A DNA stretch of 64,000 bases from Bacteroidota bacterium (GTDB lineage Bacteria > Bacteroidota > Bacteroidia > Flavobacteriales_D > Sanyastnellaceae), in contig JAQCBJ010000006.1 in NCBI GenBank assembly GCA_027621555.1, positions 1 to 64,000 of the forward strand, written 5' to 3'. Both the position numbers and the translations under genes were made by a program. Below the pieces are notes generated by a model. That model searched no databases, was not told the origin of the DNA, and was given only the letters and a program-made list of their open reading frames with translations. Positions within the stretch are counted from its first letter, which is position 1. The number at the start of each line of letters is the position of its first letter. Below are positions 1-64,000 of this stretch, one piece after another.

Positions 1-10
1 TCTTTTCCCC

Positions 11-430
11 ATGGCGACCAACCGCACTTTCACCATGATCAAGCCCGACGCAACGGGCGCTGGCAACACTGGTAAAATCATTGACCGCATCATCGGTGCC
101 GGTTTCACCATCAAAGCGATGAAGTGGACCCAACTGAGCATGGAGGATGCCGCTGCGTTTTACGCGGTGCACAAGGAGCGTCCTTTCTTCGGTGAACTCA
201 CCGAGTACATGACGTCAGCTCCCATCGTGGCGGCCATCCTTGAAAAGGACAACGCGGTGGCGGACTTCCGCACCTTGATTGGCGCGACCAACCCTGCAGA
301 AGCGGCTCCTGGTACGATTCGCGCGGACTTCGCGGAGAGCATTGCGGCGAACGCTGTGCACGGTTCAGACAGCGATGAAAACGCCGCCATCGAAGGCGCG
401 TTCTTCTTCAGCACCCGCGAACTCGCCTAA
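11..430 (+). CDS. ndk: Nucleoside diphosphate kinase
   Basis: Transfers the terminal phosphate between nucleoside tri- and diphosphates through a phosphohistidine, balancing the NTP and dNTP pools in the cytoplasm. The 139-residue length is standard. The N-terminal TMIKPDA strand and the active-site motif NAVHGSDS (His117) are intact. Only ten bases lie upstream in this window, so its promoter cannot be judged. A strong terminator follows, so it appears to be the last or only gene of its transcript. Assignment is secure. Confidence 0.98.
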
Positions 431-451
431 GGCGAATTCGACTCGAACTTG

Positions 452-482
452 AAAAAAGGCGGCCTTCGGGCGGCCTTTTTTT
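452..482 (+). terminator. Intrinsic terminator after ndk
   Basis: A GC-rich stem with a TTCG tetraloop (GGC-G-GCC paired with GGC-G-GCC, one G-G mismatch) is flanked by an A-run and followed by seven Ts. It lies between convergent ndk and the RecD-like gene and could work in both directions. Confidence 0.85.
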
Positions 483-526
483 GTGCGTGCAAGTGCGGGA
501 CTTGAAGGTCGCCGGAGGCCGCGAGC

Positions 527-1996
527 TCAGTCAAAGAAGACGTCTGCGAAATTGAGCAGGTAGAGCTCGCTTTCAGCGCGGGTGAGGGCAGTGTAGAGCC
601 AGCGCAACCATTCGAGGTCGACGCGCTCCTCGGTCATGTAGCCTTGGTCGACGACCACCGCAGGCCATTGGCCACCTTGGCTTTTGTGGCAGGTGAGGGC
701 GTACGCGAATTTGACCTGGAGCGCTTGGTAGCACGGGTCCGAGTTGGTGGCCTCGTGGATTTTGGACTTGCTGCCGAGGTAGGCGTGGTCGGCGCTGACG
801 GCGTCGTAGAGCGCCTGGCGTTCCGCGCGGGGTTGGGAAGCGCGTTCCGAGGCGAGGACGCTGAGGTTGATGTGGACGGAAAAACTCGGGTAATCGGGGA
901 CGTCCACGAGGCGGACTTCCGCTTCGGCGAAGGGGGTGTCGTACCGTTCGAACCGCGACAGGATCCGGTCGACGATCAGGGTGTCCCCGTTGGCGATCAG
1001 GTTGGTCGGAAGCTCTTCGTGGTCCGCGAGCCAATGGTAGTTGTTGGCGACGACCATGAGGCGGTCTCCCGCGTTGAGTTCATCTTCTTGCCACAGCACC
1101 CGTGCCCGGATCTGTTGGTTGAACTGCACGGCGCGTTTGTTGGACCGCGTGATAACCACGAGGTTGTCCTCCCCGTGCTTGGCGTGCAGGTCGACGAGCA
1201 GGTCTTCGAGGTCCTGCCCAAACACCCGGCTCATCCCCTGACCCACTTCGAAGCGGGGCAACGGAACCGGACCGCGGGGTTCCACCAGCGCCATGGACAT
1301 GCGCAGATCGTGCGCGTTGCTCAGGATGGCACTGTCGAGTTCCTGACGCACCACGTCGTGAAGCGTCACTTCGGCGAGGGTCAGGTCGTAGGCGTCCCGG
1401 AGTTTAGGCCCCTGAAGGGCGGGACTTTCTGAGGCGCCGACGGGGGGCAACTGCGCGTCGTCGCCGATCAACATCAGCCTGCAGCCGTGCCCTGAATACA
1501 CGAATTCCACGAGGTCGTCTAGCAGGCTCCGGTACTTGAACCCGCCTGAAGGCAGGCCCCCGCCGTCCCCAATCATGGACGCTTCGTCCACGATGAAGAG
1601 CGTGTCGGTGCGCCGGTTGGGCATGAGTCCATAGGCTGTCCCGCCTTCAGGGTTACGCTTGGGCCGGTAGATGTGCCGGTGAATGGTCGAGGCGTCCTGG
1701 CCGGCGTGGCGCGCCAACACCTTGGCGGCTCGTCCGGTGGGCGCGAGCAGAACGCACTTCTGCCGCGCGTCGCGCAACGTGCGTACCACCGCACCTACGG
1801 CCGTGGTTTTGCCCGTGCCTGCATAGCCCCGCAACACCAAGGCACATCGGGGTTTTTCAGAGACGATGAACCGCGACCACACGTACGCAAAACGCTCTTG
1901 GCTTTCCGTGGGGGTGAACGGAATTTGGCCGAGCAACCGCGATTCGAATTCAGCGGCGCGCTTGGAGGTGTTGGACGTGGCAGAGGGGTGGGGCAT
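527..1996 (-). CDS. RecD-like superfamily 1 ATP-dependent DNA helicase
   Basis: A 489-residue SF1B helicase of the RecD/Pif1-like type (AAA_30 plus UvrD-like C-terminal domain), a stand-alone form common in Bacteroidota. Walker A GYAGTGKT lies at residues 57-64 and Walker B IVDEAS near 136-140. The C-terminal helicase motifs are LTCHKSQGGQ near 445 and YTALTRAES near 470. It has no RecB/RecC neighbours, so a role in repair or replication-fork processing is inferred rather than shown. A TACCTTCG box lies 11 bases before the ATG. Confidence 0.88.
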   Translation of the reverse strand: MPHPSATSNTSKRAAEFESRLLGQIPFTPTESQERFAYVWSRFIVSEKPRCALVLRGYAGTGKTTAVGAVVRTLRDARQKCVLLAPTGRAAKVLARHAGQDASTIHRHIYRPKRNPEGGTAYGLMPNRRTDTLFIVDEASMIGDGGGLPSGGFKYRSLLDDLVEFVYSGHGCRLMLIGDDAQLPPVGASESPALQGPKLRDAYDLTLAEVTLHDVVRQELDSAILSNAHDLRMSMALVEPRGPVPLPRFEVGQGMSRVFGQDLEDLLVDLHAKHGEDNLVVITRSNKRAVQFNQQIRARVLWQEDELNAGDRLMVVANNYHWLADHEELPTNLIANGDTLIVDRILSRFERYDTPFAEAEVRLVDVPDYPSFSVHINLSVLASERASQPRAERQALYDAVSADHAYLGSKSKIHEATNSDPCYQALQVKFAYALTCHKSQGGQWPAVVVDQGYMTEERVDLEWLRWLYTALTRAESELYLLNFADVFFD

Positions 1997-2007
1997 GGTT
2001 GGGCCTT

Positions 2008-2015
2008 CGAAGGTA
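2008..2015 (-). promoter_or_regulatory. Probable -7 box of the RecD-like gene
   Basis: Minus-strand TACCTTCG is one base off the Bacteroidota TAnnTTTG element. It sits 11 bases before the helicase start, back to back with the promoter of the gene at 2083. Confidence 0.45.
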
Positions 2016-2027
2016 GGTCGCGATGCG

Positions 2028-2057
2028 TTGCAGGGTGCGTTGCATGTTGTAGTTTTG
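2028..2057 (+). promoter_or_regulatory. Bacteroidota-type promoter (TTG-N19-TAGTTTTG)
   Basis: TTG at 2028-2030 and TAGTTTTG at 2050-2057 are separated by 19 bases, matching the -33/-7 promoter of this phylum. The gene at 2083 starts 26 bases after the box. Confidence 0.65.
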
Positions 2058-2082
2058 GGACCGCAAACACGCGATTCGCACC

Positions 2083-2964
2083 ATGGAAAAGTTCTTCAAC
2101 GAAATCAACAAGTACGTCATCAGCATTTTGCTGTTCCTCGGAGGCTTCGGCTTTTTGGCCAAGTACCTGAGCGGCGACGCTTTGGAAAGCCAACCCGTCT
2201 CGATGTTGTTGGCCTCACTCGCCTTGATTGCCGTGGGCATTGTGGCGATGCCAGTGGTGCTTGAGAAGTTGAACCAGACCTTGTACAAGGTGCTATTAGC
2301 TGTGGGTGCGCTTGCGGCCGCAGGTTTGGCCTACTCAGTTTTCTACTCTGTGGACGAAGAGATTCGCTTTCAAGAAACCCAAAAGCGCATCAACGCTACG
2401 ACCATCCAGCGCCTCAAAGACATTCGTGCTGCTCAAGAATCGCACCTCGCGGTCTACGGCACGTTTGCCGAGACGTTTGACAGCCTGATTCGCTTTGTGC
2501 AAGCCCCGGTGGTGCCTGTGGAATTCAACATGGGGTCGTTCCACGACACCCTGCCCGAGGCCCAAAGCCACGAGGAAGGTTTCGTGATCAAGCGAGATGA
2601 CATCGCGGCGATCGCAGAGGAGGAGGGCATGACGGAAAAGGAGTTGTTCGACCTGATCACCTCCGACCTCAGCCCGTACAAAGTGCGCGACACCTTGTAC
2701 ACGTCGTTCTATGCGGAGAACCTCGCGCCCGAGGCTCGGGCCGCGCAGCGCCTTCCGCAAGTGAGCCTGGATTCTCTGGCATTCAACCCGTACACAGGCG
2801 AACGCTTTGTGATGAAAACGGGGGCTGTGGAAGTGGGGCGTGTTTGGCAGCCCACGATTTTGGTGCAGGACCCCACGCCATTTGGACGTGACAAGGTGAA
2901 GAAGGACACCCTTCGTTTTGGCTCCTTGATGGAGGCTCACCGCGACGGGAACTGGAGAAACTGA
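2083..2964 (+). CDS. Conserved membrane protein of unknown function, first gene of the rsmD-coaD run
   Basis: A 293-residue protein with three hydrophobic segments in the first 90 residues (about 10-30, 42-62 and 68-88), then a soluble, charged and partly helical domain. I see no catalytic motif or signal peptidase site. It is followed after 7 bases by a DUF3822 gene and then by overlapping rsmD and coaD, so it is probably the promoter-proximal gene of that operon. Similar proteins occur at this position in other Bacteroidota from general familiarity, but the function is unknown to me. Confidence 0.75.
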   Translation: MEKFFNEINKYVISILLFLGGFGFLAKYLSGDALESQPVSMLLASLALIAVGIVAMPVVLEKLNQTLYKVLLAVGALAAAGLAYSVFYSVDEEIRFQETQKRINATTIQRLKDIRAAQESHLAVYGTFAETFDSLIRFVQAPVVPVEFNMGSFHDTLPEAQSHEEGFVIKRDDIAAIAEEEGMTEKELFDLITSDLSPYKVRDTLYTSFYAENLAPEARAAQRLPQVSLDSLAFNPYTGERFVMKTGAVEVGRVWQPTILVQDPTPFGRDKVKKDTLRFGSLMEAHRDGNWRN

Positions 2965-2971
2965 TTCGGCC

Positions 2972-3724
2972 ATGAGCCGTCTCTCCATGGTTTGGGATGG
3001 CGCGTGGTTGACGTGGACCACGTTCAAAGACGGAGATGTGGGGCGTCGTGAGATCACGCGCCCGGACATGGTCCCGGAAGTGCTTCGGGCCCTGCGCAAT
3101 CAAGTTGGAGCGGGTGCCCAAGTGGTGCACGGCGAATGGGGCAAACCCGCCACCGCCATGCCTCAGGCCTTGCTTTCTTTCGGCAGCGAAGAGGCCTCGC
3201 TCGCCCCGTGGTTTGGGCTGCATCACGGTCCGTTGGACAAGGGCCACACGCTGTATTCGGCAACCTTGGAGGAATGGAAGGACGCCCCTCAAATCGCTGT
3301 GGCGGCCTCCACCTTGTGGCAGGATGCGGTCAACCTCGTTTTCCCCCAAGCGCGTCACATTCCCCTCGTTCAAGCGTTGATGCATGACGTGGTCACGTGG
3401 AATCGCAGCGCTCCTCACGAAGGATGGAGCTTTCGCGTGGATGTGCGCGAACAGGGAGCAGTGTTGGTGGCAGCACGAGGAGAGGATCTTCAATGGATTC
3501 ATCACTTGGCTGCCGGCTTGGAGCCAGACGACGTGTTGTACGCGATGGTCAACGCGGCGCACCGCAGTGGCGCGGACGTGCATCAAGCGCGCGTGAGGTG
3601 GTCAGGAATTCAAGCCCTGACGCAAGGGTGGGATCGATTTCTTCAGGTGGAACGAGCAGGAGACCTGGAGATCCAGTCTCAAACTTGGCGCCCACTCCTC
3701 GAATCCATGATGGCATGCGCATAA
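2972..3724 (+). CDS. DUF3822 family protein
   Basis: A 250-residue soluble protein that resembles the DUF3822 family, which in Bacteroidota commonly precedes rsmD and may have a degenerate actin/ASKHA-like fold (family knowledge, not visible here). Its end overlaps the rsmD start by 10 bases, implying translational coupling. The function is unknown. The link to rRNA methylation is by position only. Confidence 0.65.
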   Translation: MSRLSMVWDGAWLTWTTFKDGDVGRREITRPDMVPEVLRALRNQVGAGAQVVHGEWGKPATAMPQALLSFGSEEASLAPWFGLHHGPLDKGHTLYSATLEEWKDAPQIAVAASTLWQDAVNLVFPQARHIPLVQALMHDVVTWNRSAPHEGWSFRVDVREQGAVLVAARGEDLQWIHHLAAGLEPDDVLYAMVNAAHRSGADVHQARVRWSGIQALTQGWDRFLQVERAGDLEIQSQTWRPLLESMMACA

Positions 3725-4251
3725 CTGGAGGAGCATGGCGTGGGCGAAGGCTCCCGGAGTTGAAAGGGTTTCGAGGCCGGCCAACCACGGATTTTGGACG
3801 CGAAGGACTCTTCAATTTGCTGTCGTCGCGTGTGGATCTCGACGGGGTGCACGTGCTCGACTTGTTCGCAGGAACGGGCATGGTCTCCCTCGAATTTCTG
3901 AGCCGAGGGGCCGCGTCAGTGACCGCTGTAGAACAAGCGCCGAAAGCGTGTCGTTTTGCTACGGCCCAGGCCGGTCAGCTGGGCAGCGACGACCTGCACG
4001 CCGTTTGCGCGGACGTCTGGAATTTCCTCAACAAGCCTTTGACCCAGTTTGACGTGGTGTTTGCCGACCCGCCTTACGACATGCCCAAGCTGGAGACGCT
4101 TCCCGACGCGGTGCGCGAATCGGGAGTAGTGGCCGAGGGGGGCTGGTTCATCTTGGAACATGGCGAGCGCGTGGACGTCAGTGACCGGCAAGGGCATGTG
4201 CTTTCGCGGAAATACGGACACGTCCATTTTAGTTTGTTTACCTTCGACTGA
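3715..4251 (+). CDS. rsmD: 16S rRNA (guanine966-N2)-methyltransferase
   Basis: A 178-residue Rossmann-fold methyltransferase that modifies G966 in helix 31 of 16S rRNA using S-adenosylmethionine. The N-terminal MRITGGAWRGR is typical. SAM motif I is DLFAGTG at about 49-56 and the catalytic DPPY is at 118-121. The open frame continues upstream, but the ATG at 3715 gives the usual RsmD beginning and overlaps the previous gene. The stop abuts the coaD start directly. Confidence 0.93.
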   Translation: MRITGGAWRGRRLPELKGFRGRPTTDFGREGLFNLLSSRVDLDGVHVLDLFAGTGMVSLEFLSRGAASVTAVEQAPKACRFATAQAGQLGSDDLHAVCADVWNFLNKPLTQFDVVFADPPYDMPKLETLPDAVRESGVVAEGGWFILEHGERVDVSDRQGHVLSRKYGHVHFSLFTFD

Positions 4252-4725
4252 ATGCGGATAGCTCTCTTTCCAGGGTCGTTTGACCCGGTGACCAAAGGCC
4301 ACGAAAACGTGGTGCTGCGTGCGGTTTCGATGTTTGATCAGATCGTGGTGGCCGTGGGCCGGCACGGTTCCAAAAAAGGCATGTTCTCGGTCGAGGAACG
4401 CCTCGCCATGCTCGAAGCCACATTCGCCCACCAACCCAAGGTCAAGGTGACTTCGTACGAAGGACTTACTGCCGATTTTTGCCTGGAGGTAGGGGCTCAA
4501 GTGCAGCTCCGAGGTGTTCGCAACGCCGTCGACTTGAGCTACGAGCAAACGCTGGCCCAAATGACCCGGGCCATGCATCCTGAACTGGACACCGTGGTCT
4601 TGCTCACCGACCCTGAATTTGCGCCCATCCACTCAACGGTGGTGCGCGATGTGCTTGCCCACGGTGGCGACGCATCACCCTTTGTCCCTTCGTCCATCCT
4701 TCCTATGCTCAACCGCCCGCAATGA
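4252..4725 (+). CDS. coaD: Pantetheine-phosphate adenylyltransferase
   Basis: Adenylates 4'-phosphopantetheine to dephospho-CoA, the penultimate step of coenzyme A synthesis. The 157-residue length is normal. It begins with RIALFPGSFDPVTKGH, where TKGH (14-17) is the TxGH nucleotidyltransferase signature, and ends with HSTVVRD, the ISST-like substrate motif. The start codon follows the rsmD stop with no gap, and its own stop overlaps the next ATG. Confidence 0.96.
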   Translation: MRIALFPGSFDPVTKGHENVVLRAVSMFDQIVVAVGRHGSKKGMFSVEERLAMLEATFAHQPKVKVTSYEGLTADFCLEVGAQVQLRGVRNAVDLSYEQTLAQMTRAMHPELDTVVLLTDPEFAPIHSTVVRDVLAHGGDASPFVPSSILPMLNRPQ

Positions 4726-6155
4726 GCACGACGTTTCGCTGGGGGTGGGTTGCCGTTTGGCTCGTCCTTTCTTCGGTCAGCTGGGGGCAGGTGAACCTAC
4801 ACATCCATTGGGTGGATGCGGAAGGGAATCCAGCGTGCCAACGACCTGAAGCCGGACACACGTTGCATGTCAGTTCGTGGGTGGATGGGGTAACCCAAAC
4901 GGCCATTCAAGGAGAGGATTTGATGGTGGACAGCACGGGTTGGTGCACCTGGCCTGGGGTGGAATCTGGCGTGTACACCTTGGAAGCCCTTCCTTGGTCG
5001 TGGACGTTTTTGGTGGACAACGACCTGACCTTGACGACAGACACGGTGACGCTGGTTTGGCCCTCCCGCAAGTTTGAACGTTTGCGCGGAAATCCAGGCC
5101 CTGTGAGCTACAGCGAAGGCCATCCAGGCAGCAGGCTCGACGAGGTGCAGCGGTGGATGGATGTGGCATTGGATTCCCTCGACCTCGACCAGTTGGTCGC
5201 GACTGGTGCCGTGGGTGGCGGAGGTGCACAGGCGGAGAGAGCGTTGGGCAACCTGAATGCCGTCTTGGATTCGAGCGACGCCATGTTGTCTTCAGCCCTC
5301 ACCGATGCGCCTCACACGCTTTGGGGCGACCTCTGGGAGGCGCGCATTTTGGAATGGCGCATGAGTTTGGGGGCCAGCGACGAAGGACTGGCGCTCTCCA
5401 CATGGAAAAACGAAGAGGACAGCCGGACCTGGTCGGAAAAGCTGGTGTCTCCCGGCTGGTGTTCGTCGTGGGAATTGCGCAACGATTTGTGGTGGAATGA
5501 GCTTGAAAAGGAGCGCCGGCCATGGCGATCCTGGGTGGCCACGGGGGATGTGGACAGCTTGTGCCACGCCACGGGGTGGTCGCTCGATGAGCTGCACGTT
5601 GCCATGTGGATGGGCGCAAGCCAGTCGTGGAGCCGATGGGCCGAGGCGTGGTGGGAATTGCGCTGGAAGGACCAATGCGAAGTGGCGGATGTTCGTCGCC
5701 AGTCGGACCAAACGAGAAGGCACCCCTTGACGGCTCAAGCATGGGGAGACGTGATGTGGATGATGCCCAACGGCGATTTGGAACCGGCGTGGTCGGGTGA
5801 CGGAGACTGGCGCATTTGGCTTGTCACACGTTCGGGGTCAACCTCGGGCATGCGGGAGCGAGCCATCCTTCGTTCGTGGATGACAAACCAGGCCGCCAAG
5901 GATGTGTCGTGGGGCGTGTTGAGCGTGGATGCGTCGGAAGAGGGGTGGGACCAAACCCTTCGCGAACGCGAAACCATTCAAGAACGTGTTCGGTGGGTGG
6001 GAAGGGATCCCGGGTGGTGGGATCGCCTTGACGTGAGCCGCGTGCCTCAGGTCATCGTGGTTCGTCCAGACGGGGAAATCCAAACGCATCACGCTGCTCT
6101 CCCAAGCGAAGGGCTCTTTGCGGAGCTCAAGCGCTGGAAATTGACCGCGCGCTGA
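4722..6155 (+). CDS. Tryptophan-rich secreted protein with a cysteine-less thioredoxin-like end
   Basis: A 477-residue protein with a signal peptide (residues 1-22, ending SWGQ) and a beta-rich N-terminal region like the accessory domains of TlpA-family proteins. About 42 residues (near 9%) are tryptophan, many in WxxxW spacing. The last 120 residues read like the second half of a TlpA/thioredoxin fold (GVLSVD, then VPQVIVVRPDG), but the place where CxxC is expected reads TRSGSTSG, so it should be redox-inactive. It overlaps coaD by four bases. The function is unknown, and binding of sugar or aromatic ligands is only a guess. Confidence 0.75.
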   Translation: MSTTFRWGWVAVWLVLSSVSWGQVNLHIHWVDAEGNPACQRPEAGHTLHVSSWVDGVTQTAIQGEDLMVDSTGWCTWPGVESGVYTLEALPWSWTFLVDNDLTLTTDTVTLVWPSRKFERLRGNPGPVSYSEGHPGSRLDEVQRWMDVALDSLDLDQLVATGAVGGGGAQAERALGNLNAVLDSSDAMLSSALTDAPHTLWGDLWEARILEWRMSLGASDEGLALSTWKNEEDSRTWSEKLVSPGWCSSWELRNDLWWNELEKERRPWRSWVATGDVDSLCHATGWSLDELHVAMWMGASQSWSRWAEAWWELRWKDQCEVADVRRQSDQTRRHPLTAQAWGDVMWMMPNGDLEPAWSGDGDWRIWLVTRSGSTSGMRERAILRSWMTNQAAKDVSWGVLSVDASEEGWDQTLRERETIQERVRWVGRDPGWWDRLDVSRVPQVIVVRPDGEIQTHHAALPSEGLFAELKRWKLTAR

Positions 6156-6174
6156 ATCTCGGGCTCCTTTTTGG

Positions 6175-6810
6175 TCAGATTAATTCGTCCAGAACGGTCT
6201 GAATGCTGCCAAACGTCCGGCTCAAAACACCCTCATCGAACGGGGGTTTCAGCCAGGTCACGTCGGTGATGCCTTCCACAGCTTGGGGCGTCCCTGGGGT
6301 CAAATTCCCCCTGTGGCTCATGGGGTACCAAAACGTCGTCTTCAAATGCACGACCCCCCCTGCCTCGTAGGTGTGGAAGGTGGTGAAAGCTTCTCCAGTG
6401 ATGTGGAGGTCGGTGATGCCGGTTTCTTCTTCGACTTCGCGCACGGCCGCTTCTTCCAGGCTTTCTCCGGATTCGAGTTTCCCTTTGGGCAAGTCCCACT
6501 TGCCATTCCGTTGGATCCAAAGCACGTGCCCTTCTTCATCCTTCACCACGCCTCCCGCCGCCGCGAGTTCGTGGTAGCCTGAACAGAAGGTCATCCACGT
6601 TTCGTCCAAGTCGGTCGCGTCAATTTCCACACGTTCCAATTCTGGTGAGCGCTTCAACAGGGTTGGCAACTCGCGAAGCATGTGTGCCGTGGGGTTGACC
6701 AAACGCAAAAAACTGCGGGACGTAGCGGGACGATCCATGGAGGAATCCTCCTGGATTGGGCGAAATTTCACCCGGCGGTTCAGCATGAATACATCGTAGC
6801 TTTGCGTCAT
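6175..6810 (-). CDS. NUDIX hydrolase
   Basis: A 211-residue protein whose C-terminal half is a NUDIX domain. The box [20 protein letters not shown] at about 110-130 keeps all metal-binding glutamates. The first 90 residues match the N-terminal extension of Bacteroidota proteins encoded divergently from pyrE. The substrate is unknown; nucleotide clean-up is plausible. I chose the start at 6810 because it follows a TACCTTTC box by 23 bases and reads [11 protein letters not shown] second ATG at 6786 is possible. The 6810 start shares the CATG with the pyrE start. Confidence 0.85.
6797..6804 (+). promoter_or_regulatory. pyrE -7 box, four bases from ATG
   Basis: TAGCTTTG is a perfect TAnnTTTG match that ends four bases before the pyrE ATG. 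Transcription would start at or next to the A of ATG, giving a leaderless message. No clear -33 element is visible. Confidence 0.6.
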
Positions 6811-7465
6811 GACCATTGCGTCCGAACAACGCCGAAAGGTAGCGGAATTCCTGCTGCGCATCAAAGCCATTCAACTGCGTCCTGCGGACCCATTTACGTG
6901 GGCAAGTGGCCGACTTTCTCCCATTTATTGTGACAACCGAAAGATCTTGTCTCACCCTTCAGTGAGGACGTTTGTGCGTCAATTGTCGTGCGAGTTGATT
7001 GAAAGTCGCTTTGGCAAGCCAGACGGCATCGCCGGAGTCGCAACGGGGGGCATTGCGTTGGGCGCATTGGTCGCTCAAGAAATGGGCTTGCCGTTTTGCT
7101 ATGTGCGGAGTTCCGCGAAGGCTCACGGAACGGGCCAACAAGTGGAAGGCGACTTGGAGACCATGCGCAACGTGGTGGTCATTGAAGACTTGATTTCCAC
7201 GGGAAAGAGCAGCTTGAATGCGGTGGCTGCCCTTCGTGAAGCGGACCTTGAGGTCAAGGGCCTTGTGGCCATTTTTTCGTACGGCTTCTCCGACTCTGTG
7301 GACCGTTTTGCCGAAGCCAAATGTCCGTTTGAAGTGTTGACCGACTACCCCACCATGCTTGAGCAGGCCGAAGCGGAAGGCTACATCACGGAGGACCAGA
7401 ATTTGCTTTTGGAAGCGTGGTCGAAGGATCCCGTGGCGTGGAGCGATGAACGCCAAAACGCATGA
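6809..7465 (+). CDS. pyrE: Orotate phosphoribosyltransferase
   Basis: Joins orotate and PRPP to form orotidine monophosphate in pyrimidine synthesis. The 218 residues include the substrate segment [16 protein letters not shown] near 29-44 and the PRPP-binding loop [12 protein letters not shown] at 123-134. The start aligns with the usual Bacteroidota PyrE beginning. It is probably translated from a leaderless transcript, and its stop overlaps the next start by four bases. Confidence 0.96.
6834..6841 (-). promoter_or_regulatory. Probable -7 box of the NUDIX gene, inside pyrE
   Basis: Minus-strand TACCTTTC (one mismatch to TAnnTTTG) lies 23 bases before the NUDIX start. It faces the pyrE box, so the two promoters fire toward each other. 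Confidence 0.4.
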
Positions 7466-7869
7466 CTCGAATCGAATCCCCAACGGTTTCGTTGAACAGC
7501 GCCGCGACGGACGTTGCGCGTGATTTCCAGGACTGGACCACGTTCGGCGAATTGCTTTCATCAGGTCCCGTCTCCGAGTTCCAAGCGGACGGCGACCGCT
7601 GTTCCTTCAAAGTGACAGGCGGCGTGTCCATTCACCTCGTTCGAACCTCAGACCCGGGCCTCACGGAGGGCCAAGTCCTGACCCTCGCTACCGAGGCACC
7701 CACCCCCGTCAAATTCACCCTGGATGTCAACGTCGTGACGGCAGGAGAGGGGTGCACGTGTCAAGTCGGCTGCGACGCCGACCTGAATCCGTTCACCAAA
7801 ATGATGGTGGAGCCGGCATTGAAAGGGCTTTTTGGCCAAATGGCGGACACTCTGCAATCGCGCTACTGA
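7462..7869 (+). CDS. SRPBCC-fold protein, pyrE partner
   Basis: A 135-residue protein with the pattern of the small SRPBCC (START/polyketide cyclase-like) proteins that follow pyrE in Bacteroidota: an N-terminal helix, repeated beta strands and a long C-terminal helix (NPFTKMMVEPALKGLFGQMA). It overlaps the pyrE stop as ATGA, indicating co-translation. A hydrophobic-ligand cavity is the family expectation. The actual ligand is unknown. Confidence 0.7.
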   Translation: MTRIESPTVSLNSAATDVARDFQDWTTFGELLSSGPVSEFQADGDRCSFKVTGGVSIHLVRTSDPGLTEGQVLTLATEAPTPVKFTLDVNVVTAGEGCTCQVGCDADLNPFTKMMVEPALKGLFGQMADTLQSRY

Positions 7870-7890
7870 ACCCTCCAAGCGGGTTTCTGC

Positions 7891-8655
7891 TCACCAGCAC
7901 CACTGCACTTCGCTCGAGGGGAGCCACTCGGCCGGTGGCATGTCAGCCAACTCCGGTTGGACTTCCCACTCAAAACGGCCAAGGCCTTCCTCATTGATCT
8001 CCATCAGCCGTCCTCGCCACTCGCGTTCGTGAACCACAAACGTCCGGGTTTCACCTCGTGCAAACAGAGCCTCGTGGTAATCCTCCGAGGTGGCGTTCCC
8101 AACGGCGCTCAGTCGTTGGGCGAGATGTTCTCCCACGGAACGCGCGAGTGTGGCAGGATCGACGGCAACGTTCCACGCTTCGGTCAGGCTCACAGCGGGG
8201 TAGCTCCGGGTTAACCGGCTTGAATCCACGTTGATGCCGACCCCCACCACAGCCGCGGCCCATTGGCTGCCGCGCCACATGTTTTCGACGAGAATGCCGG
8301 CCACTTTCCGGTACTCTCCGGCATGCCAGAGCAAAATGTCGTTGGGCCACTTTACCTGCACAGCTTGCGGTGAATGGGAGGCGGGAAGGTGTTTGAGCAT
8401 CGTCTCCCGCACGGCCAAGGCCACCCGCATGTTGATCTCGGCCGGCTTCCATCCGTCCTGAACAGGGAAGGCCACGCTGAGGCACACGTCGCGTCCCGCT
8501 TCCGAGCTCCAACGTCGCTCGCGCTGGCCTCGGCCTTCGGTTTGATGTTCAGTGGTGAACAACACAGGACCTTGAGGCACGTTCATGCGCAACCACTCGA
8601 ACGCCCAACGGTTGGTGCTGGACACTTGGGGGAGGTGGTGGTGTTGCCAGATCAT
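7891..8655 (-). CDS. birA: Biotin--[acetyl-CoA-carboxylase] ligase
   Basis: Activates biotin with ATP and attaches it to the carrier domain of acetyl-CoA carboxylase. The 254 residues carry the adenylate-binding loop GRGQRERRW at 41-49 and the conserved lysine segment VKWPNDIL. There is no N-terminal helix-turn-helix, so this is the enzyme-only class and not a repressor. The frame extends upstream to 8760, but the ATG at 8655 gives the normal beginning (IWQHHHLPQVSSTN) and a 58-base leader from its promoter box. Confidence 0.92.
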   Translation of the reverse strand: MIWQHHHLPQVSSTNRWAFEWLRMNVPQGPVLFTTEHQTEGRGQRERRWSSEAGRDVCLSVAFPVQDGWKPAEINMRVALAVRETMLKHLPASHSPQAVQVKWPNDILLWHAGEYRKVAGILVENMWRGSQWAAAVVGVGINVDSSRLTRSYPAVSLTEAWNVAVDPATLARSVGEHLAQRLSAVGNATSEDYHEALFARGETRTFVVHEREWRGRLMEINEEGLGRFEWEVQPELADMPPAEWLPSSEVQWCW

Positions 8656-8713
8656 GAGCAGGGTTTGGCATTCCTTGGGAAGGGGAGGGAACCCAGGTCG
8701 CAAAGAACCCTTC

Positions 8714-8721
8714 CAAAAGTA
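8714..8721 (-). promoter_or_regulatory. birA -7 box
   Basis: Minus-strand TACTTTTG is a perfect TAnnTTTG match, 58 bases before the birA ATG. It is separated by a single base from the opposing rsfS box. Confidence 0.6.
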
Positions 8722-8722
8722 G

Positions 8723-8730
8723 TACCTTTG
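8723..8730 (+). promoter_or_regulatory. rsfS -7 box
   Basis: TACCTTTG is a perfect TAnnTTTG match, 16 bases before the rsfS ATG. It probably drives the rsfS-ftsH-DUF2007-cdsA-psd run. Confidence 0.65.
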
Positions 8731-8746
8731 AAATGCGGAAGCACGG

Positions 8747-9118
8747 ATGAATTCAATCACACCTCCCCCTACAGAAGCCCTGGCGCAAGCCGTGGTTCAA
8801 GGCTTGGAAGCCTTGAAAGCTCAAGACATTGTCTCGTTGGATTTGCGTCCCTTGACGCATGCCATCGCCTCCACGTTCATTGTGGCCTCGGCCACGAGCA
8901 GGACCCAGGTGGAAGCGCTTGCGCGTTCCGTGGAACAAGCCACTGCGGAAACCCTCAATGAACGTCCATGGGGGGTTCATGGTTTGAGAGGAGGGGAATG
9001 GGTCATCCTCGACTACAGCGATGTGGTCGTGCACATCTTCCACAGCGAAGCGCGCTCGCACTACGCCTTGGAAGAATTGTGGGGAGATGCCCCTGCTCAC
9101 CGCCACACCTCAAATTGA
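8747..9118 (+). CDS. rsfS: Ribosomal silencing factor
   Basis: Binds ribosomal protein uL14 and blocks subunit joining when nutrients fall. The 123-residue length fits. The family segments DLRPLTHAIASTFIVASATS and the WVILDYSDVVVHIF block near residue 84 are intact. It lies five bases before ftsH, an arrangement conserved in Bacteroidota, so membrane proteolysis and ribosome hibernation genes share a transcript here. Confidence 0.94.
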   Translation: MNSITPPPTEALAQAVVQGLEALKAQDIVSLDLRPLTHAIASTFIVASATSRTQVEALARSVEQATAETLNERPWGVHGLRGGEWVILDYSDVVVHIFHSEARSHYALEELWGDAPAHRHTSN

Positions 9119-9123
9119 ACACC

Positions 9124-11157
9124 ATGGACAACAAGACTCCCAACTCCAAGCCCTCGGGTTCGGGGAAAAAGCCCGGCAAGCCTGGGCGCCAAATGAATTT
9201 CTACTGGGTGTACGCCATCGTGGCGATGTTCCTGTTGACCATGGTGATGGTGGGCGAGTCGGGTGGGCAACGCCAGATTCAATGGCCCCAGTTCAAGCAA
9301 ATGGTGGAACAGGGCAAGGTGGAGCGGGTGACGTACAACGGCGCGCAAGCCAACATTTACTACACCCAGTCCGTGCGCGACAGCTTGTCGGGCGGTCAAT
9401 CGGACCCGCAGCTCCTCAAGTCGTTGTACGCCGGAGCCGACGCGTCCATGAACATTCCTGTCGGAGATGATTACCAATCTGACTTGAAGAACCTGCAGGA
9501 AAAACACGGCTTCGAGTTGCGCTACGAGCCGCCCAACGAGTGGGGTGGACAAATCTTGCAATGGGTCATTTTCCTTGGATTGATGGTGGTGGTCTGGATG
9601 TTCCTGATGCGTCGCCTCGGCGGCGGTGCCCCAGGTGGGGGCCAAATCTTCAACATTGGCAAATCCAAAGCGCAGGTCTTTGAGAAGGGAGAAGGCACGG
9701 ACGTGACGTTCAACAACGTCGCCGGAGTGGACGGAGCGAAGGAGGAGCTGCAGGAAATCGTAGACTTCCTCAAGCACCCCGGCAAGTACACGGAGCTTGG
9801 AGCCAAAATCCCTAAGGGCGCACTGCTCGTCGGCCCTCCGGGCACGGGCAAGACTTTGCTCGCCAAGGCAGTGGCAGGAGAGGCGCAAGTGCCGTTCTTC
9901 AGCTTGAGCGGTTCGGACTTCGTCGAGATGTTCGTTGGCGTGGGCGCCTCGCGGGTGCGTGACCTGTTCAAACAGGCCAAAGAGAAGTCCCCTGCCATCA
10001 TCTTCATCGACGAGATTGACGCCATCGGCCGGGCACGTGGCAAGAACGCGAACTTTGGCTCGAACGACGAGCGCGAAAACACCCTGAACCAGCTCCTGAC
10101 CGAGATGGACGGGTTTGGGACGAACAGCGGCGTGATCATTCTCGCGGCGACCAACCGTGCCGACATTTTGGACAAGGCGTTGATGCGCGCAGGGCGCTTT
10201 GACCGCCAGATCTACGTGGACATGCCCGACGTGAACGAGCGGAAGGCCATTTTTGACGTGCACCTGAAGCCCATCAAGACGGACAACAGCGTGGACGTGG
10301 ACTTCTTGTCCAAGCAAACCCCTGGATTCAGTGGAGCGGACATCGCCAACGTGTGCAACGAGGCGGCCCTTTTTGCGGCGCGAAAGAACCGGAAACTGGT
10401 CACGCACCAGGATTTCTTGGATGCGGTGGACCGCATCATCGGCGGCCTCGAAAAGCGCACCAAAATCATCACCGACAACGAGAAGAACACCATTGCGTTC
10501 CACGAAGCGGGTCACGCTGTGGTGAGCTGGTTGGTGGAATTCGCGTCGCCCCTTGTGAAGGTGAGCATCGTGCCTCGAGGCCAAAGCCTCGGTGCCGCGT
10601 GGTACCTCCCCGAGGAGCGCGCCATCACCACGACCGAGCAGATTTTCGACGAAATGTGCGCGGCCCTCGGCGGCCGTGCGGCGGAGGAAATCATGTTTGG
10701 GAAGATCTCAACGGGGGCGCTCAGCGACCTCGAAAAGGTCACCAAGCAGGCCTACGCCATGGTGTCAGTCTACGGCCTGAATGAGCGCATTGGCAACCGC
10801 AGCTACTACGACAGCCGTGGAGAAAGCTCGTTCACCAAGCCGTACAGCGAAGAAACCGCACGAATCATCGACGAAGAGGTCAGCGCGGTGATCGAAAAGG
10901 CGTACGATCGAGCCAAAGACATCCTCGCCACCAACCGCGACAAGTTGGAGGCTCTGGCGCAGTCCTTGCTGAAGAATGAAGTGATCTTCAAGGAAGACGT
11001 CGAGCGCATTCTTGGGGCGCGCCCGTTTGCATCGGCGGCTCCGGCCTTGACGGCACCTGCGCCCGAGGCCCCCGTGGCCGAGGCGCCTGAGTCAGGCGAC
11101 ACCCCCGAAGGTTCTGGACCCGAGGGCGGCGCGGAAGAACCCAAGGCGGAGGAATGA
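9124..11157 (+). CDS. ftsH: ATP-dependent zinc metalloprotease FtsH
   Basis: A membrane-anchored AAA+ protease that degrades misassembled membrane proteins and some regulators. In 677 residues I see membrane segments at about 26-43 and 143-162, Walker A GPPGTGKT at 237-244, Walker B FIDEID near 294-299 and the zinc site HEAGH at 460-464. A proline/alanine/glutamate-rich tail follows. The frame opens upstream, but the ATG at 9124 gives the lysine/proline-rich cytosolic start usual for Bacteroidota FtsH. Its stop overlaps the DUF2007 start. Confidence 0.97.
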
Positions 11158-11369
11158 ACGGCTGGGTGCTCGTGATGCAGTGCCCCGACGCCAACATGGC
11201 GCCGCTGATTCAGGGTGGTTTGGAATCCGAAGGCATTCCTGCCGTGGTGATGAACAAGCAGGACTCGAGTTACGTGGGAATGTGCTTTGCGACACGTCCG
11301 GTGGAGATTTGGGTTCCTGAAGCGCATGCTGAGCAAGCTCAAGCATGGCTGAATGCTCTGGAAGGATGA
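11154..11369 (+). CDS. DUF2007 small protein
   Basis: A 71-residue protein matching the DUF2007 ('putative signal transducing protein') pattern: a ferredoxin-like alpha/beta fold with ANMAPLIQGGLESEGIPAVV followed by VEIWVPEAHAEQAQAWL. It is coupled by four-base overlaps to ftsH before it and cdsA after it. Other Bacteroidota often carry an additional LUD-domain gene at this place, which is missing here. Its biochemical role is unknown. Confidence 0.75.
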   Translation: MNGWVLVMQCPDANMAPLIQGGLESEGIPAVVMNKQDSSYVGMCFATRPVEIWVPEAHAEQAQAWLNALEG

Positions 11370-12001
11370 GCGAGAACGGACGAAGTGAAACGTGGACGCG
11401 CGCATTGACGGGGTCCGTGTTTGTCGTTGTCGTCATGGGTGCTGTGTGGCATTCGCCCTGGAGCAGCGCTGTACTTTGGGATGTGGTGGCCATTTTGGCA
11501 TGGGTGGAGTGGTTCAGGGCTCCGAAGGGTCCGAATTCAAAATGGCCCACGGCCCTGCTTTTTTTATTTCCCGTGCCGGCTTTGGCGGCCCTGCACTGGA
11601 TGTGCGCCCTGCAGCCCTATGATCCCTGGCCGATCTTGAGTTTTGTGTGGATGATTTGGGCCAACGACACGGGAGCTTACCTCGTGGGCAAACCCTTGGG
11701 CAAGCACAAGCTTTGGCCTTCCGTCTCTCCGGGCAAATCCTGGGAGGGCTTTGTGGGAGGTGTGGTGGCGTCAGCTGGAGTGGCTTGGGCGACGTTGGGC
11801 GCGGAGTTCTGGTGGCTGGGGGCATTGATGGGGATGTTGTCGACGGCCGGGGACTTGACCCAAAGCGCGTGGAAGCGCCGCCGCGGCATGAAGGACTCGG
11901 GCACTTTGTTGCCCGGACACGGCGGAATCCTCGATCGCTTCGACGGATTTTTGTTCGCGGCGCCGGTCTATGTCCTTCTTTATTGCATTTTCGCGCCGTA
12001 A
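11366..12001 (+). CDS. cdsA: Phosphatidate cytidylyltransferase
   Basis: Makes CDP-diacylglycerol from phosphatidate and CTP, the branch point of phospholipid synthesis. The 211-residue protein is almost entirely hydrophobic, with about six membrane helices, and ends with the CDS signature KDSGTLLPGHGGILDRFDG. I chose the ATG overlapping the DUF2007 stop rather than the earlier one at 11345. It is somewhat short for the family but complete at its signature end. It pairs with psd downstream. Confidence 0.9.
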   Translation: MSENGRSETWTRALTGSVFVVVVMGAVWHSPWSSAVLWDVVAILAWVEWFRAPKGPNSKWPTALLFLFPVPALAALHWMCALQPYDPWPILSFVWMIWANDTGAYLVGKPLGKHKLWPSVSPGKSWEGFVGGVVASAGVAWATLGAEFWWLGALMGMLSTAGDLTQSAWKRRRGMKDSGTLLPGHGGILDRFDGFLFAAPVYVLLYCIFAP

Positions 12002-12011
12002 AACTTCCAAG

Positions 12012-12668
12012 ATGACGTTGCACCGAGAAGGATTTGGATTGATTGCGCTCGCCGTGGCGGTGGGCGTAGGGCTGGTCGCCTTGACCTCGTGGTTGGGCGC
12101 TCCGGCATGGGCGGTGAATCTAGCGACGGCCTTGGCCGTGGTGGACGTGGTGCTCGTCGCCCAGTTTTTCCGAGTGCCCAAGCGCGTTCCTGTGGCTGCG
12201 GAAGGCCAAATCCTCTGCCCGAGCGACGGCAAGGTCGTGGTCATCGAAGAAGTGGAGGAGCCTGAGATTTTTGGGGACAAGCGCATCCAGGTGAGCATTT
12301 TCATGAGTCCGCTCAACGTGCACGTGCAGTGGGCGCCTATGGCCGGTGAGGTCACCCACGCGAACTACCACCCGGGCAAGTACTTGGTGGCGTGGCACCC
12401 CAAAAGCAGCACCGAGAACGAACGCACGACGCTCGTGATCGACGGCGAACGCGGCCCCGTCTTGTTCCGCCAAATCGCCGGAGCCGTGGCGCGCCGCATC
12501 CGCTGGTACATCAAGCCCGGTCAAAAGGTGGAGCTCGGCGAAGAGGTCGGCTTCATCAAGTTTGGGTCGCGCATCGACGTGTTTCTCCCTCTCGGGTCGG
12601 AAATCCATGTCGGACTCGAGGAGAAGGTGAAAGGGCGCGAAACGGTCCTGGCCACCTTGCCAAAGTAG
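12012..12668 (+). CDS. psd: Phosphatidylserine decarboxylase (short form)
   Basis: Converts phosphatidylserine to phosphatidylethanolamine using a self-made pyruvoyl group. The 218 residues carry two N-terminal membrane segments (about 8-28 and 34-52) and the autocleavage site KFGSR with Gly185-Ser186. This is the compact class common in Bacteroidota. The ATG at 12012 (MTLHREGFGL) is preferred to one inside cdsA at 11970. It lies directly after cdsA, which supplies the precursor pathway. Confidence 0.92.
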   Translation: MTLHREGFGLIALAVAVGVGLVALTSWLGAPAWAVNLATALAVVDVVLVAQFFRVPKRVPVAAEGQILCPSDGKVVVIEEVEEPEIFGDKRIQVSIFMSPLNVHVQWAPMAGEVTHANYHPGKYLVAWHPKSSTENERTTLVIDGERGPVLFRQIAGAVARRIRWYIKPGQKVELGEEVGFIKFGSRIDVFLPLGSEIHVGLEEKVKGRETVLATLPK

Positions 12669-12727
12669 GGGTAGAGGTTTGGTCTTCCCCTCGGTACGGG
12701 TTACTTTGGGGCCAAATCTCTCGATTC

Positions 12728-14653
12728 ATGAAAAAATTCGCTATTCTCGCGCTCGGTTTCCTTGCTGCAGCGCCTTCGTTTGCGCAGACCACCAAGCTAG
12801 ACGCAAACCCCCAAGTGCCCGTGGCGCAACGCATCGCCAAGGCGAAAGTTTTGCATGCGTTTGATGGCTCGGAGCGCCCCATGACGCCCTTGAACTCAGA
12901 TCACACGAGTGAGGTTACCCACGAGAGCCTTCGCGAACTCATCATCCAACGTGAAGTCATTGGTTTGACGCAGTACGACTTGCAAACCAATGCATCCATC
13001 GATGACCGCATGGTGGGTTCAGTGGATCAGGTGAGCGGTGTTTGGACCATGAGCCTTGAGACGGGTGGCTTTGAGGACCGCGGATCTGGATACAACTTTT
13101 ACGACGGAGATGCTTGGGGAGAACAACCCCTGGAAAGGCTCGAAAACGTGCGTGTCGGTTGGCCTTCGGTAGCCCAGCTAGGAGATGGTACTGAAGTGGT
13201 CATTTCACACGAAGCCTCCGGAGACTTTTCTGCACCAATGGTGGTCATGTCCAGCCCGACAGGCCAAGAGCAATGGTTGCAGTCAGAGATCCCCACAGGG
13301 GCCATCAACGATCTTGGCACGCCTCTTGGCAACTTGTGGCCGCGTGTGGCCGTTGGCGGCATCGACAACGAAATCCTTCACGTGATTTGCGTCAGCACGC
13401 CCATCGGCAATGCAGGGGACGACCCCAATGCCGCCTACCAGGGACAGGACGGTGCGCTTTTGTATTACCGCTCGTTTGATTCCGGCGTGACTTGGGAAAT
13501 GCAGACGTTCCCTGAACTCGACAGCACGCACTTCAACGGTTTCAGTGGAGATACCTACGCCATTCACGCTCGAGGTGGTGTGGTGGCTTTCGCGGTGTTC
13601 AACAACCTTGCCGACACCTTTGTGATGATTTCCGAAGACGCCGGTGAAGCGGGAACATGGGAGTACCACAACGTGATTGATTTCCCCGTGGATTTGTACT
13701 CCATTGATACAGGACTTCCGGATTCATTGGGTGTGGATGTCGATGGCGATGGTTTTACACAAGAGTTCTTGACTTCGGACGGCAGCGGAGACGTCCATGT
13801 GGATGTGGATGGCAACGTGCACTGCATGTTTGGAGGAATGTTCGTTTCAGACGCGGACACCACGGACGAGTTGTACCAATACTTCCCGACGACCAATTTG
13901 TTGGAGTACTGGACTGTGGGCATGGATTCAACCATTACCGTGGCCGGCGCCTTGGACTACGATGGCAATGACGTGCTTGACTTGTTGGATGACATCGCAG
14001 ACTACGGCGGAGGCTTGGCGTCCATTCCGAGCATTGGATCCGACGACCAAGGAAATCTGTACGCCACCTATTCTGCAGTGGTTGAAATCCGTGATTCGGG
14101 CACCCAAAATTATCGTCACGTCTACCTCATTCATTCTGAAGACGGAGGGGTCACTTGGAACACTGACACGCCTTGTGATTTGACTCCTGATTTGGACTAC
14201 GACGGCCTCGAGTCTGTGTTCGCTTCCATGTCTCCCGACGTGGTGGAGCACCTTGACATCGTTTTTCAGCGCGATTTCGAGCCTGGCCTTCATGTCCGCG
14301 GGGATTTGGATCCAGTGGACATGAACGAAATCGTCCACCTGCGTGTGCCTGTCGCCGATTTGGCAGATTGCAACGAGGTGGAATTCACCGACAACGTTGA
14401 AAACCCGTCAGCGTTCGAGCCCGGTCAAGTCCAGTTGTTCCCCAACCCCGCCAACGTGCAGGTGGAATTGGTCATCGACCGTCCCGGTGCGCACGACGTG
14501 CGTGTCCTCGACATCGAAGGCCGCCAGCACATGGCTTGGACGACCACCGGATTGGTGGAAAAGATGGACGTGCGCGGCTTGACGCCCGGCATCTACTTCG
14601 TGGAATTGACGCAGGGAACCCAGCGCACCGTGGTGCGTTTGGCGGTCCAGTGA
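12728..14653 (+). CDS. Secreted protein with type IX secretion C-terminal domain
   Basis: A 641-residue exported protein with a clear signal peptide (residues 1-19, cut after SFAQ). The middle has sialidase/BNR-like phrases (DGALLYYRSFDSGVTWE, HSEDGGVTWNTD) and aspartate-rich EF-hand or dockerin-like loops (DVDGDGFTQEF, DYDGNDVLDLLDD). The last 75 residues are a type A sorting domain: VQLFPNPANVQVEL through GLTPGIYFVEL. It is therefore predicted to cross the outer membrane by the Por system. No catalytic residues are evident, so binding or adhesion is possible. A terminator follows. Confidence 0.85.
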   Translation: MKKFAILALGFLAAAPSFAQTTKLDANPQVPVAQRIAKAKVLHAFDGSERPMTPLNSDHTSEVTHESLRELIIQREVIGLTQYDLQTNASIDDRMVGSVDQVSGVWTMSLETGGFEDRGSGYNFYDGDAWGEQPLERLENVRVGWPSVAQLGDGTEVVISHEASGDFSAPMVVMSSPTGQEQWLQSEIPTGAINDLGTPLGNLWPRVAVGGIDNEILHVICVSTPIGNAGDDPNAAYQGQDGALLYYRSFDSGVTWEMQTFPELDSTHFNGFSGDTYAIHARGGVVAFAVFNNLADTFVMISEDAGEAGTWEYHNVIDFPVDLYSIDTGLPDSLGVDVDGDGFTQEFLTSDGSGDVHVDVDGNVHCMFGGMFVSDADTTDELYQYFPTTNLLEYWTVGMDSTITVAGALDYDGNDVLDLLDDIADYGGGLASIPSIGSDDQGNLYATYSAVVEIRDSGTQNYRHVYLIHSEDGGVTWNTDTPCDLTPDLDYDGLESVFASMSPDVVEHLDIVFQRDFEPGLHVRGDLDPVDMNEIVHLRVPVADLADCNEVEFTDNVENPSAFEPGQVQLFPNPANVQVELVIDRPGAHDVRVLDIEGRQHMAWTTTGLVEKMDVRGLTPGIYFVELTQGTQRTVVRLAVQ

Positions 14654-14675
14654 TTCGACACCCCTACAGACATGG

Positions 14676-14704
14676 AAAGCGGCACTTCGGTGCCGCTTTT
14701 TTTT
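14676..14704 (+). terminator. Intrinsic terminator
   Basis: A perfect ten-base stem AAAGCGGCAC with a TTCG loop is followed by eight Ts. It ends the transcript of the type IX secreted protein. Confidence 0.92.
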
Positions 14705-14715
14705 GGTCCCAACCT

Positions 14716-14723
14716 CATCTTTG
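14716..14723 (+). promoter_or_regulatory. Possible cinA -7 box, four bases from ATG
   Basis: CATCTTTG is one base off TAnnTTTG, lies directly after the terminator and ends four bases before the cinA ATG. Confidence 0.45.
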
Positions 14724-14727
14724 CATC

Positions 14728-16002
14728 ATGCGCGTTCACCTTCTTTCCATCGGCGACGAATTGCTCCTAGGCCAAACCGTCAACACCAACGCCGCATGGA
14801 TGGGGCGCAAACTCACGGAGGACGGTTGGCGCGTTTCGAGCGTGTCGGCGATTTCCGACTCGCCAGAAGCCATTCGCGAAGCTCTGGACCGCGGGCTTGC
14901 GGAGGCCGATGCGGTGCTGATCACGGGGGGACTCGGCCCCACCAAGGACGACCTGACCAAGCACGTGCTCGCCGAGCACTTCGGAACGGAGCTCGTCATG
15001 CATGAGGACATTGCAGCCGGCATTCAGGCGTGGTTTGAATCGCGCAACGTCCCGTTTTTAGAGGTGAATCGCCTTCAAGCCATGCTGCCACGTGACTGCA
15101 CAGTGCTTCCCAACCCACTTGGGACGGCGTCGGGCATGTGGTTCGAAAGGCCAGGGGGGAAGGTGGTTGTGAGCATGCCAGGCGTGCCTTACGAGATGGA
15201 AGGACTGATGTTGAACGAGGTGCTTCCAAGGCTGCGTTCTCATTTCGAGCTCCCGACCACCCTCTACCAAACCGTTGTCACAGCGGGCATCGGAGAGTCC
15301 TCTTTGGCGGAGCTGGTCGCGGAATGGGAAGATGCCCTCCCCGCCAAAGGGGTGTCGCTGGCCTACCTCCCGTCTCCTGGTCAAGTCAAGGTGCGTCTGG
15401 GTGTGCAGGGGCCTGCGGAGGACCGCGAGGCGCTTCAGACCTTGTTGAACGATGAGGTGGAGGCGTTTGTGGCCCTTGCGGAGAAGCACGTCATCGGTCG
15501 AGGCGATTCAGGGCTGCCGGAAGCGGTATTGAGTGCCTTGAAGGAGCGAGGCCAAACCGCCTGCACCGCCGAGTCCTGCACAGGCGGGACCGTGGCGTCG
15601 ATGCTCACCGCTGTGCCCGGCGCGAGCGCGGCCATGTGGGGCGGGGTGGTGGCGTACGACAACTCCGTGAAGGTGGCACAGCTCGGCGTGGCACAGAGCG
15701 ACTTGGACGCGCACGGCGCCGTGAGCGAGCCGGTCGTGCTGGCCATGGCCCGTGGGGCGCGGGAACGGCTCGGAACAACGTGGGCGGTGTCGACCTCGGG
15801 GATTGCCGGTCCGACGGGCGGAACGCCTGAAAAACCGGTGGGTACCGTCTGGATGGCGGTGTCGGGCCCGGACGGGGAGCGGGCGTGGTGCCACCGGTTT
15901 GGTTCTCAGCGGGAACGCATCATTCAGCGCGCGGCCCGACGCATTTTGACCCACCTCCACCACGCCATCCAAGAAGGAGGGGTGAAAGGGTTGGAGGAAT
16001 AG
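14728..16002 (+). CDS. cinA: CinA family protein (NMN deamidase / competence-damage protein)
   Basis: A 424-residue two-domain protein. The N-terminal MoCF/COG1058 domain has LLSIGDELLLGQTVNTNA and the ITGGLGPTKDD loop near residue 70. The C-terminal PncC-type amidohydrolase domain has TAESCTGG and STSGIAGPTGG. It probably hydrolyses NMN to NaMN in NAD recycling and may repair pyridine nucleotides. The ATG at 14728 gives the standard beginning and follows a box by four bases. rpmB follows. Confidence 0.93.
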   Translation: MRVHLLSIGDELLLGQTVNTNAAWMGRKLTEDGWRVSSVSAISDSPEAIREALDRGLAEADAVLITGGLGPTKDDLTKHVLAEHFGTELVMHEDIAAGIQAWFESRNVPFLEVNRLQAMLPRDCTVLPNPLGTASGMWFERPGGKVVVSMPGVPYEMEGLMLNEVLPRLRSHFELPTTLYQTVVTAGIGESSLAELVAEWEDALPAKGVSLAYLPSPGQVKVRLGVQGPAEDREALQTLLNDEVEAFVALAEKHVIGRGDSGLPEAVLSALKERGQTACTAESCTGGTVASMLTAVPGASAAMWGGVVAYDNSVKVAQLGVAQSDLDAHGAVSEPVVLAMARGARERLGTTWAVSTSGIAGPTGGTPEKPVGTVWMAVSGPDGERAWCHRFGSQRERIIQRAARRILTHLHHAIQEGGVKGLEE

Positions 16003-16021
16003 AGAAAAAGTTGTTTCTTTG
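15991..16021 (+). promoter_or_regulatory. Probable rpmB promoter
   Basis: TTG at 15991-15993, a 20-base spacer and TTTCTTTG at 16014-16021 (one mismatch). An A-rich leader before the ATG at 16043 is typical of Bacteroidota translation starts. Confidence 0.5.
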
Positions 16022-16042
16022 CAGTCCTAAAAAATTAGTGCC

Positions 16043-16285
16043 ATGAGCCGCGTCTGTGAAATTACCGGGAAGAAAGTGATGGTGGGAAACAACGTTTCGC
16101 ACTCTCAGCGTAAGACGAAGCGTCGCTTCTACCCCAACCTTCAGCGCAAGCGCTTCTACATCGCAGAAGAAGACCGCTGGGTGACCTTGCGCGTCTCTGC
16201 CAAGGCCATTCGTACGATCAGCAAGATCGGCGTGTTGGCGGCCATGAAGCGTGGAGAAGAGCTCGGCGTCCTCGAAGCGAAGTAA
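16043..16285 (+). CDS. rpmB: 50S ribosomal protein bL28
   Basis: An 80-residue basic ribosomal protein with the family start [20 protein letters not shown] and the block [15 protein letters not shown]. In many Bacteroidota rpmB is followed by rpmG and a short DUF4295 gene. Here a terminator comes straight after the stop, so the partners must be elsewhere or absent. Highly expressed codon use and its own promoter are consistent with a monocistronic unit. Confidence 0.97.
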
Positions 16286-16316
16286 GCCTTCCTTCCATCG
16301 TGGGCGCAGCCCACAA

Positions 16317-16350
16317 GCAAAACGACCCGCCATGTGGCGGGTCGTTTGCG
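16317..16350. terminator. Bidirectional terminator between rpmB and SPFH gene
   Basis: A perfect stem AACGACCCGCC with an ATGT loop is flanked by AAAA on the left and TTT on the right. It sits between convergent genes and probably serves both. Confidence 0.8.
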
Positions 16351-16406
16351 TTTGCAGAAACCTCAATCGTCCGTTGAGCTGAACGGAGGCCGCGGAAAAG
16401 GGGCGA

Positions 16407-17246
16407 TCAGTTGTCACCCAGGATGATGGGGAGCCCGTCGTCTCCACCTCCCACAACCACAATTTTCGTGTTGTTGCTCTTGGCGAGTTCCTTGGTCGCT
16501 TCGATGCCCTTCCACTTCAGGAGCTTGTCGCTGAGGCCCTTGGAGATGATTTCTTCAAAGTCACGGATGCCGGCAGCTTCGATGCGGAGGCGATCGGCTT
16601 CTTTTTGGGCTTTTTCGAGGCGGAACTCATATTCGAGAGACTCTTGCTCTTGCTGGAGCTTGCGCTCGATGGCTTGCTCGAGGGTGGTCGGCAAGGTGAT
16701 GTTTCGGATCAACACGTCGTTCAGCTGGATGTAGTTCTCGGCGAGTTTGGCCGCGAGCTGGTTTTTGATCTCGAGTTGGATTTGCTCGCGCTTGGTCGTG
16801 TTGAATTCCTCAGGGAGGTACTTCGCGATGACTTCACGCGCGACGGAACGCATGGCGGGGCGAATCACTTTCTCCTCGTAGTTGCGGCCGCGTTCGATTT
16901 CCAAGCGACCGAGGTTGTCGTATTCAGGCTGCGTGAAGACCGTCATGTCCATGTTGATCTTGAGCAAGTTGGAGCTCAGGACCTCCAGGGCTTCCATTTG
17001 TTCGGTTTGGCGGATCTCGTACTCGTAAACCTTGTTCCACGGTGCTTTGAAGTGAAAGCCACTGGAGAGGGGAGCCTCGTCGGGATCCACACCTTGCCCA
17101 AACGTGTGGAACGTCAATCCCGCGTACCCGGAGGGGACGGTGACGGTCAACGAACCCCAAAGCATCAGCACAGGGAGAAACACCACAAGGGCGAACAGGA
17201 TGCCGCGCAAGCGCCGGCGGTCCTCAGGAGAAGCAGACATGTTCAT
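16407..17246 (-). CDS. SPFH/prohibitin-like membrane protein
   Basis: A 279-residue protein with one N-terminal membrane helix (about 15-33), an SPFH domain and a charged coiled coil (RKLQQEQESLEYEFRLEKAQ). It resembles bacterial prohibitins that form ring scaffolds in the membrane and often influence FtsH-type proteases. ftsH is 5 kb away on the other strand. The start MNMSASPEDRRR is at 17246, and a TATCTTTC box ends four bases upstream. The reading frame stays open further upstream but without a family match. Confidence 0.85.
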   Translation of the reverse strand: MNMSASPEDRRRLRGILFALVVFLPVLMLWGSLTVTVPSGYAGLTFHTFGQGVDPDEAPLSSGFHFKAPWNKVYEYEIRQTEQMEALEVLSSNLLKINMDMTVFTQPEYDNLGRLEIERGRNYEEKVIRPAMRSVAREVIAKYLPEEFNTTKREQIQLEIKNQLAAKLAENYIQLNDVLIRNITLPTTLEQAIERKLQQEQESLEYEFRLEKAQKEADRLRIEAAGIRDFEEIISKGLSDKLLKWKGIEATKELAKSNNTKIVVVGGGDDGLPIILGDN

Positions 17247-17250
17247 GGGA

Positions 17251-17258
17251 GAAAGATA
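17251..17258 (-). promoter_or_regulatory. Probable SPFH gene -7 box, four bases from ATG
   Basis: Minus-strand TATCTTTC is one base off TAnnTTTG and ends exactly four bases before the start codon. A leaderless transcript is expected. Confidence 0.45.
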
Positions 17259-17320
17259 GTCGAGGCGGGCAGGATGGTCATCGACTTGACACCTGTTAAC
17301 GCGATAACTCAGGAAACGCG

Positions 17321-19450
17321 TTATCGGCCGCCTCCGGCGCGTCGGATGGCCCATTCCGCCGTCAGCAAGGCGAGCAACGTCAAGAGCAACCAAAGCTGGG
17401 CATGGAGGGGGAGGCGTTCCGTAGTGCTGTGCACCACGTCCTGAGAAGGGAGGAGGCCTGCGTACTGCTCCCATGAGGCACGGATGTCGGAGAGGTCCGA
17501 CGCGGTGTTGAGGACGCCGAGAAAGGCGCCTTGGGTGCGGTCTGAAAGCCTCAACAACAGGCCGTGGTTGGCGGGGACCAAGCTCGCCTCAGCTTGGACG
17601 GCGTCGACCACCAAGGTGCCTCGTTGGGTCAAAGCATCTCCGGCTTGGGTGCACGACGCGACCCAGTCGTAGACGCCGGGAAGCAGCATGCCGAGGTCGA
17701 GGTTGTAATCGGTGCCACGTGTGCTGGCCACGAAGCGGTGGCGTGTGGCTTCTCCGTTTTGGGGAGTCAGCGACAGTTCCACATCCACGTCCACGGTGGG
17801 GGACAGCGACACGTCGTACACTTCTGCGGTGAATTCACAGCGCAAATCTTCGTCAATCCGCTCTGGTGCCGTGATGCGGAGGCGTCGGACGTCGTCGCGG
17901 CTGCTCAAGTACTGAAGCGTCCGATTCACGAGGTCGTCAAACACCTGGCTCTCGCCGTCGTGTCGGACCACGTCTTGCATGCGCCAGCGCCACAGTCCTT
18001 CTCCAAGCGTCACGGCCACACGTCGGCTGTCGCCTTCTCGAACGGCCCACAAAGGCCAGTCGGTCACAACGGGCCCAACTTGTTGGTGCAGGGCGGGAAT
18101 CAACGCCGGAGTCACGTTGTAGGCTCCCGTTGGGCAAGCCAAAGGCGGCCACAGCGCGAGCATCGATTCAAGGTCACTCGGAAGTGGGAAGGGCTCAAAG
18201 GTCGGCACGCGATGTCCTTGGGCTTCCGTGATCAAGGGTTCAGGTGCGTGCTGAAAGCCGACGAGATTCAAATCCCAGTCGTTCCACGTGGTGGACGCTC
18301 CTCCAAGCACCCACACGGCGCGATTCGATTGCAAAGCTTCGGTGACGGCCGAAGGCATCAAGGCGGGGTCGAGGTGGTGAAGCACCAAAACGTCGTGCTC
18401 TGGAAGTTCGGATCCCGCCGTCAATTCAGAGCTCCAAACGATTTCGGTTTCTTGGTGTCGGTTGGCTTCGGCGGCGTTTCGGAGGGCGGCGACGTCGGGG
18501 TGCGGGGCCTGCGCCACGAAGAGGATTCGGCGCCGGCTTTCCAGCACATCAATCGTGGCGCGTTTGCGGTTGTTTCGGCGCGTAACCTCGCGCGCGGCGA
18601 GGTCGCCGGGTGCCGTGATCGAGGCCTGAAGAGTCATGGGGCCGGCCCGTTCCGCGTCGACTTGGACCGTCCAGCGCGTGCTGCTCATGGGGTGCGCGGG
18701 CGTCCAGGTGGTGGTCTCCAGCACCGTGTTGCCCGAGGCCAAACGGAGGGTCAGGGGCACGCCGACCGCACCGCGGGCCTGAGCCGTGACTTCCACGGGG
18801 AAGGCGTTCCCGAGGTAGGCGACTTCGTTCAGGCGAAGTTTGGACACTTCGAGGTCCGTGACGAGGGCGGTGTCCCCGGTGCCGACAAAGACGTGCGGCA
18901 CGTCGAGGCGATCGGCTGTGAATTCCGGGTCGGGACCGCGGTTGGCGCGCCCGTCCGTGACGACCACAACCGCCGGCACGTTCCGATGTACGTACCGGTC
19001 CCGGACCGATTCAAGCGCCGACCCAAGGTCCGTGCGCTTCCCCCGCGGCGCCCAGCCCGCGTCGTCCCACTCGTTCAATGTGCGGTCAAACGTGAACAAA
19101 TCCACGTCCCATTCCGTGGCGTCGCCCCACGACGGCAGGTCCGCCACGAGCTGGTCGAGGGCCGCACGTCGCGTCGCGCTGTCCTGACCCATCCATTGCG
19201 AGGGCGTGGCGTCCACCAAGATGGGCAGCACGGGCGCTTCCCTCGATTCTGTCGTGGTGCGCAACATGGGGCTCAACAGCAAGAACCCCAAAACGCTCAG
19301 GATGCTCAGGCGAAGCGCGGCAAGCAACCACGTCGGGGAGGGACGGTCCTTTCCCCAACCGTAAAGCAAGGCCGTGAGGCCCAGCGCAGTGCCCGCCAAG
19401 GCGGCCCACTGCCAGGGTTCGGCATGCACGATGAGGTTGGAGAAATCCAT
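17321..19450 (-). CDS. VWA-like membrane protein
   Basis: A 709-residue protein with two N-terminal membrane segments (about 14-30 and 42-60), a von Willebrand A-like domain (ILVDATPSQW, then VVVVTDGRANRG) and beta-rich extracytoplasmic repeats. One more membrane helix lies near the C-terminus (LWLLLTLLALLTAEWAIRR). The architecture matches Bacteroidota BatA/aerotolerance-like proteins, which are glutamine-amidotransferase-like around residue 330-440. The first MIDAS motif is relaxed (DATPS rather than DxSxS). It lies downstream of fabG on the same strand. The function is unknown. Confidence 0.75.
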   Translation of the reverse strand: MDFSNLIVHAEPWQWAALAGTALGLTALLYGWGKDRPSPTWLLAALRLSILSVLGFLLLSPMLRTTTESREAPVLPILVDATPSQWMGQDSATRRAALDQLVADLPSWGDATEWDVDLFTFDRTLNEWDDAGWAPRGKRTDLGSALESVRDRYVHRNVPAVVVVTDGRANRGPDPEFTADRLDVPHVFVGTGDTALVTDLEVSKLRLNEVAYLGNAFPVEVTAQARGAVGVPLTLRLASGNTVLETTTWTPAHPMSSTRWTVQVDAERAGPMTLQASITAPGDLAAREVTRRNNRKRATIDVLESRRRILFVAQAPHPDVAALRNAAEANRHQETEIVWSSELTAGSELPEHDVLVLHHLDPALMPSAVTEALQSNRAVWVLGGASTTWNDWDLNLVGFQHAPEPLITEAQGHRVPTFEPFPLPSDLESMLALWPPLACPTGAYNVTPALIPALHQQVGPVVTDWPLWAVREGDSRRVAVTLGEGLWRWRMQDVVRHDGESQVFDDLVNRTLQYLSSRDDVRRLRITAPERIDEDLRCEFTAEVYDVSLSPTVDVDVELSLTPQNGEATRHRFVASTRGTDYNLDLGMLLPGVYDWVASCTQAGDALTQRGTLVVDAVQAEASLVPANHGLLLRLSDRTQGAFLGVLNTASDLSDIRASWEQYAGLLPSQDVVHSTTERLPLHAQLWLLLTLLALLTAEWAIRRAGGGR

Positions 19451-19492
19451 GGTCAGGGTCGTGGGGGGCGTACCCGCATTTCACATGCCGCG

Positions 19493-20239
19493 TCAGGCGG
19501 TGATCATGCCGCCATCGACGTTGAGGGTTTGGCCGGTGATGTACGAGCTCATGTCGCTTGCGAGGAACACACACAAATTGGCCACGTCTTCTGGCGTGCC
19601 TCCGCGCTTCAGCGGAATGGCGTCGCGCCAACCCTGCACCGTGTCGGGGTCCAACTTGGCGGTCATCTCGGTTTCAATGAAACCGGGGGCGATGGCGTTG
19701 CATCGGATGTTTCGGCTGCCAAGCTCGAGGGCCACGGACTTCGTGAAGCCAAGGATGCCGGCCTTGGAGGCGGCGTAGTTGGCTTGTCCAGCATTGCCCT
19801 GCACGCCCACCACGGACGAGATGTTGACGATGGAGCCCGAGCGGGCTTTGAGCATCGTGCGGAGGACGGCCTTGGTGAGGTTGAAGCAGCTCTTGAGGTT
19901 TACGCTGATGACGCGGTCCCACTGATCTTCCGTCATCCGCATGAGGAGCGTGTCGTCGGTGATGCCGGCGTTGTTGATGACGATGTCCACCGTCCCAAAC
20001 GCTTCGACCACCTCTCCGACCAAGCGCTCTGCGTCGGTCATGCTGGCGGCATCCGATTGGAAGCCCTTGACGGTCCCTCCCCCTGCACTGAGTTCTTTTT
20101 CCAACGCGGCAGCCGCCTCCGCAGAGCTGCGGTAGGTGAACGCCACTTTGGCGCCTTGGGCGATGAATTGTTCTGCAATGGCTTTTCCGATGCCGCGTGA
20201 CGCACCGGTCACAATGGCCACTTTTCCTTCAAGAAGCAT
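19493..20239 (-). CDS. fabG: 3-oxoacyl-[acyl-carrier-protein] reductase
   Basis: NADPH-dependent reduction of 3-ketoacyl-ACP in fatty acid elongation. The 248-residue SDR has TGASRGIG near 12-19, NNAG near 88, the catalytic serine in NISSVVG, YAASK and the C-terminal FLASDMSSYITGQTLNVDGG. I chose the ATG at 20239 because it yields the standard FabG length. Another ATG nine codons earlier is possible. The neighbours (Fe-S proteins and a VWA protein) do not explain the placement. Confidence 0.92.
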   Translation of the reverse strand: MLLEGKVAIVTGASRGIGKAIAEQFIAQGAKVAFTYRSSAEAAAALEKELSAGGGTVKGFQSDAASMTDAERLVGEVVEAFGTVDIVINNAGITDDTLLMRMTEDQWDRVISVNLKSCFNLTKAVLRTMLKARSGSIVNISSVVGVQGNAGQANYAASKAGILGFTKSVALELGSRNIRCNAIAPGFIETEMTAKLDPDTVQGWRDAIPLKRGGTPEDVANLCVFLASDMSSYITGQTLNVDGGMITA

Positions 20240-20300
20240 GGGTTTGGGGTCTTGGTGTTGGTTCAATCAGAGGTCAATCAGGTACGATGGGGCTGCAGCG

Positions 20301-21104
20301 TTACGAGGAGGGGAGAAGGTCCGCCGCCTCAGCGATGAGTTCAGCGATGTCCTTGACGTCGATGGAGGACTCACGCTCGGCGTTCTTCACCCCGTCCGTC
20401 ATCATGGTGTTGCAGAACGGGCATCCGGTCGCGACGATGGCGGGGTTGACGTCAAGGACGTCGTCCGTGCGCTCGTGGTTCACTTCGCGATTGCCCTTCT
20501 CGGCTTCCTTGAACATCTGCGCACCGCCTGCGCCGCAGCACAGGCCGTTCTTTTTGCATCGGCGCATTTCGACGAGCTCCGCGTCGAGGGTGGAAAGGAC
20601 GTCGCGTGGCGCGGCGTATTCCCCGTTTCCTCGCCCGAGATAGCACGGGTCGTGGAAGGTGATGCGACGCCCCTTGAAGGGGTTGCCGTCCGCCACCTTG
20701 AGTCGGCCTTGGTCGATGAGGTCGCGGATGAATTGCGTGTGGTGCATCACCTCGTAATTGCCGCCGAGCTCGGGGTACTCGTTTTTGAGCACGTTGAAGC
20801 AGTGGGGGCAGCCAGTGACGATGCGCTTGACTTCGTAACCGTTCAGGACGGCAATGTTTTGCGCCGCCTGCATCTGGAACAGGAATTCGTTGCCTGCGCG
20901 CTTGGCCGGGTCGCCGGTGCAGCTTTCTTCCGCGCCGAGGACCGCAAACGGTACCTCACAGTGATGCAGGATGCGGGCAATGGCCTTGGTGATGCGCTTG
21001 GCGCGGTCGTCAAAGCTTCCGGCACAGCCCACCCAAAACAACACTTCCGGGGTTTGGCCTTGGGCGGTCATTTCCGCCAACGTCGGGACTTGAAAGGTGC
21101 TCAT
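20301..21104 (-). CDS. CCG-domain Fe-S protein (HdrB/GlpC/LutA-like)
   Basis: A 267-residue soluble protein with two cysteine-rich CCG-type segments: FWVGCAGSFDDR...TGCPHCFN in the first half and FHDPCYLGR...LCCGAGGAQMF with TGCPFCNTMM in the second. Such domains bind a non-cubane or 4Fe-4S cluster in heterodisulfide reductase, lactate and glycolate oxidases. It starts three bases after the membrane Fe-S gene, and together they look like an electron-transfer pair to or from the quinone pool. The redox partner is not apparent in the window. Confidence 0.85.
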   Translation of the reverse strand: MSTFQVPTLAEMTAQGQTPEVLFWVGCAGSFDDRAKRITKAIARILHHCEVPFAVLGAEESCTGDPAKRAGNEFLFQMQAAQNIAVLNGYEVKRIVTGCPHCFNVLKNEYPELGGNYEVMHHTQFIRDLIDQGRLKVADGNPFKGRRITFHDPCYLGRGNGEYAAPRDVLSTLDAELVEMRRCKKNGLCCGAGGAQMFKEAEKGNREVNHERTDDVLDVNPAIVATGCPFCNTMMTDGVKNAERESSIDVKDIAELIAEAADLLPSS

Positions 21105-21107
21105 GGT

Positions 21108-22430
21108 TCAGGATTCGTTCGTCCAATCGCCACGGCTCGCGGCAGGGAAGGCCCACGGCGCGCCGTTGTTTTCGATGTTGTTGAACATGGTGGTGATGGA
21201 CTCAGGCGATTTGCTGTCCTCCATGATCAAGCTGCGACGCATGTCGAGCACAATGCCCATGGGGGAGATGTTGACGGGGCACGCCTGCACGCACGCCTGG
21301 CATGAGGTGCAGGCCCAAAGCTCTTCCTCCGTGATGTAGCTCCCGAGCAAGGTTTTGCCGTCGCCGTCCCACGTTCCGCCGTTGGCGTCCCGCTGCTTCC
21401 CGATCTCTTCGATGCGGTCGCGGGTGTCCATCATGATCTTGCGAGGGGAGAGAAGCTTGCCGGTTTGGTTGGCCGGGCACTCGCTCGTGCAACGGCCGCA
21501 CTCGGTGCAGGTGTACGCTTCCATGAGCTGCTTCCAGCTGAGGTCGGGCGCGTCTTTGGCCCCAAACTTCACCGGCGCCGCATCGGCCTCTGGTGCAGGC
21601 GTGGCAAACGGGTCCGCGCTGGGATCCATCATCAGGTCCACCTCCTTTTTGACCGCCGCCATGTTGTCCATGGCCCCTTGTTCCGTCAAGTCGCTGTAGT
21701 ACGTGTTGGGAAACGCCAGCAGGATGTGGAAGTGCTTGGAGTAGGTGACGTAGACGAGGAAAGAGAGGATGCCCAAAATGTGGAACCACCACATTCCACG
21801 CTCCACAGCCACCACGCCGGCATCCGACAATCCGTCGTAGAGCGGCACCAGGAATTGGCTCACCGGAAACGATCCGGCCACGAGGTAGTGGTCCAGTTCT
21901 CGGCCCTGGGCAATGCTGTCGGCCGCGTTCATACTCAGAAACGCGAACATCAGCAACACTTCGGCAACCAGAATCAAGTTCGCGTCCAGCGTCGGCCAGC
22001 CGCCCATTTCCGGGGACCGGAACCGGGCCAGGGCCATGCCGTTGCGTCGCACGAAGAACACGACGCACGCCAGCACCACCAGCGCCGCGAGGATTTCAAA
22101 CGACCCGATCAGCACGTCGTACACACCGCCGAGCCCCGCAAAGGCACGGTGCGTCCCGAGGAGCCCGTCGATCACGATTTCGAGGAGTTCAACGTTGATG
22201 ATGACAAACCCAACGTAGATCAGGATGTGCATGACGCCAGCCACGGGACGGGCGACCATCTTTCCCTGGCCGAGGGCGACGCGCGCCATGACCTTCCAGC
22301 GGTCGGCGGGACGGTCGGAGCGGTCGACGCTTTGGCCCATCAGGATGTTCCGACGGATGAACGCCACGCGCCGCGCGAACAAGCCGACGCCCGCGGCCAA
22401 ACACACGGCAAAGAGAAGTTGCGCAATCAT
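21108..22430 (-). CDS. Membrane-bound 4Fe-4S protein (HdrC/NarI-like fusion)
   Basis: A 440-residue protein with about five to six membrane helices in the first 240 residues (NarI/HdrE-like quinone-binding region). A cytosolic domain follows with two cluster motifs, CTECGRCTSECPANQ and CTSCQACVQACPVN, each with the CxxCxxCxxxCP pattern. A link between quinol and the CCG protein encoded next to it is the obvious inference. The pair follows MCE and amidase genes, an order I recall from other Bacteroidota, but its substrate is unknown. Confidence 0.82.
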   Translation of the reverse strand: MIAQLLFAVCLAAGVGLFARRVAFIRRNILMGQSVDRSDRPADRWKVMARVALGQGKMVARPVAGVMHILIYVGFVIINVELLEIVIDGLLGTHRAFAGLGGVYDVLIGSFEILAALVVLACVVFFVRRNGMALARFRSPEMGGWPTLDANLILVAEVLLMFAFLSMNAADSIAQGRELDHYLVAGSFPVSQFLVPLYDGLSDAGVVAVERGMWWFHILGILSFLVYVTYSKHFHILLAFPNTYYSDLTEQGAMDNMAAVKKEVDLMMDPSADPFATPAPEADAAPVKFGAKDAPDLSWKQLMEAYTCTECGRCTSECPANQTGKLLSPRKIMMDTRDRIEEIGKQRDANGGTWDGDGKTLLGSYITEEELWACTSCQACVQACPVNISPMGIVLDMRRSLIMEDSKSPESITTMFNNIENNGAPWAFPAASRGDWTNES

Positions 22431-22435
22431 GAGTG

Positions 22436-23494
22436 TCAGTCGTTGTCGGAAGAACCCCCGCCTTGGGCCTCGAGTTCTTCGTCAATGATTTTGCGAAGGC
22501 GTTGCAGGTCCTTCTTCGAGAATTCCGATTTCTGCTTGCGGCCTATGAGGTTGACCTGCACGTACTTCCAGGGGTGCATCTGCAAGTCATCCAGCAGCAA
22601 CTGCAATTCGAGGTTGGTGGCCACCAAGCCGTTGTGCAGGCTGTCGCTCACGACCAGCTTTCCAAGAGAGCCTTCGCCTGCAGAGATCTTTCCAGTGATT
22701 TGGGTGACGTCTTCGAGGGCTTGGTTGGCCTTCGCCATCATGGCCGCGAATTCGATGCGCGACAGGGTGTCACTCAGCGTCGAGAAGTTCTCAATGGCGT
22801 TGGTCAAGTCGCCGCTGCTGGCGTTGAGTGTGGAGGTCAAGGAGCGCACGTTGCTCATCACCTTGGTGAAGTTGTAGCGGTTGTCCGCCACCGTGCTGTC
22901 GAGGTTGGCAGCGGTGTTTTCGAGCGACTGCACCGTGCGCTGCACGCTTTCCAACGCTTCCGGAAGCCGGCTGGTCGCTTCGCTGTTGAACGCCGCTTCG
23001 ATCTGCTGAATGACTTCCTCCACGCTCTTGATGAGGTCGGTGGTTTTGCGCTGAAGCGGTTCGATTTGCTTGGCGACTTGCGCGGCGATGTCGTCTTCGA
23101 CGTTGTCGAGCAAGGTGTCCCCGGCCATGGCGAGGATGGGGGAGTCGCCCTGCTCAATCCGGATGGCTTTGGTGCCAAACAAATCCGAGCTGTGGATCAT
23201 CGCCACCGAATTCGAGGGGAAGTAAAGCTCGGGGTGTTCCACGACGAATTCCACCAGCAGCTCACCGTCGCCTCCTTCGAGGAATTCGATGCGACGCACT
23301 TGGCCGATTTGGTAACCGTTGATCAGCACGGGGTTGCTCACGGCGAGGCCAGCCACGTTTTCGTAGACAGCGTAATAGGTGCTCGTTTTGGCAAACGGGT
23401 TGAACCCCTTCAAGTAGTTCACCCCCAAGACGAGCAGGACGATGCCCGCCACCACAAGGACGCCTACTTTGAATTCTGGTCGGAGTGTACTCAC
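22436..23494 (-). CDS. MCE/MlaD-family lipid-transport protein
   Basis: A 352-residue protein with a single N-terminal membrane anchor (about 9-27), one MCE domain (residues about 35-115, with YENVAGLAVSNPVLINGYQIGQV) and a long helical C-terminus that can form a periplasmic tunnel. MlaD relatives carry phospholipids between the membranes. No MlaE permease or MlaF ATPase gene is adjacent. The start is GTG, overlapping the amidase stop as GTGA. Confidence 0.85.
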   Translation of the reverse strand: MSTLRPEFKVGVLVVAGIVLLVLGVNYLKGFNPFAKTSTYYAVYENVAGLAVSNPVLINGYQIGQVRRIEFLEGGDGELLVEFVVEHPELYFPSNSVAMIHSSDLFGTKAIRIEQGDSPILAMAGDTLLDNVEDDIAAQVAKQIEPLQRKTTDLIKSVEEVIQQIEAAFNSEATSRLPEALESVQRTVQSLENTAANLDSTVADNRYNFTKVMSNVRSLTSTLNASSGDLTNAIENFSTLSDTLSRIEFAAMMAKANQALEDVTQITGKISAGEGSLGKLVVSDSLHNGLVATNLELQLLLDDLQMHPWKYVQVNLIGRKQKSEFSKKDLQRLRKIIDEELEAQGGGSSDND

Positions 23495-24681
23495 TGCAAG
23501 GGAAGGTTCAACAAATCACGAGCCCGCGACATGGGGATTTGGGTGTCTCCCTCGAAGGCCACCACAAACGCGCCTTCGAATCCTTCTGCCCGAAGTGCCG
23601 TCTTGGCTTCGTGGGCGTGGTCGGGGTGCGCGTAATGGCCGGTCACGTACTTGTGCAATCCATGACGAATGTAAGGTTTGGCCTCGGAGTGGCCACGGAG
23701 TTCTGGAGAACTTGGGGATAAAGCGGACTCGGTTGTGAGTATTTGAACCCCAAACCACACCTCAGGACCGCTTTTCGCCTCCGGCTCGGCAGGTGCGGGC
23801 GTAGGCTCGGGCGTCGGTGCAGGTGTCGGGTCTGGAGTCGGTGCGGGGGTTGGCTCAGGGGTCGGTGTTGGTTCAGGCGCCTGGTCCGCCTTTCGGGAGG
23901 CGAGGTAAGTGTCGCGAAACGCTCGGTAAATGGCGGATGCGAGGTAGGCCTTGCCGTTGTCCGACTGCAAGAAATCTTCTTCTTCCGGGTTGGTCAGAAA
24001 GCCCAATTCCACGAGCGTACTGGGCATGGTCGTGTACGAGATGACGTAGAACCCGGCTTGTTTGACGCCCCGGTCGCGTCGGCCGACGCGTTCCCGGAAC
24101 TGGGTTTGGATGGCGGCGCCAAGCGTGAGGCTTGCGTCGAGGTTGACGTTTTGACGCAAGGCGAGCGCGATGTACGTGTCTGGGTCGTTGGGGTCAAACC
24201 CGTCGTAGTTGCTCTCGTAGCCTTCCTCCTTGAACATGGAGGCGTTCTCCCGCATGGCCACGCGCAAGCTTTCCTCGCTCTTGTGCATGCCCATCACGTA
24301 GGTGCTCGAGCCGCGGGCACCGGCGTTGTCAAAGGCGTCACAGTGAATGGAAATGAACAGGTCAGCCTTGGCTTCGTTGGCGATTCGAACCCGGTCAATC
24401 AAGGCGGGGAAGCTGTCGTCTTTGCGGGTGTAAATGACCTTGACCTCGGGCAAATTCTCCTCGATGTACGCCCCGAGTTTCAACGTCACGTCCAAGGTTA
24501 CGTCCTTCTCTGTGGTGCTGTAGCGGCCGGTGCCAAGGTTGCCCGGATCTTTGCCGCCGTGCCCTGCGTCGAGCACGAGAGTCAACACCGGAGGGGCAGG
24601 AGCAAAGGCCGCGCAGGCGACGACCAGGGCAACACACGCCGCGATGACGCGTTGTTTGGCTACTTTTGGATGCTGCTTCAT
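23491..24681 (-). CDS. N-acetylmuramoyl-L-alanine amidase with SPOR-like end
   Basis: A 396-residue exported zinc amidase (Amidase_3). It has a signal peptide (to about residue 30), LVLDAGHGGKDPGN carrying the first zinc histidine, ISIHCDAF carrying a second, and VELGFLTNPEEE carrying the catalytic glutamate. A proline/threonine/glutamate linker (about residues 265-305) leads to a SPOR-like domain (FGVQILTT, KYVTGHY, GFEGAFVVAF) that would bind denuded septal peptidoglycan. It probably splits daughter cells. The ATG at 24681 is preferred to an upstream in-frame one. Confidence 0.9.
   Translation of the reverse strand: MKQHPKVAKQRVIAACVALVVACAAFAPAPPVLTLVLDAGHGGKDPGNLGTGRYSTTEKDVTLDVTLKLGAYIEENLPEVKVIYTRKDDSFPALIDRVRIANEAKADLFISIHCDAFDNAGARGSSTYVMGMHKSEESLRVAMRENASMFKEEGYESNYDGFDPNDPDTYIALALRQNVNLDASLTLGAAIQTQFRERVGRRDRGVKQAGFYVISYTTMPSTLVELGFLTNPEEEDFLQSDNGKAYLASAIYRAFRDTYLASRKADQAPEPTPTPEPTPAPTPDPTPAPTPEPTPAPAEPEAKSGPEVWFGVQILTTESALSPSSPELRGHSEAKPYIRHGLHKYVTGHYAHPDHAHEAKTALRAEGFEGAFVVAFEGDTQIPMSRARDLLNLPLQ
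23770..23885 (-). repeat. Proline-threonine codon repeat in the amidase linker
   Basis: A degenerate repeat of PEPTPTP / PAPTPDP units encodes the flexible spacer between the amidase and SPOR-like domains. It may vary in copy number between strains. Confidence 0.7.
24661..24668 (+). promoter_or_regulatory. lptD -7 box, inside the amidase start region
   Basis: TACTTTTG is a perfect TAnnTTTG match. It would start transcription near 24675 toward lptD and faces the amidase promoter at 24691-24698. Confidence 0.55.
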
Positions 24682-24690
24682 GCCGGTTCT

Positions 24691-24698
24691 CAAACATA
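24691..24698 (-). promoter_or_regulatory. Amidase -7 box
   Basis: Minus-strand TATGTTTG is a perfect match, nine bases before the amidase ATG. It points toward the lptD box, so the two transcripts would overlap at their 5' ends. Confidence 0.55.
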
Positions 24699-24721
24699 CC
24701 GCACACCCCTGTGGACGCGCG

Positions 24722-27127
24722 ATGCGGACGGGCTCGATTATCCTTTTTTGGATGTTGATAAGCCCTGTGTTTTGGGGCCAAAACACCCCGTCCTCGCCAC
24801 CCGATTCCGAGCCAGGTGAAGTGGTGGATTACGACGCGGACGACATTTATTTCTCGGTGGACAGCGGCCTCGGTTACCTCACCGGAAACGGCAGGGTGAT
24901 CAGCGGCTCCATGACCCTGACGGCTCACCGCATCGTCCTCAACCTCGACGACAACCTCGTTTGCGCCTACGGAAAGCGCGACAGCTTAGGGGCGTGGGTC
25001 GGACGTCCCGTCTTTCAGGACGGCCCTCAGTCCTTCAGCCAAGACCAGCTTTGCTACAACTTCGAAACGGGCAAAGGCCTGAGCCGGCACGCGGTCACCA
25101 CCGAACAGGACATCGTGTTTCACGCGGACCGCGCCAAGCGCCAGCCCGACGAAACCGTCCACGTTCGAAACGGCAAATTCACCACCTGCGACGCCGACAA
25201 CCCGCACTTCCATTTCCACCTCACGAAGGCCATCATGGTGCCCAACGAGAAGGTGGTCAGCGGCCCGCTCTACTTGAAGTTCCGCAAGATTCCGACGCCG
25301 CTTGCCCTGCCTTTTGGGTGGTTTCCCCTCCAGCGCGAGAAGCAAAACCAAGGCGTGCTGTTGCCGGGCTACGGCGACGGGGGGAACCTGGGGTTCTTCC
25401 TCAAGGACCTTGGGTACTACATGCCGCTGGGGGAGCATTGGGACGCCAAACTCCTGACCGACATCTACACCGGCGGCAGCTGGGCGGCTCGCGTCGGATC
25501 GAACTACAAGTACCGCTACCGAAGCTCGGGGTCGTTCAGCGTGAGCTTTCAGCGCCAGAGGCAGGGGTTTGCGGGGACGCCGGGGTTTGGGTTGTCGAAC
25601 AACTTTTTCGTGCGCTGGAACCACAGCCAAGACCCACGAGCGCGTCCCAACTCCAGGTTCAATGCCTCGGTCAACTTCGGCTCGTCGGGCAACTTTCAGC
25701 AGAACCTGAACAGCTCGCAGGAAGAGTACCTCTCCAACACGTTTCAATCGAGCTTGCAGTGGACGGCCAACGTTCCACGCACCCCGTTCTCAACGAACAT
25801 CAGCGCGCGCCACAGTCAAAACTCGCTGACCGGAAACGTGCAGCTTACGTTGCCTTCTTTGTCCATCAACATGCAGCGCACCAGCCTCGCCAAATTGATG
25901 GGCATTCAGGTTGGGCGGTCGTCCTTTCTCGACGGCCTCGCGGTGACGTACAGCAGCCAAATGGAGAACACGATTCAGGCTCCGGACAGCGTATTTGGGG
26001 CGCAGGATTGGTCTTCTTTGAGGGTTCGTAATGGTTTGAAGCACAAGGTGAAGTTGTCTTCAAGTTCAAGTGTTGGTTTCGTTTCAATCGCCCCCACATT
26101 CACCTACGATCAGTTCGATTCGTTCGATGCCTTGAACGTGTCGGAGGTGCAAGTCACCCCCGATTCTACCTCTTTCCTGACCGACACCTTGAGCGGATTC
26201 CAAACCACCAACGAATGGCGCTTGGGCGTGTCGGCGAGCACGCGATTCTATGGCCTCTTCAACGTGCCTGGCCAAAGCCGCGTGAAAGCCGTTCGCCACG
26301 TCCTCTCCCCGAGCGTCGGGCTGAGCTACAATCCGGAGCGCATGCGCGAGCAAAGCCTCGTCACGGACGCCGGTGAGGTGGGGTGGAACCCTTACGCCCT
26401 CGGCCGCTACGTGCCCAACGACTTGCGTGAAGCGGGGTCCCTTAATTTCAGCTTGTCCCAGAACGTCGAGGCCAAAATCGCGGACCGCGAAACCGGCGAC
26501 CTCCGCAAGGTCAAGATCCTCGACAACCTCGCCACGTCCGGCAGCTACAACTTTGTGGCCGATTCGCTCCAGCTTTCCGATTTCCAGACGCGCGCGTTCA
26601 CGAACCTGTTCAACCGGGTCAACGTCAACGTGAATGCCACGCACACTGCCTACGCCCGGGATTCGGTGACGGGAGGCATGGTCGACACCTACCTTGCTTC
26701 GCAGGGCGGAGGCCTCGTTCGGCTCAAGCGCGTGACCGGCGCGGTCGGCACCAGCTTCCAGTCGGCGTCCGAAGCGGCCACCCCGTGGAACCTGCGTCTG
26801 GATTACAACGTCAACTTGGCGCGTCAATGGGCCCCAGACCTCGCCCGCGACACCAGTGCGGTGACCCACGCTCTGACGGCCCGAGGAAGCGTCAATGTGA
26901 TGAAGCGCTACAAGGTGGACGTGACCACAGGGTACGACGTGGCGCGTGGCGAATTCACGCCCACCAACTTGAACCTGTACGTGGATTTGCACTGCTGGGA
27001 ACTCTCCTTCAACTGGATTCCCTTCGGGGTGCGGCAGAGCTTTTCGCTCCGTTTGAACGTGAAGTCCGCCCTCTTGCGCGACCTCAAAATCGAGGCCCGA
27101 GGGGCGGACGGCAAGCTGCTCTTCTGA
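24722..27127 (+). CDS. lptD: LPS-assembly outer-membrane protein LptD-like
   Basis: An 801-residue protein with a signal peptide (ends VFWGQ), an OstA/LptA-like beta-jellyroll (about residues 40-190, DDIYFSVDSGLGYLTGNGRV) and a long beta-barrel rich in alternating aromatic strands. This matches the Bacteroidota 'putative LPS assembly protein LptD' class. It inserts lipopolysaccharide into the outer leaflet with LptE. I chose ATG 24722 for the signal peptide. ATG 24680 in the same frame is an alternative and shares a CATG with the amidase start. Confidence 0.85.
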   Translation: MRTGSIILFWMLISPVFWGQNTPSSPPDSEPGEVVDYDADDIYFSVDSGLGYLTGNGRVISGSMTLTAHRIVLNLDDNLVCAYGKRDSLGAWVGRPVFQDGPQSFSQDQLCYNFETGKGLSRHAVTTEQDIVFHADRAKRQPDETVHVRNGKFTTCDADNPHFHFHLTKAIMVPNEKVVSGPLYLKFRKIPTPLALPFGWFPLQREKQNQGVLLPGYGDGGNLGFFLKDLGYYMPLGEHWDAKLLTDIYTGGSWAARVGSNYKYRYRSSGSFSVSFQRQRQGFAGTPGFGLSNNFFVRWNHSQDPRARPNSRFNASVNFGSSGNFQQNLNSSQEEYLSNTFQSSLQWTANVPRTPFSTNISARHSQNSLTGNVQLTLPSLSINMQRTSLAKLMGIQVGRSSFLDGLAVTYSSQMENTIQAPDSVFGAQDWSSLRVRNGLKHKVKLSSSSSVGFVSIAPTFTYDQFDSFDALNVSEVQVTPDSTSFLTDTLSGFQTTNEWRLGVSASTRFYGLFNVPGQSRVKAVRHVLSPSVGLSYNPERMREQSLVTDAGEVGWNPYALGRYVPNDLREAGSLNFSLSQNVEAKIADRETGDLRKVKILDNLATSGSYNFVADSLQLSDFQTRAFTNLFNRVNVNVNATHTAYARDSVTGGMVDTYLASQGGGLVRLKRVTGAVGTSFQSASEAATPWNLRLDYNVNLARQWAPDLARDTSAVTHALTARGSVNVMKRYKVDVTTGYDVARGEFTPTNLNLYVDLHCWELSFNWIPFGVRQSFSLRLNVKSALLRDLKIEARGADGKLLF

Positions 27128-27155
27128 CCGGTTTCGCGCCCGGCCTGGCGACGAC

Positions 27156-27323
27156 CTACGACCGCGCGTACCAGCGGTAGAGCATCACCGCCAAGCACAC
27201 CAAAAACGCCAAGAAACTGATCTTGTTGATGCCGTGCATCATGCGCAAATTGATCCCCGCCTCCTTGTCCTTCTTGAACAGGTTGATGGGATTGATGTAG
27301 TACAAGAACTTCTTGAAAAACAT
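27156..27323 (-). CDS. DUF6728-type small membrane protein
   Basis: A 55-residue gene. It encodes a basic N-terminus (MFFKKFLYYINPINLFKK), the segment GINLRMMHGINKIS and one membrane helix (ISFLAFLVCLAVMLY). The MHGINKIS phrase is what I recognise from the DUF6728 family of Bacteroidota. It starts 18 bases after the ridA stop on the same strand, so the two are probably co-transcribed. The function is unknown. Confidence 0.8.
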   Translation of the reverse strand: MFFKKFLYYINPINLFKKDKEAGINLRMMHGINKISFLAFLVCLAVMLYRWYARS

Positions 27324-27341
27324 GTTCTTGGTGTTTTTAGG

Positions 27342-27722
27342 TTAAACCTTTTGTGCAATCATGGAAATCTCCACGCGCGCCCCTTTGGGAAGGGCTTTCA
27401 CCGCCACTGCTTCGCGCGCAGGGAACGGTTGGGGCATGGCCTCGCGGTAGGCGGAATCCATGGCGGCGTAGTCGTCCATCGTCGTCAAGAAAACCGACGC
27501 CTTAACCACGTTGTTCAAGTCGAGCCCGGCAGCCTGGAGAATGGCCTGTGCGTTTCGGATGCATTGCGCCGTTGCCGCTTCCATCGGCTCGGCGATCAGG
27601 GTTCCCGTGGCAGGGTCGAGCGGAATCTGGCCGCTGACGAACACGAGCCCGCCCGCTTCCACGGCTTGGCTGTAGGCGGCCACAGGTTGCGCGGCCTTGT
27701 CGGTGTCGATGCGTGAAGACAT
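27342..27722 (-). CDS. ridA: RidA-family enamine/imine deaminase
   Basis: A 126-residue trimeric enzyme that hydrolyses reactive 2-aminoacrylate and related imines formed by PLP enzymes. Family features are FVSGQIPLDPATG near 28-40, the FLTTMDDY block and PAREAVAVKALPKGARVEI, in which the arginine before VEI is the substrate-binding residue. A TAGATTTG box lies 22 bases upstream. It is followed by the DUF6728 gene. Confidence 0.94.
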   Translation of the reverse strand: MSSRIDTDKAAQPVAAYSQAVEAGGLVFVSGQIPLDPATGTLIAEPMEAATAQCIRNAQAILQAAGLDLNNVVKASVFLTTMDDYAAMDSAYREAMPQPFPAREAVAVKALPKGARVEISMIAQKV

Positions 27723-27726
27723 GAGG

Positions 27727-27734
27727 TACTTTTG
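27727..27734 (+). promoter_or_regulatory. trpG-like gene -7 box
   Basis: TACTTTTG is a perfect TAnnTTTG match, 24 bases before the ATG at 27759. It faces the ridA box across ten bases. Confidence 0.55.
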
Positions 27735-27744
27735 TGAGGGTGAC

Positions 27745-27752
27745 CAAATCTA
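27745..27752 (-). promoter_or_regulatory. ridA -7 box
   Basis: Minus-strand TAGATTTG is a perfect TAnnTTTG match, 22 bases before the ridA start, in face-to-face orientation with the opposing promoter. Confidence 0.55.
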
Positions 27753-27758
27753 CACCCC

Positions 27759-28397
27759 ATGCGCATCACCTTGTTCGACAACCACGATTCCTTCACCTGG
27801 AACCTCGCCCACGATTTGGAGCGGGAAGGGGTGCACGTGACCGTGGTGCGCGCCGGAGAGTGGTCCGACGACGTGTGGGCCCAAACCGACGCCCTCGTCC
27901 TTTCTCCCGGCCCAGGATTGCCCCAGGAACATCTCCAGCTCATGGGAGTCGTTCAGGTGGCCCTGAAGCGCCGCGTGCCGGTCCTCGGGGTGTGCCTTGG
28001 CATGCAGGCCTTGGCGTTGCACTTTGGGGCGACCCTGCGCAACCTCGACGCGCCGCTTCATGGACGCAGCACCGAGATCACGTGGTCCCTCAAGGGGGTG
28101 GAAACGGCTCCTTTGGCCAGCATGTGGGAAGAGCTGGGCAGTCCGACTCACGTGGGGCATTACCACAGCTGGGTGGTGGACGAGGCCGCGTTGCCGAGCG
28201 ACTTGCATGTGAACGCCCGCAACAGTCAGGGTTTTCCCATGGCGTTTCTCCACGGTTCCCTGCCCGTTGCGGGCGTTCAGTTTCATCCGGAGTCGGTGCT
28301 TACGCCCGAAGGCCAAACCCTGCTCCGGGGCTGGATTTCAGCGGCTCAACGCTGTTTGGCCATCTCGGCCTCAAACGTCTCTTTGAACTTCTCGTAG
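27759..28397 (+). CDS. Class I glutamine amidotransferase, anthranilate/aminodeoxychorismate synthase component II
   Basis: Supplies ammonia from glutamine to a chorismate-using partner (TrpE or PabB). The 212 residues include SPGPGLP, the nucleophile elbow GVCLGMQ (Cys near 80) and HPESVLTPEG with the catalytic His-Glu pair. No trpE or pabB lies in the window, so tryptophan or folate cannot be decided. The 20-residue tail after GWIS is unusual and overlaps the convergent lipoprotein gene by 52 bases. Confidence 0.85.
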   Translation: MRITLFDNHDSFTWNLAHDLEREGVHVTVVRAGEWSDDVWAQTDALVLSPGPGLPQEHLQLMGVVQVALKRRVPVLGVCLGMQALALHFGATLRNLDAPLHGRSTEITWSLKGVETAPLASMWEELGSPTHVGHYHSWVVDEAALPSDLHVNARNSQGFPMAFLHGSLPVAGVQFHPESVLTPEGQTLLRGWISAAQRCLAISASNVSLNFS

Positions 28398-28915
28398 TTG
28401 TATTCCGCCTTGATGCGCTCGTCCTGAGACAGGCGCTCGTTGTACTTCGACACGAGTTCGGACGCCGACAGCTCCACGGACATGTAGCTCACGTAGGTTC
28501 CGTCGGTTTTTTGCGTCAAGCGGTCGCATGCCGTGATGGCGCCAGAGAGCATTTGGTCCACGACGGTCTTCGCCATGTCGTTGAACGTCTCCGTGACTTC
28601 CTCCTTGTTGTTGAATTTGGTGCTGTTCACGTAGTTGTCTGACACGATTTGAACCGTGGCGTTGATCGAACGGGCAAGCTTGGCTTCCGCGTTGGAACGG
28701 GCAATTTTCTTGGCGGTCTCGCGGCTCATGCTCTGGCCGGTGGCGGAAGCGCGGAACGTGTTCTTGTCGCTCTTGTACTCTTCGCCCCCGCAGTATTCGA
28801 GGATTTCAATTTCACCGGCTTGCTTGGGGGTGACACCTTTGTTGGAATTGCAGCTGGCCAAAGCGAACACCAGGGCCGCCGTGCTTGCCGCGAAAACGGA
28901 GATTCGAAGTTTCAT
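28346..28915 (-). CDS. LPP20-like lipoprotein
   Basis: A 189-residue lipoprotein with signal MKLRISVFAASTAALVFALASC and lipobox cysteine at residue 22. The body has an LPP20/FlgP-like pattern: SMSRETAKKIARSNAEAKLARSI followed by TFNDMAKTVVDQMLSGA. It is the last gene of a three-lipoprotein run. Its 3' end is antisense to the tail of the amidotransferase gene. It is likely to be anchored in the outer membrane. The function is unknown. Confidence 0.72.
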   Translation of the reverse strand: MKLRISVFAASTAALVFALASCNSNKGVTPKQAGEIEILEYCGGEEYKSDKNTFRASATGQSMSRETAKKIARSNAEAKLARSINATVQIVSDNYVNSTKFNNKEEVTETFNDMAKTVVDQMLSGAITACDRLTQKTDGTYVSYMSVELSASELVSKYNERLSQDERIKAEYNYEKFKETFEAEMAKQR

Positions 28916-28932
28916 GTGAATTGGTTTTTGAC

Positions 28933-28940
28933 CGAATGTA
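28933..28940 (-). promoter_or_regulatory. Possible internal promoter box of the third lipoprotein gene
   Basis: Minus-strand TACATTCG is one base off TAnnTTTG, 17 bases before the start at 28915. It is weak evidence for separate transcription. Confidence 0.3.
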
Positions 28941-28962
28941 AGATTTCTCAGGAAGATTCTTT

Positions 28963-30333
28963 TCAGAAACCGTGCCAAAGTCGAATTAAGGCAGGGACAA
29001 AGTCGGACTCGATTTCCTCGGAGGCCTTGCCGTACGCCACATCAGTGGCACGCGGAAGGTCCATTTGAATGCCTTTGATGCGGGTCAGGGTTTGGGTGAA
29101 AATGGACGCCCCGGCCCGGTTCGTGACGGTCCCCACGACGTCCATGTACACGGTGATGAAGCCTTGGCCTTGGCCTCCGGGACGGGCATCGGCTTGTAGC
29201 GTCAGCACCATGTCTGCATCGGCGTCCGGGCCGAGGACTTTCACGTTCGCACGTTGAAGGGCTTGCTGCACAGCGGGGCTGAGCACCGCTTGGTCCCGCG
29301 TTTTGCCAAACGCACGCTCCTCGACGCGCAACGCCACTTCGATGGGCGCCAACGTCACGTCGACGCGAAGCGGTGCCGCCTGCAATCCCTCGGCGGCCTG
29401 CCGGAACGGGTGGGCGAGGGGCAGGCCACGGACAAACGCCTTGGGGTCCACCCGAACTTCGAGGCTGGTTGCGGTTTTGCCAGGCTCGAATTTCTCGAGG
29501 ACGATTGTGGCCTGGCCCCGCGCGTCGGTGACGGCTTCGCCTCGGGTAGGCAGGTCGCCGCGTTCGTAGCGGTACGTGAGGGTCACATTGGGGGCCGGGC
29601 GGCCGTCGAGCAGGGCAGTGACTTGGGCGGTGCCCCGAAACGCGTCCTCCACATGGAGGGTCAGGGTCGAGTCTGTAGCAGCCAACTGGAGGCCGGCGAT
29701 GCAGTCGTCGAGCATGCCCACAAGTTCTTCAGGGACGGCCGTCTCCGTGCCGTCGTCCGCGCGGTGAACCAAGGGTTTGTCCAGGAAGGGACGCAAGACG
29801 TCCAAACCGCGCACGGACGCGTCCACGGCTTGCTGGATCTGCGAAAGCGACCGGGCTTCCCGAGCGGAACTCAAGTGTCCCATGGCAAGGGCGAGTGCGG
29901 CTTGGCGTTTGGCTTCTTGAATGCGCGCGTGCTCGGCCTTGCTCAAGCGGTAGTACGCCAGCACCTCGGTCTCCGACGCGTACGTGTCCACGAGCTCAAA
30001 CCCCTCGAGGTCCTCGTTGGTCGTGCTCGCGGAATTGGATTTGAAGGATTCGGAAAGCCAGTCGTTGACCTGAAGAACGTTGACCGTCGAAGTGGATTGG
30101 ACTTTCACGCGGATTTCACGCGAAAGGTTGTCCAAGGCGTTTTGCTTGGCGACGGCGTCCGCGTCAAGCGGGTGTGCCGCTTTGGAGGCGGATCCGATGC
30201 CGATGTAGTAGCTAGGCTCAACAGGCGATTGCAATACCCAGCCCGGCACGAGTGCGGCGGCGTCTTTGGATCCGCTGCATCCCACCCAAAGGGCAGCGGA
30301 GATGAACGATATGGCAATCAACGCGGCACGCAT
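28963..30333 (-). CDS. LPP20-domain lipoprotein, large
   Basis: A 456-residue lipoprotein with its signal and lipobox ending VGCS (Cys19). Residues about 35-170 carry an LPP20-type region (YYIGIGSASKAAHPLDADAV, ALDNLSREIRVKVQSTSTV). The remainder is beta-rich, with a bacterial Ig-like or carboxypeptidase-regulatory stretch (VTDARGQATIVLEKF) and a final alpha/beta domain. It starts four bases after the CsgG-like gene, so it is in the same operon. It is likely to be an outer-membrane assembly or stress protein, with no specific role known. Confidence 0.75.
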   Translation of the reverse strand: MRAALIAISFISAALWVGCSGSKDAAALVPGWVLQSPVEPSYYIGIGSASKAAHPLDADAVAKQNALDNLSREIRVKVQSTSTVNVLQVNDWLSESFKSNSASTTNEDLEGFELVDTYASETEVLAYYRLSKAEHARIQEAKRQAALALAMGHLSSAREARSLSQIQQAVDASVRGLDVLRPFLDKPLVHRADDGTETAVPEELVGMLDDCIAGLQLAATDSTLTLHVEDAFRGTAQVTALLDGRPAPNVTLTYRYERGDLPTRGEAVTDARGQATIVLEKFEPGKTATSLEVRVDPKAFVRGLPLAHPFRQAAEGLQAAPLRVDVTLAPIEVALRVEERAFGKTRDQAVLSPAVQQALQRANVKVLGPDADADMVLTLQADARPGGQGQGFITVYMDVVGTVTNRAGASIFTQTLTRIKGIQMDLPRATDVAYGKASEEIESDFVPALIRLWHGF

Positions 30334-30337
30334 GGAC

Positions 30338-31732
30338 TTAGGGGACGAGGGTCAAAAGTTCAGATTCGACGGCGGTTTGCATTTGGTTGGCCAACAGCTG
30401 TCCCGCTTCGTCGGTCAAGGCGTCTGCACCGCGGATGGCGCGACGGCCGTTGAGCAGTCGGTCACGCTCCGCACGTGCTGCCGATCCGGTTTGTGCGCCA
30501 GAATTGCCCCCGAGGTAGAACTTGGAGGTTACGCCGTCGTACTCGATGTAGCGAATGTTGTCCGAGGCCCTTCCGTACAACGTGTTGGAAGCCACGACTT
30601 CACCCGTGGTGGTCGAAATGAATTTGAACGTGCACGCGATGTCGACCGAGGCATCTTGGACAAATTCGCGGTACTGCACCTGTCGGTACTTCGTTTCCGT
30701 GTATTTCTTGCCTTCTTCGTTGACGCGCTCGACTTTGTATTGCTCGTAGCCCGTTTGGTAGCTCTTGGACAAGCGGCTCTGGCGGTGGTCGCAGGTGGTG
30801 ATGGTCGCCTTGAGCAGGGCCTTGGCGCCGAGGATGTTTCCGATTTCGACGTCTCCGCCCGAGGTGAGTCCGCTGAGGCCCATGCTCTGCTCCTGCAGGA
30901 TCAAGGCCAAACTTTCCCGATCGACCACCCGCAAGAAGGGGTCGTCGGAGCTCATGAGCGCCTGCTCAACGAGGGTTTGGATTTTCACCTCCAAGTTGAG
31001 GCGGCTCGAACCGTTCTTGAATTCCACAAGGGCCACGGTGAAGCGGCCGTCTTCCAACACTTGGGCAAGGCGTTCGGAGGCGTCTTTGTAGCCCGCGTCT
31101 GTGGCTGTGATGTCGGCAAATTCTTTGTGCGCTTCGCGGAATCGCTCCCCTTCTTGGGACGCCACGCCTCGACGGTAGCGGGGCTCGCAGAAGGCGACGT
31201 TGCGCAGGGCGGGGGCGTCTTGGTAAGTCGCATCGAGTTCGAGGATGGCGTCGAATTCGAGCAGGGCTTCGTCAAACATCTCCTGTTCGAGGAGGATGTT
31301 GGCTTGGCGGTACGACGCGTCGAGGAAGGCGTTTTTCACCGACTCGTACGTGGCGCGCTTGGCCTCGGGAAAGGCCAGATCTACGCCCACAGCCTCAAGT
31401 TTGCTGTCCCACGCTTCGGCGCGGTGCCAAGCGTCAAGGGCCGTCTCGCGTTGGTTGTACGCGACGGCTTCGTCGAAACTGGCAATGTGCTGGCCGAGCA
31501 CGATTTGGCCTGTGCGCTTGAGCCCCACCATCGCATCGATGTTGGTGGGCTTCTTCACCACCGCGGTGTAGTAGAGGTTGGCCGCCTGGTCCATGAGCCC
31601 GGCTTCTTCCATCTTGCCCGCGCGCTTGACGAAGGCTTTGGATCCGTTGCACCCGGGCAAGGTCCAGGTCAACACGCCACCCAAAAGGGCCAGTGAAACG
31701 AATTGAAGGAAGGAGGAAGTTGAAATTTTCAT
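30338..31732 (-). CDS. CsgG-like lipoprotein with TPR-type N-terminal half
   Basis: A 464-residue lipoprotein with signal peptide and lipobox LPGC. Residues about 35-235 are helical tetratricopeptide-like pairs (EEAGLMDQAANLYYTAVV, EMFDEALLEFDAIL). The region after RFTVALVEFKN has CsgG-family features: LRVVDRESLALILQEQSMGLSG, then IGNILGAKALLKATI. CsgG proteins form outer-membrane pores for curli, but no curli subunit genes are adjacent. The open frame runs upstream to 33349 without relevance. The true start is the ATG at 31732, after a TACCTTTC box. Confidence 0.75.
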   Translation of the reverse strand: MKISTSSFLQFVSLALLGGVLTWTLPGCNGSKAFVKRAGKMEEAGLMDQAANLYYTAVVKKPTNIDAMVGLKRTGQIVLGQHIASFDEAVAYNQRETALDAWHRAEAWDSKLEAVGVDLAFPEAKRATYESVKNAFLDASYRQANILLEQEMFDEALLEFDAILELDATYQDAPALRNVAFCEPRYRRGVASQEGERFREAHKEFADITATDAGYKDASERLAQVLEDGRFTVALVEFKNGSSRLNLEVKIQTLVEQALMSSDDPFLRVVDRESLALILQEQSMGLSGLTSGGDVEIGNILGAKALLKATITTCDHRQSRLSKSYQTGYEQYKVERVNEEGKKYTETKYRQVQYREFVQDASVDIACTFKFISTTTGEVVASNTLYGRASDNIRYIEYDGVTSKFYLGGNSGAQTGSAARAERDRLLNGRRAIRGADALTDEAGQLLANQMQTAVESELLTLVP

Positions 31733-31739
31733 GACAGTG

Positions 31740-31760
31740 CGAATCGAGATTCGAAAGGTA
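31740..31760 (-). promoter_or_regulatory. Lipoprotein-operon promoter with palindrome
   Basis: Minus-strand TACCTTTC (31753-31760) is a near-consensus -7 box. Just downstream in the direction of transcription is the inverted repeat CGAATC-GA-GATTCG (31740-31753), which covers the expected start site and could be an operator. Confidence 0.4.
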
Positions 31761-31804
31761 GTCATTCTCCTTTCAAGCAAGGGCCGTGCCAAAACCCATC
31801 GTGC

Positions 31805-31812
31805 TACCTTGC
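31805..31812 (+). promoter_or_regulatory. Weak -7-like box four bases before the saccharopine-reductase-like gene
   Basis: TACCTTGC differs from TAnnTTTG at the last two positions but ends exactly four bases before the ATG at 31817. Confidence 0.25.
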
Positions 31813-31816
31813 AGCC

Positions 31817-33166
31817 ATGACAAATCGGAAGGTGATTTTGGTGTTGGGAGCGGGCCGCAGCAGCTCGTCGCTCATTGCGCATTTGCTGGGCCAAGCGGAG
31901 GTTGAGGGGTGGGAAATCCACGTGGGTGATTTGAGCTTGGCGGCAGCGAAAGCCAAGGTGGGAAGCCACGCGTGTGGTGTGGCGTTTGCCTTGTCCGGGG
32001 AGGACAGCTCCGAACGGGACGCGCGCATTGCGTCGGCCGATTTGGTCATCAGCATGTTGCCCGCCTTCATGCACGTGGAGGTGGCGCGAGTGGCCATCGC
32101 CGCTGGGGTCAACGTCATCACGCCGAGCTACGTCTCTCCGGAGATGAAAGCTTTGGATGCCGAGGCACGCGCGGCTGGGGTCCTGGTCTTGAACGAACTC
32201 GGACTCGATCCCGGCATCGACCACATGAGCGCGATGCAGGTCATCGACGAGATACGGGCGAAGGGCGGTCGCATGGTCGGTTTTGCGTCGTATTGCGGCG
32301 GCCTGGTGGCTCCGGCCTCGGACGACAACCCATGGCACTACAAACTGAGCTGGAACCCCCGCAACGTGGTGCTGGCGGGGCAGGGAGGTTCCGCGACCTT
32401 CCTCGACCAAGGCCGTGTTCGCGTGGTGCCTCCGCACCGCACGTTCCAAACCCTGACGCCCATCGAAGTGGACGGACGTCCTTACGACGGGTACCCCAAT
32501 CGGGACTCGTTGGGGTACCGCGAACTGTACGGGTTGCACGACGTGGAGACGTTGGTGCGCGGCACGCTGCGCTGTGCCGGCTTCAGCTCCTCCTGGGACG
32601 TGCTTGTCCAGCTCGGCATGGTGCGCGACGACGCGACGCTGACGTGGGCCGAGGGCATCTCCTGGGCGGACTGGGCGCGGACGTTCTTGCCCGCGGATGC
32701 CGAGGTGGGGCGGACGGTGCGGGATGCCGTGCGGCACGTGACGGGCGCCGGCGAAGACGACCTGGACCGCCTCGCGTGGCTGGGCTTGTTTGACGAAGCG
32801 TCTGGCCCGGAACGCGTTACGGGAACCCCTGCCCAAATCGTCGAAGCCCTCGTGACCGTCAAATGGGTGCTGCGCCCTGAAGACCGCGACATGATTGTGA
32901 TGTGGCACCGCTTTGACTACGAATTCAATGGCGAGCGCAAAGCCCGTACGAGCAGCCTGTGCCTCGAAGGCAAGGACAGCGTGTTCACGGCGATGAGCGA
33001 CACCGTGGGGCTGCCCATGGCGCTTGCCGTGAAACCGCTTCTGAACGGGGAGTTTGGGACGACGGGTGTGGACGTGCCCATGTCGCGGACGTATTACGAG
33101 CCGCTTCTCAAGGGGCTGGAAGAACTGGGCATTCGCTTCGTCGAGCAAAAAATCGAAGTGGTGTGA
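31817..33166 (+). CDS. Saccharopine dehydrogenase (L-glutamate-forming)-like oxidoreductase
   Basis: A 449-residue NAD(P)-binding protein. It begins with a Rossmann fold ILVLGAGRSSSSL, contains NELGLDPGIDHMSAMQ, the family signature, and SYCGGLVAPASDDNPWHYKLSW. These mark the saccharopine reductase/Lys9 family of lysine degradation (or alpha-aminoadipate routes). No lysine-ketoglutarate reductase gene is adjacent. The next small gene overlaps its stop as TGATG. Confidence 0.85.
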   Translation: MTNRKVILVLGAGRSSSSLIAHLLGQAEVEGWEIHVGDLSLAAAKAKVGSHACGVAFALSGEDSSERDARIASADLVISMLPAFMHVEVARVAIAAGVNVITPSYVSPEMKALDAEARAAGVLVLNELGLDPGIDHMSAMQVIDEIRAKGGRMVGFASYCGGLVAPASDDNPWHYKLSWNPRNVVLAGQGGSATFLDQGRVRVVPPHRTFQTLTPIEVDGRPYDGYPNRDSLGYRELYGLHDVETLVRGTLRCAGFSSSWDVLVQLGMVRDDATLTWAEGISWADWARTFLPADAEVGRTVRDAVRHVTGAGEDDLDRLAWLGLFDEASGPERVTGTPAQIVEALVTVKWVLRPEDRDMIVMWHRFDYEFNGERKARTSSLCLEGKDSVFTAMSDTVGLPMALAVKPLLNGEFGTTGVDVPMSRTYYEPLLKGLEELGIRFVEQKIEVV

Positions 33167-33624
33167 TGGGCTGGATCTCGACGTGGTGGCTTTGGGGGCC
33201 GTGGTGCTGGACGTGCTGGACGTGCACGGACGCGCCCGCCTGGCCGGCACGTGGGGAGGCCAACGCGAAGTGGGTGCGCTCCGCCTTGGAATGGCGCATG
33301 AAAGTGGGGTTGGACGATTGCCCGGACATTGTGCCGGCCTTGGACGCATGGACCTTGGAGTGGTTGAGCGAATCGGACCGCATCCACGTGGCGCTTCGCA
33401 CCGACGAGTGGCCGTTTTTAGCCTACGCGCCGGAGTTGCAGTCCGTGCTTGTTCAACGCTTGGCGCTCGACCAGCTGAATTTCAAGACTTCGAAGGACCT
33501 CGAAGTGGTGCGGGATGTGCGGGCAGTGGCGAGAAGGAGTTCCACGCTGTGGGACGACGCCTTGAAGCGGGCCTTTGACAATTCTGAGGGGCTTGCCAAA
33601 CGTCGGGACCGCGCGGCGAAGTAA
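33166..33624 (+). CDS. Hypothetical protein, tryptophan-rich start
   Basis: A 152-residue protein of no recognised family. It starts at the ATG overlapping the previous stop. The first 25 residues are rich in Trp and Cys (MGWISTWWLWGPWCWTCW), and the rest looks like a normal soluble helical protein (LDDCPDIVPALDAWTLEWL, DALKRAFDNSEGLAK). The composition and the coupled start support a real gene, but the start could also lie further in. A terminator follows. Confidence 0.5.
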   Translation: MGWISTWWLWGPWCWTCWTCTDAPAWPARGEANAKWVRSALEWRMKVGLDDCPDIVPALDAWTLEWLSESDRIHVALRTDEWPFLAYAPELQSVLVQRLALDQLNFKTSKDLEVVRDVRAVARRSSTLWDDALKRAFDNSEGLAKRRDRAAK

Positions 33625-33644
33625 GAAGTGCTCGGGTTTGGGGT

Positions 33645-33676
33645 AAAAAAAAGAGAGGCCGAAGCCTCTCCTTTGT
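33645..33676. terminator. Terminator-like hairpin
   Basis: Stem GAGAGGC with a CGAA loop and an eight-base A-run on its left. It has a weak T-tract on the plus side (CTTTG) and a strong one on the minus side, although no minus-strand gene is seen to its right. Confidence 0.5.
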
Positions 33677-33801
33677 CCCTTCTACGCCCCGTTTCTCAAA
33701 AGGCGCATTTTCCATCCGGGCATACGTTTCAATCATTCCTTGTTCCGAAGAACTTGGGGGAGTGAACGAAAGTGGTGTCCGAAAGGTTGCGATGGAGAAG
33801 G

Positions 33802-33809
33802 TATTTTTG
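33802..33809 (+). promoter_or_regulatory. ispH -7 box
   Basis: TATTTTTG is a perfect TAnnTTTG match that ends seven bases before the chosen ispH ATG. A very short or absent leader is expected. Confidence 0.55.
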
Positions 33810-33816
33810 GACCCAC

Positions 33817-35046
33817 ATGCGCAGCTTCGACATCCCCGAGTTTTACCGCAGCCCCATCATCGCTCGCGTCAAGGCGCGACGCAAGGCGCTGGACCCCAGG
33901 AAGCAAGACTTCACACCGAGCGACCTGGACTTTGGGAGCGTGCGGGTGCGGTTGGCCCGTCATTTTGGGTTCTGCTTTGGCGTGGAAAACGCCATTGAGA
34001 TCAGCTACAAGGCTGTGGATGAGAATCCAGGCAAGCGGATATTCTTGCTCAGCCAAATGATCCACAACCCGGAAGTGAATGCGGATCTGGAGAGCAGGGG
34101 AGTGCGGTTTTTGCACGACACGTTGGGCAAAGAGCTTGTGCCGCTCGACACACTTGGGGCGGACGACGTGGTCATTGTGCCGGCGTTTGGCGCCACTGTG
34201 GAGTTGGAACGGCGGTTGACGGATCTCGGCGTGGACGTGCAGAAGTACAACACGACCTGCCCCTTCGTCGAGAAGGTGTGGAAGCGTTCCGCGCAGTTGG
34301 GCGGGCAGGAGTTTGCCGTGATCATCCACGGCAAGCCCCAGCACGAAGAAACCCGCGCCACCTTTTCGCACGCCGCCGAAACGGGCCACGCCCTGGTGGT
34401 CAAAAACGCAGAAGAAACTGAATTCTTGGCGTCTTGGATGGAGGGCGAACGGGAGGACGTTGCGGGGTTTTGGGCGCGGTTCGAGGGGCGTACGACCGAG
34501 GGGTTTGATCCGCGGCAGCACCTCCGACGCGTGGGCGTGGTCAACCAAACCACCATGCTCGCCTCCGACACACAAGCCATCGCCGACCGCATCAAACAGG
34601 CCGTCGACGCCGACCCCGAGGGGCAGTTCGCCAACACACGCGACACGCTGTGCTATGCGACCAACGACAACCAAAGCGCCACGCAGGGCGCTTTGTTCGC
34701 GGGAGGAGCTGACGTCGCCTTGGTGGTGGGCGGCTACAACAGCAGCAACACTTCCCACCTTGTGGAGCTCTGCGAGGAGAAAATGCCGACGTTCTTCGTC
34801 CGCAACGAGTTGGAGTGGAAGGAAGATGGCGTGCATCATTTTGACATGCACACCGGCCAAATCGCCGTCACACCCCAGCCTCTGCCCGCCGCAGGAGCAG
34901 ATGGAGGGGCGCCGACCGTTTTGATCACGTCCGGCGCGTCCTGTCCGGACGCGAGCGTGGAGCGTGTTCTGCACAGGGTTCTGGCGCATTACGGTGGACG
35001 AGATGTGGAATCCGTGTTAACGGAATTTGAGCGGACTCACGCCTGA
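33817..35046 (+). CDS. ispH: 4-hydroxy-3-methylbut-2-enyl diphosphate reductase
   Basis: The last step of the MEP pathway: reduces HMBPP to IPP and DMAPP with a [4Fe-4S] cluster. The three cluster cysteines are in GFCFGVE (Cys53), TTCPFVEKVW (Cys148) and SGASCPD (Cys376). At 409 residues it is much longer than the roughly 280-320-residue common form and resembles the long type. It supplies precursors for the carotenoid operon 5 kb downstream. The ATG at 33817 follows a consensus box by seven bases, so it is preferred to one at 33772. Confidence 0.93.
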   Translation: MRSFDIPEFYRSPIIARVKARRKALDPRKQDFTPSDLDFGSVRVRLARHFGFCFGVENAIEISYKAVDENPGKRIFLLSQMIHNPEVNADLESRGVRFLHDTLGKELVPLDTLGADDVVIVPAFGATVELERRLTDLGVDVQKYNTTCPFVEKVWKRSAQLGGQEFAVIIHGKPQHEETRATFSHAAETGHALVVKNAEETEFLASWMEGEREDVAGFWARFEGRTTEGFDPRQHLRRVGVVNQTTMLASDTQAIADRIKQAVDADPEGQFANTRDTLCYATNDNQSATQGALFAGGADVALVVGGYNSSNTSHLVELCEEKMPTFFVRNELEWKEDGVHHFDMHTGQIAVTPQPLPAAGADGGAPTVLITSGASCPDASVERVLHRVLAHYGGRDVESVLTEFERTHA

Positions 35047-35066
35047 CCACCCGTACCTTCGAGGGC

Positions 35067-35426
35067 ATGAAAGCGCCCAAGCTTCGCGGCCCTTTTCGGA
35101 ACGTGCGGACCGAGCCACGCTCCTTCGTCTTCAAGTCCCGCCACTTGTCGGATTCCCGTCCTGAATGGGAAGAGCGCAAGCGACGGGTGGAAGAGGAGGT
35201 TCATGGGGCGTCGGACGCTCCTCGTTCCATCAAATTCCGGCAAGGAGCTCGGGATTCGAAGGGCCGCGCAGCTCGTCGCACTGCCTCCATCAAGGCGTCC
35301 CGAATGGCAACGCTCCGCGCAGCAGGGGTGGCTGTGGTGCTGGTGTACTTGACGTACCGCGCGATTCTTTGGGTCGAGTCTCACGACTACGGCCAGTTCC
35401 TTCACTTCATGCAATCCAACGGATGA
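35067..35426 (+). CDS. Small membrane protein upstream of mutL
   Basis: A 119-residue basic protein with many Arg and Lys residues in the first 80 positions, one membrane helix (about 84-104, AAGVAVVLVYLTYRAILWV) and a short periplasmic tail. Its stop overlaps the mutL ATG. Similar short proteins stand before mutL in other Bacteroidota from general familiarity. No function is known to me. Confidence 0.65.
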   Translation: MKAPKLRGPFRNVRTEPRSFVFKSRHLSDSRPEWEERKRRVEEEVHGASDAPRSIKFRQGARDSKGRAARRTASIKASRMATLRAAGVAVVLVYLTYRAILWVESHDYGQFLHFMQSNG

Positions 35427-37297
35427 GCCAAACGATCCACGTCCTTCCCGATCACGTCGCGAACCAAATCGCGGCCGGCGAGGTCATTCAGCGGCCGGCA
35501 TCGGTGGTGAAGGAACTCATGGAAAACGCCGTCGACGCGGGCGCCACTTCCATCGAGGTGCACGTGCTCGACGCAGGCCGAACGTCCATCCAGGTGCTTG
35601 ACAACGGCGCGGGCATGTCTTCGGAAGACGCACGCGTGTGCTTTGAACGGCACGCCACGTCCAAGCTCCAGTCCGCGGACGACCTCTTCGCCCTGGCGAC
35701 CAAGGGGTTCCGGGGGGAAGCGCTCGCCTCGATCGCGGCCATCGCCCACGTGGACGTCACGACGTGTCAGGCTGGGTCGGACGTGGGCACCCTGGTCCGG
35801 TGCCACGGATCCGAAATCGTAGGGGAGGAACCCAAGGCCCGTGCCGTGGGGACGACCTTCCACGTCAAGAACTTGTTTTACAACGTGCCGGCGCGTCGGA
35901 ACTTTCTCAAGTCCGACGCGGTCGAGATGCGCCACGTCGTGGACGAATTCCAGCGCGTGGCGTTTGCCCACCCGGGCATCGCGTTCACGTTGACCCACCA
36001 AAACGCCAACCTGTTCCAGCTCAAGCCCGGCACGTTGCGCCAGCGCATCGTGGGCATTCTCGGTCCCAAGCACGACGAGCGCTTGGTCCCGGTCCAGGAA
36101 GAAACCGACGTTGTGGCGATCGAAGGATTTGTTGGAAAGCCCGATTCCGCAAGGAAATCGCGGGGAGAGCAATTCTTGTTTGTGAACGGCCGCTTTGTCA
36201 AGCACGGACTCCTGCATCGCGCAGTGTTGCGCGCTTACGACGGACTCATCTCCGACGGTCAGCATCCGCTTTACGCGCTGCACCTTACCGTCGACCCGGC
36301 GCGTGTGGACGTCAACATCCACCCCACCAAGATTGAGGTAAAGTTTGACGAAGAGCAGCCCATTCTCGCCATCTTGAAATCGGCCGTCAAGCGCGGTCTT
36401 GGCGCCCACAACGTGGCGCCGACCATCGATTTCGATGCCGAGGTGGGGTTGAACATTCCCGACCTCAAGCCGGGCATGGAAGTGTCGGAACCCACGGTGC
36501 GTGTCAACCCCAGCTACAACCCATTCGAGCCCGCTATCACCCGCCCTGCCGGATCATCCTCAGGAACGCGATCTGGAGGCATGTCCCTGGGCGAGGCCCA
36601 CGGTGGATGGTCCCGGCCTGCGGCTTCCGGGTGGAAGGACCTGTACCAAGTCATGGAGTCGGACGCACCGAGTGCGAGGCCCGAGCCACAGACCGAGCGG
36701 TCGTCTGCCGAACCCGCGACGACAGCGGAGCAAGGCGTGGAGGTTCTGCAATGGAAGGGGAAGTACCTGATGGTTCCGACGGAAGAGGGCATCGCAGTGG
36801 TGCACATCCGTCGCGCCCAGCTGCGCATCCAGTACGAGCGCTTTCTGAAGGCGCAAGAAAACGCCACCGGTGCAGTGACCTCACAGGTCTTGCTCATTCC
36901 CGAGGACATCACCTTGACCCAGCCGGAAGTGTTGGCACTGATGGATGCGCGCGAATCGCTCGCGTCCATGGGCATGGACTTGGCGCAGGTTGACGACCAA
37001 ACCGTGCAACTCCGCGCCGTCCCCGCCGACCTGACGACCCACGTTCGCGAGGCGTTGGATGCGGTCCTGGAATCGTACCACGAAGGCTCGTGGGACGGCG
37101 AATCGGAGCGCAGGGAGCGTTGGGCCAAGGCCTGGGCGCAGCGCTCCGTGGCGAGCGGCGACGTGTCGCTTCGCATGGAGGCGCGCCGCCAATTGATTGC
37201 GGCCCTGTGGGCATGCGACCACCCCAACATGGACCCAGACGGGCGGCAAGTGCTGTCGGTTTGGGCGGCTGAAGACCTTGAAAATCCGTTTCGCTGA
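35423..37297 (+). CDS. mutL: DNA mismatch repair protein MutL
   Basis: The matchmaker ATPase of mismatch repair. The 624-residue protein keeps the GHKL ATPase motifs: ELMENAVDAGA (32-42), DNGAGM (60-65) and the ATP-lid segment GFRGEALASI (95-104). The C-terminal dimerisation domain is present, but I cannot find an intact DQHA..E endonuclease motif: the aligned stretch reads VHIRRAQLRIQYE. It starts with a four-base overlap with the previous gene, and two rhomboid genes follow, an order conserved in the phylum. Confidence 0.94.
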   Translation: MSQTIHVLPDHVANQIAAGEVIQRPASVVKELMENAVDAGATSIEVHVLDAGRTSIQVLDNGAGMSSEDARVCFERHATSKLQSADDLFALATKGFRGEALASIAAIAHVDVTTCQAGSDVGTLVRCHGSEIVGEEPKARAVGTTFHVKNLFYNVPARRNFLKSDAVEMRHVVDEFQRVAFAHPGIAFTLTHQNANLFQLKPGTLRQRIVGILGPKHDERLVPVQEETDVVAIEGFVGKPDSARKSRGEQFLFVNGRFVKHGLLHRAVLRAYDGLISDGQHPLYALHLTVDPARVDVNIHPTKIEVKFDEEQPILAILKSAVKRGLGAHNVAPTIDFDAEVGLNIPDLKPGMEVSEPTVRVNPSYNPFEPAITRPAGSSSGTRSGGMSLGEAHGGWSRPAASGWKDLYQVMESDAPSARPEPQTERSSAEPATTAEQGVEVLQWKGKYLMVPTEEGIAVVHIRRAQLRIQYERFLKAQENATGAVTSQVLLIPEDITLTQPEVLALMDARESLASMGMDLAQVDDQTVQLRAVPADLTTHVREALDAVLESYHEGSWDGESERRERWAKAWAQRSVASGDVSLRMEARRQLIAALWACDHPNMDPDGRQVLSVWAAEDLENPFR

Positions 37298-37986
37298 TGT
37301 TGCAAAACACCCCCCAAGTCGTCAAGAACCTCATCCTGATCAACGTGCTGATGTACGTGGTGGCGGGGTTGATGGGCGACGCTGTGGCCGTGCCTTTGCT
37401 GGCCGGTACGTACCCGGGTTCGCCGTTTTTCGAGCCTTGGCAAATCGTCACCCACATGTTCATGCACGGGGACCTCAGCCACATCTTCTTCAACATGTTC
37501 GCGCTGTACATGTTTGGGTCGCAACTCGAGCGCGTGTGGGGTCCCAAGCGTTTTTTGACCTACTACGTGGCGTGCGGATTGGGTGCGTTTGCCCTTCACG
37601 AACTCGTGGTGGGGCTGCAGTTCTATTCGGAGCTCGGCACGTTCTTTCCGGCCGCTGAGCAGTTCGTGCGCCCGAGCGCCAGTCCGTTGGAGCGTGCGCG
37701 TGTGCTGGAGATGGTGTACGGTCGCGTGGTGGGGGCGAGCGGTGCGGTGTTTGGGCTGTTGCTCGCCTTTGGCATGTTGTTTCCCAACACCCAGCTCATG
37801 CTGCTTTTTCCGCCCATTCCGATCCGAGCGAAGTACTTCGTGATGGGCTACGGGGCGATCGAGCTGATGCTTGCGCTCCAAAACAGCCCCGGCGACAACG
37901 TGGCGCATTTTGCGCATTTGGGAGGCATGATTTTTGGGTATTTTCTGCTCAAGCGGTGGCAGCAAGACCGCGGGCATTTCTATTGA
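37297..37986 (+). CDS. Rhomboid family intramembrane serine protease 1
   Basis: A 229-residue polytopic membrane protein with about six helices. The catalytic serine is in GASGAVFG (Ser148) and the catalytic histidine in AHFAHLGG (His207). WQIVTHMFMHGDLSHIFFNM carries the conserved oxyanion-side residues. The start shares a base with the mutL stop (TGATG). The substrate is unknown. Confidence 0.9.
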   Translation: MLQNTPQVVKNLILINVLMYVVAGLMGDAVAVPLLAGTYPGSPFFEPWQIVTHMFMHGDLSHIFFNMFALYMFGSQLERVWGPKRFLTYYVACGLGAFALHELVVGLQFYSELGTFFPAAEQFVRPSASPLERARVLEMVYGRVVGASGAVFGLLLAFGMLFPNTQLMLLFPPIPIRAKYFVMGYGAIELMLALQNSPGDNVAHFAHLGGMIFGYFLLKRWQQDRGHFY

Positions 37987-37989
37987 ACC

Positions 37990-38919
37990 ATGTGGGAGGA
38001 TTTGAAAGCGACGTGGCGCGGCGGAGGCATGTTGACGCGCTTGGTGTGGGTGAACGCGGCGGTGTTCCTGCTGCTGATGACGCTCACGTTGGTGGACCGA
38101 TTGGGCGGCGGTGTGTTGTCGGCTGTCCTGCCCGCCGAGGGAGCCCGAACCCTGGCCACTTCCTGGCGTCTTGACGTCCTGGCGACGCGCCCTTGGAGCG
38201 TCGTGACGCACATGTTTGCGCACCAAGACCTGTGGCACATCGCCATGAACATGCTGCTGCTGTTTTGGATGGGGCGCGTGTACCACGGGGAGGTCGGGTC
38301 CCGGCGCCTGTTGAGCACCTACCTCGGTGGAGGACTCGCCGGTTTTGCAGCTTACTTCTTCATCACCAACGGCTTCAAGCCGCTTCAGACCGGAACGTAC
38401 GCCTTGGGCGCTTCGGCTTCGGTGATGGCCATCTTTGGCGCGCTGGCAACGCTGCGGCCCGAGATGCGCTTCAACCTGATCTTGTTTGGGCCTGTGGCGT
38501 TGAAGCACTTGTTTTGGGTGTACGTCATCCTCGACTACTTTGGCTTGAGCCAAGGCGTGAACGCGGGGGGCAACCTGGCGCACCTCGGTGGCGCGTTGTT
38601 TGGGGTCTTGCTGGTCCAGCAGGATCGCAAAGGCCGAAACCTCGTCAGCTGGCTCGAATGGCTGCTCGACGCGCTTTCCTCGCGATCCATCTCGATTCCC
38701 CAGCGCAAGCGAAGCCGGTTCCGGGCCTCGACGTCCAACCGTTGGAAGGCGGCGGAACGCGAGGAATCTCGTGCTCCGATGTCGGACGACGAATTCAACG
38801 CGGCCCGCGCCGAGCGTGAAGACCGACTTGACGCCATTCTCGACAAGATTTCCAAGCACGGTTACGACCACTTGACGGCTGAGGAAAAGCGGTTTCTGTT
38901 TGACCAAAGCCAGCGCTGA
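37990..38919 (+). CDS. Rhomboid family intramembrane serine protease 2 with cytosolic tail
   Basis: A 309-residue second rhomboid, three bases after the first. Serine is in GASASVMA (Ser142) and histidine in NLAHLGGALFG (His198). A charged C-terminal tail of about 100 residues (YDHLTAEEKRFLFDQS at the end) matches the DUF6576-like extension found on Bacteroidota rhomboids. Tandem copies suggest different substrates or a partner relationship. Confidence 0.88.
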   Translation: MWEDLKATWRGGGMLTRLVWVNAAVFLLLMTLTLVDRLGGGVLSAVLPAEGARTLATSWRLDVLATRPWSVVTHMFAHQDLWHIAMNMLLLFWMGRVYHGEVGSRRLLSTYLGGGLAGFAAYFFITNGFKPLQTGTYALGASASVMAIFGALATLRPEMRFNLILFGPVALKHLFWVYVILDYFGLSQGVNAGGNLAHLGGALFGVLLVQQDRKGRNLVSWLEWLLDALSSRSISIPQRKRSRFRASTSNRWKAAEREESRAPMSDDEFNAARAEREDRLDAILDKISKHGYDHLTAEEKRFLFDQSQR

Positions 38920-38921
38920 TC

Positions 38922-40034
38922 GTGGCCAAATCCGCCAAGTCCAACGACGACAAGCCCCGCAAACGGCGCCGGGCCGATTCCGCGAGCTTGCTCACCTGGC
39001 CGGGCATGGTGCTCGTGGTGCTGGGAGAATTGGCGGTGCGTGTCTCTCCGTCGTGGTTTCCGTGGCTCGCGCCCTTTGGGTTGACGTACGGGCTGGGGTG
39101 GGTGCTGCTGGCGTCCGGTGTTCTTTGGCGCGTCGTGTCGTTCCGGTGGATTCGCGCCGCCTTTCCCGCCATCGTGTTGATTGCGACGTGGCCGTCGTTC
39201 ATGCTCGTCTTTTCACTTGGTCTAGGCACGGCCGAGATGCCTGAGCCCACGGTCGATGCCGAAGCCTCGTGGGGAGTGATGTCCTTCAACGTGAGACGCC
39301 TCGACGAGTACGGGTGGCTCGAGGGGGATGCCACGCGCCGCGAGCTCGCCGAGTGGTTGGGCAACCGCGACGAAGCGGTGTGGTGCTTTCAAGAATTTCC
39401 GCGCGACGGAAAAAGCGTGCTGCGGGAGGCGGGGTTGTCGTGGAATGCGCCACGTCGTCGCCTGCTGACCTGGCCCAACGGGGCAGGGCCTGCGCTTGCC
39501 ACAACGTTGGGGGTGCAAGACTGGACCACGTGGATGTTCCCCGAGGAAGCGGGTCGGGGACGTGTGCTGCAAGCCGACCTCAAAACCCCGTCGGGAATCG
39601 TGCGAGTGTTCAACGTGCACCTGCAGAGCTTGTATTTCAGCCGCGAGGATTACGCCGCGGTGGAGGATGGGCCAAGTCGAGAGGAAGGGTTGCGTTTGTT
39701 GGGCTTGGTGACGAGAGCTTCGCAGGCTCGGGCTGCTCAAGCTCGCGTGCTTCAGGAGCGGATGGAGGAGAGCCCGTACCCCGTCTTGTTGGCGGGAGAC
39801 TTCAACGACAGCCCGATGTCGTATGCCGTGCGCCGGTTGCGCAAAGGACGAGCACGCGACACGTTTGAAGCGTCGGGCATTGGGCTCGGAGGAACGCACA
39901 TTGGTGCGGTGCCAGGCTTGAGGATTGACGGAATCTTGGCGGACACCACGTTGGCGGTTTGGCGCCAACAGACCCACGGCGTAGAGCTAAGCGATCACCG
40001 CCCGGTGACGGCCGTGCTCTCCGTCAAGCGTTGA
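38922..40034 (+). CDS. Membrane-anchored endonuclease/exonuclease/phosphatase-family protein
   Basis: A 370-residue protein that starts with GTG, two bases after the rhomboid stop. A basic N-terminus is followed by three membrane helices (about 25-105) and then an EEP domain. The EEP motifs are SFNVRR, FNVHLQSLYF, the metal/catalytic LAGDFNDSP, RIDGILAD and the final SDHRPV. The family includes nucleases and phosphodiesterases acting on nucleic acids or lipids. The substrate is unknown. Its end overlaps the convergent cyclase gene by 11 bases. Confidence 0.85.
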   Translation: MAKSAKSNDDKPRKRRRADSASLLTWPGMVLVVLGELAVRVSPSWFPWLAPFGLTYGLGWVLLASGVLWRVVSFRWIRAAFPAIVLIATWPSFMLVFSLGLGTAEMPEPTVDAEASWGVMSFNVRRLDEYGWLEGDATRRELAEWLGNRDEAVWCFQEFPRDGKSVLREAGLSWNAPRRRLLTWPNGAGPALATTLGVQDWTTWMFPEEAGRGRVLQADLKTPSGIVRVFNVHLQSLYFSREDYAAVEDGPSREEGLRLLGLVTRASQARAAQARVLQERMEESPYPVLLAGDFNDSPMSYAVRRLRKGRARDTFEASGIGLGGTHIGAVPGLRIDGILADTTLAVWRQQTHGVELSDHRPVTAVLSVKR

Positions 40035-40770
40035 CGCGCACCTGGTCCTTTCCTTTCGCAGAGAAGGCCTCGAACAGGCTCACGTTCACCCCAATCAGGA
40101 GAAGGCCGTACAGCAGATCGTCGACAGGCATGCTGAAGATGCGCCAGCCCGAGTTTTCGTCGTTGTTGTACCACACGATGTGGTCGGTGATGGCCTCAGG
40201 AGTGTTGTGAAGCACCGGGTACGACCAAAAATCCAACCCCGTCAACACGCCGTTGCTCAGGATGAAAGGCACGAGGAGCACGAGGTAGGCAAACCAAAAG
40301 TGCCCCATCCACGAACGCCATTGGATCAGCACACCGATGAGCCAAATCGCGCACAGCGCGGAGGTCAAACCCAAGTAAGCGTGGTCTGAAAACCCGAAGG
40401 CCAGCCCGAGGCACAGCGCGGCCATGGCCGTCGTCACGCCGCGGTGTCCGAGCCCCAACGGCGAATCCGGGATGTACTTTTTGAAGCACGCGTAGGTGAA
40501 CACGCAGGCGTAGGGCACGGTGATGAAAAACAACCACTCTTCGATCGGCAGTCCGAGCAAATCGATGCCAGCCAAGTGGGCCTCGTTGAATCCCCAGACG
40601 CCTTGGCTCGTGAACCAGACGTCCCAGGCAATGAAACCCGCCATGGTCAACAAGCACGCCGGCCAAAACGCCTTCCACTCCTTCACAAAGGCGACCCTTT
40701 TGTCAAAGCTCGCCACCAAGGGCACAGCCAAAACGGCCAGGTTCACCCACAAATACGTCCATTCGCTCAT
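40024..40770 (-). CDS. Lycopene cyclase (fused CrtYc-CrtYd type)
   Basis: A 248-residue membrane protein with about seven helices made of two similar repeats, each with the cyclase motif: LPIEEWLFF near residue 80 and MPVDDLLYG near 220. It is the heterodimeric-type beta-cyclase in one chain, as in other Bacteroidota. It closes one end of lycopene or its derivative. The start overlaps the crtZ stop by four bases. It is the last gene of the carotenoid operon. Confidence 0.88.
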   Translation of the reverse strand: MSEWTYLWVNLAVLAVPLVASFDKRVAFVKEWKAFWPACLLTMAGFIAWDVWFTSQGVWGFNEAHLAGIDLLGLPIEEWLFFITVPYACVFTYACFKKYIPDSPLGLGHRGVTTAMAALCLGLAFGFSDHAYLGLTSALCAIWLIGVLIQWRSWMGHFWFAYLVLLVPFILSNGVLTGLDFWSYPVLHNTPEAITDHIVWYNNDENSGWRIFSMPVDDLLYGLLLIGVNVSLFEAFSAKGKDQVRVNA

Positions 40771-41246
40771 GCGCGTTGCTGTTGGTTGCGCAGGGCTTTC
40801 CGCGCTTCGCGAAGGTAACGCGGCGGCACAAACAGCATCCCAAAGCACTCGCCGTCCTCTTTGCCCAAGTGTTTGTGGTGGACTTTGTGCGCCTTCCGAA
40901 TGGCCATGAAATAGGCGTTTTGGGTGCGCTTGAACCACGAGAACCGCTGGTGGATGAAGACGTCGTGGACCAGGAAATACGCCGCGCCGTAGAGCGCAAT
41001 GCCGGTCCCGATCCAAAAGCGGAAATCCCCGGCCAAGCTTCCCGAGATGAAGCAGTAGGCGCTAGGAATGGCGAAAATCAAGAAGAACGCGTCGTTCTTT
41101 TCGAAGAAGCCCGGCCCGTTGGTGTGGTGGTCTTCGTGGAAGTACCACATGGCGCCGTGCATCAGGTATTTGTGGGCCAACCACGCGACGCCTTCCATGG
41201 CGAAAAAGGTGGCCAAAACGACGAATGCGGGAAAGGCGATGCTCAT
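40767..41246 (-). CDS. crtZ: Beta-carotene hydroxylase
   Basis: A 159-residue di-iron membrane hydroxylase that adds the 3-hydroxyl group to beta-ionone rings. Histidine clusters HKYLMH (25-30), HEDHH (37-41), HDVFIH (94-99) and HKVHHKH (120-126) are all present. The ATG at 41246 gives the usual length and overlaps the preceding stop as ATGA. It acts on the cyclase product. Confidence 0.95.
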   Translation of the reverse strand: MSIAFPAFVVLATFFAMEGVAWLAHKYLMHGAMWYFHEDHHTNGPGFFEKNDAFFLIFAIPSAYCFISGSLAGDFRFWIGTGIALYGAAYFLVHDVFIHQRFSWFKRTQNAYFMAIRKAHKVHHKHLGKEDGECFGMLFVPPRYLREARKALRNQQQRA

Positions 41247-41932
41247 AGCGTCCAAGGGATGAGGTTCAACACGGCGAAAAAGAGGGCGAACACCACAACC
41301 AACAAGCCCGAGAGGCGATTTGTTTTCAGGTCGTCAACGTCGCGCCAGAGCAGTCCAAGGGCCAGCGCCGCCACCCACCACGTCAGGTAATTGGTCCACG
41401 GGATGTGCCCCGCGTGCCAAGTCCACCACCCGGCACGGATGGCCACGGGTTCAATGGCGCCGTCCAGCGCCGTCATCATCGTGGCGGCCAACGCGGCACG
41501 CACCACGGGCGACACGGTCCTTCCTTTCCACGAGAGCAAACGCTCCGACCAATGGTGCGTCCCGAGCAGAAGCAGCCACCACAACACGCCCATGAGCAAC
41601 GGGACCTCGAGGGCCTTGGGGCCGAGGCCTTGGCCGTAGCTGTAGTCGCCAAACAGCCACCCCGTCGCCACGCCCATCACTTCAATGCCAAACCCGAGGA
41701 ACATGGTCAGCGCCCACCGCCACGGGCTTTCGGCGCCTGTGAACGCCATCACGATGCCCGCGCACAGCAGGAGGTTCAGGGGCGTCAACGGCAAGAGCAG
41801 GTGGGCGTACCCGAGGGCGGTGCCGACGGCGCCCACCACGTGCAGGATCACGATGACGGCGCTCCACGTTGCGGGGGAGCGCCACCAGGTCGGGGCGGCT
41901 GCCGGGGCGGGGGATGGGGTGGTCGGACTCAT
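41243..41932 (-). CDS. Carotenoid biosynthesis protein, CruF-like 1',2'-hydratase
   Basis: A 229-residue polytopic membrane protein of the DUF422/CruF family, with about seven helices, GIEVMGVATGWLFGDYSYG near 80-100 and ALDGAIEPVAIRAGWWTW. Relatives hydrate the psi end of carotenoids at C-1' (CruF in myxol synthesis, and haloarchaeal bisanhydrobacterioruberin hydratase). Its place between crtD and crtZ fits that role. Overlaps on both sides show strict co-translation. Confidence 0.82.
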   Translation of the reverse strand: MSPTTPSPAPAAAPTWWRSPATWSAVIVILHVVGAVGTALGYAHLLLPLTPLNLLLCAGIVMAFTGAESPWRWALTMFLGFGIEVMGVATGWLFGDYSYGQGLGPKALEVPLLMGVLWWLLLLGTHHWSERLLSWKGRTVSPVVRAALAATMMTALDGAIEPVAIRAGWWTWHAGHIPWTNYLTWWVAALALGLLWRDVDDLKTNRLSGLLVVVFALFFAVLNLIPWTL

Positions 41933-43416
41933 GTTTCAGCGTGCGCAAGTTCGTCCACGATGCGGGCGCCGAGCAAACAGAGCGGGATGCCCCCGCCCGG
42001 ATGCACGCTCCCGCCACAGAAATACAGCCCCTCCAGGTCCGTGGAACGGTTCCGGTGCCGCAAAAAGGCCGCGGCCGTGGAGTTGCTCGACGCGCCGTAC
42101 AGGGCGCCGCGCCACGAGCCCGTGGCCGACTCGATGGTGGCCGGGTCGAGCACTTGTTCGCAGACGATGTCCGGACGGAAACCGAGCGTGCGTTCGATTT
42201 TGGATAGGACGTGGCCGCGCAACTCGGCGACGGCGTGTTCGTCCCAACGTTCAGGGTTCGCTTCGACGTTCATCAGCACGAACCAGTTCTCGTGCCCCTC
42301 GGGCGCGTCGTCGGGGAGCTCCTTGCTGGTGATGTTGACGTAGACCGTGGGGTCTTCGCCGGGCGTGCCGTGCGACGCAATGCTCCCGAATTCCTCGACG
42401 TAGTCTCGGCTGAACAGGATGTTGTGGAGCCCCAACTCCGGGTGCTCGCCGCGCACGCCCCAGTAAAAGATGACGCCCGAGGTGGAGCGTTCCTGATTCA
42501 GGATGCGCTCGGGTGCTTGGAGGTCGGGCAACAGGGCTCGGTAGGTGGGGTGCAGGTCGGCGTTGCAGACCACAAGGTCGGCACGGTGAACCGTGCCGCG
42601 GCTGTCTTCCACGCCCGTCACGCGTCCGGATTCGTGGAGGATTCGGCGTGCCGGGGTGCCGGTGACGATGGTCGCGCCTGCCGCTCGGGCGAGGGCCTCG
42701 AGGTGCAGGGGGATGGCGCGCATCCCGCCCTCGGGCAGGAACGTCCCGATGCCGTGCTCGAGGTGCGGGATGACGTGCATCATGGCCGGAGCGCGATGGG
42801 GGTCGCTGCCGTTGTACGTCGCGTACCGGTTGAAGAACTGCGCGAGTTTGGGGTGCTGGAGGTGCCGTGCGTTGTGCCGGGCGAGGGTGCCGAGAAGCGG
42901 CAATTGCCACACCCGCGACAGCAGCCGCCACGCGGCTGAGGTCCGGTAGGTCGACCCCTCGTGAAGGCTGCGCTCCAGAAACACGCCCCGCGTGAGCTCA
43001 AAGGCGCGGCGGCTGGTGGCGAGGTGCCGAAGGAGGCGTCTTGAGGGCACGCCCCACCGCGCTTCGACGTCTCGGGCAAAGCGCTCCGTATCGGTCCACG
43101 CCACGAGCGGTTCTTCTTCGTCCTCCCAGAAATAGTGAGTGCTGCGGTCGAGGGTGCGGTAACGGAAGGGTGACGGACGGCCTTGGGTGGAGGCCGGCAC
43201 GAGTGCGTCGAGCTCTTCCATGAGCTCCGGCATGGTGAACAGGGACGGGCCGCGGTCAAACCGGTGGCCGGCGTCGACGTGCTCCCCGAGCTTGCCCCCG
43301 ACCGTGTCGGCGGCTTCGAGGACCGTCACCCGATGCCCGCGCGCGGCCATCCGCACGGCGGTGGCCAGCCCTCCGACGCCGGCGCCCACCACGACCACGT
43401 CGCGGGGTTCGCTCAT
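41929..43416 (-). CDS. crtD: 1-hydroxycarotenoid 3,4-desaturase
   Basis: A 495-residue FAD enzyme of the phytoene desaturase family. The dinucleotide motif GAGVGGLATA is at 11-20, and the C-terminal FCGGSVHPGGGIPLCLLGARI contacts the flavin. It differs clearly from the crtI product in the same operon. Together with the CruF-like gene it indicates the CrtD role, introducing a 3',4' double bond next to the tertiary hydroxyl. The ATG at 43416 overlaps the idi stop. Confidence 0.85.
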   Translation of the reverse strand: MSEPRDVVVVGAGVGGLATAVRMAARGHRVTVLEAADTVGGKLGEHVDAGHRFDRGPSLFTMPELMEELDALVPASTQGRPSPFRYRTLDRSTHYFWEDEEEPLVAWTDTERFARDVEARWGVPSRRLLRHLATSRRAFELTRGVFLERSLHEGSTYRTSAAWRLLSRVWQLPLLGTLARHNARHLQHPKLAQFFNRYATYNGSDPHRAPAMMHVIPHLEHGIGTFLPEGGMRAIPLHLEALARAAGATIVTGTPARRILHESGRVTGVEDSRGTVHRADLVVCNADLHPTYRALLPDLQAPERILNQERSTSGVIFYWGVRGEHPELGLHNILFSRDYVEEFGSIASHGTPGEDPTVYVNITSKELPDDAPEGHENWFVLMNVEANPERWDEHAVAELRGHVLSKIERTLGFRPDIVCEQVLDPATIESATGSWRGALYGASSNSTAAAFLRHRNRSTDLEGLYFCGGSVHPGGGIPLCLLGARIVDELAHAET

Positions 43417-43961
43417 GCGCGCAACAGGGTTGACACGACTTCCGGAAAGCAAATCTTGAACCAGGCCGTGTAGCGGTCGGGGTGGGCCGCGATGTCGGCC
43501 TCGATCTCGCGCACCGGCATGTACCGCGTCTCGCACACCTCTTCGGGATTGGGCTCGGGTGGCACGTCGCTGTACCCGACGAGCACGTGATCGAGCTCAT
43601 GCTCTATCATGCCGTGGTCCAGGTCGGCGCGGTAGACGAACGAGAATTTGGGCTCGAGCTGGCACCGCATGCCCATCTCTTCCACGAGCCGGCGCTGGGC
43701 CGCCTCCACGACCGTCTCTTCAGGACGGGGATGGCTGCAACATGTGTTGGTCCAAAGCCCCCCGCTGTGGTATTTGTCCAGCGCGCGACGGTGCAGCAAG
43801 AGATCCCCTTTGCTGTTGAACACGAAGACGCTGAACGCACGGTGAAGCACCCCTTGGCGGTGCGCCTCCATCTTTTCCATGGTGCCCAAGGGGCGGTCTT
43901 CTGGATCCACGAGAACCACGTTTTCCGTCGTGGGGGTGTCGTATGAAGGTGCAGGCTGCAT
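43413..43961 (-). CDS. idi: Isopentenyl-diphosphate delta-isomerase, type I
   Basis: Interconverts IPP and DMAPP to feed chain elongation. The 182-residue NUDIX-fold enzyme has the catalytic cysteine in TNTCCSHP (Cys74/75) and the catalytic glutamate in EHELDHVLVG (Glu122). Its place inside the carotenoid operon ties precursor balance to pigment synthesis. The start shares a base with the stop of the upstream gene. Confidence 0.95.
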   Translation of the reverse strand: MQPAPSYDTPTTENVVLVDPEDRPLGTMEKMEAHRQGVLHRAFSVFVFNSKGDLLLHRRALDKYHSGGLWTNTCCSHPRPEETVVEAAQRRLVEEMGMRCQLEPKFSFVYRADLDHGMIEHELDHVLVGYSDVPPEPNPEEVCETRYMPVREIEADIAAHPDRYTAWFKICFPEVVSTLLRA

Positions 43962-44473
43962 TAGTGGGACTTAAGGTACGTGAGAAAATCGCGCACGAAA
44001 TCGGTGTGCGTCGGGTCTCCCCTCCAATAGCCAGAGGCCAGCCCGGCTTCGACGAGGCTGCGGTCCGCTTCCACTTCGCTGAAGTAGTTGAGTAGGGCGG
44101 GCGCGTGGGTTTGGACGCCTAGGCGCAAGAAGGCCAGGTCGGGATCGTCCGGTCGGGCGGCAAGCGATGCTTCGAGTTCAGGTTGCCAGTCCAGGAACTG
44201 AGACAGCTTGTCGACGGGGTTCCAAGCGTGGTCTGCGATCATCAGCTGGGCGACGGCGAGGAAGCCTTGGGCCAGAGGGTCGGCTTCGAGGTCTTGGCGG
44301 GTGTCGCGTTCGATTGCCATGCGCTGGGCCATGGCGGAGGCGCCTTCCGCGGTGGTCGCCTCGCGGTACCAACCGCGCCAGCGAAGGAGGTCGTCGCCGG
44401 TGGTTTGGGCTACCAAGGAAGGTGCCAGGCTGAACGCCAAGCTCATCCACGCGAGTGTCAAGCACAGGCGCAT
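43961..44473 (-). CDS. Secreted protein of unknown function within the carotenoid operon
   Basis: A 170-residue protein with a signal peptide (residues 1-23, ending SLVAQ) and a helical mature part (RMAIERDTRQDLEADPLAQG, LSQFLDWQPELEASLAAR) with no cysteine cluster or catalytic signature. It lies nine bases after crtB and overlaps idi by one base, so it is expressed with the pathway. Flavobacteria seem to keep a short hypothetical gene at this position. A periplasmic or lipoprotein-like role beside pigment membranes is only a guess. Confidence 0.7.
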   Translation of the reverse strand: MRLCLTLAWMSLAFSLAPSLVAQTTGDDLLRWRGWYREATTAEGASAMAQRMAIERDTRQDLEADPLAQGFLAVAQLMIADHAWNPVDKLSQFLDWQPELEASLAARPDDPDLAFLRLGVQTHAPALLNYFSEVEADRSLVEAGLASGYWRGDPTHTDFVRDFLTYLKSH

Positions 44474-44482
44474 GCGAAACAG

Positions 44483-45325
44483 TCAGAGGAGGTTGAAGCT
44501 GTGGCGGAGGTAGGACCCCACAAACAGCGTCGCCTTGCGGCGGTTGGGAATGCGCACGCGCTCCTCGAGGATGCGGTTCGAGGGGAGGGCGGCGATTTTT
44601 TGGAACAGCCGTTGGTAGTAGACGTAGGCCACGTAGACCCCGAGTCGGCTTTCCTTGGGAAGCTTGATGATGCCCTCGTAGGCGTGGCGAAAGTCCGTGG
44701 CGATTTCGCGTTCAATGTGCGCCTTGGCTTCTGCGTTGAAGGCGCGCATGTCCACGCCGGGGAAGTACACGCGTCCTTTGTCCTCAAAATCGTCTTTCAA
44801 ATCTCGGAGGAAGTTCACTTTTTGGAAAGCGGCACCCAGGCTTCGGGCATTGGGAAGCAAGCGCTTGTAGGCTTCACGGTCCCCAAACACAAACACGTGC
44901 AAGCACATCAGGCCCACCACCTCAGCCGATCCCACGATGTAGTCGTCGTAGCCCTCACGGTCGTAAGCCGTGCGGTCAAGGTCCCATTCCATGGAGCGCA
45001 AAAAGAGATCCACGTGTTCACGGTCGATGCCGTAGGTCGCGTACGTTTTGGCGAAGGCATGCAAAATGGGGTTGCTGCTCATCCCGTGCTCGAGCGCCCA
45101 GGAGGTGTCTTCTTTGAAGCGCGCAAACATGGCCTCCTGTTGCGGGCCGTGCAGCGTGTCGACGATTTCATCGGCGTAGCGCACAAATCCGTAGATGTTG
45201 TAAATGGCTTCGCGCAAGGAGGGTGCCAAGAACCGGATGCCCAACGAGAAGCTGGTGCTGTAGGCTTTGGTGGTGCGCTTGGCGCATTCTGAGGCGACGT
45301 CGTCGTAGAGTTTCAAGGCGTCCAT
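44483..45325 (-). CDS. crtB: Phytoene synthase
   Basis: Condenses two geranylgeranyl diphosphates to phytoene. The 280-residue trans-isoprenyl synthase keeps both aspartate-rich motifs, DEIVD (52-56) and NFLRDLKDDFEDKGR (171-185). Other squalene/phytoene synthases are alternatives, but the position directly after crtI settles it. Nine bases separate it from both neighbours. Confidence 0.95.
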   Translation of the reverse strand: MDALKLYDDVASECAKRTTKAYSTSFSLGIRFLAPSLREAIYNIYGFVRYADEIVDTLHGPQQEAMFARFKEDTSWALEHGMSSNPILHAFAKTYATYGIDREHVDLFLRSMEWDLDRTAYDREGYDDYIVGSAEVVGLMCLHVFVFGDREAYKRLLPNARSLGAAFQKVNFLRDLKDDFEDKGRVYFPGVDMRAFNAEAKAHIEREIATDFRHAYEGIIKLPKESRLGVYVAYVYYQRLFQKIAALPSNRILEERVRIPNRRKATLFVGSYLRHSFNLL

Positions 45326-45334
45326 GACGGGGGA

Positions 45335-46894
45335 TTAACCTCGGAAGGCGGTTTCATGTTCAACGGAAAGGTCAACTTGCGTCGCCTTTTGAGGGAAGAT
45401 GCCCTGCGTATGCAGGTAGCGGCACGTCTCACGCGCGGCCACCTCACCGGAGATCAGGCTCGGTGGCACGCCCGGTCCAGGCGTCGTGAGCTGTCCTGCG
45501 AAATGAAGGCCGGGGAGCTTGGAGCGCATTTTGGGCTTCCAAAACGCGGTTTGGCGTAGCGTGTTGGCCAAGCCGTAGGCGTTGCCTTTGTAGCTTGAAT
45601 ACTCCGAGATGAATTCGCTGTGGGCGAAGGATCGGCAGTACCTGATGAAGGGGCGCAGGTCGCGACCCACGTGCGCTTCGAGGCGCGTCAGGATTTCTTC
45701 AAAGTAGCGGTCGCGCTCGTCGCCCTTTTCCTCCAAGCCGGGGGCGAGGGGGATGAGGAAGAAGAGGTTTTCGCAGCCCTCGGGCGCGACGCTGTTGTCG
45801 GTGCGCGAAGGTGCGCTGACGTAAAACAGCGGGTCGTCCGGCCACGTGTTCGAGTCGTAGATCGTCTCGGCATGAGGTCCAAACGGCGTGTCGAAGAACA
45901 AGTTGTGGTGCTGAAGTTCCGGCACCCGCGTGTCCAGTCCCACGTAGTAAAGGAGGGAGCTGGGCGACATCGTGCGCTTGTCCCAGTAGGCTTCGTCGTA
46001 CCGGCGCCACTTGGCGGGCAAGAGCTTCTGCTCGATGTGGTGATAGTCGCCCGTGGCCACGACGGCCGCGGCTTCGATTTCCGTGCCGTCCGCCAACGTC
46101 ACTCCGGAGGCGCGGCCCCCGTCGTCGTGGATGGCCACCACTTCCGCAGAGGTCATGAATTCCACCCCGAGCCGCTCGGCCACGCGGACCATGGCTTGGA
46201 CGATTTCGTTCATTCCACCCATGGGGTACCACGTTCCAAGGCAGGTGTCAGCGTAGTTCATGAGGGAGTAGAGGGCGGGAGTGTCCTCGGGTTTGGCGCC
46301 CAAAAACAACACCGGAAACTCCATGATCTGGAGCAGCTTGGGATGCGTAAAGTGCTTGCGGGCAAAGGCACTGAACGACGTGAACAGCGACAGGCGTGTG
46401 GCGTCAACCACGGTTTGCCATTCCGCAAACTCCAGCGCGTTGTGCGCAGGCTTGTTCACGAATTTGTTCATGCCAATCGCGTACTTGACCTCGGCCTCGG
46501 CCATGAAGTCACGCAACCGTTGACCTGCGCCCTTTTCAATGCTCTCAAAAACTTCGGCAAGCGCATCCAGACCCGCGGGGATTTCGAGAGGACCGTCCTC
46601 GAACCACACCGTGTAGGAAGGATCAAGACGAACGAGATTCATTTCCTGATGGACGTCCGCTCCGAAGTCCTCGAAATAGCGTTCAAACACGTCCGGCATC
46701 CAGTACCAACTTGGTCCCATGTCAAAAGTGAAGCCGTCCACCTCAAACTTTCGAGCGCGGCCCCCAAGTGTGTCGTGCCGTTCAAGAACACGCACGCGAT
46801 GTCCGGATTGGGCCAAGTAGCTCGCAGTCGCGAGGCCGGCAAACCCGGCACCCAGCACCAAAACGTCGTGGCAGGAGGGGGAGTTGTTGTTCAT
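45335..46894 (-). CDS. crtI: Phytoene desaturase
   Basis: A 519-residue FAD enzyme that converts phytoene to lycopene. The N-terminal VLVLGAGFAGLATASYLAQS is at 11-30, and LHFAGQLTTPGPGVPPSLISG forms the C-terminal FAD signature. I chose the ATG at 46894 (MNNNSPSC). An ATG 17 codons earlier is possible. It is the first gene of the operon crtI-crtB-orf-idi-crtD-cruF-crtZ-cyclase. No consensus -7 box was found upstream, so regulation may use another promoter type. Confidence 0.95.
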   Translation of the reverse strand: MNNNSPSCHDVLVLGAGFAGLATASYLAQSGHRVRVLERHDTLGGRARKFEVDGFTFDMGPSWYWMPDVFERYFEDFGADVHQEMNLVRLDPSYTVWFEDGPLEIPAGLDALAEVFESIEKGAGQRLRDFMAEAEVKYAIGMNKFVNKPAHNALEFAEWQTVVDATRLSLFTSFSAFARKHFTHPKLLQIMEFPVLFLGAKPEDTPALYSLMNYADTCLGTWYPMGGMNEIVQAMVRVAERLGVEFMTSAEVVAIHDDGGRASGVTLADGTEIEAAAVVATGDYHHIEQKLLPAKWRRYDEAYWDKRTMSPSSLLYYVGLDTRVPELQHHNLFFDTPFGPHAETIYDSNTWPDDPLFYVSAPSRTDNSVAPEGCENLFFLIPLAPGLEEKGDERDRYFEEILTRLEAHVGRDLRPFIRYCRSFAHSEFISEYSSYKGNAYGLANTLRQTAFWKPKMRSKLPGLHFAGQLTTPGPGVPPSLISGEVAARETCRYLHTQGIFPQKATQVDLSVEHETAFRG

Positions 46895-47048
46895 GGAAAA
46901 GGTTTCTCGTGCTTGAACAACCACGGATGAAGGGGCGATGTTCATTGATCGCTCGAGGAAGGTAAGGGGTAATGAAGCGGCAAAATTCTGGAATGAGTTG
47001 AATTATTTTGAGAACGAGTGAATTTCAGCAAGGGAGAGGTTGCCTAAG

Positions 47049-47056
47049 TACCTTTG
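47049..47056 (+). promoter_or_regulatory. bshB1 -7 box, four bases from ATG
   Basis: TACCTTTG is a perfect TAnnTTTG match that ends four bases before the ATG at 47061. Confidence 0.6.
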
Positions 47057-47060
47057 GGTC

Positions 47061-47792
47061 ATGGCAAATGCGATGACATCAATGGACGTGCTTGCGTTTG
47101 GGGCGCACCCCGACGACGTGGAATTGTCGGCCGGAGGAACCCTGGCCAAACTCGCGGCCCAGGGCAAGCGTTGCGCCATCGTCGACCTGACCCGGGGCGA
47201 GCTCGGAACGCGGGGCTCGGCCGAGATTCGGGACCGAGAAGCCGCAGCTTCCGCCGCCATCCTCGGCCTGGTTCACCGCGAAAACCTCGGCCTCGCTGAC
47301 GGGTTCTTCGACGTCAACGAGGCCAGCCTGCGCCTGGCGATCTCGGCCATTCGGCGCCTTCGCCCCTCGGTGGTCCTGGCCAACGCCCTCGAAGACCGCC
47401 ATCCCGACCACGGCCGCGGCGCCGAACTCGTCGCCCGTGCCGCTTTCCTCTCCGGCCTCCCCAAAGTCGTGACCGGCCCCGCCGACGCCCCCGAAGCCGC
47501 GTGGCGTCCCCGTGCCGTCTACCATTACATCCAGGACTACGACCGCAAGCCGGACGTCGTCGTGGACATCACGGGGCACCTCGACACCAAGTTCGAGGCC
47601 ATCCTGGCGTTCGGCTCGCAGTTCCACGATCCCAACTCGGACGAGCCCGCGACGCCCATCAGCAGCCCGGAGTTCCTGGATCACGTCCGGGGGAGGGCGA
47701 CGTCGTTTGGGCGTCCTGTCGGGTTCCTGCACGGCGAGGGCTTCGAAGTCCGGCGCCCCGTCGGCACCGACTCGCTCCTGAACCTCCTTTGA
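47061..47792 (+). CDS. bshB1: Bacillithiol biosynthesis deacetylase BshB1
   Basis: Removes the acetyl group from GlcNAc-malate in bacillithiol synthesis, using zinc. The 243-residue LmbE/PIG-L fold protein has AHPDDVE at 15-21, the ligand segment RHPDHGRGAELV near 112 and the family ending GFLHGEGFEVRRPVG. The ATG at 47061 follows a perfect promoter box. bshA and bshC are not in the window. Confidence 0.93.
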   Translation: MANAMTSMDVLAFGAHPDDVELSAGGTLAKLAAQGKRCAIVDLTRGELGTRGSAEIRDREAAASAAILGLVHRENLGLADGFFDVNEASLRLAISAIRRLRPSVVLANALEDRHPDHGRGAELVARAAFLSGLPKVVTGPADAPEAAWRPRAVYHYIQDYDRKPDVVVDITGHLDTKFEAILAFGSQFHDPNSDEPATPISSPEFLDHVRGRATSFGRPVGFLHGEGFEVRRPVGTDSLLNLL

Positions 47793-47837
47793 TCTTCTGA
47801 TTTTCGCGGCCCCCGCGCTCGTCCCCCGCGCTCGAGC

Positions 47838-49052
47838 TCAGTGCCCCAGCACCTCTCGGTAGACCGCCTCGTACGCGGCCCCGACGGCCACCACGCTGAA
47901 CTGCGAATCGGCGTAAGCCCGAAGCGCGTCGGCGTCCCAGGTCGTGCCGTTCACGGCCTCCAGCGCCGCGATCCACTCCGCGTCACCGGCCCCGGCCGGC
48001 AACAGGAAGCCGCGCTCGCTCAGGCCAGGGGAGAGGTGCTCCCGAATGCCCCCCACGTCCGTGCTCATGACGGGAATCCCGCAGGCCCACGCCTCGGGAA
48101 TCACACACGGGAAGTTCTCGCGCCGGCTATTTAACACCAGCACGTCGTGGGTTTGCATGTGCTTCACCACGTCGTCGGCGCCGAGCGGTCCCGTGAACGC
48201 GATCCGTTCCGACAGCCCGCGCTCCGCGACCCACGACCGGTAGCCGTCCACGTGGGCCTTCTCGCCCCCGACAAACGTTGCCCGAAGCGCGTCGCGTTCC
48301 GTCATCGCCGCCGCGAGGGCGGAGAGGAGGCCGGTGATGTTTTTTTGGTCTTCGTCGAGGGAGCTCACGTGCAGCACGCGCTCGATCCCGCGCCCCTCCA
48401 TCCGCCGCCGCGTCGCCCCCACGGGCACCCCGGCCAACAACTCCGGCTCGGCCGGCTTGAACCGAGCCGTGTCCACCACGTTGGGCACCACGCGCACCGC
48501 CGCTTTCGCCTTGGGCACCGCTCGCTTCACCGCCTCGCCCAAGTCCGCACTCACCGGACACAGCACGTCCACGCCCTTCACGACGTCCTTGACCACACGC
48601 CGACGCCACCATGGCAACGCCCCCAAATCGTGGTACGCCGTCCAATGCTCCGTCAAAACCACAGGCACGCCCCACTTCTTGGCCCACGCCACCGCCGCCG
48701 CCCCAGCCGGGTACGCCACGTGCAGGTGCACCACGTCCGGCTTCCAGTCCATCCGTACCGCCTCGCTGGCCACCAACCGCGCCACGCCAAGCAGCTGCGG
48801 CTTCGTCGCCTCGTGGTACAACCGCCGCACGGTCCACGACCGCCCGTCCATTTCGTGCACCTCTTCGCCGTTGACGCCTTTCAATTTGGCCACGCTCGCG
48901 GCGCCACCTCCCACCGGAATCGGCGCCCAAACCTCCACGTCACACACCCTTGCCACGGCCTCCACGTGCCGCTCCACGAAGTTGCCCAAGCTCCGGTGCA
49001 CCTCGGAAGGGTACCAGCTCGCCACGTGCAAAATCTTCAGCCGTTCCGCCAT
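47838..49052 (-). CDS. Glycosyltransferase family 4 protein
   Basis: A 404-residue GT-B retaining glycosyltransferase. The N-terminal ILHVASWYPSEVHRSLGNFVERH is typical of GT4 enzymes of surface polysaccharide synthesis. The donor-binding EX7E region is NSRRENFPCVIPEAWACG, preceded by GLSERIAFTGPL. The sugar and acceptor are unknown. Despite lying next to bshB1 it lacks the BshA beginning. A CACCTTTG box ends four bases before its ATG. Confidence 0.85.
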   Translation of the reverse strand: MAERLKILHVASWYPSEVHRSLGNFVERHVEAVARVCDVEVWAPIPVGGGAASVAKLKGVNGEEVHEMDGRSWTVRRLYHEATKPQLLGVARLVASEAVRMDWKPDVVHLHVAYPAGAAAVAWAKKWGVPVVLTEHWTAYHDLGALPWWRRRVVKDVVKGVDVLCPVSADLGEAVKRAVPKAKAAVRVVPNVVDTARFKPAEPELLAGVPVGATRRRMEGRGIERVLHVSSLDEDQKNITGLLSALAAAMTERDALRATFVGGEKAHVDGYRSWVAERGLSERIAFTGPLGADDVVKHMQTHDVLVLNSRRENFPCVIPEAWACGIPVMSTDVGGIREHLSPGLSERGFLLPAGAGDAEWIAALEAVNGTTWDADALRAYADSQFSVVAVGAAYEAVYREVLGH

Positions 49053-49056
49053 GCGT

Positions 49057-49064
49057 CAAAGGTG
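49057..49064 (-). promoter_or_regulatory. Probable -7 box of the glycosyltransferase gene
   Basis: Minus-strand CACCTTTG is one base off TAnnTTTG and ends exactly four bases before the ATG. Confidence 0.45.
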
Positions 49065-49089
49065 GCGAAGAAGTCGCAATCGAGAGGTG

Positions 49090-49118
49090 TTGACATTGAG
49101 ACATCTTGAATATCTTTG
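49090..49118 (+). promoter_or_regulatory. tRNA-His promoter
   Basis: TTG (49090-49092), an 18-base spacer and the perfect box TATCTTTG (49111-49118). The tRNA begins about 42 bases downstream. Confidence 0.65.
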
Positions 49119-49159
49119 CGCTCCCTTCAGGACCACACGCGGTCCAAACGAAGGCACAT

Positions 49160-49234
49160 GGTGGCTATAGCTCAGCTGGTTAGAGCATCGGTTTGTGGTG
49201 CCGAGGGTCGTGGGTTCAAATCCCATTAGCCACC
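49160..49234 (+). tRNA. tRNA-His (GTG)
   Basis: A cloverleaf with a seven-base acceptor stem GTGGCTA/TAGCCAC, D-arm AGCTCAGCTGGTTAGAGC, anticodon loop TTGTGGT (anticodon GTG) and T-loop GGTTCAAATC. The extra G at 49160 (G-1) pairs with C73 at 49234, the histidine-tRNA hallmark. CCA is not encoded. An intrinsic terminator follows within ten bases. Confidence 0.97.
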
Positions 49235-49242
49235 CACCCAAC

Positions 49243-49275
49243 AAGCCCCGCACGCAAGTGCGGGGCTTTCTTTTT
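49243..49275 (+). terminator. Intrinsic terminator after tRNA-His
   Basis: An eleven-base stem AAGCCCCGCAC with a GCAA loop, followed by a T-rich tract. It ends the tRNA transcript. Confidence 0.88.
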
Positions 49276-49321
49276 GGGAAAAAGCCGACGCCAAGCCAAA
49301 GGTTTGAGCGAAAGGCGTTTG

Positions 49322-49359
49322 CCAAAAAGAAAGCGCCCTCTCCGCAACGCGGAGAGGGC
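49322..49359 (-). terminator. Intrinsic terminator of the FISUMP-protein gene
   Basis: A perfect eleven-base stem GCCCTCTCCGC with a three-base loop. On the minus strand it is followed by CTTTCTTTTT. It lies about 75 bases beyond the stop codon of the gene at 49435. Confidence 0.85.
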
Positions 49360-49434
49360 AAGCTTGTTGTGGTGGGACTGCCGCCCCGTCATTCTTGCGC
49401 CTCGGCCTCGCCGCCGGCGCAAACATCCCCTCGA

Positions 49435-51960
49435 TCACTCCGCGTCCTTGATGCACCGAACCGAACACGCATCTTCCTCCAGAACGTTGTCGCCAAGGGC
49501 CCTTCGCCAAACGGTGACTTGGTTGGCCGCAAGGCTGCGCGAATAGGGTGGTGTCCAGATGTTGAAGTTGGTGTGAATCGTACGGTATGGGCCCGGTGGT
49601 GTTGTGATGCGTGCGCCTCCGGGCAATGCCTTGAAGCCAAATTCGTCCGAACCGCCACCGTCTATACCTGAACCCCCACCAGAATACCACCATATGTCAT
49701 TGTCATCCAGAGACTTTAATTTGTATCCTTCGTCTGTACCGCGCCATGTCCCGCCCTCCAATTGGGCTTGCTCATTGGACATTCCTGCAAATTGCTCGAG
49801 TGTTAAGAAGTCAATGTCGTTGGCCACATGCCAACCGTTGGGGCAAAGTTGCCAGCTCGATAGTGCGATGTAATTGTACAACGCACCAAATAGCGAGTAG
49901 TTCTCGCTTGCTTTTGCTTCAGTGACGTCACTTGATTCGTTGCCGTAGACGTATGCGTGTGGCAGCCCATCGTCTTCGCTTCCTAAATCTGCCGGACTGA
50001 CGGAGGGCAAATGCCGCGCATTCTCCGCAAACCAGCACTGCCCCCCAATCTGCACCGTTTCATAGTCGTATCCCTGATACCCTACGGGATCGCCGCATGA
50101 AAATTCCGCAACCTCTGGAATCTCGCCACACGCCAACCCAAACACCGACAGCACATTCATCAAGTCCGTCACCTCGACCAATCCATTTCCATTGGAATCG
50201 AAGTAACATGGATTCAGAATCGCAGCCTCACCAGGCTCATTGAGGTAAGCAGGAATGGCGACAACACAGGTTTGGGATTCAGCATCCCAAACCGTTCCTT
50301 CAGCACAGGCAACCGCACCGGCCTCACAATCTTCGCCCACCAAGGGATAGACACAATCCACGCTGCACACGTCGAGCATGCTGTAGTTGCAAGCGTTTTC
50401 GTCGTTGCAACCACTTGTCACTACTTCAATCCAAATGCTGTCCTGGCACAGTGAGATTCCATCCAACATGGTCGTCAATGTCACCCATTGGGATTCAGAA
50501 GGTGTCAGTTCCGTATTTGCGCCTTGATCCCCAGTGCTCCACGTTTTCTCTGGACCTCCGGGAACGCCTGACAACTCATAAAGCCAAAAATCCAAGCTGC
50601 CAGAATTGTCTCCGTAACAGCAGTCTTCCCATGATACCACGTGTGCGTTTCCATCTCCTTCAATGGTCCAGGCATAGGTTTTGTCCGACCCATTGCAAAA
50701 GGCGTTGTTGTCGTTGTTGTGGTAGTCGTTGTCTGGGCGTTGGAAATTGGCGGCGCCATCGTAAAGCCAACGAATATCCTCGGAAGCATCCTGGGTTCCG
50801 TTGCAATACACTTTGGTGCCGGTATCGATGTCCCAACGGTAACTCCATGCAGGATCATTGTGGCTCCAACCGTCCGCAAATCCATATCTGCCGTTGCTGA
50901 TTAATCGGTAGGTGTGTCCCGACTCAAGTACCGGGGTTGTCCGGGAATAGTAGCTGTTGACAGTCATGGTAAAGGCATCGAGCAAAATGGAATCCAATGC
51001 CGATGTTGTCCCCATTGCCGAAAGAGAAATGCTCTCTCCACTGCAAGTTGAAACGCTGTCTGTGTCAACACCGAAAGCAGCAATGAACGGGGCTTCAAAG
51101 CAACTCCCATCATCTTCCGTTGCCTCAGGATTGTAGTTGCATGCCGCGTCATCCGTGCAGCCCATGACAATCGCTGGGTTGGGACTCTCAAACAAGGCCA
51201 AAATTTCTTCATCCGTCAAGGCTCGATCCCAAATTCCAACTTCATCCACATCTCCAAAAAATTGGTGAGGGACAGAGTTGATTTGGGGATGGTAGGAACC
51301 GATCATCCAATTGCGTGAGGCCTGACCGTAGTAGTCGTTGGAGGGTGAGTACGAAGCTGTCATGTCTTGAACAACCATCCCGTTCAAAAAGATTCGAACC
51401 TCACTCGTCGAAGGATCAACCACCATGACGTAGTGATTCCAAGCAGACGTTGAGAACTCTTCGGCACTCACCGGCTCATCGTTTTCTGCGGGGCAGCGCC
51501 AATAGTATTTCAAGTGATGGCCTGGGCCGTTGCTGATGGCATGAACCACTTCCAATCGGATTTGCCGGTTGCCGGGACCGTAGTAGGCACTCACGACTTG
51601 TCCAACAGATTGACCGGATGATGGGATTGCCTCACCCTTGAACCAGCACGACAACGTCATTCCCGTGTTTGGTGTGCCAATCGTGGATGAAATCTCTCCC
51701 AATTCAATTCGATCTCCAAGCTCTTCAAAATGCATGGCACCATCTGCGTTGCCCCACCGATCGATTGTTGAAGTTGGTCCCAGTACGCTGCCATTTACGG
51801 TTTGCGACCCCAGATCTTCAGCGGTACCGTCCAAGGGATACCAAGCTACGAGGCCTTCCGAAGGAACGTACCCTGGAGCCTGAGCTCGGAAATGTGAAGT
51901 GGCAACAAATGTGAGGGCGAAAAGGAAGAGGATTTGAAATTTGGCTCGGGCTTTCATCAC
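49435..51960 (-). CDS. Secreted LamG / FISUMP-domain protein with CTD-repeat
   Basis: An 841-residue exported protein with a signal peptide to about residue 27. Residues about 35-260 form a LamG/concanavalin-like domain (GLVAWYPLDGTAEDLGS, DVDEVGIWDRALTDEE). Next comes a CTDDAACNYNPEATEDDGSC repeat, then a middle region with a second degenerate repeat (CNDENACNYS) and a dockerin-like loop (DSNGNGLVEVTDL). The C-terminal 190 residues are a FISUMP domain (YDYETVQIGGQCWFAEN ... CPNGWHVA ... SVRCIKD). The coding sequence is visibly more AT-rich than its neighbours. It probably binds carbohydrate at the surface. Confidence 0.85.
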   Translation of the reverse strand: MMKARAKFQILFLFALTFVATSHFRAQAPGYVPSEGLVAWYPLDGTAEDLGSQTVNGSVLGPTSTIDRWGNADGAMHFEELGDRIELGEISSTIGTPNTGMTLSCWFKGEAIPSSGQSVGQVVSAYYGPGNRQIRLEVVHAISNGPGHHLKYYWRCPAENDEPVSAEEFSTSAWNHYVMVVDPSTSEVRIFLNGMVVQDMTASYSPSNDYYGQASRNWMIGSYHPQINSVPHQFFGDVDEVGIWDRALTDEEILALFESPNPAIVMGCTDDAACNYNPEATEDDGSCFEAPFIAAFGVDTDSVSTCSGESISLSAMGTTSALDSILLDAFTMTVNSYYSRTTPVLESGHTYRLISNGRYGFADGWSHNDPAWSYRWDIDTGTKVYCNGTQDASEDIRWLYDGAANFQRPDNDYHNNDNNAFCNGSDKTYAWTIEGDGNAHVVSWEDCCYGDNSGSLDFWLYELSGVPGGPEKTWSTGDQGANTELTPSESQWVTLTTMLDGISLCQDSIWIEVVTSGCNDENACNYSMLDVCSVDCVYPLVGEDCEAGAVACAEGTVWDAESQTCVVAIPAYLNEPGEAAILNPCYFDSNGNGLVEVTDLMNVLSVFGLACGEIPEVAEFSCGDPVGYQGYDYETVQIGGQCWFAENARHLPSVSPADLGSEDDGLPHAYVYGNESSDVTEAKASENYSLFGALYNYIALSSWQLCPNGWHVANDIDFLTLEQFAGMSNEQAQLEGGTWRGTDEGYKLKSLDDNDIWWYSGGGSGIDGGGSDEFGFKALPGGARITTPPGPYRTIHTNFNIWTPPYSRSLAANQVTVWRRALGDNVLEEDACSVRCIKDAE

Positions 51961-51988
51961 AGCGGGTTTGGTTAAGACATAAGACCCT

Positions 51989-52020
51989 CAAAAATACCCG
52001 CTCGCCGCACCCCGCCCAAA
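51989..52020 (-). promoter_or_regulatory. Promoter of the FISUMP-protein gene
   Basis: Minus-strand TTTG (52017-52020), a 20-base spacer and the perfect box TATTTTTG (51989-51996), 28 bases before the ATG. It is one of the clearest full -33/-7 promoters in the window. Confidence 0.7.
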
Positions 52021-52100
52021 GAATTACAACGTTATCCCGGGATTATATCCCGCGCCGTTCGTGCGGTTCCCCCGAACCAACAATCCGGAGGCCCGCCCCG

Positions 52101-52108
52101 TACCTTTG
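52101..52108 (+). promoter_or_regulatory. -7 box four bases before the gene at 52113
   Basis: TACCTTTG is a perfect TAnnTTTG match, followed by GGAC and the ATG. A leaderless message is predicted. Confidence 0.6.
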
Positions 52109-52112
52109 GGAC

Positions 52113-54335
52113 ATGCTGCAGAACTTGAAACCGCGCGCGCGTGCCTTGATGGCCAGTGCCGCAACCCTGGCCGTCACCGCCCTCGCCACGACCGCCACCA
52201 CGGCGCAAACCCCGTGCGTGGATGGCTTCGCCGGCGACTACCCGTGCCAGAACGTCGACTTCCTGTCCTTCCTGGGTGTCGACGAAGTGGGGGGAGGGGA
52301 GATGAATGACATTTGGGGTTGGGTCGACCCGACCGACAGCACCGAATACGTCATCCTCGGCCGAACCGACGGCACCGCCTTCATCAACATCTCCGACCCG
52401 CTCAACCCGGTGCTCGTGGCTAACCTGCCCACGAACACGGTGAGCTCGCTTTGGCGCGACATCAAGGTCTACAACAACCACGCGTTCATCGTGTCGGAAG
52501 CCAACGGCCACGGCATGCAGGTGGTCGACCTGACGCAGCTCGGCGCCATCGCCAACCCGCCCCAGCAAATCGGTGCTGACGCCCTCTACACGGGCTGGGG
52601 GAACGCCCACAACATCGTCATCAACGAAAGCACGGGCCGCGCCTACGGCGTGGGCACGGGCACCTTCCAGGGCGGCCTTCACATCCTTGACATCACCGAC
52701 CCCCTCAACCCGACCTTGATTGGCGACTTCGGCGGGGACGGCTACACCCACGACGCCCAGGTCGTCTCGTACAACGGCCCGGACAGCACCTTCCAAGGGA
52801 AGGAAATCGCGTTCTGCTGCAACGAAAACACGGTCACCATCGTGGACGTGACGGACGCCGCCGACGCCACCCTGATCAGCTCCACCGGATACGCCGGTTC
52901 GAACTACACCCACCAGGGCTGGCTCACCGAGGATCATCGCTTTTTCCTCAGCAACGACGAGCTCGACGAGCAGAACCTCGGGGTGAACACGACGACGTTC
53001 ATTTGGGATGTGTCGGACCTCAGCGCCCCGGTGCTCGTCGGCACCTTCGTCAGCACTTCGTCGGCCATCGACCACAACCTCTACATACGCGACTCGCTCG
53101 TGTACCAGTCGAACTACCGCGCGGGGTTGCGCATCCTAAACGCGGCCGACATCGAGAGCGGACAGCTCGAAGAAATCGGCTACTTCGACGTTTACCCGTC
53201 AAGCGACGCAGCGCAGTTCAACGGCTCGTGGTCCAACTACCCGTACTTCCCTTCCGGCGTCATCGCCGTGTCGCACATCGAAGAGGGCGTCTTCTTCCTG
53301 AAGATGTCGGACGTGCTGGTCGACTACGGCTGCACCGACGCGGAAGCGTGCAACTACGATCCCGACGCGACGCAGGACGACGGTTCTTGCCTCGCGTTCA
53401 ACGTCTGCGGCGAGTGCGAAGGGGAGGAGCTGTTCTGCGTGGGCTGCACGGACGAGGCGTCCTGCAACTACTCGGACGTGGCGACCATTGACGACGGGTC
53501 GTGCTTCGAGATTGACGCCCCCGCTCCCCAGTCCGCCGTCCAAACCCTCGACCCCGTGACCTTCACGGCCGAGCCCAACTCGTACTGGTACGCCACGGAC
53601 GATGCGGTCGATGCCCTCACGGTCGCCGAGTCGTACACCTTCCCGCTGTTGCTGGAGTCGGACTCGTCGGTCTGGGTGGCGCACTCCAACGCGGAGTTCA
53701 ACGCGACGGGAGGCAAGGCTGCGCCTGACTTTGGCGCTGGCCAATTCCACCCCAACAACGCGTTCTGGATGCTCTTTGACGTCTACCAAGACGTCCTGTT
53801 CGAGTCGGTGGAGGTCTACTCGGAGGACGGCGGCAACCACACCGTCGAGATCCTCGACGCGGCCGGCGCCCTCGTGGCGTCCGTCTCCCAATCCCTCATC
53901 GCAGGCCAAAACGTCTTCACCCTCAACGTGGAACTTCCCGCCGGTGAAGGCTACCAAATCCGCTCCGGCACCAACTCGCCCAACCTCTGGCGCGACGACA
54001 ACAACGCGTCGGTGACGTTCCCGTACAACGTGGGTTCGTTGGCGAGCATCACAGGCACGACCATCCAAGGCCAAAACCAGTTCACTTACTACTATTTCTA
54101 CTACAACTGGACCATGTCCTCTTCCAACCCGTGCCTGTCGGACCGGGTGGAGTTCACGGTCACTGTGGAGGAAGTCAACGGCTTGAGCGAGATCACCCCG
54201 ACCACGACCCCTCGCCACCTCGTCAAGACGGTGGACCTCACCGGTCGCGAAGTCGCCAACCCCTCGAACCAACTCATTTTCCTCGTCTATTCAGACGGCT
54301 CCGTCGAGAAGCGATTCGTCGCGCCCCAGCGCTGA
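52113..54335 (+). CDS. Choice-of-anchor B family secreted protein with CTD-repeats
   Basis: A 740-residue exported protein (signal peptide ending TTAQT). Residues about 35-400 form a beta-propeller-like region with LVIP-type repeats (FINISDPLNPVLVANL, LDITDPLNPTLIGDFG), as in the choice-of-anchor B family. Two repeats follow (CTDAEACNYDPDATQDDGSC and CTDEASCNYSDVATIDDGSC). The last 50 residues (VKTVDLTGREV, LIFLVYSDGSVEKRFV) look like a type IX sorting end. It probably sits at the cell surface. The ligand is unknown. A strong terminator follows. Confidence 0.85.
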   Translation: MLQNLKPRARALMASAATLAVTALATTATTAQTPCVDGFAGDYPCQNVDFLSFLGVDEVGGGEMNDIWGWVDPTDSTEYVILGRTDGTAFINISDPLNPVLVANLPTNTVSSLWRDIKVYNNHAFIVSEANGHGMQVVDLTQLGAIANPPQQIGADALYTGWGNAHNIVINESTGRAYGVGTGTFQGGLHILDITDPLNPTLIGDFGGDGYTHDAQVVSYNGPDSTFQGKEIAFCCNENTVTIVDVTDAADATLISSTGYAGSNYTHQGWLTEDHRFFLSNDELDEQNLGVNTTTFIWDVSDLSAPVLVGTFVSTSSAIDHNLYIRDSLVYQSNYRAGLRILNAADIESGQLEEIGYFDVYPSSDAAQFNGSWSNYPYFPSGVIAVSHIEEGVFFLKMSDVLVDYGCTDAEACNYDPDATQDDGSCLAFNVCGECEGEELFCVGCTDEASCNYSDVATIDDGSCFEIDAPAPQSAVQTLDPVTFTAEPNSYWYATDDAVDALTVAESYTFPLLLESDSSVWVAHSNAEFNATGGKAAPDFGAGQFHPNNAFWMLFDVYQDVLFESVEVYSEDGGNHTVEILDAAGALVASVSQSLIAGQNVFTLNVELPAGEGYQIRSGTNSPNLWRDDNNASVTFPYNVGSLASITGTTIQGQNQFTYYYFYYNWTMSSSNPCLSDRVEFTVTVEEVNGLSEITPTTTPRHLVKTVDLTGREVANPSNQLIFLVYSDGSVEKRFVAPQR

Positions 54336-54372
54336 CCTCGCCCTCGCCCTCATCGTTCGCCACTCCGCGAAC

Positions 54373-54408
54373 GCAAAAGAGCCCGCACTGCGGGCTCTTT
54401 TGCATTTC
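54373..54408 (+). terminator. Intrinsic terminator
   Basis: A perfect 14-base stem GCAAAAGAGCCCGC with the loop ACT, ending the transcript of the choice-of-anchor protein. Confidence 0.88.
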
Positions 54409-54485
54409 GATTTCCCCCCATCAACCCCACCGCCACCCCCGCGCAACCTGCGCCATGTCACTTTACGCGAACCGACCCGTTGAAA

Positions 54486-54501
54486 TGTGATGCAGGTCAC
54501 A
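54486..54501 (+). promoter_or_regulatory. CRP/FNR-type operator TGTGA-N6-TCACA
   Basis: A perfect palindrome TGTGATGCAGGTCACA, preceded by AAA. It matches the CRP-family consensus and lies 57 bases before the FIST-gene ATG, an activator-like position. The regulator itself is not in the window. Confidence 0.6.
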
Positions 54502-54557
54502 ATCGAAGCACTACGCTCGCACGACATTGACGTTCTGATCCTCACAACACTTTCCCC

Positions 54558-55742
54558 ATGCTTCAATTTTCTTCCTACAGCACCCGATTGGTGAACACGC
54601 GTCGTGGCGTCCTGGAGTGCCTCGAATCGGCCCTCGGCGACGACCTCGACAGCGCCAGCTTGTTGATTTGGCACGCCTCCATCGGGCACGATTTCCAAGA
54701 CTTGGTCGATGCGTCACGCGAACATGCACCCAACTCCCGGGTGGTGGCCACGTCGTGCTGCGGCGTCGTCGGATGCGAAGGGGTGAGCGAGTCCATGAAA
54801 GACATCGCGCTCATGGCGGTGAAGGGAGATGAATTTGCCGTGGCGTCGTGCGACGGGTTCTTTGGCCACAATGCGTACGAGAAATCGATCCAGTTGGCGC
54901 GCGACCTCAAGGCGCAGCAGCCCGGTGTGAACATGGTGTACTTCTTGGGGTCGGGCATCGACACGGCCAACGACCAAGCGATTCGGGCCTTTGAAGAGGT
55001 TCTCGGCAAGGACGTGACCATCTTTGGCGCGACGTCTTCCGACAACATGAAGGGGCTCGTGAACTACCAGGCCGTGGACGGCAAGGTGACGGAGCACGGC
55101 GCATACGCCGTGGGGTTCGCGGATCCGACGCTCAAGGTGGAAACGCAGGCCACGCACGGTTTCGTGGCCGTGGGCGAGCCCCTCGTCGTGACCAAATCCA
55201 CGGGCGAAGTCATCCACGAATTCAACGGCAAGCCCGCGTGGGAAGAGTACACGCGGCGACTGGGTTTGGACGAGTCGGCCGAATGCGGCGACACCATCCC
55301 CATCGGAGCGCTTGGCGAAAAATTGTCGCCTGAACTCGCCGAGGAATACGGCAACGACCACATCCTCCGCGTGGTGACCAAGCACAACGGAAACGCCATG
55401 CACTACGCGACGCAGGTGGCGGAAGGCACCGAGCTGTGGCTGACGACCCGCGACGAACCGCTCATCTTCAGCGAGATGGACCGCATCGTCGAGGAGATCA
55501 AGGGCCGTATGGGCGGCAAGGAGGCCGTCGCGGTCTTCCACGCCGACTGCCTCGCGCGCGGTCGGTTCTTGTTCAACCGCATCATCAAGGAAGAGCTCGT
55601 GGGCAAGATGCAGTTCCCGTTTTACGTGGACGGTGCGTGCCCACCGTGGTTGGGGATGTACGGGTTTGGGGAATTTGCTCGCCTCGGTGGGGAAAACGAA
55701 TACCACAACTACACGACGGCGTTGTACGTGATTTACCGTTGA
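54558..55742 (+). CDS. FIST-domain sensor protein (NosP-like candidate)
   Basis: A 394-residue cytosolic protein with FIST N-terminal (about 20-220) and FIST_C (about 225-375) regions. Typical phrases are ATSCCGVVGCEGVSESMKDI, TIFGATSSDNM and the FIST_C end AVAVFHADCLARGRFLF. FIST proteins are small-molecule sensors. One subclass, NosP, is a heme protein that senses nitric oxide and is encoded beside its histidine kinase. The histidine-kinase gene follows here after 25 bases. Heme binding cannot be judged by eye. A CRP/FNR-type site lies upstream. Confidence 0.85.
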   Translation: MLQFSSYSTRLVNTRRGVLECLESALGDDLDSASLLIWHASIGHDFQDLVDASREHAPNSRVVATSCCGVVGCEGVSESMKDIALMAVKGDEFAVASCDGFFGHNAYEKSIQLARDLKAQQPGVNMVYFLGSGIDTANDQAIRAFEEVLGKDVTIFGATSSDNMKGLVNYQAVDGKVTEHGAYAVGFADPTLKVETQATHGFVAVGEPLVVTKSTGEVIHEFNGKPAWEEYTRRLGLDESAECGDTIPIGALGEKLSPELAEEYGNDHILRVVTKHNGNAMHYATQVAEGTELWLTTRDEPLIFSEMDRIVEEIKGRMGGKEAVAVFHADCLARGRFLFNRIIKEELVGKMQFPFYVDGACPPWLGMYGFGEFARLGGENEYHNYTTALYVIYR

Positions 55743-55753
55743 ACGAGGAGCGA

Positions 55754-55761
55754 TAGATTTG
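55754..55761 (+). promoter_or_regulatory. Possible internal promoter box before the histidine kinase
   Basis: TAGATTTG is a perfect TAnnTTTG match, six bases before a GTG start codon at 55768. It may allow kinase expression independent of the FIST gene. Confidence 0.45.
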
Positions 55762-55767
55762 GTGTTC

Positions 55768-57432
55768 GTGCCCCAAAACCTCAGCAACGAAGAGCTGCTT
55801 CAGGCCTACCTCGACCTGCAAGCGCGCGTGACCCAGTTCTCATCGATAGAGCAGGAGCTGATCAACATGCGCGACACCCTCGACCAGGAGCTCGAGGTGT
55901 ACAAGCGCATGAACGACTTTCACGCGGAGGCGTTGGAGGTGGGCGACGTGCCAGAGCTGCTGACGTTGACGGCGGAGTACGTGGTCGACTTGTTCGAATG
56001 CGAGATGGGTTACGCTCGGGTGTCGGACGTGCAATCCAACACCCTGGTGGCAGACCACCTCGAGGGCGGGCAACGCAACCTTGCCGACCGCCATGTTAGC
56101 GGGTTTCGGGCGGTGCGGGCGGGGACAGACGGAGCCACGCCCTTCGCATGGCACGAGGCCGCCGAACGCCGTCAGCCCCAGTCCTCGCTGACCCTGACTG
56201 TGGTGGCCGCCGTTTCCGAAGTCCGAGCCGGGACCTACACGCCGTTCTCGGCGAAGAAGGCGGCCTTGTTCCGTCTGTTTGTCGAGTCGTGCGCCCCTTA
56301 CGTGGAGAACATCCACGCCACTGCCCAAATCCAGCATCAGCTCGAGACCATTCGCAAGTCTGAACTCGAGCAACGCCGGCTGTCGCTCATCGCCACCACC
56401 ACGCACAGCGGGGTGATCATTGCCGACCCGCACGGCCACATCCAGTGGGTCAACGACGCGTTCACCGCCAACACCGGTTACGCCCTCGACGACGTGCTTG
56501 GCTTGAAACCCAAGGACTTCCTGCAGGCCCCAGGGTTGAACGACGTGGAAACCCTGCGCAACCTTTCCCGCGCCCTGGCGGCCCATGAAAACGTCAGCGT
56601 GGACCTCAAGAACCTGCGGAAAAATGGGGAGCCGTTCTACATCCGCCTCAACGTGACGCCGGTGTTTGACCCGGAGCAGCGTTTGGTCAATTTCATTGGC
56701 ATCCAGCAGGACATCACGGAGGGGAAGGTGAACCAGGAGCAGCTTCAAGCCCAAAACGAGGAACTCACCAAAATCAACCAGGAACTCGACCAATTCGTCT
56801 ACAGCATTTCCCACGATTTGCGCGCCCCGCTGCTGTCCATCCAAGGGCTGCTCGACCTCATCGACCTCGACGCCGGGCAAGAGGGAAACGCCGTGTACCT
56901 CAAGATGATCGCCGAAAGCGTCAGCCGGTTGGACCACACGATTTTGGAGATTTTGAATTACTCCAGGAACGCGCGCCTCGACGTGCATCCCGTGGAATTC
57001 AACTTCCGCACCTACGTGAACGATTTGGTGGCGGACCTCAGCAACCTGCGTCCCGACATCGCCGTGCGGGTGGACTGGACGGGCGAGGAAGTGGTTCGCC
57101 TCGACGAGGTTCGGGTGGGCGTGCTTTTGAAAAACATCGTGTCCAACGCGCTGAAGTACAGCAAGCAAGGCCAGGAGGGAGGCGAGGTGGTCCTCGCCGT
57201 GCAGGTGGAACAGGACAGGTGTTCCGTGCGGGTCTCGGACAACGGCATGGGCATCGGGCAGGAGCACCTCGACAAGGTGTTTGACATGTTCTACCGGGCG
57301 ACGCAGCGAGGCGCGGGAACGGGTTTGGGCTTGTACATCTGCAAGGAAATCGTGGACAAATTGAACGGCACACTCTCCCTCCACTCTACCTTGGGAGAAG
57401 GAACCGTGGTCGAATTCACCTTGCCCCAATGA
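55768..57432 (+). CDS. Cytosolic PAS histidine kinase
   Basis: A 554-residue protein with no membrane segment. In order it has a coiled coil (about 10-45), a GAF-like region (about 50-190), a PAS domain (about 215-320, IIADPHGHIQWVNDAF ... IGIQQDITE), a HisKA box SISHDLRAPL (His349) and an ATPase domain with NIVSNALKYS, SDNGMGIG and GTGLGLYICKE. The likely partner input is the FIST protein just upstream, and the receivers downstream are likely outputs. The start is uncertain: TTG 55759, GTG 55762 or GTG 55768. I prefer GTG 55768 because it lies just after the promoter box. Confidence 0.9.
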   Translation: MPQNLSNEELLQAYLDLQARVTQFSSIEQELINMRDTLDQELEVYKRMNDFHAEALEVGDVPELLTLTAEYVVDLFECEMGYARVSDVQSNTLVADHLEGGQRNLADRHVSGFRAVRAGTDGATPFAWHEAAERRQPQSSLTLTVVAAVSEVRAGTYTPFSAKKAALFRLFVESCAPYVENIHATAQIQHQLETIRKSELEQRRLSLIATTTHSGVIIADPHGHIQWVNDAFTANTGYALDDVLGLKPKDFLQAPGLNDVETLRNLSRALAAHENVSVDLKNLRKNGEPFYIRLNVTPVFDPEQRLVNFIGIQQDITEGKVNQEQLQAQNEELTKINQELDQFVYSISHDLRAPLLSIQGLLDLIDLDAGQEGNAVYLKMIAESVSRLDHTILEILNYSRNARLDVHPVEFNFRTYVNDLVADLSNLRPDIAVRVDWTGEEVVRLDEVRVGVLLKNIVSNALKYSKQGQEGGEVVLAVQVEQDRCSVRVSDNGMGIGQEHLDKVFDMFYRATQRGAGTGLGLYICKEIVDKLNGTLSLHSTLGEGTVVEFTLPQ

Positions 57433-57830
57433 GTGCGATGCCGAACTATTTGCTCATCGACGACGACGACATCATCCAGTTCGTCCACAAGAACATTCTC
57501 GCGAAGGCGCATCCCAACGCGCACGTGACGGCCGTGTTCTCCGGGGCGGAAGCGTTGGCTTTCTTGGTGGATTGTGGGGACGAAGAATGGCCGCAGATGG
57601 TGTTCCTCGACATCAACATGCCCATGCAGAGCGGGTTTGAATTCCTCGACGGTCTCAAAGAGGCGCACCCTGATCTTCACGCCAAATTGGTGACGCAAAG
57701 CCGGCTGTTTTTGCTCACGTCTTCCGTCAATCCGAGGGACGTCGCCGAGGCTGAGGCCCACGGCGAAATTGAAAGGTTGCTTTCCAAACCGTTGACGGTC
57801 CAGACCGTGGAAGACCTTGAAAAAGGTTGA
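57429..57830 (+). CDS. Single-domain response regulator 1
   Basis: A 133-residue receiver domain only. The acidic pocket DDDD (11-14), phosphorylation site FLDINMP (Asp61), switch residue Thr97 and Lys120 are all present. It overlaps the kinase stop by four bases, so it is the direct phosphotransfer partner. It is a Rcp1-like stand-alone receiver, often found with PAS/GAF kinases. No output domain is present. Confidence 0.92.
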   Translation: MSAMPNYLLIDDDDIIQFVHKNILAKAHPNAHVTAVFSGAEALAFLVDCGDEEWPQMVFLDINMPMQSGFEFLDGLKEAHPDLHAKLVTQSRLFLLTSSVNPRDVAEAEAHGEIERLLSKPLTVQTVEDLEKG

Positions 57831-57862
57831 CTCGGGAGTGGAATCCGAGCTATCTTCAGTCC

Positions 57863-58159
57863 ATGCAACTTCCCGACGTCGTCAAAGGCATGTGCCAAAT
57901 CGCGGAACTCGATTTGAAAGAGGTTCCCATGATTCGTTTCCGAAAGGGGACGGGGAAACAGGACATCTATGTCGAGCTCCGTTCGAAGAAGAAGAAAGTC
58001 CGTGCCTACTACAACGCCGAGAAGGGGGTCATCAACGAGATCGACATCCGCGAAGCGCATGAACGCACGGATTCCAGTCGGCTCCTCGACGTGGCGAATC
58101 AATTGGCGAAAGAGAAGTCCTCCATGGACGCGTTCCGCCTTGGATTGATGGACGATTAA
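57863..58159 (+). CDS. Small unknown protein between two receivers
   Basis: A 98-residue basic protein (VKGMCQIAELDLKEVPMIRF, RSKKKKVRAYYNAEKGVINE) with no domain I recognise. The ATG at 57863 is used; a TTG at 57827 overlapping the preceding stop would add 12 residues. It is part of the FIST-kinase-receiver run and may be an adaptor, but nothing in the sequence says what it binds. Confidence 0.6.
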   Translation: MQLPDVVKGMCQIAELDLKEVPMIRFRKGTGKQDIYVELRSKKKKVRAYYNAEKGVINEIDIREAHERTDSSRLLDVANQLAKEKSSMDAFRLGLMDD

Positions 58160-58176
58160 TCGAGACGAAGAATCAC

Positions 58177-58719
58177 ATGGAACCCCCACAAGCCCCACGC
58201 CCCTCCGTTTTGTACGTCGACGACGAGTTGGCCAACCTGACCGCTTTTCGCGCGGCGTTTCGAAAGGACTTTGACGTGCACGTCGCGCATTCCCCGGAGG
58301 AGGCGGTCGAGCAGTTAAATTCGTTTCGCGTGGACGTCATGATCACGGACCAGCGCATGCCTGGCATGACGGGGATTGATTTGGTCCGGGCGACCAAGGA
58401 GTCGCACCCCGAGGTGGTGAAGATGATTTTGACGGGATTCGCCGATCACGACGTGGTCATGGATGCCCTGAACGAAGGGTTGGTGTTTCGCTTTTTTGAA
58501 AAGCCTTGGAGCCGCCAAGTCATTTCGCGTGACGTTTGGAAAGCGTTCGAATTGCTCGAGACGTATCGCCAGCGGAAGAAGCAGCTGCTCGAGATGCGGG
58601 CGAACCTCGAACGTGGCGTGGAGAGCGTCAACGAGCTTTTGGGGCACCTCACCTTGCAGCAAGATTCCTTGGGGTTGGGCTTGGCCAAGGAGCTTCAAGA
58701 GATTTTGGGTGGACACTAA
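58177..58719 (+). CDS. Response regulator 2 with coiled-coil tail
   Basis: A 180-residue protein with a receiver domain (VLYVDDE at 11-17, phosphorylation site TDQRMPGMTG with Asp58, Thr86, Lys109). A helical tail of about 60 residues (LLETYRQRKKQLLEMRANL) replaces a DNA-binding domain. It is likely to be phosphorylated by the same kinase. Output must be by protein-protein contact. Confidence 0.88.
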   Translation: MEPPQAPRPSVLYVDDELANLTAFRAAFRKDFDVHVAHSPEEAVEQLNSFRVDVMITDQRMPGMTGIDLVRATKESHPEVVKMILTGFADHDVVMDALNEGLVFRFFEKPWSRQVISRDVWKAFELLETYRQRKKQLLEMRANLERGVESVNELLGHLTLQQDSLGLGLAKELQEILGGH

Positions 58720-58750
58720 GCGTCGAAAGAAAATGTCGGGTTGGAGTTCT

Positions 58751-58763
58751 TGACTGTCAGTCA
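58751..58763 (+). promoter_or_regulatory. Inverted repeat upstream of the Lrp-type gene
   Basis: TGACTG-T-CAGTCA is a perfect six-base inverted repeat about 80 bases before the regulator ATG. It could be its own operator. Confidence 0.3.
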
Positions 58764-58808
58764 GGTGTCGTTTTGCAGAAGGTTTGTTCGGAACGGCCGC
58801 CGCAGCCT

Positions 58809-58816
58809 TATCTTAG
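58809..58816 (+). promoter_or_regulatory. Possible -7 box of the Lrp-type gene
   Basis: TATCTTAG is one base off TAnnTTTG, with TTTG 22 bases upstream (58783-58786). The start codon is 27 bases downstream. Confidence 0.3.
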
Positions 58817-58843
58817 TCAAGAGAAAGTGAGACCTGAGGACCC

Positions 58844-59401
58844 ATGCCACAACGAGCGAAAAAGAAGGGGCTTGACCAAATCGACGTGACCATCCTGGAA
58901 ACCCTCCAAGAGGACGCGTCGCTGACCAACCAAGCCATTGGAGAACGAGTGGGGCTGACGCCCGGGCCGACCCACTCGCGAATCAAGCGATTGAAGGAAG
59001 AGGGGATTGTGCGCGGCATCCATGCCGATTTGGATTGGAATGGCCTGGGCTACGAATTTTTCGCATCGGTGGACATCAAGGTGCAAGAAGAACGCGCGGA
59101 CGAGGCCGAAGGATGGTTGGCGCGCATCCCCAACGTCTGGAACCTCTGCCGGTTGAAGGATCCCGAGTCGAATGGGGAAGTGGTGTTTAGGTTTTGGTCG
59201 GTGAGTGATTGCCGCGAGACCTTCCTCACCATTTGCCATTCCATGTTGACGATGTTTGATGGATTCACCGACGTCCAAATCCAAGAGGTCGACTGGATCG
59301 CACGGAAATCGGCCATCGTCAAGGTGGGCCGTGTGGCGCTGGGAACCGAGGCCTTCAAGGCTTGGGACCCTCAAGATGTGGACCTCGAATCCGAGGACTG
59401 A
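58844..59401 (+). CDS. Lrp/AsnC family transcriptional regulator
   Basis: A 185-residue regulator with an N-terminal winged helix-turn-helix (about 8-60, DQIDVTILETLQEDASLTNQ ... THSRIKRLKEEGIV) and an AsnC-like ligand/dimer domain. It is longer than the usual 150-160 residues at the C-terminus. The target and ligand are unknown. It follows the signalling genes by 124 bases and has its own promoter-like box, so it may be separate. Confidence 0.88.
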   Translation: MPQRAKKKGLDQIDVTILETLQEDASLTNQAIGERVGLTPGPTHSRIKRLKEEGIVRGIHADLDWNGLGYEFFASVDIKVQEERADEAEGWLARIPNVWNLCRLKDPESNGEVVFRFWSVSDCRETFLTICHSMLTMFDGFTDVQIQEVDWIARKSAIVKVGRVALGTEAFKAWDPQDVDLESED

Positions 59402-59411
59402 ATGGAGTGAG

Positions 59412-60218
59412 TTAGGGAAGAACCTGAGGGTTCACCCCGTTGATGTAATCCTCCACAATGCGCAGGCTGTCTGCCGTGTGCGCGCCTTCAAAACCGTCCC
59501 ATGCTGGAAGTTGGCCTTCGTTCCGCGCGTCGTTGATGGCACCCAAGAAGCGGTTGGCCAGAGGCATGTAGCTCCAGTGCCAGGCTTCGGGTTGGTAGCC
59601 CGTTCTCCCCGAATCTGCGATGTAGACCTCGGCAAAACCAAAGTGGTGCGCCGTTTTGCGCAACCACGCCACCACTTGCGCGCCGTCGCCTTGGATGAAG
59701 TCGGAGGGCTCCAAGCTGTGAATGTCCACGTCGGTGCCCCAATGGTGCCGGCTGCTTCCAGGCATGGAACTGTAAAGCAGGATGTCCTGGGCTTTTTCGA
59801 AATCGCTCCAACCCATGTACTGCGGGCGGGCCCACTTGCGGTTCCAGATGCTTCGTTGATGCCCAAACGTACGCGTCGCGCTCAGCGCCGTCAACCGAAC
59901 CCCGTCCGCAAGCGCCGAGTCGTGCATCGCCACGAAGGCTTCGCACGCTTCGGTCCGCAGGTAAAGCCCCTCGCGTGATGACATGCGCGCAGGCAATTCC
60001 GCGAACGCAGAATCTTCGGCAGGGCGGACGTTTCCGAGCAGTTCCTCGAGGGGAGGAAGTTCGGCCATGGTCCATGCAGCCTGATTGAAGGGTGCTGGCG
60101 CAACGTGGACGCTGTCCTCCATGGGGTTGTCCGGGGAAGATGGTGAATCGGGACCTGGGCCCGCGCATCCCGCCGCGAAAACAAGGAGCAACAAACCGGC
60201 CCAACGCCCCCGCATCAT
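59412..60218 (-). CDS. M15-family D-alanyl-D-alanine carboxypeptidase lipoprotein
   Basis: A 268-residue lipoprotein (lipobox AAGC, Cys18) with a VanY/M15 peptidase domain. Zinc ligands are in SSRHHWGTDVDI and EAWHWSYMP, and RTFGHQRSIWNRKW gives the substrate-side arginine. It trims peptidoglycan peptides in the periplasm. Its start lies two bases before the trxB stop, so both may share a transcript. Confidence 0.87.
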   Translation of the reverse strand: MMRGRWAGLLLLVFAAGCAGPGPDSPSSPDNPMEDSVHVAPAPFNQAAWTMAELPPLEELLGNVRPAEDSAFAELPARMSSREGLYLRTEACEAFVAMHDSALADGVRLTALSATRTFGHQRSIWNRKWARPQYMGWSDFEKAQDILLYSSMPGSSRHHWGTDVDIHSLEPSDFIQGDGAQVVAWLRKTAHHFGFAEVYIADSGRTGYQPEAWHWSYMPLANRFLGAINDARNEGQLPAWDGFEGAHTADSLRIVEDYINGVNPQVLP

Positions 60219-60220
60219 GC

Positions 60221-61177
60221 TTAGTGCAAGCCCTTGTCCGCGAGGTACCGCTCCGCATCAAGTGCGGCCATGCAACCGGTGCCCGCTGCCGTGATGGCTT
60301 GGCGGTAGACCTTGTCCGCCGCGTCTCCGCTGACAAACACGCCTTCGACGTTGGTCTTGCTCGTGCCCGGCTTCGCGTTGACGATGTAGCCTTGGTCGTC
60401 GAGCGTGATGTAGTCCTTGAAAACGTCGGTGTTGGGCTTGTGGCCGATGGCGACGAAGAATCCGGTCGCCGGAATGACGTGCTCCTCACCGGTCACGTTG
60501 TTCTTCACCTTGACCCCGTCAACGGCTTGGTCGCCGAGCACTTCAACGGTGGAAGTGTTGTAGAGCACTTCGATGTTGTCGAGGTTGTTCACCCGGTGCT
60601 GCATGGCTTTCGACGCACGCATCTCGTCGCGGCGGACAAGCATGGTGACTTTGGTGCAGAGTTTGGCGAGGTAGCTCGCTTCTTCGCAGGCGCTGTCTCC
60701 CGCACCGACGATGACCACTTCCTGGTTGCGGTAGAAAAAGCCGTCGCACACGGCGCAGGCACTGACCCCTCCGCCGAGGTCGCGCAGGCGCAACTCGCTT
60801 TCGAGGCCGAGCCATTTCGCGGACGCTCCCGTGCTGATGATGACGGTGTCGGCGTGGATTTCCGTTTCCTGGTTGTCACCCACCCAAACCTTGTGCACCG
60901 GCCCGCTGAAGTCCACTTTCGTGACCCATCCGTAGCGCACGTCCGTGTCGAAACGCTTGGCTTGGTCTTCGAGGTCCTTCATCATTTGGGGGCCGTTGAT
61001 GCCTGCAGGATAGCCTGGGAAGTTGTCGACTTCCGTCGTTTCCGTCAGCTGTCCGCCAGGCTGCTGTCCTTGGTAGAGGACGGGTTTCATGTCCGCGCGG
61101 GCGGCGTAGATGGCGGCGGTGTATCCAGCGGGGCCTGATCCAACGATGAGGCAGCGGTGATGTTCAGGAGTGCTCAT
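60221..61177 (-). CDS. trxB: Thioredoxin-disulfide reductase
   Basis: A 318-residue FAD/NADPH enzyme that keeps thioredoxin reduced. IVGSGPAGYTAA (11-22) binds FAD, the redox cysteines are CAVC (141-144), and VVIVGAGDSACEEA binds NADPH. FVSGDAAD completes the FAD motif. A TATTTTTG box lies 22 bases upstream. It is followed by the M15 peptidase gene. Confidence 0.97.
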   Translation of the reverse strand: MSTPEHHRCLIVGSGPAGYTAAIYAARADMKPVLYQGQQPGGQLTETTEVDNFPGYPAGINGPQMMKDLEDQAKRFDTDVRYGWVTKVDFSGPVHKVWVGDNQETEIHADTVIISTGASAKWLGLESELRLRDLGGGVSACAVCDGFFYRNQEVVIVGAGDSACEEASYLAKLCTKVTMLVRRDEMRASKAMQHRVNNLDNIEVLYNTSTVEVLGDQAVDGVKVKNNVTGEEHVIPATGFFVAIGHKPNTDVFKDYITLDDQGYIVNAKPGTSKTNVEGVFVSGDAADKVYRQAITAAGTGCMAALDAERYLADKGLH

Positions 61178-61199
61178 GGTGTCTTGTCAATGTGAACCC

Positions 61200-61207
61200 C
61201 AAAAATA
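61200..61207 (-). promoter_or_regulatory. trxB -7 box
   Basis: Minus-strand TATTTTTG is a perfect TAnnTTTG match, 22 bases before the trxB ATG. No clear -33 element was found at the usual distance. Confidence 0.55.
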
Positions 61208-61282
61208 CAGGCCTCACCGCACCCCACGTGCATCCAAGGTCACACGCGCCTCCAAAACTTGTCAACGCGCATTCCACGCGCC

Positions 61283-62074
61283 TCAGCGCAGCCCGCGATC
61301 GATGGCCACAAAGGCGTCCCACAGCACGTCGTCAGGCGGGGGCGCCAAGATCGACATGGTCTCGCGCTTCACGGGGTGGATGAAGTCGATGCGTCGCGCG
61401 TGCAGGTGGATGGACGCGTTGTCGTTCGTGCGCCGCGAACCGTATTTCACGTCGCCTTTGATCGGGCAGCCGAGCTGCGCCATCGTCGCGCGAATCTGGT
61501 GATGACGTCCCGTCTTGGGGAGCACCTCCACGAAGGCGTAGTGGTCTGACTTTCCGCGCACTTCGTACATCAATTCGCATTCCTTGCGGTTGTCCGAAGG
61601 TTTGTCGTGCGCGAAGCTCTTGTTCAGCTTCTCGTTCTTTTCGAGGTAGTTGATGACGTGCCCTTCCTGTTGAGGTGGGTTGGGCTTCACCACCGCCCAG
61701 TACGTCTTTTGCATTTCGCGGTGCCGGAACATGGTGCTGAGCCGCTTGTGAGCTTTGGTCGTGCGCGCATACAAAATCACGCCGCTGACCGGCCTGTCGA
61801 GGCGGTGAACCGTGCCGATGTAGGCCTTGCCCGGCTTGTTGTACTTGTGCGCGACGTATTCCGCCACGACTTCGCACAAACTCGCTTCCCCGGTGCCGCT
61901 TCCCTGCACGACATCGCCACTTCGCTTGTTGACCGCCACGATGTGGTTGTCTTCGTACAGCACCTGGAGGTTGTCCTTCGTGCTGTGCACGATTGGGGCC
62001 TTGGGGGCTTTGACGAAGCGGTGGAACGCGCCGTCGTTGCGCCGAGGTTGGTCGTCGCGTGGCCCCTGCGCCAT
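61283..62074 (-). CDS. RluA-family pseudouridine synthase
   Basis: A 263-residue RNA-modifying enzyme. The catalytic aspartate is in GTVHRLDRPVSG, and GRHHQIRATMAQLGCPI is the family C-terminal signature. There is no S4 domain, and the N-terminus is a short charged extension. It converts uridine in rRNA or tRNA; the exact site is unknown. It starts at the panB stop (TGATG). Confidence 0.92.
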   Translation of the reverse strand: MAQGPRDDQPRRNDGAFHRFVKAPKAPIVHSTKDNLQVLYEDNHIVAVNKRSGDVVQGSGTGEASLCEVVAEYVAHKYNKPGKAYIGTVHRLDRPVSGVILYARTTKAHKRLSTMFRHREMQKTYWAVVKPNPPQQEGHVINYLEKNEKLNKSFAHDKPSDNRKECELMYEVRGKSDHYAFVEVLPKTGRHHQIRATMAQLGCPIKGDVKYGSRRTNDNASIHLHARRIDFIHPVKRETMSILAPPPDDVLWDAFVAIDRGLR

Positions 62075-62889
62075 CAGTACTGCTCCGATTCGTTGGGGAA
62101 GTCCACCGCGCGCACGTCGCGCACGTATTGCTGGATAGCACCGAGCATTTGGTCTCCGATGTCACTGTAGCGACGAAGGAATCGCGGGGAAAATTCTTGA
62201 GTGATTCCCAGCATGTCGTGCAAGACCAAAACTTGCCCGTCGCAATCCGCCCCTGCGCCAATGCCAATGGTGGGGCACTCCACGGAGGCCGTCACTTCGC
62301 CGGCGAGGTGAGCGGGGATTTTCTCAAAAACGATGCTGAAGCAGCCGATGTCGTTCAACAGTTTGGCGTCTTCCTTCAAGCGCTGCGCTTCTTCTTCTTC
62401 CTTGGCGCGCACGGTGTAGGTCCCAAACTTGTAGATCGACTGCGGCGTCAACCCCAAGTGCCCCATCACAGGAATGCCTGCGGAGAGGATGCGCTCGATG
62501 CTTTCTTTGACTTCACGACCACCCTCGAGTTTCACGGCGTGAGCGCCACTTTCCTTCATGATGCGGACGGCGCTGTTCAGCGCTTCTTTCGAGTTGCCCT
62601 GGTACGTTCCGAAGGGAAGGTCCACCACCACAAGCGCCCGTTTCGCAGCGCGAACCACGGCCTGCGCGTGGTAGATCATGTGATCAAGGGTGATGGGAAG
62701 GGTGGTCTCATGACCGGCCATGACGTTGGAGGCGCTGTCGCCTACAAGGATGATGTCTACGCCGGCTTGATCCACGACGGTCGCCATGGTGTAGTCGTAC
62801 GCCGTCAGCATGGCGATTTTCTCGCCGCTTTGCTTCATTTCATGCAGCACCTGTGTGGTGATGCGCTTGGCTTCTTTGTGCACTGACAT
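62074..62889 (-). CDS. panB: 3-methyl-2-oxobutanoate hydroxymethyltransferase
   Basis: The first committed step of pantothenate synthesis, forming ketopantoate. The 271 residues carry [46 protein letters not shown] and the catalytic glutamate region [10 protein letters not shown]. With coaD elsewhere in the window it supports the coenzyme A route. The ATG at 62889 is four bases after a near-consensus box. The frame is open further upstream, over alkB sequence. Confidence 0.96.
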
Positions 62890-62893
62890 GACG

Positions 62894-62901
62894 CGAAGGT
62901 A
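62894..62901 (-). promoter_or_regulatory. panB -7 box, four bases from ATG
   Basis: Minus-strand TACCTTCG is one base off TAnnTTTG and ends exactly four bases before the panB start. A leaderless message is predicted. Confidence 0.45.
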
Positions 62902-62905
62902 CGGC

Positions 62906-63502
62906 TCAGACCCAACGTCGAAACGTAAAATTGATGCGCGGTTCGTGCACCCGGGCCCGTCTAGGGACACTGTGTTCGTGGACGTCTTGGAGGTGTTGCA
63001 TGACCAGGAGATCGCCGTGGGCGAGCTCGACGTTTGTGACTTCCTTGGTGCGCCGGTCCCGGATTTTGAAGGTGCGCGTGGCACCGAGACTCAGGCTCGC
63101 GATGCTGCTCGTGTCGATTTCCGGTTCGTTGTCGCGGTGCCAGCCCATGGCGTCCTGGCCGTCGCGGTAGCCGTTGACGAGCACCGCGTCGTACGTCGTG
63201 CCGGCCAGCTCGCCCACCCGCTTCGCAAGCTCGCCCACGCGCCCCTCGAGGGGCCGCTCGTGCCAAGCCACACTGGCGTACTGGTAAGCCGGGCCCCACC
63301 ACGCCGTCAACCGAGGTTCCTTGTGCCATTGGCCAAAGACGCGGATGTCGTTTTGGCGCCAACCTCCATCGGATTCAGCCACCTCTCGCCACCACGTGTC
63401 CAATTCGAATTCTTCAAAGGCTTTGCGAAAAACCCAGCAAGCCGGGGAGGAAGGTGGAAGGCCGGGAGCGCCCAGTATCCATTCGCGCGCTGCGTCAGCC
63501 AT
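62906..63502 (-). CDS. alkB: Alpha-ketoglutarate-dependent DNA repair dioxygenase (AlkB-like)
   Basis: A 198-residue Fe(II)/2-oxoglutarate enzyme that removes alkyl groups from DNA or RNA bases. The iron triad lies in GWHRDNE (His122, Asp124) and HEHSVPR (His177). RINFTFRRW supplies the 2-oxoglutarate arginines, and the nucleotide-recognition lid is short. Its start overlaps the antiporter stop by eight bases. Confidence 0.93.
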
Positions 63503-64000
63503 GCGTCACCACCAGAACGACGTACGCGACGTAGATGCCCACGTAGAGGGCACCGCTGACGCGTCCAATGTTGCCTTTGCCGAGCACCATCAAAGGAGCC
63601 AAAAGAACCGCCGCCCCCAGCATCCACCACACGTCGTGAACCGGAACGACCTCGGACACCTTCAGCGTGCCTACTTCGGCGGTCGCGCCGAGCACAAGCA
63701 GGATGTTCAAGATGTTGGATCCCACGAGGTTGCCGATGCTCAAGGCGCTGTTGCCCTTGATGGCGGCGGTCAGCGAGGCCGCGATTTCCGGGACGCTGGT
63801 GCCAAACGCCACCACCGTCACCCCAATCACGTGCGTGCTGACCCCCCAGTCCAGGGCGATCTCACTCGCTCCAAACACAAACGCCTCCGAGCCAAAAAAC
63901 AAACCGACACATCCCATCACCAACAGGCCGAGAAGGACAGGGTAGGGGCGCGAAGCGTCGCCGGCTTCTTCCAGCAGTTCCTCGGCGACCGAGGAGTTGG
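63495..64000 (-). CDS. CaCA-family calcium/sodium antiporter (5' end cut off)
   Basis: The C-terminal about 168 residues of an integral membrane exchanger. Coding continues in frame beyond the window edge (VAEELLEEAGDASRPYPVL before the first helix seen here). The alpha-2 repeat motif AFGTSVPEIAASL and NLVGSNILNILLVLG are intact, and about five membrane helices are visible. It exports calcium in exchange for sodium or protons. The start lies outside the window. Confidence 0.92.
   Translation of the reverse strand, partial: NSSVAEELLEEAGDASRPYPVLLGLLVMGCVGLFFGSEAFVFGASEIALDWGVSTHVIGVTVVAFGTSVPEIAASLTAAIKGNSALSIGNLVGSNILNILLVLGATAEVGTLKVSEVVPVHDVWWMLGAAVLLAPLMVLGKGNIGRVSGALYVGIYVAYVVLVVTHG

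Follow-up and report, generated by a model that had tools for sequence, protein, structure and literature searches.

Does the group of five genes described here form a single nitric oxide-sensing system, and if not, what is the conserved unit, and what might it sense? The genes lie in the window, by which we mean the whole 64,000-nucleotide stretch of Bacteroidota DNA that was analyzed, and they encode a FIST protein, a PAS-containing histidine kinase, a receiver (RR1), a 98-residue protein (SM), and a second receiver (RR2). To our knowledge, most FIST proteins have no known ligand. The original prediction, made from the sequence alone, described the five genes as a likely system of the type built around the nitric oxide sensor NosP. 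Our analysis corrects this five-gene unit to three plus two: judged by sequence, it is a Bacteroidota FIST-kinase-receiver cassette, distinct from NosP, that carries a genus-specific two-gene extension.

All five reading frames are open and lie on the forward strand within positions 54558 to 58719, and the intergenic gaps from FIST through RR2 are 16, −4, 32, and 17 bp (Table 1). Third-position GC is 0.72 to 0.83 in every gene, and each of the five has orthologues elsewhere. A transmembrane segment is not expected in any of the five proteins (maximum 19-residue hydropathy, ≤1.33), and Pfam detected no DNA-binding or cyclic-di-GMP domain in any of them, as had been predicted. The predicted parts list (a FIST protein, a membrane-free PAS kinase, an overlapping receiver, a 98-residue orphan, and a second receiver with a tail, all on one strand) was likewise correct by open reading frames, Pfam, and hydropathy. 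The kinase was described accurately as soluble and PAS containing, but roughly 200 residues ahead of the PAS, to which Pfam assigns no name, had been overlooked. At position 54486, the predicted start of the feature, a TGTGA-N6-TCACA palindrome begins; FIST itself starts at 54558.

Table 1. Features of the FIST locus and its flanks (positions in the window)
Feature	Position	Strand	Evidence and remarks
Hairpin resembling a terminator (14-pair stem), downstream of the LVIVD-repeat gene that precedes the unit; putative upstream edge	54373..54403	+	Pattern match only; such sites at chance level in the region
Perfect palindrome TGTGA-N6-TCACA, similar to a CRP/FNR-type operator, 56 bp ahead of the FIST start codon	54486..54501	+	
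FIST protein, 394 aa (FIST N, 35-225; FIST C, 227-375; invariant Cys331 and Glu372)	54558..55742	+	Pfam, alignments, AlphaFold2 model
Cytosolic histidine kinase (PAS_9, HisKA, HATPase_c)	55759..57432	+	Pfam; start probably GTG at 55768
Kinase N-terminal segment, residues 8-60, proposed FIST-docking helix, motif LQ.RVT.FS..EQELIN.RD.LD.EL	55780..55938	+	Identity to relatives, co-occurrence with FIST
Receiver RR1, stand-alone, 133 aa; partner in the conserved cassette; 4-bp overlap with kinase gene	57429..57830	+	Pfam, neighbor genes in relatives, tree
SM, 98 aa, no known family, genus restricted; ATG at 57863	57863..58159	+	Pfam/NCBIfam, family genome search
Receiver RR2, 180 aa, helical C-terminal tail; close orthologue genus restricted	58177..58719	+	Pfam/NCBIfam, family genome search
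Lrp/AsnC-type regulator gene, 124 bp past RR2	58844-59401		

Among 84,980 species genomes, we found 28 loci with relatives of the window FIST, 25 of which encode a full-length orthologue (69 to 81% identity to the window FIST). The order FIST-kinase-RR1 recurs in 22 of the 28 loci, across Bacteroidota, and several of the others are interrupted by contig ends. SM is present in none of the 28, and the 22 loci with the three-gene order also have no close RR2. When the 114 genomes of the family were searched, SM was found in the window genome and three congeners only. In those three, RR2 (69 to 72% identity) adjoins SM, and the pair is followed by the same Lrp-type, VanY-type peptidase, and thioredoxin reductase genes; a window-type FIST had no match in these three genomes, two of which are 92 to 94% complete. 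By gene order, the locus resolves into two modules, FIST-kinase-RR1, shared in Bacteroidota, and SM-RR2, a separate genus-level pair. What ties SM-RR2 to the cassette is its position in the window genome, together with RR1 in one congener (G078). There, in a genome without FIST or the kinase, the receiver ahead of SM groups with RR1 of the window and of the nearest FIST loci (support, 97/93). Because this genome keeps an RR1 orthologue ahead of SM, FIST-kinase was probably ancestral to the group and then lost, or else RR1-SM-RR2 was retained as a unit. One integrated five-gene system, with SM and RR2 obligate, would account for that arrangement and for the tight spacing of the window genes, but the 22 loci with neither SM nor a close RR2 and the SM-RR2 pairs in FIST-less congeners make such a system quite unlikely. 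Thus, the predicted conservation of gene order holds for the first three genes and fails for the last two.

The two-receiver output had been considered unusual. It is present here; however, RR2 paralogues at approximately 45% identity occur in 98 of the 114 family genomes, and another contig of the same genome (C66; L069, 1630 to 4800) carries a 728-residue kinase followed by an RR2-like and then an RR1-like receiver. An output through two receivers is therefore not special to FIST. Neither RR1 nor RR2 has a further Pfam domain, and neither has a cyclic-di-GMP or Hpt output domain. Neither Pfam nor NCBIfam gave SM a family match that reached or approached its cutoff, and the single-sequence model of SM (pLDDT, 70) gave no Foldseek match at an E value of 0.001 or better (best Z score, 5.9).

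The kinase consists of an N-terminal helical segment (residues 8 to 60), a region that is inferred to be GAF-like (residues 61 to 185), a PAS domain (residues 218 to 321) that is LOV-like in sequence but without the flavin cysteine, a HisKA domain (residues 343 to 404; 42.2 bits), and a HATPase domain (residues 449 to 556; 93.7 bits). The parts of a HisKA two-component system are all present: the phospho-acceptor His352, which lies in the motif SHDLRAP, the HATPase, and two receivers, both over cutoff, with the acidic pocket, Asp, and Lys. In relatives, the first residue of the kinase aligns with the GTG at 55768, not with the TTG at 55759. All FIST-paired kinases open with one segment (consensus, LQLRVTRFSxxEQELINTRDRLDQEL), and mean identity between the window kinase and 25 relatives is 60% over residues 8 to 60, compared to 19% over the GAF-like region and 45% over DHp plus CA. 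The N-terminal 200 residues match exactly 15 of the 114 family genomes, which are those with a FIST orthologue, and the two genes are always adjacent; in a phylum-wide sample, the region occurs in the same 2 of 395 genomes as FIST. The chance of a 15/15 match is 5e-19 under independence, a value that is far too small given shared ancestry and adjacency. As a conserved, noncatalytic segment that occurs only where FIST does, residues 8 to 60 are best read as a candidate FIST docking site, with the caveat that coinheritance of adjacent genes would also yield 15/15 and that related genomes are not independent. Comparison of this region to NahK-type kinases detected no kinship (hhalign probability, 0.2%). 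FIST-paired kinases range from 432 to 1,157 residues because the number of PAS modules varies, up to several; in the two shortest (432 to 434 residues), which are still paired with FIST, the N-terminal region runs directly into HisKA without a PAS.

The window FIST is a true FIST-domain protein, with Pfam matches to FIST N (4.9e-26; 92.2 bits against a gathering threshold of 23.2) and FIST C (1e-11; 45.5 bits against 28.5), and no other gene of the FIST-kinase-RR1 cassette is as well conserved. Its score against the NCBIfam NosP model (NF041558) is 37.8 bits (1.2e-9), 12-fold short of the cutoff of 450, whereas an annotated NosP from Azospirillum, used as a positive control, scored 487.7. The original prediction proposed comparing the FIST protein with NosP in search of a conserved heme-ligating histidine. 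We compared histidines by sequence alignment, using those common to seven NosP or NosP-like plasmid proteins: at the four corresponding columns (201, 269, 362, and 382), none of the 27 family members has a His, and the positions hold G, I/L, P, and Y/F. Window-type FISTs have invariant or near-invariant histidines of their own (H44, H180, H200, H268, H328, and H383), and three invariant ones (residues 200, 268, and 383) are each one residue from a NosP His, where an alignment shift is possible; a shifted heme site at the family's own histidines is possible as well. By score and alignment, the window FIST is not a NosP, and the NosP-type label holds for the layout only. That layout, a FIST gene beside its own soluble histidine kinase and a receiver partner, is shared with NosP-NahK of Pseudomonas aeruginosa and Legionella and with NosP-NosK-NosR of Burkholderia pseudomallei. 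Those systems differ from the window in the sensor and the kinase N terminus, as described above, and in their output, which is a cyclic-di-GMP enzyme or a hybrid kinase with an Hpt domain rather than a bare receiver.

An AlphaFold2 model of the window FIST (pLDDT, 88; pTM, 0.90) most resembles the FIST domain of human FBXO22 (Z score, ~22), followed by chorismatase and cyanuric acid hydrolase (Z scores, 12 to 16), enzymes of the Toblerone fold that share the three-repeat architecture at 8 to 13% identity. The link between the FBXO22 fold and these enzymes has already been reported (PMC11185555). A search of solved structures with the single FIST sequence gave no match, and one with a broad FIST profile gave FBXO22 only, at an E value of 0.09, which we accept because the fold search finds FBXO22 independently. 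FBXO22 is the F-box substrate receptor of a ubiquitin ligase, has no kinase, and is 14% identical to the window protein. Seven positions (G69, G157, A227, G290, C331, G366, and E372) are invariant in 25 diverse FIST proteins, so that Cys331 and Glu372 are the sole invariant reactive side chains of this alignment; neither residue varies in any of the FIST proteins that we aligned. In the profile comparison, they fall on Cys326 and Glu362 of FBXO22 (full-length chain, numbered 308 to 365 over this stretch). Aldehydes bind FBXO22 covalently at Cys326 as a hemithioacetal, and the E362A mutation abolishes activity (PMC13316043). The literature that we searched holds no earlier report linking the bacterial FIST Cys-Glu pair to FBXO22, which does not prove that none exists. 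Two stretches of the window FIST, residues 163 to 166 and 335 to 341, are modeled with pLDDT below 50, yet their sequence conservation is among the highest in the protein; the ligand site probably comprises the Cys331-Glu372 pair and these neighboring loops.

Gene order, one-to-one pairing of FIST and kinase, intact kinase and receiver sites, and the lack of a membrane segment can be read from the sequences themselves. We favor, with somewhat better than even confidence, a model in which FIST-kinase-RR1 is a conserved cytosolic cassette. FIST would be a detachable sensor that docks on the conserved N-terminal helical segment of the kinase; binding of a small molecule to FIST, be it nitric oxide, a reactive carbonyl, or something else, would be relayed by the variable GAF-like and PAS modules to alter autophosphorylation of the kinase; and phosphate would pass from the kinase to RR1. 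In the genus of the window, SM-RR2 would be an operon extension that probably adds an output by protein contact, which we propose because no gene of the unit has a DNA-binding or cyclic-di-GMP domain. A precedent for control by docking is NosP-NosK of B. pseudomallei, in which the FIST protein binds the kinase and controls its autophosphorylation (PMC12570481).

Two candidates for the small molecule that would act on FIST were weighed. The NosP-like model of the original prediction, in which nitric oxide binds heme on FIST and thereby switches the kinase, draws on the shared layout, the distant yet significant similarity to the NosP model, and the six conserved histidines that could ligate heme. 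In addition, the best NCBIfam match of RR2 is the NosR receiver (4.4e-33), though the receiver type is generic, and in one locus (L015:6675-7214) an H-NOX gene (2.9e-48), followed by one for a GAF/PAS protein, directly follows the window-type FIST-kinase pair in the place of RR1. The window genome also encodes an H-NOX with its own kinase on another contig (C3; L126), a separate candidate gas sensor; such systems resemble the cassette in placing a separate cytosolic sensor protein beside a kinase, but the sensor fold is unrelated and the kinase is separate. However, an H-NOX gene lies near FIST in only 1 of 28 loci, and its co-occurrence with FIST is not significant (4/15 versus 12/99 family genomes; P = 0.22). 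NosZ, NorB, and NnrS were not found over cutoff in any of the 15 genomes with a window-type FIST, which speaks against a denitrification setting. With the NosP cutoff missed and the NosP histidines replaced, we regard nitric oxide as a possible but doubtful ligand.

Rather unlikely, in our estimate, is a reactive carbonyl or other electrophile, which would form a reversible adduct with a Cys331 activated by Glu372 and so alter the contact between FIST and kinase. Beyond the invariant pair and its alignment with FBXO22, this possibility gains from a gene of a relative (L029:1021-3354) that encodes a FIST joined to an old-yellow-enzyme (NADH:flavin oxidoreductase) domain. The locus of this gene also has a kinase gene, a gene for a receiver-SpoIIE phosphatase protein, and two further genes for FIST proteins. 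Members of the old-yellow-enzyme family catalyze the reduction of enals and enones. NosP-like FIST genes have aldehyde or PQQ alcohol dehydrogenase genes as neighbors in 6 of the 7 plasmid loci that were inspected, a small and related sample, and in Pseudomonas nosP is located within the ped/exa alcohol-aldehyde cluster (PMC12997753). Conversely, the neighbors of window-type FIST loci vary from clade to clade, and no alcohol or aldehyde oxidation gene was recognized among them; the FBXO22 chemistry was observed with synthetic degraders; and the Cys-Glu pair may be structural. The remaining weight falls on some other ligand. It could also be that the PAS of the kinase is the real sensor and FIST merely a scaffold, consistent with the PAS found in most of these kinases and with the FIST domain of FBXO22, a protein-binding module without an obvious ligand pocket (PMC11185555). 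The two short FIST-paired kinases without a PAS and the strong conservation of FIST render this the least probable of the readings considered.

For the favored cassette model, this FIST family offers a clean test case, with a near-fixed sensor (~75% identity), a one-to-one kinase, and a proposed docking segment visible in sequence. The Cys-Glu pair common to FBXO22 supplies a residue-level hypothesis for FIST sensing in bacteria and possibly in people. A broader conjecture, which we hold to be improbable, is that FIST domains generally are covalent sensors of small electrophiles such as aldehydes, through a reversible reaction of the invariant Cys activated by the invariant Glu, and that in Bacteroidota the signal would reach a dedicated cytosolic kinase via the FIST-specific N-terminal helix. 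If true, NosP would be recast, given its place in alcohol-aldehyde oxidation clusters.

Upstream of the cassette, the palindrome was considered as a conserved CRP/FNR-type operator and rejected, as it is absent ahead of other FIST genes. The genome holds two exact copies, compared to one for the reversed-pattern control, and the second copy sits inside a receiver gene. Terminator and promoter scans of the region returned matches at chance level. Sites resembling TGAC-N4-6-ATCA lie approximately 100 bp ahead of FIST in three loci of one clade (L009, L010, and L018). With regard to base composition, GC is 0.53 to 0.57 in RR1, SM, RR2, and the Lrp-type gene (57429 to 59401), compared to 0.61 in FIST and the kinase. 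Between 50001 and 52000, where no long gene was called, GC falls to 0.51, compared to approximately 0.60 over the rest of the window.
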